Counted from the first letter of the stretch, positions 1 to 45,503 are shown. The stretch: DNA of 45,503 nt from Chloroflexota bacterium (GCA_022567135.1 JADFHP010000003.1:1-45503), one strand, 5' to 3'. Program-made: numbers and translations. The notes: a model not told the origin generated them from the letters alone.

Positions 1-614
1 CACCAGAAGCAGGAGTACGCGATGGCGGTCGATTTGATCGACTTGCCCACGAAGACGATGCCAATGAACTTATGAACCGGATACCTCGCCGCGCCCGCAG
101 CGATTCCGAGCAGATCGAACAGGGGATTCGGAATCGTCGCAAGGATGAAGAGAGGCACTCCGCCGCGCCGATTCAGCCACCATTTGAACCGGGTATACCA
201 GCGATTTCGCTCCAGCAGACCGGCTCCGCTAATGCCGGCCAGGTATCCCGTCATCTCTCCCAGCGTCTCCGCGCTCGCCACGAGCAGTCCCAACTGTATC
301 GGGTTCAGTCCAAAATCCGGACTTGCCCCAATACACAGGGCGAGCATTCCCGGAACAGGAAGGAAAATGGCGCCGGCGCCGATGAAACTGATGACCCAGA
401 TGCTCGGGAAACCGATCGACTCGGTTGTGAGCCGGTCCATCACAAATAGCACGGTCCCCAGGATCACGACGCCGACAACCAGCGCCACCGTGGCTATGCG
501 TACCCAGACGGTGTATCTCTCTGAGAAACGAACCCAACGATCTTTGCTGATCACCGCCGATGCGTGTTCGCCGGTAGAGTCTGAAGGTACCAATATGATT
601 GCCGTGAATATCAA
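1..614 (-). CDS. VTT/DedA (SNARE-associated) family membrane protein, partial
   Basis: The C-terminal end lies beyond base 1, so the gene is cut by the window. The translation has a hydrophobic helix (ATVALVVGVVILGTVLFVM). It is followed by a VTT-like re-entrant segment (FIGAGAIFLPVPGMLAL), a conserved-looking ETLGEMTGYLAG stretch, and a second hydrophobic block starting ILATIPNPLFDLLGIAAGA. This arrangement is typical of the VTT/DedA family, integral membrane proteins linked to lipid scrambling and envelope homeostasis. The start is uncertain: no ATG is in frame. TTG at 614 is used here, but GTG at 554 or TTG at 692 (preceded by AAAAAGGG) are alternatives. The substrate cannot be told from sequence. 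Confidence 0.7.
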   Translation of the reverse strand, partial: MIFTAIILVPSDSTGEHASAVISKDRWVRFSERYTVWVRIATVALVVGVVILGTVLFVMDRLTTESIGFPSIWVISFIGAGAIFLPVPGMLALCIGASPDFGLNPIQLGLLVASAETLGEMTGYLAGISGAGLLERNRWYTRFKWWLNRRGGVPLFILATIPNPLFDLLGIAAGAARYPVHKFIGIVFVGKSIKSTAIAYSCFW

Positions 615-751
615 CGATTCGAGACGATGCTGACCACGCCTCTTACCGCGTTGGGGGTGAGTATTCTCAGATACGAATTCCGTACAGGGCAAGACTACCC
701 TTTTTGGACGCGCCCGGAAATGACCCAACTTCCCGAAATTGGCTCGTGGTT

Positions 752-785
752 AAAAAAATGAATGGGCGGGGCTTCGGCGCCCCGC
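752..785 (-). terminator. rho-independent terminator of the dnaJ-hspR-clpC operon
   Basis: Read on the minus strand, GCGGGGC (785-779) pairs with GCCCCGC (772-766) around a 6-base loop. A short spacer and a run of seven T (758-752) follow. It lies 26 bases beyond the clpC stop codon, as expected for the end of this operon. Confidence 0.75.
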
Positions 786-810
786 ATCTGATAGCTGTGC
801 CCGTCGCGCT

Positions 811-3306
<2,496 letters not shown>

Positions 3307-3335
3307 TGTTATCTTCTTTCGATTCGACTGGCGCT

Positions 3336-3351
3336 GGCGGCATATGCCGCC
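3336..3351. repeat. 16-bp perfect palindrome upstream of clpC
   Basis: GGCGGCATATGCCGCC is a perfect palindrome in the 57-base gap between hspR and clpC. It could be a regulator site, or an RNA hairpin tuning clpC relative to hspR. It does not resemble the TTGA-N11-TCAA site seen upstream of dnaJ/hsp20. Function unknown. Confidence 0.4.
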
Positions 3352-3363
3352 GACGCGCTCTTA

Positions 3364-3741
3364 TTAATCAGAATCCCCAACGGCGTCGCCGGAAAGGGCG
3401 CGAAATGCGCTCCGGCCTGCCCGCCTTGCGACGACTTCACGCCGCAGAAGGGCATTTTCTTCTTCCAACTCCGCCTGCCGGGACTGCAACAGCGCGACCT
3501 GCGCCCGGAGCCGCGTCATCGTCGCGACGCCCGCAAGGTTCAGCCCCAGACCGTCTACCCACTCCTTGATCTCCCTGATCCGCGACACGTCGCGATTGGA
3601 AAACATCCGAATGCCACCGCTGGACCTTGAAGGTCTGATGAGGCCTTCCCGCTCATAGGTGCGAAGGGTCTGGGCATGCAGCCCTATGATGCGGGCGACA
3701 ACACTAATCGTGTAGCAGGGTTCGTCGTCCCGAAAAACCAT
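3364..3741 (-). CDS. hspR: HspR-type MerR-family heat-shock repressor
   Basis: A 125-residue MerR-fold regulator. The N-terminal winged helix-turn-helix reads YTISVVARIIGLHAQTLRTY, then EREGLIRPSRSSGGIRMFSNRDV, the classic HspR signature with the R-x-Y/F block of MerR proteins. Residues about 85-110 form a short coiled coil rich in Glu, Arg and Leu (dimerisation). In the HspR family the protein binds inverted repeats (HAIR) upstream of chaperone operons, with DnaK as co-repressor. A good ribosome site (GGAG, 6 bases before ATG) supports the start. It sits between dnaJ and clpC with short gaps (41 and 57 bases), so it is probably autoregulated through the dnaJ promoter. No dnaK or grpE is in this window. 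Confidence 0.9.
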   Translation of the reverse strand: MVFRDDEPCYTISVVARIIGLHAQTLRTYEREGLIRPSRSSGGIRMFSNRDVSRIREIKEWVDGLGLNLAGVATMTRLRAQVALLQSRQAELEEENALLRREVVARRAGRSAFRALSGDAVGDSD

Positions 3742-3782
3742 TTCTTACTCCGTTGCAGTCCCACCGCTCAGCGGGTGGCTGC

Positions 3783-4772
3783 TCACTGATCCGTTGCCGG
3801 AAACGCGCCGTTGCGCAGTTCCTGTAGTCGCTCAAATAGCTCACGTTCTTCGTCAGACAGCTCTTCTGGCAACTGCGCGAGCACGGTTGCGTAAAGCGTC
3901 CCGGACCCTCTGCCGCCCCGCTTCGGCATGCCCTTTCCGACCAGCCTGAACACCTTGCCGTTCTGAGTGCCGGCTGGAATCTTCAGGGCCACCGCCCCGG
4001 CCATGGTCGGCACCTCTACCTCTCCGCCAAGCACCACGTCCGTATACGGCGCATTCACCGTCGTATGCAGGTCCGCGCCGGTGCGGCGAAAGGTAATGTC
4101 CGCCGCCACTCTGACCCGGATAATGATCTCCGACGTCTGGTTGGGCCTGAGCCGGATCTTCCCGCCGTCATCGATTCCGGGCGGAATGGTGACCTCGAGC
4201 CTGACCGGTCTGTCAGTCGCACCACTTCCGCCGCAGTTGGCGCAAACGGTGTTTCCGCGGAACCCCTGCCCGCCGCATACGGAACAGGATTCTGGCCGTC
4301 TGTAACTTACGACGCGCTTCGTGCCTTCGAACGCCTCCCGCAGGGTTATGTCTACGTCCAGATTTTGCGTTGAACGGCGGCTTTTGGCCGCGCTGGCCCT
4401 GCCCCCGAATCCCACCCCGAATCCGCTCAGCAGATCTCCCAGGTCGCCGAAATCAGCAAAATCGCCGGGCGCGCCGCCGAAGTTGACCCGGTGGCGACCG
4501 CCTCGCGCGCCGAAACCGGCGCCCGGGCCTGATTTCCTTATATCGTCTGCGCGTTGCCAGTGTTCTCCGAACTCGTCATAATCCTTGCGCCGTTTCTCCT
4601 CAGACAGCACGTGATAGGCCTCATTGACGCGTTTGAAGCGCGCTTCGGCCTCCGAGTCGCCCGGGTTGACATCGGGATGACTCTCCCGAGCCAGCCGCCG
4701 GTACGACTCGCGTATCTGTTTGCCGGTTGCGTCTCGACTGACGCCCAGCGTGTCATAGAAAGAATCAGCCAT
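3783..4772 (-). CDS. dnaJ: DnaJ/CbpA-type J-domain co-chaperone with a halved zinc finger
   Basis: A 329-residue type-I-like DnaJ. The J domain (1-70) has HPD at 32-34, which stimulates DnaK ATPase. A Gly/Phe-rich linker spans about 84-124, and the C-terminal substrate-binding beta domains start near 137. Unlike canonical DnaJ, with four CxxCxGxG repeats and two zinc centres, only two repeats are present (CSVCGGQG at 163-170, CANCGGSG at 177-184), enough for one zinc centre. It is the first gene of the dnaJ-hspR-clpC operon and diverges from hsp20. No clear Shine-Dalgarno precedes ATG 4772, where the sequence is AT-rich with a TAGTTAACTA palindrome. It may be a dedicated co-chaperone, with the main DnaJ encoded elsewhere. 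Confidence 0.88.
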   Translation of the reverse strand: MADSFYDTLGVSRDATGKQIRESYRRLARESHPDVNPGDSEAEARFKRVNEAYHVLSEEKRRKDYDEFGEHWQRADDIRKSGPGAGFGARGGRHRVNFGGAPGDFADFGDLGDLLSGFGVGFGGRASAAKSRRSTQNLDVDITLREAFEGTKRVVSYRRPESCSVCGGQGFRGNTVCANCGGSGATDRPVRLEVTIPPGIDDGGKIRLRPNQTSEIIIRVRVAADITFRRTGADLHTTVNAPYTDVVLGGEVEVPTMAGAVALKIPAGTQNGKVFRLVGKGMPKRGGRGSGTLYATVLAQLPEELSDEERELFERLQELRNGAFPATDQ

Positions 4773-4847
4773 TGTAGTTAACTAGATGCCAGCATACTCT
4801 CTTTAGGTACGAGTTGCAATATATCTTCAGTATACAGAGTTACAATA

Positions 4848-4878
4848 GTTGACAGTATCCCTATCAAGTCTCTAAAAT
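4848..4878 (+). promoter_or_regulatory. hsp20 promoter with overlapping HAIR-like HspR operator
   Basis: TTGACA (4849-4854) and TAAAAT (4873-4878) are separated by 18 bases, close to an ideal sigma70-type promoter for the downstream hsp20. The same bases contain TTGA (4849-4852), 11 bases, then TCAA (4864-4867). The HspR operator consensus CTTGAGT-N7-ACTCAAG has exactly TTGA-N11-TCAA spacing, although the GT/AC bases next to the spacer differ here. Binding there would cover the -35 and spacer, and could also silence the divergent dnaJ operon. Its position between two chaperone units beside hspR supports the reading. Confidence 0.6.
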
Positions 4879-4982
4879 GCTGGGTATCAGGTTCGCGCAT
4901 CCAACCCCCGGCAGACCGGCATTGCGCGACTAGCATCAACAAGCAGCGGCCTCGCACGTTCGTGCATGGCAGGAGATAGAAA

Positions 4983-5426
4983 ATGGTTTTGCAGCGATGG
5001 GATCCCTACGCAGAGTTTCGGCGTGCCGACAGCCTCTTCGACCGCGTATGGCGCGGCTTTGGAGTCGGGCCGGTATCGGCATACAGCCGTTCCTGGTCGA
5101 TCCCGATTGACATCGTCGAGGAGGACGACAAGCTGATTGTCAGCGCCTCCCTGCCCGGCCTGAAGTCGGACGACATCAAGGTCTCGGTCGACGGCAACGT
5201 GCTCACCGTCCGAGCCAGCGCATCCTCCGACGGCGAAAGCTCCGAAAACGAGAACGGCTACCTCGTGCGGGAGCGCCGCTCCGGCTCATTCGCAAGGTCG
5301 ATTCGCCTGCCGAAGTCGGTTGACCGCGAGAAGATCGAGTCGCGATACCAGGATGGCGTTCTGCACGTGGAACTGCCAAAGATTCCCGAGCAGACGCCGC
5401 GTGAGATCGAAGTAAAGGTGGCCTGA
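4983..5426 (+). CDS. hsp20: Hsp20/alpha-crystallin small heat-shock protein
   Basis: A 147-residue holdase chaperone. It starts MVLQRWDPYAEFRRADSLFDR, the usual short N-terminal arm. An alpha-crystallin domain follows (about 37-140), with PIDIVEEDDKLIVSASLPGL, the VDGNVLTV strand and the GVLHVELPK motif near the end (G-x-L-x-h-x-x-P). It lacks a clear C-terminal I-x-I extension: the end reads PREIEVKVA, where IEV may serve this role. An AGGAGA ribosome site lies upstream of ATG. The long leader (about 100 bases after the -10 box) and the HAIR-like site suggest heat-shock control with the divergent dnaJ operon. A strong terminator follows, so it is transcribed alone. Confidence 0.93.
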   Translation: MVLQRWDPYAEFRRADSLFDRVWRGFGVGPVSAYSRSWSIPIDIVEEDDKLIVSASLPGLKSDDIKVSVDGNVLTVRASASSDGESSENENGYLVRERRSGSFARSIRLPKSVDREKIESRYQDGVLHVELPKIPEQTPREIEVKVA

Positions 5427-5448
5427 CCCCGACCCGAATACCACTGCA

Positions 5449-5488
5449 GAAGCCCGGCGATACAATGCGCCGGGCTTCTTGTTTGTTT
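5449..5488 (+). terminator. rho-independent terminator after hsp20
   Basis: GAAGCCCGGC (5449-5458) and GCCGGGCTTC (5469-5478) form a perfect 10-bp stem with a 10-base loop, followed by TTGTTTGTTT. It separates hsp20 from the hopanoid genes and argues against a polyprenyl synthase start at 5465, inside this hairpin. Confidence 0.85.
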
Positions 5489-5584
5489 ACGGTAAGTCCG
5501 GCACGCGGGCAGCGGGTCTTTCCATTCGATCTTCCCAATCATCGGCCTTCAGGGTTGAGAAAGCAGGCACCCGGCGAGAGTACG

Positions 5585-6655
5585 ATGCCAGCTACAGGCG
5601 ATACCCGACCGGTCACCCCGGCCCCCCCCCTTCCTGATCTGTTCGGACGCTACCAGCAGATGATCGGCCGCGCTCTGCGGGAGGAGCTGGAGCCGCACAA
5701 ACTTCCGCTGTACACGACGCTGAGATACTACCTGGGCTGGGTAGATCAGAACGGAAATCCGGACCCGCAGCCAGAAGGGAAGGCGCTCCGTCCCACCCTG
5801 TGTCTGCGCGCCTGCGAGGCGTTGGGGGGCGACGCCGAGACGGCGTTGCCGGCCGCGATATCGCTGGAGTACATCCACAACTTCTCGCTCATTCATGACG
5901 ATATACAGGATGAAGACGAGTTCAGGCGCCACCGCAAGACGGTCTGGGCGATCTGGGGAGAGCCGGTCGGGATAATTTCCGGGAACGCGATCTTTGCCCT
6001 GGCCGACCTCGCGGTCGGAAAACTGGCCGAACTTGGCGTCGCCAACTCCATTACCGTCGAAGTCGGCCGCGCGCTCGCCGACCGCTACCTCCGGATGATG
6101 GAGGGCCAGTATCTGGACATCTCCTACGAAGGCCGGCAGTCGATCAGCGTCGATGAGTATCTCGACATGATCCAGCGGAAGACGGGCGCCCTGATCGAAT
6201 GCTCCGTCTACTGCGGCGCCCTGATAGGCGCGGGCGAGAATGCCGACCCGGATCTGATCGAGAAGATGTGCGTGCTCGGCCGCGAGCTGGGGTACATATT
6301 CCAGATACGCGACGATGTGCTCGGAGTGTGGGGCGGCCCGGCGACGGGGAAACCTGTCGGCGCCGATATCCAGCGTAAAAAGAAGGCCCTCCCCGCGGTC
6401 CACGCGTTGGATAGCGCGACTGGCGCCGCGGCGGAGCGTATCACCGCCATCTACTCCAAAGAGCGCGTCGAGCCCGCAGATGTGGAGGACGCGCTCTCGA
6501 TAATGGAAGACCTCGGGTCCAGGATCTACTGTGAAAAGCTGGCTACCGATCACTGGCGAAAAGCGCTCAACGTGTTACAGTCAATCCCGCTCGCAAGCGG
6601 CGCCGGAGCCGACCTTAAAAACCTCGGAGAGTACCTGCTCGTGCGCGAGAGCTAG
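5585..6655 (+). CDS. polyprenyl (farnesyl/geranylgeranyl-type) diphosphate synthase
   Basis: About 356 residues, all-alpha isoprenyl diphosphate synthase. The first aspartate-rich motif is HDDIQDED; the second is RDDVLGVWG, a DDxxG variant seen in several actinobacterial and Chloroflexota homologues. GKPVGADIQRKKKALP matches the conserved Lys-rich region. The enzyme condenses IPP with allylic diphosphates. In this position it most likely supplies C15 farnesyl diphosphate to HpnC/HpnD, but chain length cannot be read with certainty. The open frame extends upstream to 5465 through the hsp20 terminator, so ATG 5585 (preceded by GGCGAGAG) is the better start. It is the first gene of the hopanoid run. 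Confidence 0.9.
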   Translation: MPATGDTRPVTPAPPLPDLFGRYQQMIGRALREELEPHKLPLYTTLRYYLGWVDQNGNPDPQPEGKALRPTLCLRACEALGGDAETALPAAISLEYIHNFSLIHDDIQDEDEFRRHRKTVWAIWGEPVGIISGNAIFALADLAVGKLAELGVANSITVEVGRALADRYLRMMEGQYLDISYEGRQSISVDEYLDMIQRKTGALIECSVYCGALIGAGENADPDLIEKMCVLGRELGYIFQIRDDVLGVWGGPATGKPVGADIQRKKKALPAVHALDSATGAAAERITAIYSKERVEPADVEDALSIMEDLGSRIYCEKLATDHWRKALNVLQSIPLASGAGADLKNLGEYLLVRES

Positions 6656-6656
6656 A

Positions 6657-6762
6657 GGCGCCCGTTTATCGGGAAAGATTACTGGCATGACTTGGGCGCC
6701 GTGTCCGCCGATGTGAACTGAAACCGGCGCCTTGATCAGACATTCGCCAGCGCGGCGGACAC
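6657..6762 (+). other. two adjacent inverted repeats in the leader of hpnH
   Basis: Immediately after the polyprenyl synthase stop, GGCGCCC (6657-6663) pairs with GGGCGCC (6694-6700). Starting at the next base, GTGTCCGCCG (6701-6710) pairs perfectly with CGGCGGACAC (6753-6762), enclosing 42 bases. The second stem ends two bases before the hpnH ribosome site (AGGAG, 6765-6769). There is no T-run, so it is not an intrinsic terminator. It may be an RNA processing/stability element or a structured regulatory leader. Confidence 0.45.
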
Positions 6763-6776
6763 ACAGGAGTTGAGTG

Positions 6777-7817
6777 ATGGGTAGGCCCATTAGCCTGGGC
6801 GTGAAAGTCGGCTGGTACATCTTCAAGAACCGCGTCCTCAAGCGGAAAAAATTCTTCCCGCTCGTGACGATGCTGGAGCCGCTTGAGGCGTGCAACCTTG
6901 CCTGCGAGGGCTGTGGCCGCATCAGGGAATATGAATCGGTCCTGAACCGCCGGATGACCGTTGAGGACGCGCTGCACGCTGTGGAAGAGTCGGGAGCGCC
7001 GATCGTCTCCATCGCGGGCGGAGAGCCGACCATCCATCCGCAGATCGCCGAGATCGTCAACAAGATCATCGAAAAGGGCAAGTTCGTTTACCTGTGCACG
7101 AACGCCCTGACCATGCCCAAAGTGATGAAGGAGATCCCGCCGTCGAAGTATTTCGCGTGGGTGATCCATCTGGACGGCACTGATGAGCGCCACGATGCGG
7201 CAGTATCCCGCAAAGGCGTATACAAGATCGCCATGCGGAACGCGAAAGCCGCCGTAGCGGCCGGCTACAGGGTGACCGGCAACACTACCCTCTTCCAAGG
7301 CAGCGACAAGGAAGATCTCCACAAACTCTGGAAGGAGTGCGCCGAAGCCGGGTTCGAGGGAAATATGATCTCGCCCGCGTTCGACTATGAGGTCGTTCCG
7401 AATCAGGAGCTATTCCTGAAGAAGAGAGACGCAATCCGGCTCTTCAAGGACATTCTCACACCGGACCCCGAGATGGGCATCAAGTTCTACAACAACCCGC
7501 TGTTCCTTCAGTTTCTCAAGGGCGAGCGGGAGTATGAGACTTGCACCGCATATTCCAATCCCACCTACACCGTCATGGGCTGGCGCAACCCCTGCTACCC
7601 ACTGGCGGACAGCCACACGCAGAACTTCGGCGATCTGATGGAAGAGTCGCTGTGGGATAAGTACGGCAACGCTGAGAAAGACTCGCGTTGCGCAAACTGC
7701 ATGCTGCATTGCGGGTTTGAGTCCGCCACCATATTCGGCGCTCTCAGCAGCCCCAAAGACGCAGTGGCACTCGTGATTTCCGGCGCGATCACAAAGAGCG
7801 GGATAACGGCCGCCTGA
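6777..7817 (+). CDS. hpnH: HpnH, adenosyl-hopane-forming radical SAM protein
   Basis: About 346 residues. The radical SAM cluster motif CNLACEGC is at 39-46 (C39, C43, C46), followed by SIAGGEPTIHP, the SAM-binding GGE motif. The sequence closely fits HpnH (opening GRPISLGVKVGWYIFKNR, plus KFFPLVTMLEPLEACN). A C-terminal CANCMLHCGFE segment supplies further Cys of the SPASM-like end. HpnH adds a 5'-deoxyadenosyl group to diploptene, forming adenosylhopane, the first step of C35 side-chain synthesis. AGGAG lies 7 bases before ATG 6777; a GTG directly before it (6774) is the alternative. It sits between the polyprenyl synthase and hpnG. Confidence 0.95.
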   Translation: MGRPISLGVKVGWYIFKNRVLKRKKFFPLVTMLEPLEACNLACEGCGRIREYESVLNRRMTVEDALHAVEESGAPIVSIAGGEPTIHPQIAEIVNKIIEKGKFVYLCTNALTMPKVMKEIPPSKYFAWVIHLDGTDERHDAAVSRKGVYKIAMRNAKAAVAAGYRVTGNTTLFQGSDKEDLHKLWKECAEAGFEGNMISPAFDYEVVPNQELFLKKRDAIRLFKDILTPDPEMGIKFYNNPLFLQFLKGEREYETCTAYSNPTYTVMGWRNPCYPLADSHTQNFGDLMEESLWDKYGNAEKDSRCANCMLHCGFESATIFGALSSPKDAVALVISGAITKSGITAA

Positions 7818-7883
7818 GCGGCCCCCGCCACTGAGGACGTATTGGCGCGTCGGCCATGATGCGCCAACTAAGGGGTTTGCAGT

Positions 7884-8708
7884 TTGCTGGCAATTGTCGC
7901 AGCCGTACGCGAAGAGATGGCCCCGCTTCTGCGTGCCGGCGAGTTCAGCGAAGAGCAGGGGCCCGGAGAGGCTCTCCTCTACCGAGGCGAGATACTTCCC
8001 GGGAATCCCGCCCTGATACTGATCTCTGGCATCGGCCAGTCAAGGGCGGAAGAGACAACTGGCTGGCTTGTCCGCAACCATCGCCCGGACCTCGTGATCG
8101 GAGTCGGCTTTGCCGGGGCAACCCATGACGCACTGGATGCCGGCACGGTCGTCATCGCCACTAGTGTTTCTCTGATCGAGGGCACTCCGCTGGACTGGTC
8201 CCTGGGCGCCGACGTGCAGACGTTCGAGTCCGATCCGGCATTCGCGGCAGTAGCCAGGATGGCTGTGGAGATTGCAGGCATAGATTTCGTGCAGGGCCCC
8301 TCGATCACCGTTCCCATCATCGCAAGGTCCCCGGGGATGAAAAAGTGGTTGGGCGCCAGGTTCGGCGTCTACTCCGTCGATCTCGAAAGCTACTGGGTGG
8401 CGCGGGCAACCATTGCCGCCGGAATGCCGTTTCTGGGCGTGAGAGTCATCGTCGACTCGACGGACATGACGCTCCCCGGCCTCGTCACAGAGATGCCGGG
8501 CGCGCCTACCGGCGGCCGGACGGCCAGGGTCATCAGATACGCGGCACGGGATCCCAGGCGAATAGTGGAGTTGACCCGCCTGGGACGCGCCTCGAGCCGG
8601 GCGGCCCGGCAGCTCGGACTTTTCCTCACGGCGTTCGCGAAAGAAAACTCGTCCCCCGGCGAAATTGCCAGTGAAATAACCGGGGAATCCAAAGGCACTG
8701 CGGCATGA
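7884..8708 (+). CDS. hpnG: HpnG-like hopanoid-associated nucleoside phosphorylase
   Basis: 274 residues, PNP/UDP phosphorylase fold. It opens LAIVAAVREEMAPLLRAG, followed by GIGQSRAEETTGWL and VIGVGFAGATHDAL. VDLESYWVAR occupies the position of the usual V-D-M-E-S sugar-binding motif, and VIVDSTD supplies the base-contacting Asp. In hopanoid clusters HpnG releases adenine from adenosylhopane to give phosphoribohopane. The start is TTG at 7884, supported by AAGGGG eight bases upstream. The 3' end overlaps hpnA by 4 bases (ATGA), indicating translational coupling. A general MTA/SAH nucleosidase role is possible but less likely in this context. Confidence 0.9.
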   Translation: MLAIVAAVREEMAPLLRAGEFSEEQGPGEALLYRGEILPGNPALILISGIGQSRAEETTGWLVRNHRPDLVIGVGFAGATHDALDAGTVVIATSVSLIEGTPLDWSLGADVQTFESDPAFAAVARMAVEIAGIDFVQGPSITVPIIARSPGMKKWLGARFGVYSVDLESYWVARATIAAGMPFLGVRVIVDSTDMTLPGLVTEMPGAPTGGRTARVIRYAARDPRRIVELTRLGRASSRAARQLGLFLTAFAKENSSPGEIASEITGESKGTAA

Positions 8709-9736
8709 ATTTCCTGGTCACCGGCGCCTCAGGATTCGTCGGCAGCGCGGTCGCGAGGCACCTTCTCGCGAATGGACACAGCGTTCGGGCGCTGATCCGC
8801 CAGAGCCACGACCCCTCCCGATTTGCCGCCGCCGGCCTGGAGCCTGCCACCGGCGATCTGCTGGACAGAGCGTCGCTCGAGCGCGCCGTCGCGGGCATGG
8901 ACGGAGTGTTCCACGCCGCGGCTATATACAAGTTCTGGACCAGGCGCAAAAGCGATATCTTCGATACGAACGTCGGCGGCACAAGGTCGCTCATCGAGGC
9001 CGCAAAGGCGGCCGGGGTTCCCAGGTTCGTATTCACCAGCTCGATTGGCGTTTACCCCTCGCGCGGCCCCGGCACGGTCGTTACGGAGACAGACCACGCG
9101 ATCGTCGACGACCTTCCGGATGACTACCACCGCTCCAAGCTGCTCTCGGAAGAATTGGCGCTATCTTCCAGCGATACTCGCATGGAGATCGTCGTCGTGA
9201 ACCCGACAACGCCGATCGGCGAGGAAGATGTGAAGCCGACTCCGACGGGCCGGATAGTTCTGGAGTATCTCCGCCACCGATTTCCCGGCTATCTCGATCT
9301 GGAGATCAATTTTGTAGACGTGAGGGACGCCGCGGCAGGCCACCTTGCCGCATTCGAGCGCGGGCGCGCCGGGGAGAGATACATTCTCGGCGGCACGAAC
9401 ACCACCATTCGCGGGGCCTACGGCATGCTCAACGAGGCGACCGGCCTGAAAAGGCACCCGATCCGAGTCCCATATCCTATTGCCGCCCTGGCCGGAGCGG
9501 TTGATACTTTCGCCGAAGGTACAATCCTTCGTCGGGAGCCGCGCATTCCGTATGCGGGAGTGAAAGCGGCCCGGCATCCGTTGCACGCAGACTCGTCGAA
9601 GGCAATCGAAGAACTCGGGTTTGCCCCTGGCCCCGTGCAGGACGCCTTTGGCCGCGCGGCGCGCTGGTTTGCGTCAAACGGTTATGTCAGAGTTCAGGGC
9701 ATCAGCGATGATCCGGTCCCGGAGGCCTCCAGATGA
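8705..9736 (+). CDS. hpnA: HpnA-like hopanoid-associated NAD-dependent sugar epimerase/dehydrogenase
   Basis: 343 residues, extended short-chain dehydrogenase fold. The Rossmann motif is NFLVTGASGFVGSAVARHL at the extreme N-terminus. DNVF-type segments give FHAAAIYKFW, and catalytic residues lie in FTSSIGVYPS and DDYHRSKLLSE (YxxxK written as YHRSK). NPTTPIGEEDVKPTPTG fits the hopanoid-associated HpnA subfamily. Its exact step is unsettled; a role in modifying the polyol side chain or a sugar head group is inferred. It is coupled by ATGA overlaps to hpnG upstream and the cyclase downstream. Confidence 0.9.
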   Translation: MNFLVTGASGFVGSAVARHLLANGHSVRALIRQSHDPSRFAAAGLEPATGDLLDRASLERAVAGMDGVFHAAAIYKFWTRRKSDIFDTNVGGTRSLIEAAKAAGVPRFVFTSSIGVYPSRGPGTVVTETDHAIVDDLPDDYHRSKLLSEELALSSSDTRMEIVVVNPTTPIGEEDVKPTPTGRIVLEYLRHRFPGYLDLEINFVDVRDAAAGHLAAFERGRAGERYILGGTNTTIRGAYGMLNEATGLKRHPIRVPYPIAALAGAVDTFAEGTILRREPRIPYAGVKAARHPLHADSSKAIEELGFAPGPVQDAFGRAARWFASNGYVRVQGISDDPVPEASR

Positions 9737-11796
9737 CGTCGATCCTTGATTCGCCGGGATCCGTAATCCCGCCCGTCAGGGTAGGTATGCCGCGTCCGGC
9801 CCCGGCGATGGCGGAGAACGGCGCCCGGCAGGAATCGGGTCTCGACGCCGCGATATCCCGGACTCAGGAGTTCCTGTTCGACCACCAGGCAGACGAAGGC
9901 TACTGGTGGGGCGAACTCGAATCTAATCCCACGATGGAAGCCGAGTATGTTTTCCTGACCCATTTCCTGGGGATGCGATCTGAAGAACGCCTTCGGAAGA
10001 TAAAAAACTTCATCCTCCGGAGGCAGGGCGATGATGGTGGCTGGAACCTCTACTACGGCGCCGCCAGCGATCTGAGCACGTCATGCGAGTGCTATCTGGC
10101 GCTCAAGCTCGCAGGCGCTTCGGCGGATTCGGATGAGATGCAGCGCGCCCGCCGGCTCATTCTTTCCCGGGGCGGTGTCGAGAAGTGCCGGGTATTCACG
10201 AAGATCTGGTTCGCCCTGCTCGGAGAGTGGGATTGGGGCGGCGTGCCGTTCCTCCCGCCCGAAATAATGCTGCTTCCCAACCGTATCCCATTCAACATTT
10301 ACCAGTTCGCCATGTGGTCGCGCGCCACCATCGTCCCGATGTCGGTCCTTCTCTCAAGCAAGCCCATACATCCCGTTCCGGAGTCGGCCGCAATAGACGA
10401 GTTGTTCGTTAATGGACGTGAAAACGCCGATTACTCCATGCCGACGCCTGAGGGACTGGGCATAGAGCGGTTGATGTTCGCTGCAGACCGGCTTCTGCGG
10501 CTATCCAACCTCCTGCCGTGGAATCCAGCCCGGGCGCGGGCCCTCCGAGTGGCGGAGAAGTGGATCGTGGATCACCAGGAGATCGACGGAAGCTGGGGGG
10601 GAATACAGCCTCCCTGGGCCTACTCGATGATGGCGCTCCATGAACTTGGCTATGCCAATGACCACGAGGTGATCCGCAAAGGCATGGAAGGGTTTGATCT
10701 GTATGCGATCGAGGATGAAGATACGTGGCGGCTGCAGCCGTCTATGTCGCCCCTCTGGGACACCTGCCTGTCGATCACTGCTCTGATCGACTCCGGAGTG
10801 GAGCCGGATGATCCGTGCCTGGTGAAGGCGTCCGACTATCTCATAGAGCGCCAGATTGCATCTCCGGGAGACTGGCAGAAAAAGGCGGGAAACGTCGAGC
10901 CGGGGGGATGGGCGTTCGAATTTCACAACGAGACGTACCCGGACACCGACGATGCAGCCGAGGTTCTTCTCGCCGTCGGCACCGCGGCCGCCTCGGACAT
11001 GAAGCGGCGGACTGAGGCCATCGAAAAGGGCGTGAACTGGATCATGGCGATGCAGAGCCGCAATGGCGGCTGGGGCGCCTATGACAAGGACAACACCAGC
11101 ACACTCGTCACCAAGATGCCGTTCTTCGATTTCGGTGAAACGATCGACCCGCCGAGCGTGGATGTGACGGCCCACATCCTGGAAATGCTCGCCAAACTCG
11201 GTTTCCCGATTGACACGGACCAGGTCAACAGGGCCATCGACTATATGTGGTCGGAGCAGGAGGATGACGGAGCCTGGTTCGGCAGGTGGGGAGTCAACTA
11301 CGTCTACGGGACGGCCTCAGTGCTCCCCGCGCTTGAAGCGCTGGAGTTCCCGATGGATGACCCGCGCATCGTCAAAGCCGCCACCTGGCTCGAGGCGCAG
11401 CAAAATAGCGATGGTGGCTGGGGAGAATCGTGTGCATCCTATGCAAATCCCGCATGGCGAGGCAGGGGTGTCAGCACCCCGTCTCAGACGGCGTGGGGGC
11501 TGCTAGGCCTAATATCTGCGGGTCGCGCAGATGGCGAGCCAGCCCAAAAGGGGGTGGAATATCTGATCAGAACACAATTGGGAGATGGCTCCTGGGATGA
11601 GGACGAATATACGGGCACCGGGTTCCCCGGATACGGCACTGGTGACCGGAAATTCACGTCCCTGGAGGCGAATGAGCGAGACCTGATCTCTGAACACCTC
11701 CCGGCCGGATTCATGATTAAGTATCATATGTATAGAATTTACTGGCCCCTGATGGCTCTTGGACGGTACAGGGAACGCCTCTCAAGATCGGCATGA
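9733..11796 (+). CDS. shc: squalene-hopene cyclase
   Basis: 687 residues, membrane-associated class II triterpene cyclase converting squalene to hopene/hopanol. The protonating DxDD-type motif is PDTDDAAE at about 403-410, with the middle Asp near 406 as predicted general acid; the usual following T is A here. Multiple QW repeats are visible, for example QGDDGGWNLY, QEIDGSWGG, QSRNGGWGAYD, QEDDGAWFG, QNSDGGWGE and QLGDGSWDE. Length matches bacterial SHCs (630-720). An extra N-terminal stretch of about 35 residues precedes the first conserved helix. The start ATG overlaps the hpnA stop. A hairpin terminator follows. Confidence 0.97.
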   Translation: MTSILDSPGSVIPPVRVGMPRPAPAMAENGARQESGLDAAISRTQEFLFDHQADEGYWWGELESNPTMEAEYVFLTHFLGMRSEERLRKIKNFILRRQGDDGGWNLYYGAASDLSTSCECYLALKLAGASADSDEMQRARRLILSRGGVEKCRVFTKIWFALLGEWDWGGVPFLPPEIMLLPNRIPFNIYQFAMWSRATIVPMSVLLSSKPIHPVPESAAIDELFVNGRENADYSMPTPEGLGIERLMFAADRLLRLSNLLPWNPARARALRVAEKWIVDHQEIDGSWGGIQPPWAYSMMALHELGYANDHEVIRKGMEGFDLYAIEDEDTWRLQPSMSPLWDTCLSITALIDSGVEPDDPCLVKASDYLIERQIASPGDWQKKAGNVEPGGWAFEFHNETYPDTDDAAEVLLAVGTAAASDMKRRTEAIEKGVNWIMAMQSRNGGWGAYDKDNTSTLVTKMPFFDFGETIDPPSVDVTAHILEMLAKLGFPIDTDQVNRAIDYMWSEQEDDGAWFGRWGVNYVYGTASVLPALEALEFPMDDPRIVKAATWLEAQQNSDGGWGESCASYANPAWRGRGVSTPSQTAWGLLGLISAGRADGEPAQKGVEYLIRTQLGDGSWDEDEYTGTGFPGYGTGDRKFTSLEANERDLISEHLPAGFMIKYHMYRIYWPLMALGRYRERLSRSA

Positions 11797-11835
11797 AGAA
11801 TGGTTCTGTCCGAGTTGAGAGAGACTACTTTCAGA

Positions 11836-11870
11836 CACAAGAATCCTGTTGCAAACAGGTTTTTCTTGTG
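11836..11870 (+). terminator. probable intrinsic terminator after shc
   Basis: The core is CCTGTT-GCA-AACAGG (11845-11859) followed by TTTTT. It is nested inside a longer pairing of CACAAGAA (11836-11843) with TTCTTGTG (11863-11870). The short core stem may only partly terminate, leaving the downstream yjbQ-hpnCDE genes partly coupled to shc. The same bases also hold a weak promoter-like pair, TTGCAA (11849-11854), 17 bases, then TAGCGT (11872-11877). Confidence 0.5.
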
Positions 11871-11935
11871 CTAGCGTACCGCCGGGATTTGACGCCTTTT
11901 TTCAAGGCCATACGGGTCTGCGAAGAGGACACAAT

Positions 11936-12394
11936 TTGAGGACATTCTCTGAGACGGTATCGGTTGAGACAGACCGGGCACCGGCGTTCGTCGATATCAC
12001 AGAGAAAATAACCGACGTGGTCGCTCGTTCCGAGATCGAGAACGGCTTCGTCGTCATATTCAGCAAGCACACCACCGCGGCGATCAAAATCAATGAGGCC
12101 GAGCCCCTGCTGCTTAAGGATATGGAATGTTTCCTTGAGCGGCTGGCGCCGAAAGAGTCCTACTATGGCCACAACGATTTTGCGATTCGCACCGTGCACA
12201 TGCACGAAGATGAGTGCCCGAACGGGCACGCGCACTGCCAGCACCTGATGCTCTCAACGAGCGAGCAAGTGCCGCTCATCGATGGCGAGATGACCTTTGG
12301 CGAGTGGCAGCGCATTTTCCTGGTCGAGTTGGACGTCGACATGGTTGAACTTCCGAAGAAGCGAGACGTCGTCATCCAGGTGGTCGGGGCCTGA
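11936..12394 (+). CDS. YjbQ/UPF0047 family protein
   Basis: About 152 residues from TTG 11936 (GAAGAGG upstream); the frame is open further upstream but crosses the shc terminator. Family hallmarks are GFVVIFSKHTTAAIKINE near the N-terminus, YYGHNDFAIRTV in the middle, and a His-rich PNGHAHCQHLMLSTSE block that lines a putative metal site. The fold is a compact beta sandwich trimer. Some members show thiamin-phosphate-synthase-like activity in complementation assays, but no firm physiological role is known to me. Its place between the cyclase and hpnC is the notable point. Confidence 0.85.
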   Translation: MRTFSETVSVETDRAPAFVDITEKITDVVARSEIENGFVVIFSKHTTAAIKINEAEPLLLKDMECFLERLAPKESYYGHNDFAIRTVHMHEDECPNGHAHCQHLMLSTSEQVPLIDGEMTFGEWQRIFLVELDVDMVELPKKRDVVIQVVGA

Positions 12395-12474
12395 CCCCGC
12401 ACCATTAGCTCGGGCCGCGCCGGAATCGGCGAGGCGACAGGCCAGACCTCCGTGCTGATCAAACCGAGGCGCCA

Positions 12475-13407
12475 GTGACTGCCACCGGCCCGGTGACCCT
12501 CCCATTTGCTGAATCAGGCAGCAGCATCGAAGAAGCTTTTGCTGCGTGCGAGCGGCTTACCCGTTCGCATTACGAGAACTTTTCTGTCGCGACCCGGCTT
12601 CTCCCCCGCGATCTCCGGCGCCACTTCTTCTCCATCTACGCCTTCTGCCGGGGCGTTGACGACCTCGGCGACGAGGTCGACGGCGACCGCCTGGCCCTGC
12701 TGGACGCCTGGGAGGCCGAGCTGGAAGCAGCCTACTCCGGCACTCCATCACACCCCTACTTCGTCGCGCTCCGGCAGACGATACGCGAGTTCGATATCCC
12801 GAAAGAGCCGCTGTTGAAACTGATCGAAGCGAACCGCAGAGATCAGTCGATCACCAGGTACCCGGACTTCGATGAGCTTCTTGGGTATTGCGAGTACTCG
12901 GCGAACCCCGTCGGCAGCCTGGTCCTCTACGTATTCGGCCACCGTGAACCAGAGCTGCACCGGCTCTCCGACTACACTTGCACGGCGTTGCAACTGACCA
13001 ATTTCTGGCAGGACGTTGCCCGCGACTTCGATATCGGCCGCATCTACATCCCCGGGGATACGATGGAACGGTTTGGCGTCCAGGAGAATGACATCAGGGA
13101 AAAGCGGGCAACGCCGCAGTTCAAGGCGGCGCTGAAGTTCGAGGTCGATAGGGCCCGCGAACTGTTCCGCAAGGGGATTCCACTGATCGACCGAGTGCAA
13201 GGAAAGGCGCGGATTGACATCGCGTTATTCACAGCCGGTGGGATGGCGATTCTCGATAAGATCGAGTCCCGGGACTACGACGTGTTGACGCGCCGCCCTG
13301 CCCTGTCAAAGCGTGAGAAGGCGGTGCTGTTCGCCAGGACCCAGATCCGGTCGAAGCTCCGCATGCATCCTTTGCCCAAAAAATATAGGGATGGACGCGG
13401 CCGATGA
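12475..13407 (+). CDS. hpnC: HpnC, squalene/hydroxysqualene synthase family
   Basis: 310 residues, head-to-head prenyl transferase fold. Two Asp-rich motifs are visible: CRGVDDLGDEVDG near residue 60 and WQDVARDFDIGRIYIP near 180. In the three-gene bacterial route, HpnC converts presqualene diphosphate to hydroxysqualene, acting after HpnD and before HpnE. The start is GTG at 12475 with GAGG just upstream. The stop overlaps hpnD by 4 bases (ATGA). It differs from HpnD by SANPVGSLVLYVFG, the HpnC-type version of the second helix block. Confidence 0.95.
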   Translation: MTATGPVTLPFAESGSSIEEAFAACERLTRSHYENFSVATRLLPRDLRRHFFSIYAFCRGVDDLGDEVDGDRLALLDAWEAELEAAYSGTPSHPYFVALRQTIREFDIPKEPLLKLIEANRRDQSITRYPDFDELLGYCEYSANPVGSLVLYVFGHREPELHRLSDYTCTALQLTNFWQDVARDFDIGRIYIPGDTMERFGVQENDIREKRATPQFKAALKFEVDRARELFRKGIPLIDRVQGKARIDIALFTAGGMAILDKIESRDYDVLTRRPALSKREKAVLFARTQIRSKLRMHPLPKKYRDGRGR

Positions 13408-14315
13408 CGCAGACCGCGAAGCCACCCCCCACGCCTCCGTATGGCGGAGAGGCCGACGATACGGAAGCCGCATACGCCATATGCCAGGCGATCACCAGAG
13501 AGGGCGCCAAAAACTTCTACTACGCGTTCTTGACGCTTCCGAAAGAGAAGCGCAAGGCGATATACGCCGCATACGCCTTCTGCCGTGTTGCGGACGACAT
13601 CGCCGACGATGAAGACATGGCCGTTGACCGGGTCGCTGCTCTCTCAACTCTCAGAGAAACGCTGCTCGAGTCATACGAGGGCAACGCCCGGGGCGCGGTG
13701 TTCTCCGCGCTCTCCGACGCCGCGCAGCGCTATTCCATACCGGAAAAGTATTTCGACGACGTGATCAAGGGCGTGGAGATGGATCTCCACAAGAGCCGCT
13801 ACGCCACGTTCGAGGAGCTGCGGGAGTACTGCTACTACGTCGCCAGCGCGGTTGGCCTGATCTGCATCGAAATATTCGAATATACGGACCCGAAGGCTAT
13901 CGAGCACGCCATAGACCTGGGCATCGCCATGCAACTCACGAACATCATGCGGGACGTTGCGGAAGACGCTGCCAACGGCCGGATATACCTGCCGAAAGAG
14001 GACATGGACCGGTTCGGTTACACCGAAGAGGAGCTGTTGGCCGGCGTCAACAACCAGAGCTTCAGATCACTGATGGCATTCGAGGCTGCCAGAGCGCGGG
14101 ACTATTTCGAGCGCGGGAGGATGCTCTATCCGCTGTTGGACAGGCGCTCGCGAGCCTGCCCGAAGACACTCGAATCTGTATACAGCCGTCTGCTGGACAG
14201 GATGGAGGCGGAGGATTTTCCGGTATTCGAGAAGCGGGTCAGCATCTCCAGGGCCTCTAAGATCGCTCTTGTGGCACGTCACTGGCTGCGCAGCGTGACT
14301 CCACTCCCCTGGTAG
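13404..14315 (+). CDS. hpnD: HpnD, presqualene diphosphate synthase
   Basis: 303 residues, paralogue of the preceding HpnC. First Asp-rich motif CRVADDIADDED (DDIADDE at 64-70); second MRDVAEDAANGRIYLP. YYVASAVGLICIEIF is the HpnD-type block, distinct from that of HpnC. The enzyme joins two farnesyl diphosphates to presqualene diphosphate. The N-terminus carries a short Pro-rich lead (KPPPTPPYGGEA). The start ATG overlaps the hpnC stop, so the two are translationally coupled. Confidence 0.95.
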   Translation: MTQTAKPPPTPPYGGEADDTEAAYAICQAITREGAKNFYYAFLTLPKEKRKAIYAAYAFCRVADDIADDEDMAVDRVAALSTLRETLLESYEGNARGAVFSALSDAAQRYSIPEKYFDDVIKGVEMDLHKSRYATFEELREYCYYVASAVGLICIEIFEYTDPKAIEHAIDLGIAMQLTNIMRDVAEDAANGRIYLPKEDMDRFGYTEEELLAGVNNQSFRSLMAFEAARARDYFERGRMLYPLLDRRSRACPKTLESVYSRLLDRMEAEDFPVFEKRVSISRASKIALVARHWLRSVTPLPW

Positions 14316-14338
14316 CCGCGTTCCACCCGGAATCTGTG

Positions 14339-15712
14339 ATGGCCAGCAGCGAGACGCGAAAACCGACCAGCATCATCGTCGGCGGCGGCCTGGCCGGACT
14401 GGCGGCCGCGAGCCGGAGCATCCGCCACGGGATCAGACCGATCGTGCTGGAGAAACGCGGCTACCTTGGCGGCCGGGCGTTCTCGTTTACCGACAGAGAG
14501 ACCGGCGTGGTAGTCGACAACGGCCAGCACATATTTCTCGGCGCATGCACCGACTACATCGACTTCATCTCTGAAATTGGCGCCCGGGACAGCATCTACG
14601 AGCAGGAACGGCTCGATGTGCCGGTTCTGAAAAACGGCGTAGTCAGCAGGCTGGGCTGGTCAAGGGTTCCCGGAATGGGGATGCTTCCTTCACTGCTGCG
14701 GTACCGGCACCTGAGCATGGCCGACAAGCTTCGGGTGGTCTACGGAATGATGAGGGTCCGGCTCACGAACCGGCGAAAAAACGCAGAGACGCTGGACCAG
14801 CAGACATTTCAGAGCTGGCTCGAGGCTCGCGGCCAGAACGAGTCCACGATCGCGAACCTGTGGAACCTCATAGTCCTGCCCTCCCTCAACGACGATATCG
14901 GCGACGTTAGCGCTGCCGCCGGCCTCATGCTTTTCCAGACGGCCCTCATGGGGAGCGGCCGCGACGCCGTCATCGGCTACTCGCGCGTCGGGCTTTCAGA
15001 GCTGGCCGGCAAGCACGCCATGGCGTACGTGAGCGAACACGGCGGCGATATCCAACTCAATACCGATGTGGCGTCACTGTGGTTTGAAGGCGATTCACTC
15101 CGCGGCGTCCGGCTCGCAGACGGCAGCACAATCGAAGCCGATGCGGTGATTGCCGCGGTGCCGCATTTTGCCCTCGGCAGCCTGCTGCCGGAGACAAACC
15201 AGAGCCTCGCGCCGCTTGCAGTGGCTGCATCGCTAGAGACGGCACCCATAGTTGGCATCCACATCTGGTATGACGGGCCTGTACTCGACGAGCCGTTCAT
15301 CGCGGTCGTCGATAGCCCTCTGCAGTTCATATTCAACGTCACGGCAATTCACTCCGGGGCTATGGAAGAGCCAGACGGCGGGCAACACGTGGTAATTTCC
15401 CTCTCAGGGGCATGGCGCTGGTCGCAGATGGAACGCAGAGAGCTGGAGGATCTGTTTGTGGCTGAGATGGCACGCGCCTTCCCCGCTGCATCGACCGCAC
15501 ACGTGACCCGATTCCTGAGCGTGAAGCAGATTGACGCTACGTTCAGAGTCACGCCGGGCTCCACAGCTGCGCGCCTGCCGCAGAAAACCGCAGTGCCGAA
15601 TCTGTTCCTGGCCGGCGACTGGACCGACACGGATTGGCCCTCGACCATGGAGAGCGCGGTGAGGAGCGGAAACCTGGCCGCCGACGCAGCCGCCGAGCAC
15701 CTGTCACGATGA
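14339..15712 (+). CDS. hpnE: HpnE, hydroxysqualene dehydroxylase (FAD-dependent)
   Basis: About 457 residues, amine-oxidase/phytoene-desaturase fold. The FAD dinucleotide motif is SIIVGGGLAGLAAASRSI with GGRAFSF downstream. The C-terminal FAD-binding segment reads NLFLAGDWTDTDWPSTMESAV, as in HpnE and phytoene desaturases. HpnE reductively removes the hydroxyl of hydroxysqualene to give squalene, completing the HpnDCE branch. ATG 14339 is preferred to the GTG directly before it. The stop overlaps the next gene by ATGA, coupling the hopanoid operon to a 2-hydroxyacid dehydrogenase homologue. Confidence 0.93.
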   Translation: MASSETRKPTSIIVGGGLAGLAAASRSIRHGIRPIVLEKRGYLGGRAFSFTDRETGVVVDNGQHIFLGACTDYIDFISEIGARDSIYEQERLDVPVLKNGVVSRLGWSRVPGMGMLPSLLRYRHLSMADKLRVVYGMMRVRLTNRRKNAETLDQQTFQSWLEARGQNESTIANLWNLIVLPSLNDDIGDVSAAAGLMLFQTALMGSGRDAVIGYSRVGLSELAGKHAMAYVSEHGGDIQLNTDVASLWFEGDSLRGVRLADGSTIEADAVIAAVPHFALGSLLPETNQSLAPLAVAASLETAPIVGIHIWYDGPVLDEPFIAVVDSPLQFIFNVTAIHSGAMEEPDGGQHVVISLSGAWRWSQMERRELEDLFVAEMARAFPAASTAHVTRFLSVKQIDATFRVTPGSTAARLPQKTAVPNLFLAGDWTDTDWPSTMESAVRSGNLAADAAAEHLSR

Positions 15713-16719
15713 GCAGCCAGTTGCGGGTGCTGATCCTCGCGCCGTTCGCAGACGCCGGTCTCGATGCCATCAACGGGTTCGGTGAGGCGGTGCATGAAGA
15801 CTGGCGTGACACCGGCGTGATGTGGGACCCGGAAGAACTCGGCGCGCGCCTGGCCAGAGAGAAATTTGACGCCGTCGTCATCGAACGGGACTTTCTGTTC
15901 GAGGAGACGTTCGCCGCAGCCGAAAACCTGAAGGTGGCCGCAATCTGCCGCGCCGCGCTGAACCAGATCGACGTGGATGCCGCGACCGCCCACGGCGTCG
16001 TCGTTCTCAACACACCGGGCCGCAACGCCAACGCCGTCGCCGAACTCACGATCGGGCTGATGCTGGCCGTCGCACGGCGGATATCAGAGAGCGAGCGGTA
16101 CGTTCGTGGCGGCCTCTGGCAGTCGCCATCCGACCCGTATACGGCCCTGAGAGGCGCTGAGCTATCCGGCAGAACCCTTGGCGTAGTGGGGTTTGGCGCG
16201 GTAGGCCGCCGAGTCGCGGAGATATGCAGGGTCATCGGGATGGACGTCATCGTCCATGACCCATATGTCGATTCCGATGCCGTAGAGGCGTTCGGCGCGT
16301 CGGCGCGGTCGCTGGACGATCTCATTCGGACCGCCGACGTGATCACCCTGCACGCGCCGGCAGCGGAAGACGGCGAGCCGCTTCTTGGCGCGGGCCAGAT
16401 CGCCGCGATGAAGGCCGGCTCAATTGTCATCAACACGGCGTCGGCCGAGCTGGTTGATACCGATGCCCTTGCCAAGGCGCTGGGCGACGGACGCCTCGCA
16501 GGCGCCGGTTACGATATCTTCGAGACCGCGCCCATCGAGCCGAGCCATCCGTTTCTGAAGCTGGACAACGTCGTCATCACGCCCCATATCGGCGGGGCTA
16601 CCGATGAAACGATTGAGCGGCACTCCCGGATGATTTCGGAAGACCTCGCCCGGTTCGCCCACGGTGAGATGCCGGTGAACATGGTCAACCCGGATGCCTG
16701 GGCGGGTCGGCGTGGCTGA
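15709..16719 (+). CDS. D-isomer-specific 2-hydroxyacid dehydrogenase homologue lacking catalytic Arg and Glu
   Basis: 336 residues, NAD-binding domain with LGVVGFGAVGRRVAEI (about 158-173) and HDPYVDSDA. In active family members such as phosphoglycerate dehydrogenase, a catalytic Arg lies in I-N-x-x-R-G-x-x-V-D and a catalytic Glu in D-V-F-x-x-E-P. Here these read INTASAELVD (Ser at 245) and DIFETAP (Ala at 274). The catalytic His is kept in TPHIGGAT (293). The protein could be inactive, regulatory, or use a shifted residue such as Glu 272. ATG 15709 overlaps the hpnE stop; the frame is open further upstream inside hpnE but lacks a reason to start there. The sugar kinase follows with overlap. 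Confidence 0.85.
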   Translation: MSSQLRVLILAPFADAGLDAINGFGEAVHEDWRDTGVMWDPEELGARLAREKFDAVVIERDFLFEETFAAAENLKVAAICRAALNQIDVDAATAHGVVVLNTPGRNANAVAELTIGLMLAVARRISESERYVRGGLWQSPSDPYTALRGAELSGRTLGVVGFGAVGRRVAEICRVIGMDVIVHDPYVDSDAVEAFGASARSLDDLIRTADVITLHAPAAEDGEPLLGAGQIAAMKAGSIVINTASAELVDTDALAKALGDGRLAGAGYDIFETAPIEPSHPFLKLDNVVITPHIGGATDETIERHSRMISEDLARFAHGEMPVNMVNPDAWAGRRG

Positions 16720-18217
16720 CGGGGCCGGGACGGGACGGACCGTGCTGGCGGTAGACATGGGCTCGTCGGCCGTCCGGGCAGGCGTCGCCGATAAGGCGGG
16801 CATCCTGCTCTCCACGGAGAGACGCGCCCCGGCCTTGCGCGAACAGACCGATGCCGGCGATCTGGCGGTCGAATTCGACCCCGAACAGACCTGGAATCAG
16901 ATCATCGATGTTGCCCGTGCGGCAATCTCGAACTCACCGGCCGGCGTTGAGCAAATTGGGGCCATTGCAGTCACATCCCAACGGCAGGGAATCGCTCTTC
17001 TGGACCGTGATGGCAGGACGCTGTACGCAGGCCCGAACAACGATATGCGGGCGGTTTTCCAGGGTGCCGCAATCGACGAAGACCATGCTGATCTCGTGTG
17101 GCGCACGACCGGCCATCTGCCCTCGTTTCTGGCCGCGTGGGCGCGCATCAAGTGGTTCCAGGAGGAGCAGCCGGCCCTTTTCGACAGGATCTCCACGGTG
17201 GTCACGCTCTCGGACTGGATGGCGTTTCGCCTCACGGGAGAGTTATCCGTGAACCACGCTGCGGGCGTGGAGGCGGGCCTGCTCAACCTGACAGGCGGAC
17301 AGCCGGCCACGGATATCGCGGAGGCCGTCGGCCTGGGAGGGATTTCCATCCCTCCGCCAATCGACGGCTTCGGCCCAACAGGAAACTTGCGCGCCGATGT
17401 CGCGAATGCGCTGGGCCTCAGATCGGATATCCCCGTTTTCAACGCCGGTCCGGACACACAGACGGGACTCTTCGGCATGGGCGTCACAGCGCCGGGAGCA
17501 ACTGGCATCGTCGCCGGCTGGAGCTGCGCGGTGCAGCGAGTCACCGAAAGCCCCCTGCTCGACCCCGACCGCGGCCTGTGGGCCGGGCGACACGTCGAGC
17601 CTGAACGCTGGATTCTGGAGTCCAACCTTGGAATCATGGGCGGCGCCTATTCGTGGCTGTGCCAACTGATCTCGCCGGCAGAGGATCACGCTGCGGCGAT
17701 GGACCGGCTGAACGACGAAGCACTGGGTGCTCCGCCGGGAGGTTCCGGCCTTACCGCACACCTTGGCCCGGCGCTGACCGACATGAGTTCCGCCGGGCTC
17801 AGAGCAGGCGGGCTGGTTTTTCCCGTGCCTCTGGCGCTCAACGCTCCCGCGCCAGCCGAGATAGCGAGAGCAGCTCTCGAGGGTTTCGGCTTCGCGATTA
17901 GAGCCGGGCTGGAGCGCATCGAAGAACTGTGCGGAGCGCCCTCGACATCGCTGGCGGTTGGCGGCGGCATGACCCGGTCTTCCGCCTTTGCGGAGCTACT
18001 CGCCTCGATCCTGGGCCGTGAGATAGAGGTCGGGGACGCTGATGCCACCCTCTCGGGTGCAGCGATGCTGGCCACACGCGCCCTGGAGGGCGATGCACGC
18101 TCGGTTGATCCAACAAGCCGGCGGGTGGCTCCGGACCAGTCGCTGGCTTCAGACTACGAGTACCTGTACGAGGAGTGGATGGAGCGCAGCAGGACTCTAG
18201 GCGAAATGCCGGTTTAG
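16694..18217 (+). CDS. FGGY-family carbohydrate kinase
   Basis: About 507 residues, two actin-like ATPase domains. The N-terminal phosphate loop reads VLAVDMGSSAVRAGVADKAG; ITVTSQR-type AIAVTSQRQGIALL follows. The catalytic Asp is in FNAGPDTQTGLFGMG, and the C-terminal domain has LAVGGGMTRSSAFAELLASI. These enzymes phosphorylate ketoses or polyols (xylulose, ribulose, fuculose, glycerol and others); the substrate is not determinable here. The start overlaps the dehydrogenase homologue by 26 bases at ATG 16694, or by 8 bases if GTG 16712 is used. With the class II aldolase next door, a phosphorylate-then-cleave sugar route is the simplest reading. Confidence 0.9.
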   Translation: MPGRVGVADGAGTGRTVLAVDMGSSAVRAGVADKAGILLSTERRAPALREQTDAGDLAVEFDPEQTWNQIIDVARAAISNSPAGVEQIGAIAVTSQRQGIALLDRDGRTLYAGPNNDMRAVFQGAAIDEDHADLVWRTTGHLPSFLAAWARIKWFQEEQPALFDRISTVVTLSDWMAFRLTGELSVNHAAGVEAGLLNLTGGQPATDIAEAVGLGGISIPPPIDGFGPTGNLRADVANALGLRSDIPVFNAGPDTQTGLFGMGVTAPGATGIVAGWSCAVQRVTESPLLDPDRGLWAGRHVEPERWILESNLGIMGGAYSWLCQLISPAEDHAAAMDRLNDEALGAPPGGSGLTAHLGPALTDMSSAGLRAGGLVFPVPLALNAPAPAEIARAALEGFGFAIRAGLERIEELCGAPSTSLAVGGGMTRSSAFAELLASILGREIEVGDADATLSGAAMLATRALEGDARSVDPTSRRVAPDQSLASDYEYLYEEWMERSRTLGEMPV

Positions 18218-18323
18218 GGCAGTAGCGACCAGATGCACGGGTTTCAATCCCCCCGTTCTGGCCTCACAATTAGCCCCGAAAGAAAGTGGACCGGAGTCCG
18301 GGCAAGCCAGAGAAATTCACCAC

Positions 18324-19016
18324 ATGCCAGACCAGTCGGACAGCCAGTGGGACACGCAGAGAGAAGAGTTGCTGGAGGCGGCAAAACTCATGCTGTCGCG
18401 CGGACTCGTCACCGGCACCGCCGGAAACGTCAGCGTGCGGCTCTCTGAATCCTCGGACTGGGCTGATCCCGAGAAACCGGCCTTCCTGGTAACCCCCGGC
18501 TCGGTCTCATACGAGACGATGACCAGGGAAGACCTCGTGGTCGTCAATGGAGAGATCGAGCCGCTTGGCGGCGAGCAGATCCCCTCCACGGAGTCGCTGC
18601 TGCACCACGCCATCTACCGGGCGCGGCCCGACGTCGAGTCTGTAATGCACTCCCACTCGCTCTTCGCAACCGTTGCCGCCGTGACGGGCCGCCCCATACC
18701 GCCCATAGTCGACGAACTGGCCATATATGTCGGCGGCTCGGTTGACGTTGCCGACTATGGCGAGCCGGCCACGGACGAGCTGGCAGAAGCCGGCGTGGCC
18801 GCGCTGGGCCAGAAAGGCGCATGCCTGCTCAGGCACCACGGCATGTGCGCCGTCGGGACGTCGGCCGCCCGCGCGCTGGAGATCTGTACCCTCGTCGAGC
18901 GCGTCGCGCAGATATACTTCTATGCCGCCCTGGCCGATGAAATCCATCTGCTTCCCGCAGACGTCATTGAGCGCGAACGGGCGATATACCGGTTGCGTTC
19001 GGGATTCGAGGTCTAG
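18324..19016 (+). CDS. class II aldolase/adducin family (L-fuculose-phosphate aldolase-like)
   Basis: 230 residues, matching the family length. TGTAGNVSVR is the N-terminal phosphate-binding loop (S/T-G-N-x-S-x-R). STESLLHHAIY contains the catalytic Glu. Zinc ligands are expected from HSHSLFATV and the later LLRHHGMCAVG. Family members cleave ketose-1-phosphates to dihydroxyacetone phosphate plus an aldehyde, or epimerise ribulose-5-phosphate. The 106-base gap to the kinase holds no gene. AGAGAA upstream of ATG serves as a modest ribosome site. Confidence 0.9.
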   Translation: MPDQSDSQWDTQREELLEAAKLMLSRGLVTGTAGNVSVRLSESSDWADPEKPAFLVTPGSVSYETMTREDLVVVNGEIEPLGGEQIPSTESLLHHAIYRARPDVESVMHSHSLFATVAAVTGRPIPPIVDELAIYVGGSVDVADYGEPATDELAEAGVAALGQKGACLLRHHGMCAVGTSAARALEICTLVERVAQIYFYAALADEIHLLPADVIERERAIYRLRSGFEV

Positions 19017-19103
19017 TAGACGCCGGAGGCCGCGCCACACGCCGGCTCGCACCTGCCACCAGGTTCCAGTGCCTGAAAGCCAACACTTAAGAGGGAGTAA
19101 AAA

Positions 19104-19487
19104 GTGCCCGGAGTTCCTGCGTTCATCCTGAGGCGTCTTTACCTGAAGGGAAGCCTCCACAATCGCGAGGACGGCTGGGGGTTCAAGCTCAAGAACACCC
19201 TTGGCGCCGGTTATGCCAGAGGCCTCATTCCGGTCTCCGTAGATGGCGTTGAGATTCCGATGGAGCGGTCGTTCTTCGATAATGAGGGCGCGGAGACATC
19301 TTTCACGGACGTCACGGACGATAACACGTTCGGTCTAAAGCTAAACCGGGAAATCCTGATCTACTTCCGAGGTGAGCCTCTGGAAATGGGGAATCGAAAA
19401 ATAACGATGGGCTTCATAGTCCCCGGCTTAGGCACTTTAAAATTCGATTTCAACGATGATGTGGCCGCGGGTAGAGAGCTTGGCTGA
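19104..19487 (+). CDS. hypothetical protein, about 127 residues
   Basis: I do not recognise a characterised family. The start is GTG 19104 with a very good ribosome site (GAGGGAG). The protein begins MPGVPAFILRRLYLKGSL and appears to be an all-beta soluble domain with FKLKNTLGAGYARGL and SVDGVEIP. An acidic stretch, SFTDVTDDNTFGLKLNREIL, suggests a hydrophobic-ligand or surface role, but this is speculation. No signal peptide or membrane helix is evident. Codon use resembles its neighbours. It overlaps the following epimerase slightly, so they are probably co-transcribed. Confidence 0.75.
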   Translation: MPGVPAFILRRLYLKGSLHNREDGWGFKLKNTLGAGYARGLIPVSVDGVEIPMERSFFDNEGAETSFTDVTDDNTFGLKLNREILIYFRGEPLEMGNRKITMGFIVPGLGTLKFDFNDDVAAGRELG

Positions 19488-20418
19488 GGTCCCCGCGCGC
19501 ATCGCGGTCACCGGCGCATCGGGGTTCTTCGGTAAATACCTTGTAGATCACCTCGCCGGACTCGATCAGGTCGAGTCCATCCTGGCGATGGACGTCCGGG
19601 AGCCGCTCCATGGCACCGGCGAAAAGGTCACCGGCCTCCAGCGCGACGTTCGAGCGCCGATGGAACAGGTTCTCGTAGAGCACGGCATACAGGCTGTGTT
19701 CCACCTGGCCTACCTGGCACGGCCACCGCGCGACGTCGTAGATGCCCGTTCGATCAACGTCAGCGCAACGGCGGCACTGCTCCGAGCCTGCACCGCGACA
19801 GGCATCAAGCGCTTCGTCTACCCCAGCAGCGCCACCGTCTATGGCGCGCGCGCTGGGAATGCCGAACCGTTCACGGAGACAGACGAGCCGAAGCCCAACC
19901 AGGGGTTCCACTACTCCATCGACAAAGTGGCGGCGGAGAATCTGATCGAACGTTGGGCAGCGGAGAGCGATGACGCGATCGCAATTACTTACCGGGGTTG
20001 CCCGGTGATGGGACCGGACACGGATAACTTCATCCTGAACACGCTGAGGATGAGATGGCTGCCCGTCCCCGCGTTCGCGAATCCCACTATGCAGTTTCTC
20101 CATATCGCCGACCAGACAGCCGCGTTCGATGCGGCCCTGACGGCGGATAGAGGCGGCATCTACAACATCGCCGGCGGCGGCACCGTAGAGTGGCGAAGGA
20201 TGATCTCTATGTTTGGCAATCGGCCGGTTCCGGTTCCTGCACGACTTCTCCATTTCATGACCGCAGCCACGTGGCTGCTGCGCCTGCAAAACAGATCTCC
20301 GGGCGACGGCGTGAACTTCATCCGCTACCCCTGGACGATCTCCACGGAGCTTGCGCGATCACAACTTGGATGGACGCCGGAGTACACCTCCGAACAGGCC
20401 CTCCAGGCGGCCATGTAA
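19480..20418 (+). CDS. NAD-dependent epimerase/dehydratase family protein
   Basis: About 312 residues, extended SDR fold. The Rossmann motif is IAVTGASGFFGKYLVDHLA. Catalytic residues lie in YPSSATVYG and GFHYSIDKVAAE (YxxxK as YSIDK). YNIAGGGTVEWRRM matches the C-terminal substrate domain of UDP-sugar epimerase-like proteins. The start is ambiguous: TTG 19480 overlaps the previous stop and gives a normal N-terminus, while ATG 19456 adds eight residues. A role in sugar nucleotide or lipid-linked substrate modification is possible. It is a second epimerase-like gene beside the hopanoid locus, only distantly like HpnA. Confidence 0.85.
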   Translation: MAEVPARIAVTGASGFFGKYLVDHLAGLDQVESILAMDVREPLHGTGEKVTGLQRDVRAPMEQVLVEHGIQAVFHLAYLARPPRDVVDARSINVSATAALLRACTATGIKRFVYPSSATVYGARAGNAEPFTETDEPKPNQGFHYSIDKVAAENLIERWAAESDDAIAITYRGCPVMGPDTDNFILNTLRMRWLPVPAFANPTMQFLHIADQTAAFDAALTADRGGIYNIAGGGTVEWRRMISMFGNRPVPVPARLLHFMTAATWLLRLQNRSPGDGVNFIRYPWTISTELARSQLGWTPEYTSEQALQAAM

Positions 20419-20422
20419 GACC

Positions 20423-21310
20423 ATGAACGGGAACCCCACGCCGGTCATGATCGACACCGATCCCGGCGTGGACGATTTCATAGCCATCCTCATGGCCATT
20501 CGCAGCTCGGAACTCGACTTGCTGGGCCTCACGACCGTCGGAGGGAACACGTCGCTGGAAAACGCGACGCTCAATGCGCTGCGGACTGTGGAGATCGAGG
20601 GCCGGCCTGACATACCGGTCGCCATTGGCGCAGCCGCGGGCAGGACACGGCCATTCGAGTACGCCGACCACTTCCACGGTGAAACGGGACTGGCGATGGC
20701 CCTGCCGGCGCCTGGCATCGAGCCATTGGAGATACCCGCGGTGGCGTGGCTCGCCCAAACCCTGGCCCAACACTCCAACACGATCACGCTGTTACCTGTA
20801 GGGCCGGTCACGAACATTGCCCGGCTCATCGAGGAACATCCTGAGGCTGCCAACCAGATTGACCGCATGATCGTCATGGGCGGCGCCGTGGACTGTCCGG
20901 GAAACGCAACTGACTACGCCGAGTTCAACACCTGGAATGACCCCGAGGCGGCGGAGATCGTCTTCGGGGCCGGGATAAACACGACGCTGATCGGGCTGGA
21001 CGTCTGCAATCAGGTCGCCTTCACCCGGGAAATCATCAGCGACGGCGCCGGTCCCGGACGTTTGATGATGGACGCCTGGTTCGCCGAACATCCCGATAGC
21101 GAGGAGTTCCACCTCTGCGACCCACTCGCCGTCGCGGTCGCCATCGACCCGACGCTGGTTCGCACCGAGTCGATCTCCGTGGCTGTTGACACCTCGGGCG
21201 GCCCCGAGCGCGGCAACACGATGCGGGGCGGCGACGGGCCGCCAATCGATGTCGCGCTGGAGGTCGATGTGGAGCGGGCGGTCCGGTTGATCAGTGGGCT
21301 GGCGCTGTGA
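20423..21310 (+). CDS. inosine-uridine-preferring nucleoside hydrolase family protein
   Basis: 295 residues from ATG 20423, five bases after the epimerase stop. The Ca-binding family signature MIDTDPGVDDFIAILMAI is at the N-terminus, followed by GLTTVGGNTSLENAT. VIMGGAV-type IVMGGAVDCPGNAT and AEFNTWNDPEAAEIVF complete the pattern. The C-terminal metal Asp is in LCDPLAVAVAIDP. The enzyme cleaves N-glycosidic bonds of nucleosides to base plus ribose (salvage). Being next to HpnG/kinase/aldolase genes it could recover ribose, but that link is inference. Confidence 0.92.
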   Translation: MNGNPTPVMIDTDPGVDDFIAILMAIRSSELDLLGLTTVGGNTSLENATLNALRTVEIEGRPDIPVAIGAAAGRTRPFEYADHFHGETGLAMALPAPGIEPLEIPAVAWLAQTLAQHSNTITLLPVGPVTNIARLIEEHPEAANQIDRMIVMGGAVDCPGNATDYAEFNTWNDPEAAEIVFGAGINTTLIGLDVCNQVAFTREIISDGAGPGRLMMDAWFAEHPDSEEFHLCDPLAVAVAIDPTLVRTESISVAVDTSGGPERGNTMRGGDGPPIDVALEVDVERAVRLISGLAL

Positions 21311-21405
21311 TTGCCCGATAGCCACCGATTCGATGGTCCTTATCTCGCCGACGGCCTGCGGCAGTTGGCAAGGTTTATCCGAAGTCGTGCTGCAGATACA
21401 ATCGT

Positions 21406-22503
21406 GTGTTAGAGATCGAGATGAGGTTAAGAAGCGCGCCGCAGGGGATTGCGATGCGCCCGGGGAAGCCAATGCCTGCGACCGCGTTCCAGCAAGTTGA
21501 GCGTGAACTGCTCAACATCGTCCAGTCCGATTTTCCTCTCGTCGAAGAACCGTTCAAAGCCATAGGTGAGCGGCTGGAACTTCCCGAAGCAGAAGTGATC
21601 GAGCTGATTGGCGACCTGAAGCAGAAGAACGTCATCAGGCAGATCAGCGCCATCTTCGACACCCGCCGCCTCGGCTACAAGACATCCCTCGTAGCAATGC
21701 GGTTTTCTGACGACGAGTTGGACGCCGGAGCGCACAAGATCAACGAGCATCCCGGCGTTAGCCACAACTACGGCCGCACGGGCCACTTCAACCTCTGGTT
21801 CACGCTCGCCGTCCCCCCCGATGAGTCCCTTGAAGACTCCATCGACCAGATGGGGCGGGATAGCGGCGCCGAGAGCTGGCGGCTCTTGCCGACGAAACAG
21901 TTCTTCAAGATCGGCGTCAACTTCGACATGGTGAACCAGAAGAGCAACGCAAAAACCAATTTCCTGGATACCGGGAGCTCTGGCGACTCCACCGATTCTA
22001 AATTTGAGATCGACCCGGATTGGAATACCGCCCAGGAACTTTCGGATCAGGACATCGCAGTAATACGGGAACTACAGGAAGACCTGGAACTCGTCAGCCG
22101 TCCGTTCGATGCGATGGCCAAGCGTCTGGGCATGTCTGTTTCTGAACTCTTCGCATACGCCGGCAACATGGTCGCCCGCAAACTGATGCGTCGCTTCAGC
22201 GCAGTCCTCCACCACCGGCGCGCCGGGTTCTCAGCCAACGCCATGGTCGTGTGGCGCGTGCCGGAGGAACGTGCGGAGGAAGTCGGCCTGATGATGGCGA
22301 GTTCCTTACATGTCACGCACTGCTACGAGCGCCCAACATACGATGACTGGCCTTACAGCCACTACACGATGATCCATGCTGCGACCGAAGAAGAGTGCGA
22401 GGTGATCGCAGAAGAGATCGCCGAGATGACAAACATCACCGATCGGCAACTCGTCTACAGCACCCGCGAGTACAAGAAAACCCGCGTCCGTTATTTCGTA
22501 TAG
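21406..22503 (+). CDS. ahbAB: fused AhbA-AhbB-like siroheme decarboxylase (double Lrp/AsnC-type protein)
   Basis: Up to 365 residues with two tandem AsnC/Lrp-like halves. The first spans about 25-180, with winged-helix VERELLNIVQSDFPLV and IRQISAIFDTRRLGYKTSL. The second spans about 210-365, with SDQDIAVIRELQEDLELV, then LMRRFSAVLHHRRAGFSANAM. These two histidine/arginine-rich blocks match AhbA and AhbB, which convert siroheme to 12,18-didecarboxysiroheme in the siroheme-dependent heme pathway. In most organisms these are two proteins; here they are fused through a Gly/Ser linker (TGSSGDSTDS). Start uncertain: GTG 21406, or ATGs at 21421, 21454 and 21472. Its genes of siroheme synthesis follow directly, favouring an enzyme over a transcription regulator. 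Confidence 0.82.
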   Translation: MLEIEMRLRSAPQGIAMRPGKPMPATAFQQVERELLNIVQSDFPLVEEPFKAIGERLELPEAEVIELIGDLKQKNVIRQISAIFDTRRLGYKTSLVAMRFSDDELDAGAHKINEHPGVSHNYGRTGHFNLWFTLAVPPDESLEDSIDQMGRDSGAESWRLLPTKQFFKIGVNFDMVNQKSNAKTNFLDTGSSGDSTDSKFEIDPDWNTAQELSDQDIAVIRELQEDLELVSRPFDAMAKRLGMSVSELFAYAGNMVARKLMRRFSAVLHHRRAGFSANAMVVWRVPEERAEEVGLMMASSLHVTHCYERPTYDDWPYSHYTMIHAATEEECEVIAEEIAEMTNITDRQLVYSTREYKKTRVRYFV

Positions 22504-22558
22504 ACCGCCCTGCCCTGAAGCAAAACCGTTTTAACACCGAATCTCAGGAGACTCTGCC

Positions 22559-23230
22559 GTGCCCGCGTACTACCCGATCTACGTTGACGTAAGGGGCAGA
22601 AACTGCCAGGTCTACGGCGGCGACGCCCACGAGGCCGCACGCAAGATCCGGTACTTCCTTGAGTGCGGCGGCAGCGTCACCTTCTTCTCGCCCGAAGATG
22701 AGACCTGCGACGCACTGCGCCAGCTCGCCGATGAAAGCGCGGTCAAGTGGATCAAACGCGGCTACCGGCCCGGCGACCTGGAAGGCGCATGGATAGTCGT
22801 CGTCGCCGACACCTCGGACGCTGAGATCAATGAGGCGGTCTCCGCCGAGGCGCGGGAGCGCAACGTGCTTCTGAACGTGATGGACGTAGCTCCGCTCTGC
22901 ACGTTCATTGCGCCCTCCATCATCCAGCGCGAAGACGTAACGGTCGCAATCTCCACCGCGGGCACGAGCCCCGCCCTGGCCCGCCGACTCAGGGAGCGGG
23001 TGTCGGACCATGAAACGTGCCAGTGCATGCGCTGGGCAGACCTCGGGCCGACCCTTGCCGACGTACGCACCGATATCAGGGCCCGAAACCTGCCGGTTAC
23101 GCCGAACGAGTGGCAGGAAGTGATGACGGAAGAGCTGCTCGAAGTCTTCGAGTCGGGTGATCGTGACCGCGCGCGACGGATGCTGATTGAAGGGCTCGAA
23201 GCGAAGGCCGCGGCGAAAGCCAGTTCCTGA
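22559..23230 (+). CDS. Met8/CysG-N-like precorrin-2 dehydrogenase (possible ferrochelatase)
   Basis: 223 residues. GTG start with AGGAG eight bases upstream. Conserved catalytic region NVMDVAPLCTFIAPSII corresponds to the N-V-x-D...F-x-x-P-S segment containing the catalytic Asp, and ISTAGTSPALARRLRE matches CysG/Met8. The enzyme oxidises precorrin-2 to sirohydrochlorin with NAD and in some homologues inserts iron. The N-terminal dinucleotide motif is atypical: VYGGDAHEAARKI in place of V-G-G-G-x-V-A-x-R-K, so cofactor binding may differ. It lies between the AhbAB-like fusion and hemC, consistent with siroheme production. Confidence 0.85.
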   Translation: MPAYYPIYVDVRGRNCQVYGGDAHEAARKIRYFLECGGSVTFFSPEDETCDALRQLADESAVKWIKRGYRPGDLEGAWIVVVADTSDAEINEAVSAEARERNVLLNVMDVAPLCTFIAPSIIQREDVTVAISTAGTSPALARRLRERVSDHETCQCMRWADLGPTLADVRTDIRARNLPVTPNEWQEVMTEELLEVFESGDRDRARRMLIEGLEAKAAAKASS

Positions 23231-23248
23231 CACGATAGCGATAGCAAC

Positions 23249-24193
23249 ATGCCCGCAAATACCAGCGCAACAGTTCGCGTCGGCACCCGGGGCAGCGCGC
23301 TCGCGCTGCGCCAGGCCGGGATGCTGGTAGACGCGCTCGCTGAAATCCACGCCCGCGTCCGATTCGAGATCGTCGAAATTTCGAGCCGCGGCGACGCCGA
23401 TCGCGATTCGGATCTCACTCAACTTGGCGTCGGCGTGTTCGTGAAGGCCCTCGAAGACGCCCTTGAAGATGACCGCGTAGATCTCGCGATTCACAGTCTG
23501 AAGGACATGCCCAGCGTCATCCCGCCCGGATTCGAGCTGGCGGCCGTCACCGTCCGTGAAGACCCGCGTGATGCACTTGTCAGCCGGTGGAACTCCCCGT
23601 TCGCCGACCTTCCCGAGGGCGCCCGTATCGGCACCGGCAGCCCACGCCGCAGATCCCAGCTGCTCTCGGCCAGGCCGGATCTGGACGTCTTGCCGATGCG
23701 AGGCAATGTCCCTACCCGCATTTCGAAAGCGATGGCGGGGCCGGATGGCGAATACGATGGCGCTGTGCTGGCGGCCGCGGGCCTGTCGCGGCTCGGCCGC
23801 CTCGACGAGGCCGCCGATTTTCTCGATCCGAGCGTATTCGTGCCCGCGGCCGGACAGGGGTCGCTGGCGGTCGAGATCCGGGCGGGAGACTCGGCAGCCC
23901 GGGAGGTTGCTGCAGCAGTCGCAGATGATGACGCGACCATCGCATCGTTGGCAGAGCGTGCGTTCCTCACCGAGCTGGGCGGTGGATGTTCTGTCCCGGT
24001 CGCTGCATATGGCCGCATGCGGGACGGCTCGCTCGTGCTATCGGGGTTCGTATCTGATCTGGACGGCGAGAAAGCCCTGCGCGAAACCGTCGTAGGAGAC
24101 CCCGACAGGGCTGCCGAGTTCGGCGTAGAACTGGCCAAAACGATGGCAGCCCAGGGCGCACGCGAGCTACTCGCCGAGATACCCCGTGGCTGA
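23249..24193 (+). CDS. hemC: hydroxymethylbilane synthase (porphobilinogen deaminase)
   Basis: 314 residues, normal length. VRVGTRGSALALRQAGML is the N-terminal signature, HSLKDMPS contains the catalytic Asp (about 86), and RGNVPTRISK is the substrate-binding Arg region. The dipyrromethane cofactor is attached to the Cys of GGGCSVPV (Cys 247). It links four porphobilinogens into hydroxymethylbilane in the cytoplasm. Position: 18 bases after the Met8-like gene, and its end overlaps the cobA-hemD fusion by 8 bases. Confidence 0.97.
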   Translation: MPANTSATVRVGTRGSALALRQAGMLVDALAEIHARVRFEIVEISSRGDADRDSDLTQLGVGVFVKALEDALEDDRVDLAIHSLKDMPSVIPPGFELAAVTVREDPRDALVSRWNSPFADLPEGARIGTGSPRRRSQLLSARPDLDVLPMRGNVPTRISKAMAGPDGEYDGAVLAAAGLSRLGRLDEAADFLDPSVFVPAAGQGSLAVEIRAGDSAAREVAAAVADDDATIASLAERAFLTELGGGCSVPVAAYGRMRDGSLVLSGFVSDLDGEKALRETVVGDPDRAAEFGVELAKTMAAQGARELLAEIPRG

Positions 24194-25712
24194 CCGGAAG
24201 AACAGCCGCGGAAAGGTCTCTCTCGTCGGCGCGGGTCCCGGCGACCCGGGCCTGATAACGGCCAAAGGCCTCGAGCGCCTGCGAGACGCCGACGTAGTGA
24301 TATATGACCGGCTGGCCAGCCCACGGCTGCTGGAGGAGGCCGGCCCCGACGCCGAGTTGATCGACGTCGGCAAGATTCCGGGACGCACCCGTCTCCGCCA
24401 GCCCGAGATCAACCAGTTGCTAGTCGAAAAAGCATCCGAGGGCAAGACGATATGCCGGCTGAAGGGCGGCGACCCGTTCGTGTTCGGCAGAGGCGGGGAA
24501 GAGGCCCTGGCCCTGGCTCAGGCAGGCATCAGGTGGGAGGTCGTTCCCGGCGTCACCTCTTCCATCGCCGCGGCGGCTTACGCGGGCATTCCCATCACCC
24601 ACCGAGGCATGGCGACGTCGTTTACGGTCATAACCGGCAGCGAGGACCCGGAGAAAGAGGAGTCGCAGCTAAGCTACAAGGCCATTGCCGGGCTAACAGG
24701 GACCATCGTATTTCTGATGGGTTGGTCGACGCTTCCGGAGATAACCCGGCAGCTCGTCGCGGCGGGCATGCCGTCCGACATCCCCTGCGCGCTAGTGCAA
24801 TGGGGCACCACGGCCTCGCAGAGAACGGTGGCTGGGCCTCTATCGGACATCGCGCACATGGCCGAGGAAGCGGGCCTCTCTAACCCTGCTGCGTTCGTCG
24901 TTGGCGAAGTGACAAGCCTGAGGGACGAACTCGGCTGGTTCGATAACCGCCCGCTGTTCGGCAAAAAGGTGCTCGTCACCCGGACGCGCAGCCAGGCCAG
25001 CCGCCTTCGCTCACTACTTGAGGAGAGCGGCGCAGAGTGCGTGGAGTTCCCCGCCATATCAATCGCTCCCCTCGAAGACTCGTCACAACTCGATGCGGCG
25101 GTTGCGAACCTCGGACGCTACGACTGGGTGGTGTTCTCCAGTTCCAACGGCGTCCGCGGCCTCGCCAGCCGACTGGAAGCCCGCGGCGGCGATGCACGCT
25201 CGTTTGCAGGTGTGAAGGTGGCGGCGATTGGCCCGGCCACCGGCGAGACTGTAAAAGCCGAACTCGGCATCTCGGCCGATCTCGTCCCGGACGACTACGT
25301 GTCGGAGGCCATGGTCGATGCGCTTTCCGGGGAAGGCATCAAGGGAAAGAAAATCCTGGCCATCCGGTCAGACCTGGGTCGAGACGCGCTGGAGAGCGGG
25401 CTCGCCGTAGCCGGCGCGCAGGTGGACGCCATAGTCGGCTACGAGACGAAGGTGCCCGAAGACTCAGCTGAAAAAGCCGCGGCCGCATTTGACGCGGGCA
25501 TCGACATCACGACGTTCACCAGCTCGTCCGGCGTCGATAATCTCGTCGATCTGCTCGGAGGCGATACGTCCCGCATCAACGATACAGTTGTAGCGTGCAT
25601 GGGGCCGATTACGGCCGAGCGGGCGGAAGAACGGGGCGTCCGAGTGGATGTCATCTCCCCGGAGCGGACCATGGAGGCGCTCGTGGAGTCAATCGTGGAG
25701 CACCTGTCGTGA
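24186..25712 (+). CDS. cobA-hemD: fused uroporphyrinogen-III C-methyltransferase / uroporphyrinogen-III synthase
   Basis: 508 residues carrying two enzymes. Residues about 10-250 are a SUMT/CobA domain: VSLVGAGPGDPGLITAKGLE, VIYDRLASP, CRLKGGDPFVFGRGGEE, VVPGVTSSIAAAAYAGIP and TGTIVFLMGW. It methylates uroporphyrinogen III twice to precorrin-2. Residues about 260-508 are HemD: KKVLVTRTRSQASRLRSLLE, VFSSSNGVRGL, AIGPATGETVKAELG and FTSSSGVDNLVDLL. It cyclises hydroxymethylbilane to uroporphyrinogen III. GTG start overlaps the hemC stop; the stop overlaps hemB by 4 bases (GTGA). Such fusions are known in several bacteria. Confidence 0.96.
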   Translation: MADRKNSRGKVSLVGAGPGDPGLITAKGLERLRDADVVIYDRLASPRLLEEAGPDAELIDVGKIPGRTRLRQPEINQLLVEKASEGKTICRLKGGDPFVFGRGGEEALALAQAGIRWEVVPGVTSSIAAAAYAGIPITHRGMATSFTVITGSEDPEKEESQLSYKAIAGLTGTIVFLMGWSTLPEITRQLVAAGMPSDIPCALVQWGTTASQRTVAGPLSDIAHMAEEAGLSNPAAFVVGEVTSLRDELGWFDNRPLFGKKVLVTRTRSQASRLRSLLEESGAECVEFPAISIAPLEDSSQLDAAVANLGRYDWVVFSSSNGVRGLASRLEARGGDARSFAGVKVAAIGPATGETVKAELGISADLVPDDYVSEAMVDALSGEGIKGKKILAIRSDLGRDALESGLAVAGAQVDAIVGYETKVPEDSAEKAAAAFDAGIDITTFTSSSGVDNLVDLLGGDTSRINDTVVACMGPITAERAEERGVRVDVISPERTMEALVESIVEHLS

Positions 25713-26704
25713 CACCGGCCGATCGTCTGGAGAACTTCTATCGCGGACGCCGGAACCGCCATACGGCCGCGCTGCGCAGCATGGTGCGCGAGACCCGGCT
25801 CTCGGTAGACTCGTTCATGTACCCGATGTTCGTCACCCACGGCACGAACGTCCGGCGGCCCATCGAGCCGATGCCCGGCATTTTCCAGCTGTCCATCGAT
25901 CAACTTGAGGCTGAAGTCAACGAGGTCGTGGACCTTGGGATTCGTTCGGTGCTCCTGTTCGGCATTCCCGCCGACAAGGACGCACGCGGCACGGGCGGCT
26001 ATGCCGAGGACGGCATCGTCCAGGAAGCCACTCGCGCCATTAAGGCGGCCCAGCCCGGCCTTCTCGTCGCCACGGATGTCTGCCTCTGCGAATACACGGA
26101 CCACGGCCACTGCGGCATCCTGCTGGATGACGGCTCGGTCGATAACGACGCCACCCTGGAGTTGCTTGCGCAGACTGCGGTGAGTCATGTCGAGGCAGGC
26201 GCAGACATCGTCGCGCCGTCGGCGATGATGGACGGCCAGGTAGCCGCTATCCGCCAGTCCCTCGATCTTGGCGGCCACGAGTCGACAACGCTACTCGCCT
26301 ACGCCGCCAAGTATGCGTCTGCCTTCTTCGGCCCGTTTCGCATTGCCGCTGAATCTGCCCCGCAGCAGGGCGACCGGCGCTCCTACCAGATGGACCCGGC
26401 CAACGGTCGCGAGGCGATGCGGGAGATTGCCGCCGATATCGAAGAGGGCGCCGACATCGTGATGGTCAAGCCGGCCCTGGCCTACCTGGACGTGATCCAA
26501 AATGCCCGCCGCATGAGCAGCGTCCCGGTCGCCGCGTACAACGTGAGCGGAGAGTACGCCATGATCAAGGCCGCCGCCGCCAACGGCTGGCTGGACGAGA
26601 AGCAGGCGACGCTGGAGACGCTGACGGCGATCACAAGGGCCGGCGCGGACATCATCCTGACGTATCACGCCAAAGAAGCGGCCAGGTGGCTCGCCGAAAG
26701 CTGA
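25709..26704 (+). CDS. hemB: delta-aminolevulinic acid dehydratase (porphobilinogen synthase)
   Basis: 331 residues from GTG 25709; the open frame runs further upstream but only inside hemD. Zinc-type metal-binding segment DVCLCEYTDHGHCGIL is present. Schiff-base lysines are expected in AYAAKYASAFFGPFR and in the MVKPALAYLDVI motif; YQMDPANGREAM is the conserved substrate loop. It condenses two aminolevulinates into porphobilinogen. Last gene of the tetrapyrrole run; hemA/hemL are not in the window. The 81-base convergent gap to the next gene contains no clear terminator. Confidence 0.97.
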   Translation: MTPADRLENFYRGRRNRHTAALRSMVRETRLSVDSFMYPMFVTHGTNVRRPIEPMPGIFQLSIDQLEAEVNEVVDLGIRSVLLFGIPADKDARGTGGYAEDGIVQEATRAIKAAQPGLLVATDVCLCEYTDHGHCGILLDDGSVDNDATLELLAQTAVSHVEAGADIVAPSAMMDGQVAAIRQSLDLGGHESTTLLAYAAKYASAFFGPFRIAAESAPQQGDRRSYQMDPANGREAMREIAADIEEGADIVMVKPALAYLDVIQNARRMSSVPVAAYNVSGEYAMIKAAAANGWLDEKQATLETLTAITRAGADIILTYHAKEAARWLAES

Positions 26705-26785
26705 GGCAGCGCTGCACTGGCCCGCTGCGGACTCCTGAAACCGATTTCGCCGGGCGACCCGACGCCATTTGAGTAACGCCTTTTG

Positions 26786-27232
26786 CTAGCGGACCACGGG
26801 CCCAACGATCTGCCGGAGCGCGACGACGCCGTAGTCGCGGCTATCGTTCGAGCGACTGCGGTTGTCCCCCAGGACAACGTACTCGTCATGCCCCGGCCGC
26901 CAGTCGAACGAGCCTCCCCGCGCGTCCGGTGCGAGCGCCAGATGCGGCTCATCTGTGCGGTTCCCATCAACCATCAGTAAACCGTCGACTAGCGTCACTT
27001 CCTCGCCCGGCAGGCCGACGATTCGCTTGAGGTCCTCCCTGTCCTCTCCGTGCGGAGCAGCCAGCAATACGACGTCGAAGCGGGCCGGCTGCCGCCTCCG
27101 AAAAGCGCGTCGGCTGACCACCAGTCGCTGCCCTTCCCGATAGGTGGGCGACATGCTGCCGCCCACGACGGTTACCCGGCGCCCTGTCAGAAACTCCAGC
27201 AGAGAGTCCAGCAACGGCTCCAGCACAGACAC
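26786..27232 (-). CDS. sodX: S26-family nickel superoxide dismutase maturation protease (SodX-like)
   Basis: 148 residues, signal-peptidase-I-like Ser/Lys protease. The catalytic Ser is in VVGGSMSPTYREGQ (Ser 26) and the catalytic Lys in REDLKRIVGLPGE (Lys 69); GDNRSRSNDSRDYG is the conserved C-terminal box. It lacks a clear hydrophobic membrane anchor before the Ser box, fitting a cytoplasmic processing peptidase. It is divergent from sodN, the usual arrangement for the protease that trims the NiSOD propeptide to expose His1. Start is GTG at 27232. A general leader peptidase is unlikely given this neighbour and size. Confidence 0.88.
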   Translation of the reverse strand: MSVLEPLLDSLLEFLTGRRVTVVGGSMSPTYREGQRLVVSRRAFRRRQPARFDVVLLAAPHGEDREDLKRIVGLPGEEVTLVDGLLMVDGNRTDEPHLALAPDARGGSFDWRPGHDEYVVLGDNRSRSNDSRDYGVVALRQIVGPVVR

Positions 27233-27357
27233 GACCGCCCCTCGACGCTTACGTTCGTTGTGGTAGATTTAGCCAGCCAATTTGGGAGGCCCATTTTTCG
27301 GCATTCGACCGGCCCGTATCAGGCCCATTCACCCCAATCGCTCAGGAGTAAATAAGT

Positions 27358-27789
27358 ATGTCACTCTTCGGAAACGTCATCAGGCTGGCAGACCGCGTGT
27401 TTCCGACGACCGAGGCGCACGCGCACTGCGATATTCCATGCGGCATCTACGACCCGCACGCCGCGCTGGAAGCAGCGCAGACAGTCATCAGAATGACCGA
27501 GTTGATTCAGGAGCTCGACCTGAACGACCCGGCATCCCACCACGCCCTCGCTCGTTATACCAACACCAAGGAAGAGCACGGTAAGAAGGCCAAGGACGAC
27601 CTTCTCATCATATGGACGGACTACTTCAAGCCCGAGCACCTGGAAAAGTACCCGGACCTGCACACGCTCGTCTGGGATGCCTGCAAGTTGGGCTCAAAGG
27701 CCAAGCAGAACGTGGACATGGACGCGGCGGTTGCCTTCAAAGCCGCCATCCAGAAGGTAGGAGACATCTTCTGGGAGACCAAGCAGTAA
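27358..27789 (+). CDS. sodN: nickel-dependent superoxide dismutase precursor
   Basis: 143 residues. The nickel hook HCDIPCGIYDP begins at residue 23, directly after a 22-residue propeptide ending TTEAHA. Cleavage between A22 and H23 would give mature His1, Cys2 and Cys6, the nickel ligands. The rest forms the four-helix bundle with LARYTNTKEEHGKKAKDDLL typical of NiSOD. It dismutates superoxide to oxygen and hydrogen peroxide as a cytoplasmic hexamer. AGGAG lies before ATG. A terminator follows, so it is monocistronic, facing away from its maturation protease. Confidence 0.97.
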   Translation: MSLFGNVIRLADRVFPTTEAHAHCDIPCGIYDPHAALEAAQTVIRMTELIQELDLNDPASHHALARYTNTKEEHGKKAKDDLLIIWTDYFKPEHLEKYPDLHTLVWDACKLGSKAKQNVDMDAAVAFKAAIQKVGDIFWETKQ

Positions 27790-27817
27790 ACCCCCGGGAA
27801 ACCCCATAGGGGTAAGG

Positions 27818-27852
27818 AACGGTCCGGACACTCCATTCGGGCCGTTTTTTTT
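27818..27852 (+). terminator. rho-independent terminator after sodN
   Basis: AACGGTCCG (27818-27826) pairs with CGGGCCGTT (27838-27846) with a single G-T wobble, and runs into eight T. A second small hairpin, ACCCC-ATA-GGGGT, precedes it (27801-27813). Confidence 0.85.
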
Positions 27853-28008
27853 GCAGATTCCGCTCGTGAAGCCTCCCGACCCCTATTACCGGTATCGGGC
27901 ATCTAATTTCCCGGGTGCACGATCAGGGCACGTGAATCGACGGCGTATGCAGCGTGCGTAGTAATGTTCTGTTAGCGACCGGGCGCAACACAACAACACA
28001 GGAGACGT

Positions 28009-29517
28009 ATGGCTCAGGCTAAAGAGCGGAGTTCTATCGGGCCTCGAAAGGCGCCGAAACGCAAGACATCGGACTCGATCTTCTACGAGTTGACACGGAG
28101 CATGTGCCCCGTCTGCAAAGTGATCATCGACGCCGAGATCCATCTCAAAGATGGACAGGTCATCATGCGCAAGCGCTGCTCGGAGCACGGCCGTTTCGAA
28201 GTCCTCATCTCCCCCGACGCCGATGGCTACCTTGACCAGCTTCGCTATAACAAGCCGGGCGATATTCCACTCGAGTTCTCGACCGAGGTCAAGGACGGCT
28301 GCCCGTACGATTGCGGCCTCTGCCCCGAACACAAGCAGCACGCCTGCCTGGTGATCATCGAGGTCAACACCGGCTGCAACATGGCATGCCCCACCTGCTT
28401 CATGGATGCCGGGACCGGCTACAACCTTCGGCCGGATGAAGTCGAGACGATGCTCGACACGTTCGTCCGCACCGAGGGCGACCCCGAGGTGGTCCAGTTC
28501 TCGGGTGGGGAGCCGACGATTCATCCGCAACTCCTGGACTTCATAAAAATGGCCCAGGAGAAGGGCATCCGGCATGTCATGGTCAACACCAACGGCAGGC
28601 GGCTGGTGGAAGACCCTGAGTGGGCGGCTGAGTTCTGCGCCCTCAATCCGATGGTGTACCTGCAGTTCGACGGCTTTGAGGAAGAGACGTATCTGAAGCT
28701 GCGCGGCGAGTCGCTGCTCGACGAGAAGATGGCCGCGCTCGAGGTGCTCCAGAAGCACAACATCAACACAATCCTCACTGCAACTGTCGAACGAGACGTG
28801 AACGAGCACGAGATCCCCGCCATAATCAAATTCGGTTTCAAGCACCCGGCGGTACGCGGCATCATGCTCCAGCCGGTGTTCCATACCGGCCGCCACCTCG
28901 AGTACCTCGACCCGATGAACCGGGTCACCATTCCCGAGCTTGTCCAGCGCATCGACGATGGCATGGACGGCCAGATCGTGAAGTCCGATTTCGTGCCAGT
29001 GCCCTGCTGCCACCCCTCCTGCCAGTCCATCGCCTACGCCTATATCGAAGGCGAAGAGGTGACGCCACTGGCCCGCATCATCGATGTGGACGAGTATCTC
29101 GACTACATCACCAACCGGGTCTGGCCGGACGCCGAGGGCGAAATCCGAGATGCCCTCGCAGGCATGTGGTCGTCATCCGCCGCTCCCGGGAGCGACACCA
29201 TGGCCGACGATTTCGTGTGCGCCACATGCAACGTCGACTTCCGCATTCCCGACAACGTCGCGAAACACATCTTCGCAATCACGATCAAAGATTTTCAGGA
29301 CCCGTACACATTCGATATCAAAAAGCTGATGAAATGCTGCGTGGAAATCGCCACGCCCGATGGCCGGCTGATTCCGTTCTGCGCCTATAACACCGTGGGC
29401 TATCGCGAGGACGTGAAGAAGGAAATCATGATGTCCAGGGCGCGTGAGCGGCTCGAGCGCCGCGCCAACGGGTCCTCTGCGAAAGAAGCCGCCGCATCAT
29501 CTGGAGACGCAGATTAG
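28009..29517 (+). CDS. Tes-like (tetraether lipid synthase family) radical SAM protein
   Basis: 502 residues. The radical SAM motif is CNMACPTC at 123-130 (C123, C127, C130), then FSGGEPTIHP with GGE at 166-168. Additional cysteines are arranged as in archaeal Tes: CPVC near the N-terminus (C33, C36), CSEHGRF (C57), a second CxxxCxxC (CPYDCGLC, C98/C102/C105), then C-terminal CCHPSC (333-338), CATC (404-407), KCC (443-444) and IPFC (458). The block GCPYDCGLCPEHKQHACL is especially Tes-like. Tes couples two unactivated lipid tails in archaeal tetraether lipids; a comparable C-C coupling or tail alkylation in this bacterium is inference. AGGAG precedes ATG. The next gene starts at the base after its stop. 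Confidence 0.85.
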   Translation: MAQAKERSSIGPRKAPKRKTSDSIFYELTRSMCPVCKVIIDAEIHLKDGQVIMRKRCSEHGRFEVLISPDADGYLDQLRYNKPGDIPLEFSTEVKDGCPYDCGLCPEHKQHACLVIIEVNTGCNMACPTCFMDAGTGYNLRPDEVETMLDTFVRTEGDPEVVQFSGGEPTIHPQLLDFIKMAQEKGIRHVMVNTNGRRLVEDPEWAAEFCALNPMVYLQFDGFEEETYLKLRGESLLDEKMAALEVLQKHNINTILTATVERDVNEHEIPAIIKFGFKHPAVRGIMLQPVFHTGRHLEYLDPMNRVTIPELVQRIDDGMDGQIVKSDFVPVPCCHPSCQSIAYAYIEGEEVTPLARIIDVDEYLDYITNRVWPDAEGEIRDALAGMWSSSAAPGSDTMADDFVCATCNVDFRIPDNVAKHIFAITIKDFQDPYTFDIKKLMKCCVEIATPDGRLIPFCAYNTVGYREDVKKEIMMSRARERLERRANGSSAKEAAASSGDAD

Positions 29518-30057
29518 ATGGCCGTAATCCCGATCAAAATCAAACCCGAGAAGATTCATATCATCTCTGACCGGAGACTCGCGTTCCAGGTCATCACCGC
29601 GTTCGGCGTGTCGGCGAGCGACAACGGCCAGAGCAGCCGCGTCCTAAAAGAAGAAGGCGACCGCAAGCTCGTGGAGTTCGTGACCCCCCTGAAACTTGGA
29701 TTTGGCCTGAGCCGCAACTGGGTCACGAACGAATGGGTCGAAATGTCGGAGCCCAACGAGATCACATTCAACCTCGTCCCGGGCAAGGGCCCCATCACCG
29801 GCGGCCTCAAACTCCTCAGTGATCGCTTCGTCTTCGAAGTTGTCGACAACTGCACCGATCTCACCTACGAGAGCACCTTCGGAATCAGGTGGTCGATCTT
29901 CGGCTGGGTCTTCGGCAAGGTCTTCATCGAGCGTTACCTGAGAAAGCATATGCGTGACCACCTTCTCGAAGTGAAACCGGTAATCGAAGCCCGCGCAGCC
30001 CGAAGCCGCGTCTACGCCCCGTGCGAGCATGGCAACGCCCAGCGCGAAACGAAGTGA
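29518..30057 (+). CDS. SRPBCC/polyketide-cyclase-like protein
   Basis: 179 residues. ATG follows the radical SAM stop codon with no gap. No catalytic motif is visible. The beta-rich pattern (VISDRRLAFQVITAFGVS-like helix-grip start, then alternating strands RKLVEFVTPL, EITFNLVPG, RFVFEVVDN, LTYESTFGIR) resembles START/SRPBCC folds that bind hydrophobic ligands. The C-terminal FIERYLRKHMRDHLLEVKP is a long helix, as the closing helix of that fold. It could hold or present a lipid substrate to its neighbours. Family assignment is by pattern only. Confidence 0.65.
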   Translation: MAVIPIKIKPEKIHIISDRRLAFQVITAFGVSASDNGQSSRVLKEEGDRKLVEFVTPLKLGFGLSRNWVTNEWVEMSEPNEITFNLVPGKGPITGGLKLLSDRFVFEVVDNCTDLTYESTFGIRWSIFGWVFGKVFIERYLRKHMRDHLLEVKPVIEARAARSRVYAPCEHGNAQRETK

Positions 30058-30848
30058 CGACGCACACGACGGCTGAGATCAACGCCTGCTGTGCGGACGC
30101 GTATAGCCACCCTGCGGCCCGGTTCTTGCTCGGCGAATCCCTCCACCCCGGCGGACTCGACCTGACCGCCGATCTTGCGCGCCGCATGGGGCTATCGGCG
30201 AATGACCGCGTGCTTGACGCCGGCTGCGGCCCCGGCGCGACCGCCATGTTCCTCGCCGAAACCCTCGGCTGCCACGTGACCGGCGTCACGCTGGAAGACG
30301 GTGCCGTCACCGAGCTCGATCACCGCGCGGCAGAGGTCGGACTGGCCGACCGTATCTCAGTGATTCGCGGCGATATATCTGACATCGATCTGCCGCAGGC
30401 GGGATTCGATGCCGCCGTGGCCGAATGCGTGGTGTCGATATTCGCCCGCAAAGCAGAGGCCCTGTCCCGGATTCACGACGCTCTGAGGCCGGGCGGCACG
30501 CTCGGTCTAACTGATGTCACAGTCAACGGCTCGCTCCCGAAGGCCCTTCAGGGGATATTCGCCGTGGCCGGATGCGTGGGCAACGCCGTTTCGCTGGAAG
30601 AGTACGCCTCTCTCATTGAGAACGCCGGATTCACGGTCACCGAATGCACTCCGCTCCCCGATATCGCGAGAGACTTTTTGAAGGGCATCCGCAAGAAGAT
30701 GATGTTCGCCGAAATCGGCGCCAAACTCGGCAAGATCCCGATCAGCGTCGAGTCAGTGAAGATGGCAAAGGGCGTCCTCAAAGAGACGGAGGAGCTGGTC
30801 GAGTCTGGGACCCTCGGCTACGGCATGATCGTCGCAGAGCGCCGGTAA
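30054..30848 (+). CDS. class I SAM-dependent methyltransferase
   Basis: About 264 residues from GTG 30054, which overlaps the previous stop (GTGA). The SAM-binding motif I is VLDAGCGPGATAMFLAE; motif II-like acidic loop VTGVTLEDGAV; motif IV region AVAECVVSIF; then LRPGGTLGLTDVTVNG, typical of UbiE/Coq5-type enzymes. A Cys-rich N-terminus (EINACCADAYSHPAARFLLGE) precedes the fold. The substrate is not evident; a lipid or lipid-derived quinone is possible from context. Coupled to the SRPBCC-like gene. Confidence 0.88.
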   Translation: MTTHTTAEINACCADAYSHPAARFLLGESLHPGGLDLTADLARRMGLSANDRVLDAGCGPGATAMFLAETLGCHVTGVTLEDGAVTELDHRAAEVGLADRISVIRGDISDIDLPQAGFDAAVAECVVSIFARKAEALSRIHDALRPGGTLGLTDVTVNGSLPKALQGIFAVAGCVGNAVSLEEYASLIENAGFTVTECTPLPDIARDFLKGIRKKMMFAEIGAKLGKIPISVESVKMAKGVLKETEELVESGTLGYGMIVAERR

Positions 30849-30862
30849 CGCCTCCCTTGCTC

Positions 30863-31603
30863 ATGTCCCTCTCTTCAAATATCCCATTCCTAACGACCGC
30901 CCAGATGCGCGAAGTCGACCGGCTCATGATCGAGGAGTACGGCATCGAGCTGATCCAGATGATGGAGAATGCCGGCCGCAATCTTGCTGCCGCGGGACGC
31001 GATCTCTTTCTTGCCGGCGACCCGGCCGGACGCCGGGTCGCCGTCCTGTGCGGTACCGGCGGCAACGGAGGTGGCGGCCTGGTGGCAGCACGGCGGCTGA
31101 GCGGCTGGGGCGCGGAAGTAACGGTCTGGCTGACGAAGCAATCCGACACGTTTACCGGAGTCCCCGCCCACCAGCTGGAGATACTGGACAGGCTCGACGT
31201 CGAAGTACGGGCCGCCGATGGCATTTCCGAACTTGACGCTGATCTCGTCCTTGACGCGATCATCGGCTACAGCCTCTCGGGACCGCCCCGTGGCTCCGCG
31301 GCCGACCTCATTCAGGCCGCTAATGCTGCCAACGCCCCGGTCCTCTCGCTGGATGCGCCAAGTGGCGTCGACACGACGACCGGCCAGGTTCACGAGCCCG
31401 CCGTCAACGCAACGGCGACGCTCACACTCGCGCTCCCGAAAGCAGGCCTGCAGACCGACGAGGCGCGTTCGCGCGTAGGCGACCTGTACCTGGCCGATAT
31501 CGGGGTACCGCCGGAGCTATACGCCCAACCCTCACTCAAACTGGCACCCGGGCTGGATGTCGGTCCGATCTTCGCCACTGAGGAGATCGTCCGAATCTGG
31601 TGA
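30863..31603 (+). CDS. nnrE: NAD(P)H-hydrate epimerase (YjeF N-terminal domain only)
   Basis: 246 residues. YjeF_N domain hallmarks: TTAQMREVDRLMIEEYGI at the start, MMENAGRNLA, AVLCGTGGNGGGGLVAARRL (the usual G-x-G-N-N-G-G-D site reads GNGGGG here, so Asn-Gly-Asp is altered) and LSLDAPSGVDTTTGQ. It epimerises hydrated NAD(P)H for repair. The C-terminal ADP-dependent dehydratase domain present in fused Nnr proteins is absent. ATG 30863 is preferred; the upstream frame lies inside the methyltransferase gene. Convergent with the next gene. Confidence 0.85.
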   Translation: MSLSSNIPFLTTAQMREVDRLMIEEYGIELIQMMENAGRNLAAAGRDLFLAGDPAGRRVAVLCGTGGNGGGGLVAARRLSGWGAEVTVWLTKQSDTFTGVPAHQLEILDRLDVEVRAADGISELDADLVLDAIIGYSLSGPPRGSAADLIQAANAANAPVLSLDAPSGVDTTTGQVHEPAVNATATLTLALPKAGLQTDEARSRVGDLYLADIGVPPELYAQPSLKLAPGLDVGPIFATEEIVRIW

Positions 31604-31617
31604 GGCGGGCATAAGCG

Positions 31618-32487
31618 CTAGGCCGGAACAGCCGCTCGGAACTCCTCCAGCCGCCGTATATGGGCGGCAGCACCGCTCAGGCCCTCGCCCATCGTGTTCA
31701 CGCTGACGTGCGTGGCCCCGAGTCCCCGCCACGACTCTACCTGGGCGGCCGCGCCGTCGGTGTCCCCGGACGCGACACGCACCCAGCCGTCGATGCCGAA
31801 CTGATCGGCAGCCCGGCCGTACTCCTGCAGGTAGCCGCGGAATCTCCCCAGAACCTCGTCGCCATCATCACCGGGACGAATGAGCGGCATCCAGCCGTCA
31901 GCCAGCCGCGCGATTCGGCGCTGTATATGTTCGCTTGCGCCACCGCCCATCCACAGGGGAATCGGCTGCTGCACAGGCATCGGGTTTAGCCCCGCCTCGG
32001 TCACGGTGTGCCACTTGCCCCTGAAATCGACGGATTTCTCCGTCCACAGGGCACGCATCAACTCGATCTGCTCTTCGGCCCGGCTGCCACGATTGCCAAA
32101 CTCTTCGTTCAATGCCTCGAACTCAACCTCATTCCAGCCCAGGCCGATTCCGAGCCGCAGCCGGCCGCCTGAGAGCACGTCCAGGGCCGCGGCCTGCTTG
32201 GCCGCCAGCACTGTCTGGCGCTGGGGAAGGATGATGATGCCCGTAGTCAGCTCGATCGTCTCCGTTACACCCGCGAGATAACCGAACAGCACGAACGGCT
32301 CGTGGAAGCCGCTATCCAGGTTGTACGGGCCTTTCCAGTCGGGCCGGTTTGTGAGGTCTGCTCCGATTACGTGATCAAAGGCCAGGATGTGGGTAAAGCC
32401 CATCGCCTCGACGGCCTGGGCGTAGTCCCGGACGCCGCCCGGGTCGCTGCCGATCTCCGTTTGCGGGAATATCGCTCCGATTCGCAT
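31618..32487 (-). CDS. LLM-class F420/FMN-dependent oxidoreductase
   Basis: 289 residues, luciferase-like monooxygenase barrel. It opens RIGAIFPQTEIGSDPGGVRD, then GFTHILAFDHVIG and ELTTGIIILPQRQTVLAAKQ, with LSGGRLRLGIGLGWNEVE as the family signature. PIPLWMGGGASEHIQRRIA completes the barrel. Such proteins use F420 or FMN to oxidise diverse organic molecules. GGAGGGAG lies before ATG. Only three bases separate it from the alpha/beta hydrolase gene, so the two are one operon. The C-terminal EFRAAVPA is short. Confidence 0.92.
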   Translation of the reverse strand: MRIGAIFPQTEIGSDPGGVRDYAQAVEAMGFTHILAFDHVIGADLTNRPDWKGPYNLDSGFHEPFVLFGYLAGVTETIELTTGIIILPQRQTVLAAKQAAALDVLSGGRLRLGIGLGWNEVEFEALNEEFGNRGSRAEEQIELMRALWTEKSVDFRGKWHTVTEAGLNPMPVQQPIPLWMGGGASEHIQRRIARLADGWMPLIRPGDDGDEVLGRFRGYLQEYGRAADQFGIDGWVRVASGDTDGAAAQVESWRGLGATHVSVNTMGEGLSGAAAHIRRLEEFRAAVPA

Positions 32488-32490
32488 CCG

Positions 32491-34506
32491 TCACTCCCTC
32501 CTGCGCCGGTCTGCCGACGTAAACCAGTCCCACCGCTCTGCCGCGCGCTCAACCGTACGCTCGATGTCCTCTTCGAGCATATACCCCTGCCCGACCTGCT
32601 CCATCGCCGCCGTCCGCACCCGCTCCAGATACTCGTCTTTCGAGGCATATCGTTCTTCGATAGATCGCCTGGGATCCCCGGCCTCTTCGCGCTCCGCCCT
32701 GGTCCGCGGCAACGGCAGCGTGGAGCCTGTCAGGCCGCCGGTAAGCCCGATCAACTGGTCGGGCGCGCCCATCGCGGGGTGCCTCAAATTCCAGGGCGTG
32801 GAAGTGGCGAGCGGCACCAACACGTCGGGTAGCATCACCCCCGCGACCTCGTTTCCGTCCGCATCTACATCCGAGACCACCGACCCGTAGGCGCGGCCGG
32901 GCGTTGGAGGCAGGCTCGTCACCCTGCTCTCGGCCTCGTCCTTGCCGAAATCGACGCGGCGCGGAACCGGCACGTGGCCCGGCGGGTTGGAGTTGGGAAT
33001 TCCGTCGAATCTGCGGGCCACGTCCAGCGCTCTCGCAGCAGTGCCGTCATCGATGCGCGGGTACAGGCTGGGCGGCGGCTCCACGCCGCCCGACGCCCAT
33101 TTGTGCAAGTTCTCCAGTTGCGCTCTCATCAGCGGCGCGTAGTCGATGCTATTGATTAAGTTCTGGCCCCGCAGTCCGTCGGCGCTGCGTGTATCCGTAG
33201 GCGGCCAATCGCCATGTCCATGCTGGGCGCCCGCCAGCGCGTAGATGCGCACGTTATCGCCGATGTCGGCGTCCTCCCCACCGTCAGGGTCGGTGTGGAT
33301 CAACGATGCGTCGCCTCTCCAGTACTCTGCCGCCGTATTGCTGAAGAAGACCTTTAGACTTGCGCCACGTTCACGCAGGCGGCGAAGCAGAGCGCCGCGC
33401 TCCTCGGTCTCGGTGTCTATCGACTCGCCGGGCGTGAATGGAAATAGCTGCGCTAGCACCGACGGCAGATCCTTGGAGGGCTGGCCGAACCGCTGATTGA
33501 ACTCGCCCCTCATGCCGCCGGGCACATGCGGGATGATTCCGTCAAAGGCTTCCCTGCCCTCTTCATCCTGGTTGAGGTCGAGGTACAGGAACGTGCGCAA
33601 GAACCGTCCGCTCTGCGAAACGCCGAACGAGTACGCGTGGTCGATCTGGCCCGCAGATGGGTTGCCTTGCTCCTGCGTTCCGTTACGCAGGAAAGAGACC
33701 GAATCCCGCATCGCGAGGAACCCGAGGCCCATGAGCGGCGCCCCGACCGTCGTGTAGGTCAACTGGTACATGAGCCCCGGCTCGAATCCGTCATCCAGGT
33801 GGACGTAGTCGGCGTCGGGGATGGCGTGGCCATTCTCATCGCGGGCGAAATGCCAGCGGGAGCGCGGAATCTCCGTCGGCTCTGAGTCGGGCTGGTCGCG
33901 CACGGTCATGAGCGCGTCCTGCTCGTCGAGATCGAACGCGGGATGCGGCGTGTGGTCACGGTCCGACAGCATAAAGTGCGGGACCGGCGCCATGCTCTGG
34001 AACTGGCAGAAAATCCTGCCCGTCAACTGGCTGCCATCGGGGTTTCGCGCCTCGGGGGCGTACAGCCGGTTCAACGCCGGCCATGGCGGGGGATCGGCCT
34101 GCCAGCCCGTCCACACCACCGTCCAGCCGTTGCGCATCAGCCAGCCGTTGCCAACGCCGATAGGCTCTTCCGGGCCGGTATCCGGCGTCACCACGTAACG
34201 CGGGCCGTTGTTGAACTGCGCCAGGCAGACGCGCCTACCGCGGTTCAGGACGTCGAAGAGCATCCGGCGCGACCCCCGCTCCCCGTTGACCGGCTTCAGC
34301 AGCACTATGTCGGATGAGAACTCAACCAGTCCGTCAGTGTTTCTCGGAGCGAGGCCAATATCGGTCACCCGGATGTTCGCGTCGTGTTCCGGATCGACCT
34401 CGAAATGGACCCGTCCGCGAATCTCCTCGTAGGGTCCAACATCTCCGAACGACTCGCCATCTGCGAGTGGTCGCCGTAGCGTGATCTCAAACCTGGTTAC
34501 CGGCAC
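32491..34506 (-). CDS. alpha/beta hydrolase domain-containing protein (Abhydrolase_10-like)
   Basis: 671 residues. The nucleophile elbow is SFGVSQSGRFLRTF (Ser in GVSQS), typical of this large hydrolase family. N-terminal FEITLRRPLADGESFGDVGPYEEI and IVLLKPVNGERGSRRMLFDVL fit it, as do NRGRR and DGIIPHVPGG. No signal peptide is seen. Members act on ester- or carbonyl-containing natural compounds, but substrates are poorly known. It starts with GTG 34506, preceded by AGAGG. It is upstream of and coupled to the LLM oxidoreductase, consistent with oxidation and hydrolysis in one route. Confidence 0.85.
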   Translation of the reverse strand: MPVTRFEITLRRPLADGESFGDVGPYEEIRGRVHFEVDPEHDANIRVTDIGLAPRNTDGLVEFSSDIVLLKPVNGERGSRRMLFDVLNRGRRVCLAQFNNGPRYVVTPDTGPEEPIGVGNGWLMRNGWTVVWTGWQADPPPWPALNRLYAPEARNPDGSQLTGRIFCQFQSMAPVPHFMLSDRDHTPHPAFDLDEQDALMTVRDQPDSEPTEIPRSRWHFARDENGHAIPDADYVHLDDGFEPGLMYQLTYTTVGAPLMGLGFLAMRDSVSFLRNGTQEQGNPSAGQIDHAYSFGVSQSGRFLRTFLYLDLNQDEEGREAFDGIIPHVPGGMRGEFNQRFGQPSKDLPSVLAQLFPFTPGESIDTETEERGALLRRLRERGASLKVFFSNTAAEYWRGDASLIHTDPDGGEDADIGDNVRIYALAGAQHGHGDWPPTDTRSADGLRGQNLINSIDYAPLMRAQLENLHKWASGGVEPPPSLYPRIDDGTAARALDVARRFDGIPNSNPPGHVPVPRRVDFGKDEAESRVTSLPPTPGRAYGSVVSDVDADGNEVAGVMLPDVLVPLATSTPWNLRHPAMGAPDQLIGLTGGLTGSTLPLPRTRAEREEAGDPRRSIEERYASKDEYLERVRTAAMEQVGQGYMLEEDIERTVERAAERWDWFTSADRRRRE

Positions 34507-34582
34507 TGATTTCCTCTACCTCAGCGCTTCCTGCAGGGGGCCGGGCGAGCCCGGCCCGGCCTTCGCGCCCTTCATACGCGCG

Positions 34583-34939
34583 TTATGACTCATCGCCCGG
34601 AAGAGCCGGCGCATCGCCCATGTACTCCTCGCGCGGCGGGCCAAAAATGTCGAGCGCCTGGCATGCGCCGCCGACCGACCGCGCCGAGTGCCGAACGTAG
34701 CCTGGTATCACATAGAAGTCGCCGGTCCGCAGTACCCGGGTTTCATCCCCGATCGTCAGCTCCATCGCGCCCTGGAGCACCGTCCCGGCCTGCTCGTGGG
34801 GGTGCGAGTGGGTCTTTACTTCCGCGCCATCGTCGATATCGACGATGACCATCATCACTTTTTCGCCCCACATAGGACGAATCGACGTTCCCCGGATCAA
34901 CTCTTTGGGCTCGATGTCGCCCTCATAGAAAAACGGCAT
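34583..34939 (-). CDS. small cupin-domain protein
   Basis: 118 residues, single cupin. Motif 1 is [19 protein letters not shown] (metal ligands from His, His, Glu); motif 2 is [10 protein letters not shown], where the final His completes the site. It opens [18 protein letters not shown]. The metal set is intact, so it may be a small isomerase, dioxygenase-like or ligand-sensing protein. AGAGGAG lies five bases before ATG. It follows the ThDP enzyme after a 72-base gap containing inverted repeats. Confidence 0.9.
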
Positions 34940-34993
34940 GATTCTCCTCTACGGTGGACTCGGATCACCAGCTTCACGGGCGACCGTCCACCA

Positions 34994-35011
34994 AACGCCG
35001 CCGGCGGCGTT
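34994..35011 (-). terminator. 18-bp perfect palindrome directly after the ThDP-enzyme stop
   Basis: AACGCCGCCGGCGGCGTT begins at the base after the TAA stop of the ThDP enzyme. In RNA it forms a stable hairpin followed only by TTTGG, a weak U-tract. A second inverted repeat GGTGGAC/GTCCACC (34953-34959 and 34986-34992) lies next to it. It could be an imperfect terminator or a processing/attenuation element lowering cupin-hydrolase-oxidoreductase expression. Confidence 0.4.
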
Positions 35012-36688
35012 TTATCCGTGCGAGCCGAGTTTTCTCGATACGGCCGCCTCGGCCACGGGGCTGATGATCCGGCCGACTGCCACGTTGACCAGCGCCGGCC
35101 CGCTCGACTCAAACGCTCGCTTGAGCGCCGGACCGAGTTCAGCCTGAGTGGTCACATTCTCGCCGTGCGCGCCGAGCCCCTCGGCCATCTTGTCGTAGCG
35201 CGTCGGCAACAGGTCTGTCCAGACCGGCCGGCCGTACAGACCTTTCTGGATCTGCCAGTCGATGCCCCAGTAGCTGTTATTGCCAAGGATTATCTTCACC
35301 GGTAGTTCGTGGCGGACCGCGGTGTCTACCTCCATTCCGTTGAAACCTATCGAACCATCGCCAACGACCAGCACGACCCGCTTGTCAGGAAACGCCACTT
35401 GCGCGCCGAGCGCATACGGCAGACCTACGCCAATCATCCCGAAGCTGCTCACATACAGCCATGACGAGGGAACGTTCGACCTGTACGACGCCCGGAAGAA
35501 GTGGCAGTAGTCGCCGCCATCGAACACCATCACCGTGTCATCGTCGACATACGGTCGCAGCGCCTGGCTGACGACCATCGGATGCATCGGCTCCTCGTCC
35601 GTCGCCAGCGCCTCGAGGCCGTGCCGATACTCTTCGGCCGTGGACTTCAGCGACGCCGCCCACGACTCGTCCGCCCACGAGTGCTTCGACGCTTCGTCGG
35701 CGAACTGCGTGACCACAGGGCCGACGTCTCCCGCGATTCCCACCGTGACAGAGCGCGCACGCCCGATATCGGCAGGCGACGGATCGACGAAGATGAATTT
35801 GACGCCCGTCGCGAACGGCGGCGAGCCACCGTATGCCCACGTGTAGTCGAGTTTTTGCCCCAGTAGGAGCACGACATCCGCTTCACCGATGCGTTGTGCG
35901 GCCCCATTGAGCGGCAGATACCCGAATCCGGCCGAATATTCGTGATCGTCTGGCACCAGTCCGCGGGCAGAGTCGATGGTGAATATCGGTATTCGCGTGG
36001 TTTCCACGAGCCGCTGCAGCTCCTCGGCCGAGGCGGTCGCGCCGGCGCCCGTGCCGGCCAGAATCACCGGCTTGTCTGCACTGCGCAGAAGGTCGACGGC
36101 GATCGACACCTGGGACGGGTCACCAAGCGCATTTCGCGGGGCGCCGTACTCCTGCGGCATATACCGGACGAATACGTCCTCATCCACTTCCGCTTCCTGG
36201 ATGTCGATGGGGATCGTCAGGTGGGTGGGACCCTGGCGTCCTTCCAGCGCAGTTCGGAAAGCGAGCGACATGTACTCGGGAATGCGCTCGACTGACGGGA
36301 CCTCCCACGCGCCTTTCGTCACCGGCGCGGCGAGACCGACCTGGTCGAACTCCTGCATGGCGCCACGGCCGATGTTTCGCGACTCCGCAGACCCGGCGAT
36401 GTTGACGACTGGGGCGTGCGAATGGGAGGCATTGGCGAGCCCGGGTATCGCATTGGCGTGGCCCGGCGTCGTCGAGAGAGCTACGCCTGCCCGATTCAGC
36501 AGGCGGGAGTAGGCGTCCGCCATGTGTACCGCGCCCGACTCGTGCCGCGTGTCCAGCATGCGGATCGGCTCGTCGACCAGAACGTCGAGCAGGTGGAGAA
36601 AGTGGTCGCCGGCCAGGCCGAACACCGTGTCGACGCCTTCAGCCCTGAGCGACCGCGCGATGAGCTGGCTGCCGGTGATCTTTGCCAA
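35012..36688 (-). CDS. thiamine-diphosphate-dependent enzyme (acetolactate synthase/decarboxylase family)
   Basis: About 558 residues from TTG 36688. Domain order is Pyr, central, then PP as in acetohydroxyacid synthase, oxalyl-CoA decarboxylase and benzaldehyde lyase. The cofactor-activating Glu lies in DTRHESGAVHMADAYSR. The ThDP-Mg motif is GDGSIGFNGMEVDTAV through to NNSYWG. The opening AKITGSQLIARSLRAEG is typical. The substrate is undetermined: it lacks an obvious acetolactate-synthase regulatory partner nearby. An ATG at 36733 is possible, but an extended -10 box overlaps it and GGGA precedes TTG 36688. Catabolic use of a 2-oxo acid or acyl-CoA is the likely role. Confidence 0.9.
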   Translation of the reverse strand: MAKITGSQLIARSLRAEGVDTVFGLAGDHFLHLLDVLVDEPIRMLDTRHESGAVHMADAYSRLLNRAGVALSTTPGHANAIPGLANASHSHAPVVNIAGSAESRNIGRGAMQEFDQVGLAAPVTKGAWEVPSVERIPEYMSLAFRTALEGRQGPTHLTIPIDIQEAEVDEDVFVRYMPQEYGAPRNALGDPSQVSIAVDLLRSADKPVILAGTGAGATASAEELQRLVETTRIPIFTIDSARGLVPDDHEYSAGFGYLPLNGAAQRIGEADVVLLLGQKLDYTWAYGGSPPFATGVKFIFVDPSPADIGRARSVTVGIAGDVGPVVTQFADEASKHSWADESWAASLKSTAEEYRHGLEALATDEEPMHPMVVSQALRPYVDDDTVMVFDGGDYCHFFRASYRSNVPSSWLYVSSFGMIGVGLPYALGAQVAFPDKRVVLVVGDGSIGFNGMEVDTAVRHELPVKIILGNNSYWGIDWQIQKGLYGRPVWTDLLPTRYDKMAEGLGAHGENVTTQAELGPALKRAFESSGPALVNVAVGRIISPVAEAAVSRKLGSHG

Positions 36689-36728
36689 TGGTTGTTCCCA
36701 AAAAATGTGCGTGATTGAAACGGCCGGA

Positions 36729-36737
36729 AGCATAGCA
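36729..36737 (-). promoter_or_regulatory. candidate extended -10 promoter of the ThDP-enzyme gene
   Basis: On the minus strand TGC-TATGCT (36737-36729) fits an extended -10 element; no strong -35 is seen. A transcript would begin near 36722, leaving about 34 bases before TTG 36688. The upstream ATG (36733) lies inside the box, which supports the TTG start. Confidence 0.35.
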
Positions 36738-36803
36738 CGCGGAATCGTTACGCCATCAGCGCCGCGGTAGACGGGTCAGGAGCCGGGTCGGGGCTTTCGG
36801 AGA

Positions 36804-37109
36804 TTACTTGCCGTCGCGGTCGCGGAATTTTATCGTATTCCGGAGATCGTCCGTGGAACTGCCGCGGCTGCGGTTCGCGCCGGAAAATAACCGGCCGAGC
36901 GCCTTCATGCCCCGCAAGGCGTGGCCTGCGAAGTATGCGATCACCGAATCGTCCTCGCCGTACATCCGCCCACCGGGCAGCATGCCCCTGAAGTGGCGTG
37001 GCGCGATCGGCGGAGGCCCGGAGGCCCGGCGTCGCGAGTCTTGCCGCAGCACTTGATCTTCTCGATCTCTCTGCCGGGCCATCTCATCCCGTAATTTGGG
37101 GTCGGGCAT
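36804..37109 (-). CDS. small basic hypothetical protein, 101 residues
   Basis: Start ATG 37109 is supported by GGAGG eight bases before; an in-frame extension to 37265 has no such site. The protein is rich in Arg and Asp: MPDPKLRDEMARQRDRED, then RRRASGPPPIAPRHF, a hydrophobic short stretch SVIAYFAGHALRGMKALGRLF, and a charged tail. I do not recognise a family. The single amphipathic segment might touch a membrane. It follows a tiny membrane peptide gene by 26 bases on the same strand. Confidence 0.6.
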   Translation of the reverse strand: MPDPKLRDEMARQRDREDQVLRQDSRRRASGPPPIAPRHFRGMLPGGRMYGEDDSVIAYFAGHALRGMKALGRLFSGANRSRGSSTDDLRNTIKFRDRDGK

Positions 37110-37135
37110 GGTTCCGCCTCCAGTCCAGCATGTCG

Positions 37136-37228
37136 TCAGATGCCGAAGGGCAGCAAGCCCCGGACTATCTTGACCGGTATCAGGATGATCTTTATAACCA
37201 GGGAAATTATCAGGCCGGGAAGAAACAT
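37136..37228 (-). CDS. candidate 30-residue membrane micropeptide
   Basis: Too short for ordinary gene calling. It begins MFLPGLIISLVIKIILIP and ends RGLLPFGI, followed by TGA; the middle forms one hydrophobic helix with two Lys. GGAGG lies ten bases before the ATG, and the gene for the 101-residue basic protein starts 26 bases after its stop. The composition (no charged or stop-rich disorder, high Ile/Leu) suggests real coding, but a chance ORF cannot be excluded. Confidence 0.4.
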   Translation of the reverse strand: MFLPGLIISLVIKIILIPVKIVRGLLPFGI

Positions 37229-37395
37229 ACAGCCGGGGCCTCCGAGCGCGTTTCTCTGCCACCATTGCTTGCGCTCCGGTATCTTACTCCGGCTCTCCCC
37301 CCTCTACGCTAGGTAGTACGGCAGGTAGCTTAACCCGCTTCTTTTCCGATTGCATATCGCCAGACCTCGGTTGGTGGCCGCACCAAGACATGGCT

Positions 37396-38184
37396 CTACT
37401 GCGGCCCCAGCCAGGATGTGACGCCGCCGTCCATAAGCAGCTCCGAGCCGGTGACGTAGCTTGATTCATCGGATGCGAGAAACAGGATTCCGGCGGCGAT
37501 TTCCCTGGAGGTCGCGAGCCGACCGAGGGGTACCCGCTCGCTTAGCTGCTCTATTGTCTCGTCATCGAATATAGGCGCGGTGAACGGCGTCACGGTCCAG
37601 CCCGGCAGGACGGTGTTCACCCTGATGTTGTCCGGGCCAAGCTGCACCGCGGCAGAACGGGCGAACTGTGTCATGCCCGCACGGGAGGCGGCGTAGGCGT
37701 TGGCATAGGAGCCGGCGATCTTCGCCATCATCGACGAGATCAGCACGATCGACCCGCCGCCCGCGTCGCGCATCGCCGGAGCGACGGTACGGACGCCGAG
37801 AAACATCCCCAGGTTGGTGACGTCCATCACGCGTTTCCAGTCGTCAACCGACGCTGACTCGATGGTCTCGCGGCGGTCGGGCGCCCCGGCCACCATCACC
37901 ATGATGTCGAGGTGGCCGTGCGTGGAAGTGGCCAGTTCGACCGCGGCGACCCAGTCGGCCTCGCTCGTGACGTCGGCGTGGATGTACAGCGCCTCAAATC
38001 CCGCCGAACGCATCTGTTCGACGGACTGCTCGCCACTCACGTCGTCGATATCGGCGATGACGAGCTTCCCACCACCGCGGACGATCTCCCATGCCGCCAC
38101 GCCGCCGAATCCCATCAGCTCACCCTCGACTGCGTGCGCTCCACCGGCGATCAGTGCGACTTTGTTCTCGAATCTGCCAGTCAT
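37396..38184 (-). CDS. short-chain dehydrogenase/reductase, divergent (paralogue 1)
   Basis: 262 residues from ATG 38184. It has SDR architecture with NKVALIAGGAHAVEGELMGF in place of the normal T-G-x-x-x-G-x-G. The active-site region is LISSMMAKIAGSYANAYAASRAG. The usual YxxxK is YAASR (Tyr 164, Arg 168), and NNAG is replaced by MVMVAGAPD. FLASDESSYVTGSELLMDGG is the standard C-terminal SDR signature. The upstream open frame to 38664 lies within the neighbouring paralogue and is an artefact. The reaction is unknown and may be non-standard. Confidence 0.88.
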   Translation of the reverse strand: MTGRFENKVALIAGGAHAVEGELMGFGGVAAWEIVRGGGKLVIADIDDVSGEQSVEQMRSAGFEALYIHADVTSEADWVAAVELATSTHGHLDIMVMVAGAPDRRETIESASVDDWKRVMDVTNLGMFLGVRTVAPAMRDAGGGSIVLISSMMAKIAGSYANAYAASRAGMTQFARSAAVQLGPDNIRVNTVLPGWTVTPFTAPIFDDETIEQLSERVPLGRLATSREIAAGILFLASDESSYVTGSELLMDGGVTSWLGPQ

Positions 38185-38216
38185 TTGAATTGTCCGACCC
38201 ACATGGTTTGTGGCGT

Positions 38217-39017
38217 TCACATCGGGCCTAGCCAGGCTGATGTTGCGCCATCGATCAGCAGCTCCGTGCCGCTCACGTAGCTGGCTTCGTCCGAGGCCAG
38301 GAACAGGATGCCGTTCGCGATCTCTTCCACCGTTCCCCAGCGGCCCATGGGGACGCGCTTGTCCCGCGACTCTCGGAGGGCACCGTCGGTCCAGATGTGG
38401 TCTGTGAACGGCGTCCTGACCCAGCCTGGCATCACAGCGTTGACCCTGATGTTGTCCGCCCCGAGCTGGACGGCGGATGTGTGCGTGAAGTGGATCATCC
38501 CGGCCCGCGAGGCGCCGTACGCGGAGGCGTACATGGCGCTCCAGAGCGCTGCCATCGACGATATGTTGACGATCGACCCGCCGCCCGCCTTCCGCATCTC
38601 CGGGGCGACGGCGCGGGTGCCGAGAAACATCATCCGGTTCGTCACGTCCATTGTTCGGGTCCAATCGTCCACGGACGTCTTTTCGATAGATTCCTTGTCC
38701 TGCGTTCCCGCTGCGTTAATCAGGACGTCCAGGCTTCCGAAGCTGTCCACGGCGAGTTTCACGATTTCCTGCCAGTCTGACTCGCTCGTGACGTCCAGAT
38801 GCCTGTATTCGGCCTCAAAGCCCGCCTTCTGCATCTGGGACACCGCCTCTTCGCCGGTCGCGTCGTCTATATCGCCGATGACCACCCGGCCGCCCTCGCG
38901 CAGTATCCGCCATGCGCAGACGCCGCCGAATCCCATCAGCCGGCCTTCCACCGCGTTTGCTCCGCCCGCGATGAGCGCCACTTTGTTCTCGAACCTGCCG
39001 GCAGAACCGTCTGGCAT
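38217..39017 (-). CDS. short-chain dehydrogenase/reductase, divergent (paralogue 2)
   Basis: 266 residues; closely related to its neighbour at 37396-38184. The N-terminal region reads ALIAGGANAVEGRLMGFGG, and the active site reads NISSMAALWSAMYASAYGASR with Tyr 167 and Arg 171 (YxxxR). DVLINAAGTQDKES stands for NNAG. FLASDEASYVSGTELLIDG is the family C-terminus. GGGAGG before ATG supports the start. Tandem duplication with 32 bases between them suggests a recent local copy. Oxidation or reduction of a small carbonyl compound in the accessory cluster is likely but unproven. Confidence 0.88.
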   Translation of the reverse strand: MPDGSAGRFENKVALIAGGANAVEGRLMGFGGVCAWRILREGGRVVIGDIDDATGEEAVSQMQKAGFEAEYRHLDVTSESDWQEIVKLAVDSFGSLDVLINAAGTQDKESIEKTSVDDWTRTMDVTNRMMFLGTRAVAPEMRKAGGGSIVNISSMAALWSAMYASAYGASRAGMIHFTHTSAVQLGADNIRVNAVMPGWVRTPFTDHIWTDGALRESRDKRVPMGRWGTVEEIANGILFLASDEASYVSGTELLIDGATSAWLGPM

Positions 39018-39146
39018 TTTTCAGCCGCCTCCCGAATGATCAGCGCGTTGGCGCACGATACCACCGGAGGCCAGAGACAGGCCAGACGCGCGAAACGCCC
39101 GCGGGAGCCAGGGCGGCCGCGGGCGCTTCGATGTTGACGTAATGGG

Positions 39147-39842
39147 CTATCCGTTCATCTTGCTCACGATTTCGCTGGTCGTGTGAACCGAACTGGCCAT
39201 CATGCGGAAATTGACGAGTGCCCCGGCCATGACGTCAGCGCCCGGCAGCACCGCCGCGGCGGTGGCGTCTTTCACAACGCATATCTCGAAGCCGTCCTCG
39301 AGCATGTCCCGCATATGCGACTCAACGCAGAGATTGGCGGACATCCCGGCCAGGATGACCTTGTCTATGCCGCGCTTTCGAAGCTGGAGAGCCAGATCGT
39401 TGTTCTGAGGCCCGTAGACCTTATGAGGGCTGGCGACGACGACATTTTCGTGCTCGATCAACGGCTTCAGGCTATCTTCCCAGTCGGCGCCTGAACCGTC
39501 GAACCCATCGGTGTCGAGAGGGCCTTTGCGATCAAACATGTTGATGGAGTGCATCATCTTTTCCAGCGCGCCGCCGAAAGCCCAGTCATGGTCCGTCGGA
39601 TAGTAGTAGTGGGGTGATATGAAGACTGGTATGCCGGTGCTGTGCGCCGCACCAATCAACGACCCCAGATTGGCCACAGTGTTGTTCTCTTCAACGCTGG
39701 GTCCAACGATTCCCCACGCGACGCCATCCGGCGAGAGGAAGTCCTTCTGCGGGTCGGTGATGACAACGGCGGTGTTGCCCTTCGTGATCTCGAATCCCGG
39801 ATTGGGAAGGATCTGGTCGTAGTGCGTCGGTGCTTCTGTCAT
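39147..39842 (-). CDS. isochorismatase-family cysteine hydrolase
   Basis: 231 residues from ATG 39842, GGGAG seven bases upstream. The catalytic triad is visible: Asp in AVVITDPQKDFL, Lys in VASPHKVYGPQ and Cys in LAGMSANLCVESHMRDML. VKDATAAAVLPG follows as in the family. Members hydrolyse amides such as biuret, N-carbamoylsarcosine or nicotinamide; the substrate is not identifiable. Possible partner of the downstream SDR pair, 129 bases away. Confidence 0.92.
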   Translation of the reverse strand: MTEAPTHYDQILPNPGFEITKGNTAVVITDPQKDFLSPDGVAWGIVGPSVEENNTVANLGSLIGAAHSTGIPVFISPHYYYPTDHDWAFGGALEKMMHSINMFDRKGPLDTDGFDGSGADWEDSLKPLIEHENVVVASPHKVYGPQNNDLALQLRKRGIDKVILAGMSANLCVESHMRDMLEDGFEICVVKDATAAAVLPGADVMAGALVNFRMMASSVHTTSEIVSKMNG

Positions 39843-40190
39843 GTGTGAACTCCCGTTGATTGCGGCCCCTGTCTCCATGCTTTCCTGCCGCGCTGTTCCA
39901 ATAACGGACCTGATGGATTCAAGCCAGCCCGGCAGGGGTGGCGTCCTCCCTTCCGTGCCAGGTGGCCAACAAGTCCATTGCCGTAGTTACCACGGCGACG
40001 TCGAGCCGGATGCCAAATTATATTTAGCTCAGGTCAGCATTAAACCACATGCGCCGATTAGGATGCGCCGCTCCGCTCCGGAATTCGACTAAATCCCGCA
40101 CCGGCGCTGGACGGCTCCCGGCCCTAAATTGCCGTTTTACGCTAAGCCCGAAGGCGCCCCCATTGATGAAGCCCTCCGGCGCGCCGTTGC
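39843..40190. other. 348-base intergenic region without a gene
   Basis: No convincing open frame in either strand. An AT-rich island (40012-40046) contains TATAAT on the minus strand (40022-40017), a possible -10 box for the cysteine hydrolase with a long 5' leader (about 165 bases); no good -35 is seen. The rest is GC-rich with no tRNA-like or repeat structure that I recognise. Confidence 0.35.
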
Positions 40191-40376
40191 CTACTCGTCC
40201 GAGGCCAGCTTGCCCGCATGCGCCCAATCAGACTTGCTCATATCGTGGAAGAGCACGTGAGTCGCCGCCGGCTCCGAGCCGACGATCTTCTGCACGTCGT
40301 CTGTAAACGCCCTGGCCAGCTCGCGCTTCTGGTCGTCGGTCCTGCCTTCATACAGATAGATGTGAATCATGGGCAT
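40191..40376 (-). CDS. 4-oxalocrotonate tautomerase-family protein
   Basis: 61 residues, the normal size for 4-OT monomers. After Met removal the N-terminal Pro, the catalytic base, would be exposed: MPMIHIYLYEGRTDDQKREL. The beta-alpha-beta pattern and the E-G-R-T-x-x-Q-K segment fit the family. It isomerises 2-hydroxy-dienoates in aromatic degradation or has promiscuous dehalogenase-type roles. The ribosome site is weak (GGAG about 13 bases upstream). Its catabolic neighbours support a role in small-molecule breakdown. Confidence 0.85.
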   Translation of the reverse strand: MPMIHIYLYEGRTDDQKRELARAFTDDVQKIVGSEPAATHVLFHDMSKSDWAHAGKLASDE

Positions 40377-40459
40377 TGGTTGAATCGATCTCCGCCTGTG
40401 GGTTGAGCAGCCGCGGCGCCGTTCGCCGCGATGGCCGGATTATAGACACCCCGGCTCGT

Positions 40460-41191
40460 CTAACGGCCGTGTGATAACCGATCGGCCAGCACTTCCGGAA
40501 GCCCCGCAGACTCCATCCGCTTCTGCGTCGCGCCGATGTCGTACTCCGCGCGCTTGAACGTCACGGTCCGTTCTCCTTCGTCGTAGATCGCGTAGGCCGC
40601 TCTCGGGTCGCCGTCGCGTGGCTGACCGACGCTGCCGGGATTGATGAAGAACCGGTCATCACCAATGTTCACCACTACATCCTGCTCAGCCCGTACAACC
40701 ATTGCGCCGTCATCCGGTATCTGAACCATAAACTGCATATGAGAGTGGCCGACGACGCAGCCGGGTGTCTCGAAATGATCGAGATTGGCCCTGAAGCCAT
40801 CATCCGTCAAGAGATACTCCCAGACCGGATCGCGGGGGCTGCCGTGGACTAAAGTGAAGTCACCGTGCTCGAGCCGCAACGGCATTTCGGCGATGTACTC
40901 GGCTACGGAGTCTGTGAGGCTTTTCTGTGTCCAATCCGCGGCAGCAGCGGCGTATGCATTGAACTCTTCGGTCGACAATTTTCCGATGGCCGCCAGTTCA
41001 TGATTGCCGGCCACGACCATATTGGCGCTCTCCCGCACCAGTTCTATGCATTCGTTCGGGTCCGGGCCATACCCCACCGTATCGCCTGAAACCCAGATCG
41101 CGTCTATCGGAGCAAGCTCTGCGACGTTGACCATCACCGCCTCAAGAGCGGTCAGGTTGGCATGGATGTCTGAAAGGAGAAGAATCTTCAT
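40460..41191 (-). CDS. YfcE/ApaH-type metallophosphoesterase
   Basis: 243 residues, calcineurin-like fold. Metal-binding motifs in order: LLLSDIHANLTAL (DxH), SGDTVGYGPDP (GDxxGYG), VVAGNHELAA (GNHE), LVHGSPRDP and VGHSHMQF (GHSH). FINPGSVGQPRDGDPRAAY is the conserved end. The GDTVGYGPDP form resembles family members acting on phosphodiesters or diadenosine tetraphosphate. No clear Shine-Dalgarno precedes ATG 41191. Divergent from thiL; a shared AT-rich spot (41255-41261) may serve both directions. Confidence 0.92.
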   Translation of the reverse strand: MKILLLSDIHANLTALEAVMVNVAELAPIDAIWVSGDTVGYGPDPNECIELVRESANMVVAGNHELAAIGKLSTEEFNAYAAAAADWTQKSLTDSVAEYIAEMPLRLEHGDFTLVHGSPRDPVWEYLLTDDGFRANLDHFETPGCVVGHSHMQFMVQIPDDGAMVVRAEQDVVVNIGDDRFFINPGSVGQPRDGDPRAAYAIYDEGERTVTFKRAEYDIGATQKRMESAGLPEVLADRLSHGR

Positions 41192-41255
41192 AGCGAATGA
41201 GAAGGGCGGGCGCTTCTAGCGGGCGCAGCGGGCATGTTACAGCGGCCCGTCTACT

Positions 41256-41261
41256 TATAAT
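41256..41261 (+). promoter_or_regulatory. perfect -10 box upstream of thiL
   Basis: TATAAT lies ten bases before ATG 41272 with no Shine-Dalgarno between, suggesting a leaderless or near-leaderless thiL transcript. No clear -35 is visible. The neighbouring bases (TATAATCG...CAGTAATG) are repeated upstream of rsfS. Confidence 0.45.
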
Positions 41262-41271
41262 CGTTCCAGTA

Positions 41272-42279
41272 ATGTCTGATTCGACACAGAACATGGGTGA
41301 ATTCGAGCTGATCGGCCGCTTCGCCGATGTCCTTGGCACAGATCTGCCGCCCGAGATCGTCGTGGGAATAGGCGACGATTGCGCCGTTGCGCGCCGCGGA
41401 ACTGACTTCGACGTTTACACGACCGACACCGTGGTCGACGGCGTTCATTTCAGGCGTGGTCAGATTCCCTGGTTCGACCTCGGTTGGAAATCTGTCGCCG
41501 TGAATTTGAGCGATATCGCAGCGATGGGCGCGCGCCCGCTGCACTGCCTGGTCACTCTGGGCGTGCCCGAATACGTTACCGGCGACGAACTGGCCGAGCT
41601 CTACAGAGGCATGGCGGCAGTTACAGCCGAGCACGGCGGAACCATCGTGGGCGGCGACATCGTACGCGCCTCGGAGCTATTCATAACTGTCTCGGCCGTG
41701 GGCACGATTGCCGGTGCCAGTGGAAGCGAAGACGGCCTCCCCGCGCTGCTCCGCTCGGCTGCCGTACCGGGTGACCTCATCGCCGTAACGGGCGATGTCG
41801 GGTCGGCCGCTGGCGGCCTGAAATCGCTCGAGGACGGTCTGGCGAGCGACCGCGAGGCGCTAATGGAAAGGCTGTACCGCCCTACCCCGCGATTCACAGC
41901 CGGCCTGGCGCTGGCGGCGGCCGGGGTGCGGTGCGCGATCGACATCAGCGACGGACTCATCGCCGATCTCGGGCATATCTGCAAGGCGTCGGGCGTGTCG
42001 GCAACTATCCGAGCGGCCGACGTTCCGGTATCGCCGTTGTTGAAAGAGGCCTACCCGGATACCTGGACCGAACTGGCGCTCTCAGGTGGTGAAGATTACG
42101 AGCTGCTCTTCACCGGCCCGGCCGAATTGATCGATGGGGCGCGCGATGCGGTTGAAGTACCGATCACTGTGATCGGCGAGATAGGCGAGAGCAACGGCAT
42201 ACCGGATGTATCGGTCCTGGACGGGAATGGCCGGCCGATACCGATTGGCGCCCGCGGCTGGGATCATCTTCGGCCGTGA
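41272..42279 (+). CDS. thiL: thiamine-monophosphate kinase
   Basis: 335 residues, the usual length. MGEFELIGRFADVLG opens the protein; GIGDDCAVA is the ATP/Mg motif and YTTDTVVDGVHFRRG the following signature. SDIAAMGARPLHCLVTLGVP and DISDGLIADLGHI contain metal-binding Asp residues. SGGEDYELLFT is near the C-terminus. It phosphorylates thiamine monophosphate to the diphosphate, the cofactor of the ThDP enzyme elsewhere in this window. The start was taken from the -10 spacing; an in-frame extension to 41197 runs through the promoter. Confidence 0.96.
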   Translation: MSDSTQNMGEFELIGRFADVLGTDLPPEIVVGIGDDCAVARRGTDFDVYTTDTVVDGVHFRRGQIPWFDLGWKSVAVNLSDIAAMGARPLHCLVTLGVPEYVTGDELAELYRGMAAVTAEHGGTIVGGDIVRASELFITVSAVGTIAGASGSEDGLPALLRSAAVPGDLIAVTGDVGSAAGGLKSLEDGLASDREALMERLYRPTPRFTAGLALAAAGVRCAIDISDGLIADLGHICKASGVSATIRAADVPVSPLLKEAYPDTWTELALSGGEDYELLFTGPAELIDGARDAVEVPITVIGEIGESNGIPDVSVLDGNGRPIPIGARGWDHLRP

Positions 42280-42776
42280 GCCTCATCGCAGCCTGGGACG
42301 TGCTCACCCGCTCGGAAGAGGGGACGATCTCACTGGGCCGCGCCATCGGTGATTCGCTATCACCGGGCGACGCCGTTCTTATCAGCGGCGAGCTGGGTAC
42401 GGGGAAGACCCGGCTCGTTCAAGGGATCGCGGCAGGGCTCGGGACAGCCGATCGGCCTCGAAGCCCAACTTTCGTGCTGGTGAACCGCCACATCGGCCGG
42501 CTGGTCCTGCATCACTGCGATCTGTATCGCCTCGAGGGTACTGCAGAAGTCGAGGAGCTGGGGCTCATGGAGCGGGTGGACGATGGAGACGTTCTGGCCG
42601 TCGAGTGGCCGGAACGGGCCCGTGCGGCTCTGCCCGAAGACGCGATGGAAGTGACCATGAAACGGGGCTCAGGCGAAGAGGATCGCTCCATCACCCTCAC
42701 GCAAAACGGCCCCCTGTCCTCCAGGCTGCTACGGGCGGCCCGATCTGGCTTCAATGCTGCGAAGGCGGAATCCTGA
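42276..42776 (+). CDS. tsaE: tRNA threonylcarbamoyladenosine biosynthesis ATPase TsaE
   Basis: 166 residues. The Walker A motif is SGELGTGKTRLVQG; SPTFVLVNRH is a TsaE hallmark, and LHHCDLYRLEG follows. VLAVEWPERA contains the conserved Glu/Trp block. TsaE works with TsaB and TsaD to form t6A37 on tRNA reading ANN codons. GTG start overlaps the thiL stop (GTGA). The next gene, tsaB, starts one base after its stop codon. Confidence 0.95.
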   Translation: MSLIAAWDVLTRSEEGTISLGRAIGDSLSPGDAVLISGELGTGKTRLVQGIAAGLGTADRPRSPTFVLVNRHIGRLVLHHCDLYRLEGTAEVEELGLMERVDDGDVLAVEWPERARAALPEDAMEVTMKRGSGEEDRSITLTQNGPLSSRLLRAARSGFNAAKAES

Positions 42777-42777
42777 A

Positions 42778-43455
42778 GTGCCGGTCATTCTTGCCATAGA
42801 TACCTCGACGCGCTGGGCCGGCGTGGGCCTCACCGGCGTGGGCGAGCCTATCGAGCTCGTATGGCATTCAGAGCAGAACCACGGCGCAGAGCTGATGGAC
42901 AGGGTCCTCCAGGTACTGGGCGGCCGTGACGCCTCGGTCGCGGACATCGACTGCATCGCCGTGGCCATCGGCCCGGGCGGCTTTTCGGCCCTGAGAGTGG
43001 GTCTGGCGACGGCAAAAGGCCTCGTTGCGCCCACCGGCAAGCCAATCATCGGGATATCGACCTTCGATCTGGAAGCGATGAGCCACTGGCCGCCGCCGGA
43101 CCCGCTGGTGGCAGTCATCGACGCCGGATCCGCGGGCCTGGCGTGGGCGCGCTACGCAGTGCCCGACGTCGATGGCCAGCTCCCTGCCGACCGCCGAGCA
43201 GAAAACGGCCTCTGCCGGCCGGAAGAGTTGGTCGAGACAGTGCCCGTCGACGCCAGGTTTTGCGGAGAGCGCGCGGCAGAGCTTGGCAAACTGGTCGGCG
43301 AAGCGCGGATACTTAGCACTGGACCGCCGACTCGCAGGCCGCAAAATCTGGCGCTTCTGGCCGGCCGGCGGCTCGCAGACGGTGATCTGGACGACCCGAT
43401 GACCCTGCAGCCCGAGTACGCCAGGCCACCTTCAATATCAAAATCAAAAAAATAA
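42778..43455 (+). CDS. tsaB: tRNA threonylcarbamoyladenosine biosynthesis protein TsaB
   Basis: 225 residues from GTG 42778 (GGCGG upstream); ATG 42754 is possible but overlaps tsaE. ILAIDTSTRWAGVGL is the N-terminal ATPase-like fold, HGAELMDRVLQVLG and IAVAIGPGGFSALRVGLATAKGL are the characteristic blocks. TsaB is the dimerisation partner of TsaD in the t6A complex. It ends with SISKSKK, a basic tail. Its 3' gap to ndk is 55 bases. Confidence 0.94.
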   Translation: MPVILAIDTSTRWAGVGLTGVGEPIELVWHSEQNHGAELMDRVLQVLGGRDASVADIDCIAVAIGPGGFSALRVGLATAKGLVAPTGKPIIGISTFDLEAMSHWPPPDPLVAVIDAGSAGLAWARYAVPDVDGQLPADRRAENGLCRPEELVETVPVDARFCGERAAELGKLVGEARILSTGPPTRRPQNLALLAGRRLADGDLDDPMTLQPEYARPPSISKSKK

Positions 43456-43510
43456 TCAGAAAAAGATTTACGGCCGCACAACACGGGCGGCGAACCCTTC
43501 GGGAGACAAA

Positions 43511-43969
43511 ATGCCCTCAGAACGCACACTCATCCTCGTCAAGCCGGACGGAGTCCAGCGCGGGCTGATCGGGCCGATCATCGGCCGGTTCGAACAGTCT
43601 GGACTGAAGATAATCGGTCTGAAGATCATGCAGATGGACGAGGAGACGGCCGGCCGCCACTACGCTGAGCACGTCGATAGGCCATTTTTCTCCGGCCTGA
43701 TCGAGTTCATCACGTCAGGCCCCATAGTCGCGATGTGCGTCTCAGGCCCGAATGCCATAGCCCACTGCCGCAGGCTGATGGGCGCAACGAATCCGCAGGA
43801 TGCGGCGCCCGGCACGATTCGCGGCGACTACGCCACGGACATTGGGCGCAACATAACGCACGGCTCGGCAAACGAGGAGGATGCGGCCAGGGAAGTGTCG
43901 CTCTTCTTCGACGAATCCGAGCTGCTCAGCTACCACCGCGCCACAGGGCCCTGGATTATCGAGCCGTAG
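43511..43969 (+). CDS. ndk: nucleoside diphosphate kinase
   Basis: 152 residues, standard size. TLILVKPDGVQRGLIGPII opens it. The catalytic His is in RNITHGSANEEDAAREVSLFF, and MGATNPQDAAPGTIRGDYA is the nucleotide-binding region. It equilibrates nucleoside di- and triphosphates. GGGAG lies six bases before ATG. It ends convergently with rsfS, 27 bases away. Confidence 0.98.
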   Translation: MPSERTLILVKPDGVQRGLIGPIIGRFEQSGLKIIGLKIMQMDEETAGRHYAEHVDRPFFSGLIEFITSGPIVAMCVSGPNAIAHCRRLMGATNPQDAAPGTIRGDYATDIGRNITHGSANEEDAAREVSLFFDESELLSYHRATGPWIIEP

Positions 43970-43996
43970 CGAATCTCAGGGTTTTTGGCCGCGGCG

Positions 43997-44383
43997 CTAC
44001 TGGACCCTCACGATCTCCCTGGCGCGTGACCAGAGGCGCTCGAGGTCGTACCGCTCCCGGGTAGCGCGATCGAATACGTGGACCACGATGGCGCCGTAGT
44101 CCAGGAGGATCCACCCTCCCGGTCCGGTCCCCTCGCGATGAAGCGTGCGCAGGCCCTTCTCCCGGAGGCCTCTCTGGAGATCGTTGGAGATGGCGTCAAG
44201 GTGCCGCCCGGTCTCACCGGACACAATAATAAAATAGTCGGCGAAATCGCTGACGGCAGCGATATCGAGCAGAGCGATATTCGTGCCGAGGCCGTCAAAG
44301 GCGATATCTACGGCCAGTCGCGCGTACTCTTCAATCGTTAGATCCTCTTCCGGACCCTCTGCCTGATGCGCTTTACTGGTCAT
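43997..44383 (-). CDS. rsfS: ribosomal silencing factor RsfS
   Basis: 128 residues from ATG 44383. IALLDIAAVSDFADYFIIVSG is the conserved core, then GETGRHLDAISNDLQ, TGPGGWILLDYGAIVVHVF and RATRERYDLERLWS. RsfS binds uL14 on the large ribosomal subunit and blocks joining during starvation. No Shine-Dalgarno precedes the ATG; a TATAAT box ends seven bases before it, suggesting a leaderless transcript. An in-frame extension to 44656 passes through that promoter and mnmA, so it is rejected. Confidence 0.95.
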   Translation of the reverse strand: MTSKAHQAEGPEEDLTIEEYARLAVDIAFDGLGTNIALLDIAAVSDFADYFIIVSGETGRHLDAISNDLQRGLREKGLRTLHREGTGPGGWILLDYGAIVVHVFDRATRERYDLERLWSRAREIVRVQ

Positions 44384-44390
44384 TACTGCG

Positions 44391-44396
44391 ATTATA
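44391..44396 (-). promoter_or_regulatory. perfect -10 box of rsfS
   Basis: TATAAT on the minus strand is followed by CGCAGTA and then ATG 44383. A start site seven bases after the box would fall on the A of the start codon. No strong -35 is visible. The pattern matches the thiL upstream region. Confidence 0.5.
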
Positions 44397-44468
44397 GAGG
44401 GGCGCGACTGCTTTCGACTCGGGATTCCGGGCCGCAACCAGATCGCAAACCCGTAGACAACAGAAAAA

Positions 44469-45503
44469 ATGCCAGAGCTAATACGCAACCCGGGCAAGGG
44501 AGAGAGGGTAGTCGTCGCGATGAGCGGCGGCGTCGACTCTGCTGTCGCTGCACTCCTGTTGAAGCAGGCCGGATACGATGTCGTCGGAGTGACGATGCGC
44601 CTGTTCGCCGCGCCCTCCAACGAAGCGGCGCGGCTCAACCGCTCATGTTGTTCCATAGAAGACGTGGCAGACGCCCGCGCCGTTTGCAGGTCGATTGGCG
44701 CACGCCACTACTTCCTCAACTTCGAGCGGGAGTTCAAGAGCCATGTCATCGACTACTTCGTCTCGGAATATTCGAAGGGCCGGACTCCCTACCCCTGCCT
44801 CGCCTGCAACGACCGGCTCAAGTTCGACTTCCTGCTTGACCGGGCGGCTATTCTTGACGCGAAGTTCATCGCCACGGGCCACTACGCCCAGATCGCCCTG
44901 AATGGAAAAAAGGGGTCCGATGGGAGCGCCCGGCTGCTGAAAGGCGTCGACCCCGCAAAGGACCAGTCATACGTCCTATACACGCTCACGCAGGGCCAGT
45001 TGAGCAAGCTGTTCCTTCCCGTCGGTGGATATACCAAGCCCGAAATCCGGGAGATCGCCCGCGACGCCGGCCTGACGGTAGCCGACAAGCCCGACAGCCA
45101 GGACATCTGCTTTGTTCCGGACGGCGATTACAGGGAGTTCGTTGGCCCCCGTCTAGAAAAGACGAAGCCCGGCCTTCTCATCGGCCCCGACGGCGCAGTG
45201 CTGAGCGAGCACGATGGCGTCCACAACTTCACCATAGGCCAGCGCAAGGGCCTGGGGCTGAACGGCGGCGGCAAGCGGCCTCTGTTCGTATCCGAGATCG
45301 ACGCCGAGAGCGGCACGGTCGTTCTCGGTCCCGCCGAAAGCCTGCTCCGAACCGAGTTGTTCGCGTCAAACCCGAACTGGGTTTCGGGTGAGCCGCCCCG
45401 CGCCGGAGCACGCGTCGTGGCGAAGATCCGTTATAAGAGTCCCGAAGCGCCCGCAACTGTCTGGCCCATGGACAACGGCCTGAGGATTGAGTTCGACGAG
45501 CCG
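44469..45503 (+). CDS. mnmA: tRNA 2-thiouridine synthase MnmA, partial (C-terminus beyond window)
   Basis: 345 residues are visible before the window ends; typical MnmA is 350-380, so little is missing. The PP-loop motif is VVVAMSGGVDSAVAALLLK. The catalytic Cys pair is in RTPYPCLACNDRLKF and DSQDICFVPDG. VGVTMRLF and FIATGHYAQI are also conserved. MnmA thiolates U34 of Lys, Glu and Gln tRNAs. ATG 44469 has only a weak AG-rich site upstream. Divergent from rsfS with an 85-base gap; no other gene lies within it. Confidence 0.96.
   Translation, partial: MPELIRNPGKGERVVVAMSGGVDSAVAALLLKQAGYDVVGVTMRLFAAPSNEAARLNRSCCSIEDVADARAVCRSIGARHYFLNFEREFKSHVIDYFVSEYSKGRTPYPCLACNDRLKFDFLLDRAAILDAKFIATGHYAQIALNGKKGSDGSARLLKGVDPAKDQSYVLYTLTQGQLSKLFLPVGGYTKPEIREIARDAGLTVADKPDSQDICFVPDGDYREFVGPRLEKTKPGLLIGPDGAVLSEHDGVHNFTIGQRKGLGLNGGGKRPLFVSEIDAESGTVVLGPAESLLRTELFASNPNWVSGEPPRAGARVVAKIRYKSPEAPATVWPMDNGLRIEFDEP

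Follow-up and report, generated by a model that had tools for sequence, protein, structure and literature searches.

The radical SAM (rSAM) gene analyzed here belongs to a family in which the rSAM gene is accompanied either by a methyltransferase gene or by a gene for a paralogue of the prolipoprotein diacylglyceryl transferase Lgt; these partners are near-obligate and mutually exclusive, which is the strongest result of the analysis. The rSAM protein is not Tes; judged against a comparison set of Tes and TrsS proteins, it represents a third branch within their superfamily (Tes/TrsS). We tentatively proposed that its operon, found in an uncultured Chloroflexota bacterium, is a two-enzyme lipid-modification unit in which the rSAM protein would install a heteroatom and the partner would cap it, a reading that we regard as possible but short of an even chance. 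From its separate branch and its partner genes, the product of the rSAM protein is probably a lipid that carries a chemical modification, not one that spans the membrane.

Operon Layout and Window Context

The window is the whole 45,503-nucleotide stretch of DNA analyzed (GCA_022567135.1, JADFHP010000003.1:1-45503). In the operon, the rSAM gene is followed by the SRPBCC gene and then the methyltransferase gene (table 1), and all three open reading frames were found exactly where the earlier note, made from the sequence alone, had put them. The rSAM gene ends with TAG and the SRPBCC gene begins at the very next base, 29518; the start of the methyltransferase gene is best set at GTG 30054, sharing GTGA with the TGA stop of the SRPBCC gene, and these coordinates agree with the direct succession and GTGA coupling described earlier. 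GTG 30054 was preferred over GTG 30021, where the mechanically called frame begins, because the starts of relatives lie near 30054; the residue numbers C23, C24, C136, and C185 count from 30021.

A NiSOD gene (27358-27789) precedes the operon. Near 27818-27855, a hairpin and a T run were recognized by eye; the automatic terminator scan reported none near these positions, and the sigma-70 scan did not find a promoter-like site. Hopanoid genes (Shc, HpnH, HpnA-like, HpnC, HpnD, and HpnE) are present in the window, as had been claimed; however, they lie 12-22 kb upstream of the rSAM operon and are absent from the recurrent neighbors of the relatives' rSAM loci, and thus the proposed link between them and the operon was rejected.

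Table 1. Features of the operon and of its encoded proteins
Feature	Position	Strand	Basis or conservation
Tes/TrsS-superfamily radical SAM protein	28009..29517	+	502 aa; Pfam, NCBIfam, solved-sequence, fold, and tree comparisons
Rubredoxin-like/zinc-ribbon motif C33x2C36x20C57x2H60	28081..28212	+	PF23545 match, residues 25-68
N-terminal auxiliary cluster motif C98xxxC102xxC105, with H108	28300..28323	+	Alignment with Tes
Radical SAM motif C123xxxC127xxC130	28375..28398	+	Pfam and alignment
C333C334-x3-C338	29005..29022	+	C338 aligned to conserved Tes Cys; C333/C334 additional
C404xxC407	29218..29229	+	In rSAM family and TrsS; absent from archaeal Tes
C443C444	29335..29340	+	C443 aligned to conserved Tes Cys
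C458	29380..29382	+	Aligned to conserved Tes Cys
SRPBCC (START/Bet v 1-like, helix-grip) protein	29518..30057	+	179 aa; AlphaFold2 and Foldseek
Class I SAM methyltransferase, DVU_1556/ArsM-like group	30054..30848	+	GTG start overlaps SRPBCC stop
Methyltransferase N-terminal CysCys, C23C24	30087..30092	+	72/73 aligned rows, no other residue in any
Methyltransferase C136, aligned to Cys of ArsM SNCV motif	30426..30428	+	71/73 rows, two gapped
Methyltransferase C185, aligned to second ArsM arsenite-binding Cys	30573..30575	+	70/73 rows, three gapped

A Tes-Like Protein outside the Tes Clade

The resemblance of the rSAM protein to Tes is far beyond chance. Pfam matches were obtained to PF04055 and the HMPTM zinc ribbon PF23545, and the best solved-sequence match was M. 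jannaschii Tes (E 3.9e-83). The best solved match to the AlphaFold2 model (pLDDT 83.9; poorly predicted at 369-375 and at 402-414, which contains C404 and C407) was 7TOM (Z 46.0, 2.7 A, 426 residues, ~35% identity), and the next family after Tes was MoaA (Z 21). The earlier note had set its Tes-like assignment against placement in an unrelated SPASM or cofactor-maturase family; MoaA, viperin, and SPASM folds reached Z 15-21 compared with 46 for Tes, and this placement was rejected. The cysteine anatomy described from the sequence (CPVC, CxxxCxxC at 98-105 and 123-130, and four C-terminal groups, namely C333C334...C338, C404xxC407, C443C444, and C458) was located in full, and the predicted Tes fold keeps the rubredoxin, [4Fe-4S]N, and radical SAM motifs. 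The N-terminal motif includes C33-P-V-C36, and its overall spacing is identical to that of the Tes ligands C9x2C12x20C33x2H36 (PMC9433317); Q288 and R295 align with SAM-site residues of Tes. The C98xxxC102xxC105 motif is missing from haloarchaeal, mycobacterial, and some Chloroflexota relatives.

This likeness of fold and cysteine anatomy did not extend to Tes membership, given that cut-off, clade, the residues Met439 and Tyr459, and partner pattern all differ. Among NCBIfam models, the rSAM protein reached 337.7 bits against Tes (NF045702, cut-off 450) and 345.3 bits against TrsS (NF045646, cut-off 490); a true TrsS in the phylum reached 543 bits against NF045646. Met439, the labile ligand, and Tyr459 are completely conserved in 1,000 archaeal Tes homologues (Lloyd et al., PMC9433317; PDB chain numbering of Tes is offset by 20 from theirs). 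Their positions are occupied by K427 and I447 in the window protein, and by Q/K/R and I/F/V/E, respectively, in the family, compared with M and Y in the four archaeal Tes rows. Because both residues are dispensable in Tes assays, their loss marks the family and is no proof of another reaction. Four extra cysteines are near-invariant in the family: C113 (100/105 rows), C333 (104/105), C404 (95/105), and C407 (103/105). Tes contains one Fe and three [Fe4S4] clusters, and the additional cysteines of the family predict one more center. The C444 position holds G or V in four archaeal rows but does not discriminate the family, as M. jannaschii Tes also has Cys there. Furthermore, a Tes insert of ~22 residues between the P332 and C338 positions is missing.

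In the careful tree of 53 rows, the five Tes rows including MJ0619 formed one clade (100/99), and the window protein fell outside it, in a bacterial clade of 33 rows (99/95) whose members are linked to a methyltransferase or to Lgt; TrsS and haloarchaeal rows formed long branches near Tes whose exact placement is unsure. A larger quick tree agreed with this topology.

These results bear on the tail-to-tail coupling suggested in the earlier note. Genuine bacterial C-C coupling, which Zeng 2022 also put forward for bacterial Tes homologues, would yield membrane-spanning or branched lipids, with the methyl group added elsewhere on the lipid, and it is consistent with Tes being the closest solved structure, with the proposal that bacterial Tes homologues, including those of Chloroflexota, act in brGDGT synthesis (PMC8941075, PMC11868695), and with the rSAM-methyltransferase pair in Acidobacteriota relatives. 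However, the rSAM protein is under the Tes cut-off (338 vs 450 bits) and outside the Tes clade, the surroundings of its C-terminal cluster differ, with the P332-C338 insert absent, and ArsM-type cysteines would be unexpected for C-methylation. In addition, Halobacteria with Tes homologues produce no GDGT (Zeng et al., PMC8941075), and the plasmid-borne haloarchaeal homologues analyzed here are of the methyltransferase-linked type, with the extra family cysteines present and Met439 lost. Thus, the coupling claim was left unsupported, and we consider this reaction quite unlikely.

Mutually Exclusive Partner Genes and Other Neighbors

We analyzed 110 distinct loci, comprising the window, phylum samples, and the 80 best named matches, sampled by similarity to the window; most are MAG contigs on which ORFs were called mechanically, and gene distances are approximate. 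A methyltransferase gene, as counted with an HMM, was found downstream on the same strand in 73/110 rSAM loci and an Lgt-like gene near the rSAM gene in 26/110, whereas the two occurred together in 0/110; all four archaeal Tes loci had neither. Of the seven loci without either partner, four run into a contig end or stop close to one, the true TrsS locus has its own methyltransferase upstream, L105 has just 954 bases downstream, and L151 is a possible real exception.

The earlier note had made its reading depend on conservation of the neighboring genes, and for the methyltransferase this conservation is strong. Accidental neighborhood, in which the rSAM protein acts alone and the gene pairing reflects hitch-hiking, could draw on the sporadic SRPBCC gene (14 loci) and the one candidate partner loss (L151); nevertheless, with the methyltransferase directly downstream in 73/110 loci across several phyla, often with a 4-bp overlap, and with the pair also borne on plasmids of Mycolicibacterium vanbaalenii and on five haloarchaeal plasmids, we find it hardly credible.

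Partner switching is evident along the tree, and at least three swaps are needed: the starred branches of the 53-row tree force at least three changes of the LGT label, and L140 and L168, for example, are nested beside the methyltransferase-linked L123. The partner pattern also holds on plasmids, where an Lgt-family gene accompanies the rSAM gene in Mycobacterium branderi and M. avium. In all scored Lgt-linked genomes (G373, G391, G123, G325, G151, G143, G406, G065, G343, G099, G080, and G299), the linked Lgt scored lower than the coexisting housekeeping Lgt, and a single Lgt was found in 7/8 methyltransferase-only genomes (G418 has two). Two genomes, G406 and G299, hold both Lgt-linked and methyltransferase-linked rSAM genes; this coexistence counts against the reaction proposed below, as the substrate may differ between the arrangements. 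The rSAM-linked paralogues keep the positions of Arg143 and Arg239 of E. coli Lgt (PMC4728403); loss of His103 was dropped as their mark because housekeeping Chloroflexota Lgt also lacks it there. No rSAM-methyltransferase fusion was found among the family sequences aligned, and a literature search of one library returned no description of rSAM-methyltransferase or rSAM-Lgt pairing. One match, from Persicobacter (H2), is a record without annotation.

The SRPBCC protein had no Pfam or NCBIfam match. Its AlphaFold2 model (mean pLDDT 80.4) has the antiparallel sheet around a long C-terminal helix, and among its Foldseek matches are PR-10 and aromatase/cyclase folds, with E values as low as 6.6e-7 and a query TM of at most 0.68. 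The predicted structure therefore bears out the SRPBCC-type claim as a genuine helix-grip fold. The protein is an occasional partner: its gene recurs in 14 loci, lying between the rSAM and methyltransferase genes in the clade of the window protein and at other nearby positions in the rest. Thus, of the three-gene order whose recurrence was at issue, the rSAM-methyltransferase step is widespread, but the SRPBCC gene is sporadic.

For the methyltransferase, the closest family was DVU_1556 (NF045667; 120.1 bits, cut-off 155), and the match to ArsM (NF008823; 78 bits, cut-off 263) was weaker. C136 and C185 were matched by alignment with ArsM proteins from the same lineage, in which the aligned pair is that of the active-site As(III)-binding cysteines. 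Haloarchaeal methyltransferases have no N-terminal CysCys and keep the C136/C185 equivalents. As judged from the alignment, the cysteines resemble those of arsenite methyltransferases, not those of lipid C-methylases.

This resemblance raises the possibility of an arsenolipid pathway: the rSAM protein would join arsenic to a lipid chain through a C-As bond (or one like it), and the product would be methylated by the ArsM-like enzyme. Known pairs of rSAM proteins and ArsM form C-As bonds (PMC8552651), with ArsL/ArsM (arsinothricin) and ArsS/ArsM (arsenosugar) as analogues, and a MerA-type reductase with C-terminal CysCys occurs in three loci (L074, L085, and L148). On the other hand, the neighbors include no ArsR, no Acr3, and no recurrent arsenate reductase, the sole low-molecular-weight phosphatase being in L221; the source genome carries its own true ArsM on another contig; and the Lgt variant has no arsenic rationale. 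An arsenic operon was rejected on the lack of recurrent regulator or efflux neighbors and the separate location of the real ArsM, and we regard arsenolipid synthesis as improbable.

Some neighbors are lipid genes, in line with the lipid context claimed earlier: besides the Lgt paralogue, PlsY lies just downstream in SAR202-type loci and a CDP-alcohol phosphatidyltransferase neighbors the rSAM gene in Ktedonobacteria. PEMT was found in some lineages and MFS in Acidobacteriota. Redox genes also recur: FAD disulfide oxidoreductases neighbor the rSAM gene in 24 loci (a recurrent cluster, raw count), the 101 neighbor proteins include 11 Pyr_redox disulfide oxidoreductases (raw count) and a few thioredoxin-fold, AhpC, and DsbD proteins, and haloarchaeal and mycobacterial islands carry DUF3179, DsrE, redoxins, AhpD-like, and CcdA proteins. 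These redox neighbors could reflect genomic islands. Neighbor clusters c65, c69, and c49 were discarded as spurious antisense ORFs.

The redox-gene islands are compatible with a non-lipid substrate, such as a quinone, hopanoid, peptide, or enzyme cofactor, on the pattern of the TrsS/DVU_1556 system, itself poorly understood. The nearly equal TrsS and Tes scores (345 vs 338 bits) point the same way, as does the sole true TrsS found, which adjoins a related methyltransferase and a C-GCAxxG-C-C-like protein. However, the Lgt paralogue, PlsY, and CDP-alcohol phosphatidyltransferase are independent neighbors in different lineages, and the best solved match is a lipid-binding enzyme; we consider a non-lipid substrate rather unlikely.

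Proposed Reaction and Closest Known Systems

Returning to heteroatom installation on a lipid, we propose that the rSAM protein would cleave SAM and abstract hydrogen from a hydrophobic chain, as Tes does, a step suggested by the fold and conserved motifs. Instead of the carbon being passed on to another tail, the chain would then receive a heteroatom, most likely sulfur from the cluster, at the re-ligated C-terminal auxiliary center with its extra cysteines. The partner would alkylate this soft atom: in the present operon the ArsM-like methyltransferase would methylate it, and in other lineages the Lgt paralogue would transfer diacylglyceryl from phosphatidylglycerol to it. In some lineages, the SRPBCC protein would probably serve as a carrier for the hydrophobic substrate or product. 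A hydrophobic substrate is suggested because of the Tes fold, the lipid-gene neighbors, and the SRPBCC protein. Lgt alkylates a thiol and ArsM methylates Cys-bound As, both soft nucleophiles. A soft-heteroatom product is proposed on two grounds: both interchangeable partners come from families whose alkylation targets are thiols or metalloids, and Tes itself bonds sulfur to lipid at the same cluster, in an intermediate obtained as AG plus S under limiting SAM (PMC9433317). The disulfide oxidoreductases and redoxins among the neighbors, and the presence of the rSAM-linked Lgt as an additional copy beside the housekeeping one, also fit this reading. ArsM-type cysteines, however, are not needed for S-methylation, which counts against sulfur.

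A wider form of the sulfur reading is lipoyl-synthase-like insertion of sulfur, taken from the auxiliary iron-sulfur center, into lipid tails by a widespread Tes-superfamily branch. The resulting membrane thiol would be S-methylated or linked to another lipid as a thioether by a dedicated Lgt paralogue, and some lineages would pair the system with a flavin disulfide reductase. We consider it unlikely; if true, it would imply a new sulfur-lipid class or a lipid-anchored thiol redox cofactor. Taken together, the membrane-lipid modification unit envisaged earlier is favored in its Tes-like fold, conserved methyltransferase, and lipid-gene neighbors, but not in the coupling or the hopanoid link.

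Bacterial and haloarchaeal Tes homologues are currently interpreted as potential sources of membrane-spanning lipids and serve to infer environmental brGDGT producers (PMC8941075, PMC11868695). Our results indicate that many such homologues belong to a family of their own, in which the partner is fixed as either a methyltransferase or an Lgt paralogue; therefore, counts of brGDGT producers may be wrong. The partner gene, C404xxC407, and the loss of Met439/Tyr459 provide a simple discriminator from Tes, and the cultured carriers (Ktedonobacter, Dictyobacter, Actinopolyspora, Nocardiopsis, and Haloarcula) make the substrate question testable.

Among known systems, Tes/GDGT-MAS (MJ0619; NF045702; PDB 7TOL, 7TOM) shares with the rSAM protein the fold, the rubredoxin, [4Fe-4S]N, and radical SAM motifs, three C-terminal cysteines, and the SAM-site Gln and Arg. 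The rSAM protein differs from it in its ~35% identity, below the cut-off and outside the clade, in the replacement of Met439 (K/Q/R) and Tyr459 (I/F/V/E), in the extra C113, C333, C404, and C407, and in lacking the ~22-residue insert; the four Tes loci lack a methyltransferase or Lgt partner. TrsS with the DVU_1556 methyltransferase (NF045646, NF045667) likewise combines an rSAM protein with an adjoining, related Cys-bearing methyltransferase and shares C404xxC407 and CysCys, but the window proteins are under both cut-offs (345 vs 490 and 120 vs 155 bits), and TrsS has Met at the Met439 position, lacks C333/C334, branches elsewhere, and has its methyltransferase upstream (one locus). ArsM (NF008823), with its rSAM partners ArsL and ArsS, offers the aligned As-binding cysteine pair and the rSAM-methyltransferase pairing; the window enzyme differs in score (78 vs 263 bits), in its N-terminal CysCys replacing the GCGNP Cys, and in the absence of recurrent arsenic-regulatory or efflux neighbors at rSAM loci. 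Lgt (PF01790) resembles the partner of the sister arrangement, which keeps the Arg143 and Arg239 positions; the rSAM-linked copy is a paralogue beside a higher-scoring housekeeping Lgt and is absent from the window operon. Finally, Mss, the bacterial membrane-spanning lipid synthase, is reported to share the catalytic architecture of Tes (PMC13274423).

Variation in the radical SAM family and its flanks

In the Tes/TrsS-superfamily radical SAM family, the cysteines of the N-terminal [4Fe-4S] cluster were gone in haloarchaeal, mycobacterial and some Chloroflexota members, with the C-terminal cysteine set retained. Upstream of the operon, the nickel superoxide dismutase gene was kept at its position only among close relatives of the window. 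Elsewhere in the window, the siroheme decarboxylase subunits AhbA and AhbB were fused in one gene.

Coordinates and loci of the features
Feature	Position	Remark
Nickel superoxide dismutase gene	window 27358-27789	immediately 5' of radical SAM operon
Fused AhbA-AhbB gene	window 21406-22503	close to heme-pathway genes
Heme-pathway genes	window 23249-26704	
Radical SAM loci without N-terminal [4Fe-4S] cysteines	L099, L101-L104, L106, L219-L222, L225	
Second ArsM-family gene	G000 (the window's own genome), C103:21-674	
DUF3179 genes, several	G000, contigs C14, C54, C132, C105 (loci L227, L229, L230, L233)	

Genes with in-frame TGA codons

The second ArsM-family gene of the window's genome contained a single in-frame TGA, as did its counterparts in two relatives (G002:C8 and G043:C8); because of this codon, the sequences suggest a selenocysteine-containing arsenite methyltransferase. 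Four DUF3179 matches in the same genome carried one in-frame TGA apiece, the pattern that selenoprotein forms would be expected to show. DUF3179 was also a recurrent neighbor of the radical SAM-methyltransferase pair in haloarchaea and Thermomicrobiales.

Membrane protein at Lgt-linked loci

Some radical SAM genes linked to an Lgt paralogue (L093, L096, L178) were followed by a gene whose membrane-protein product contains the motif CTCTAVP and, compared by eye, resembles ArsP-type permeases.
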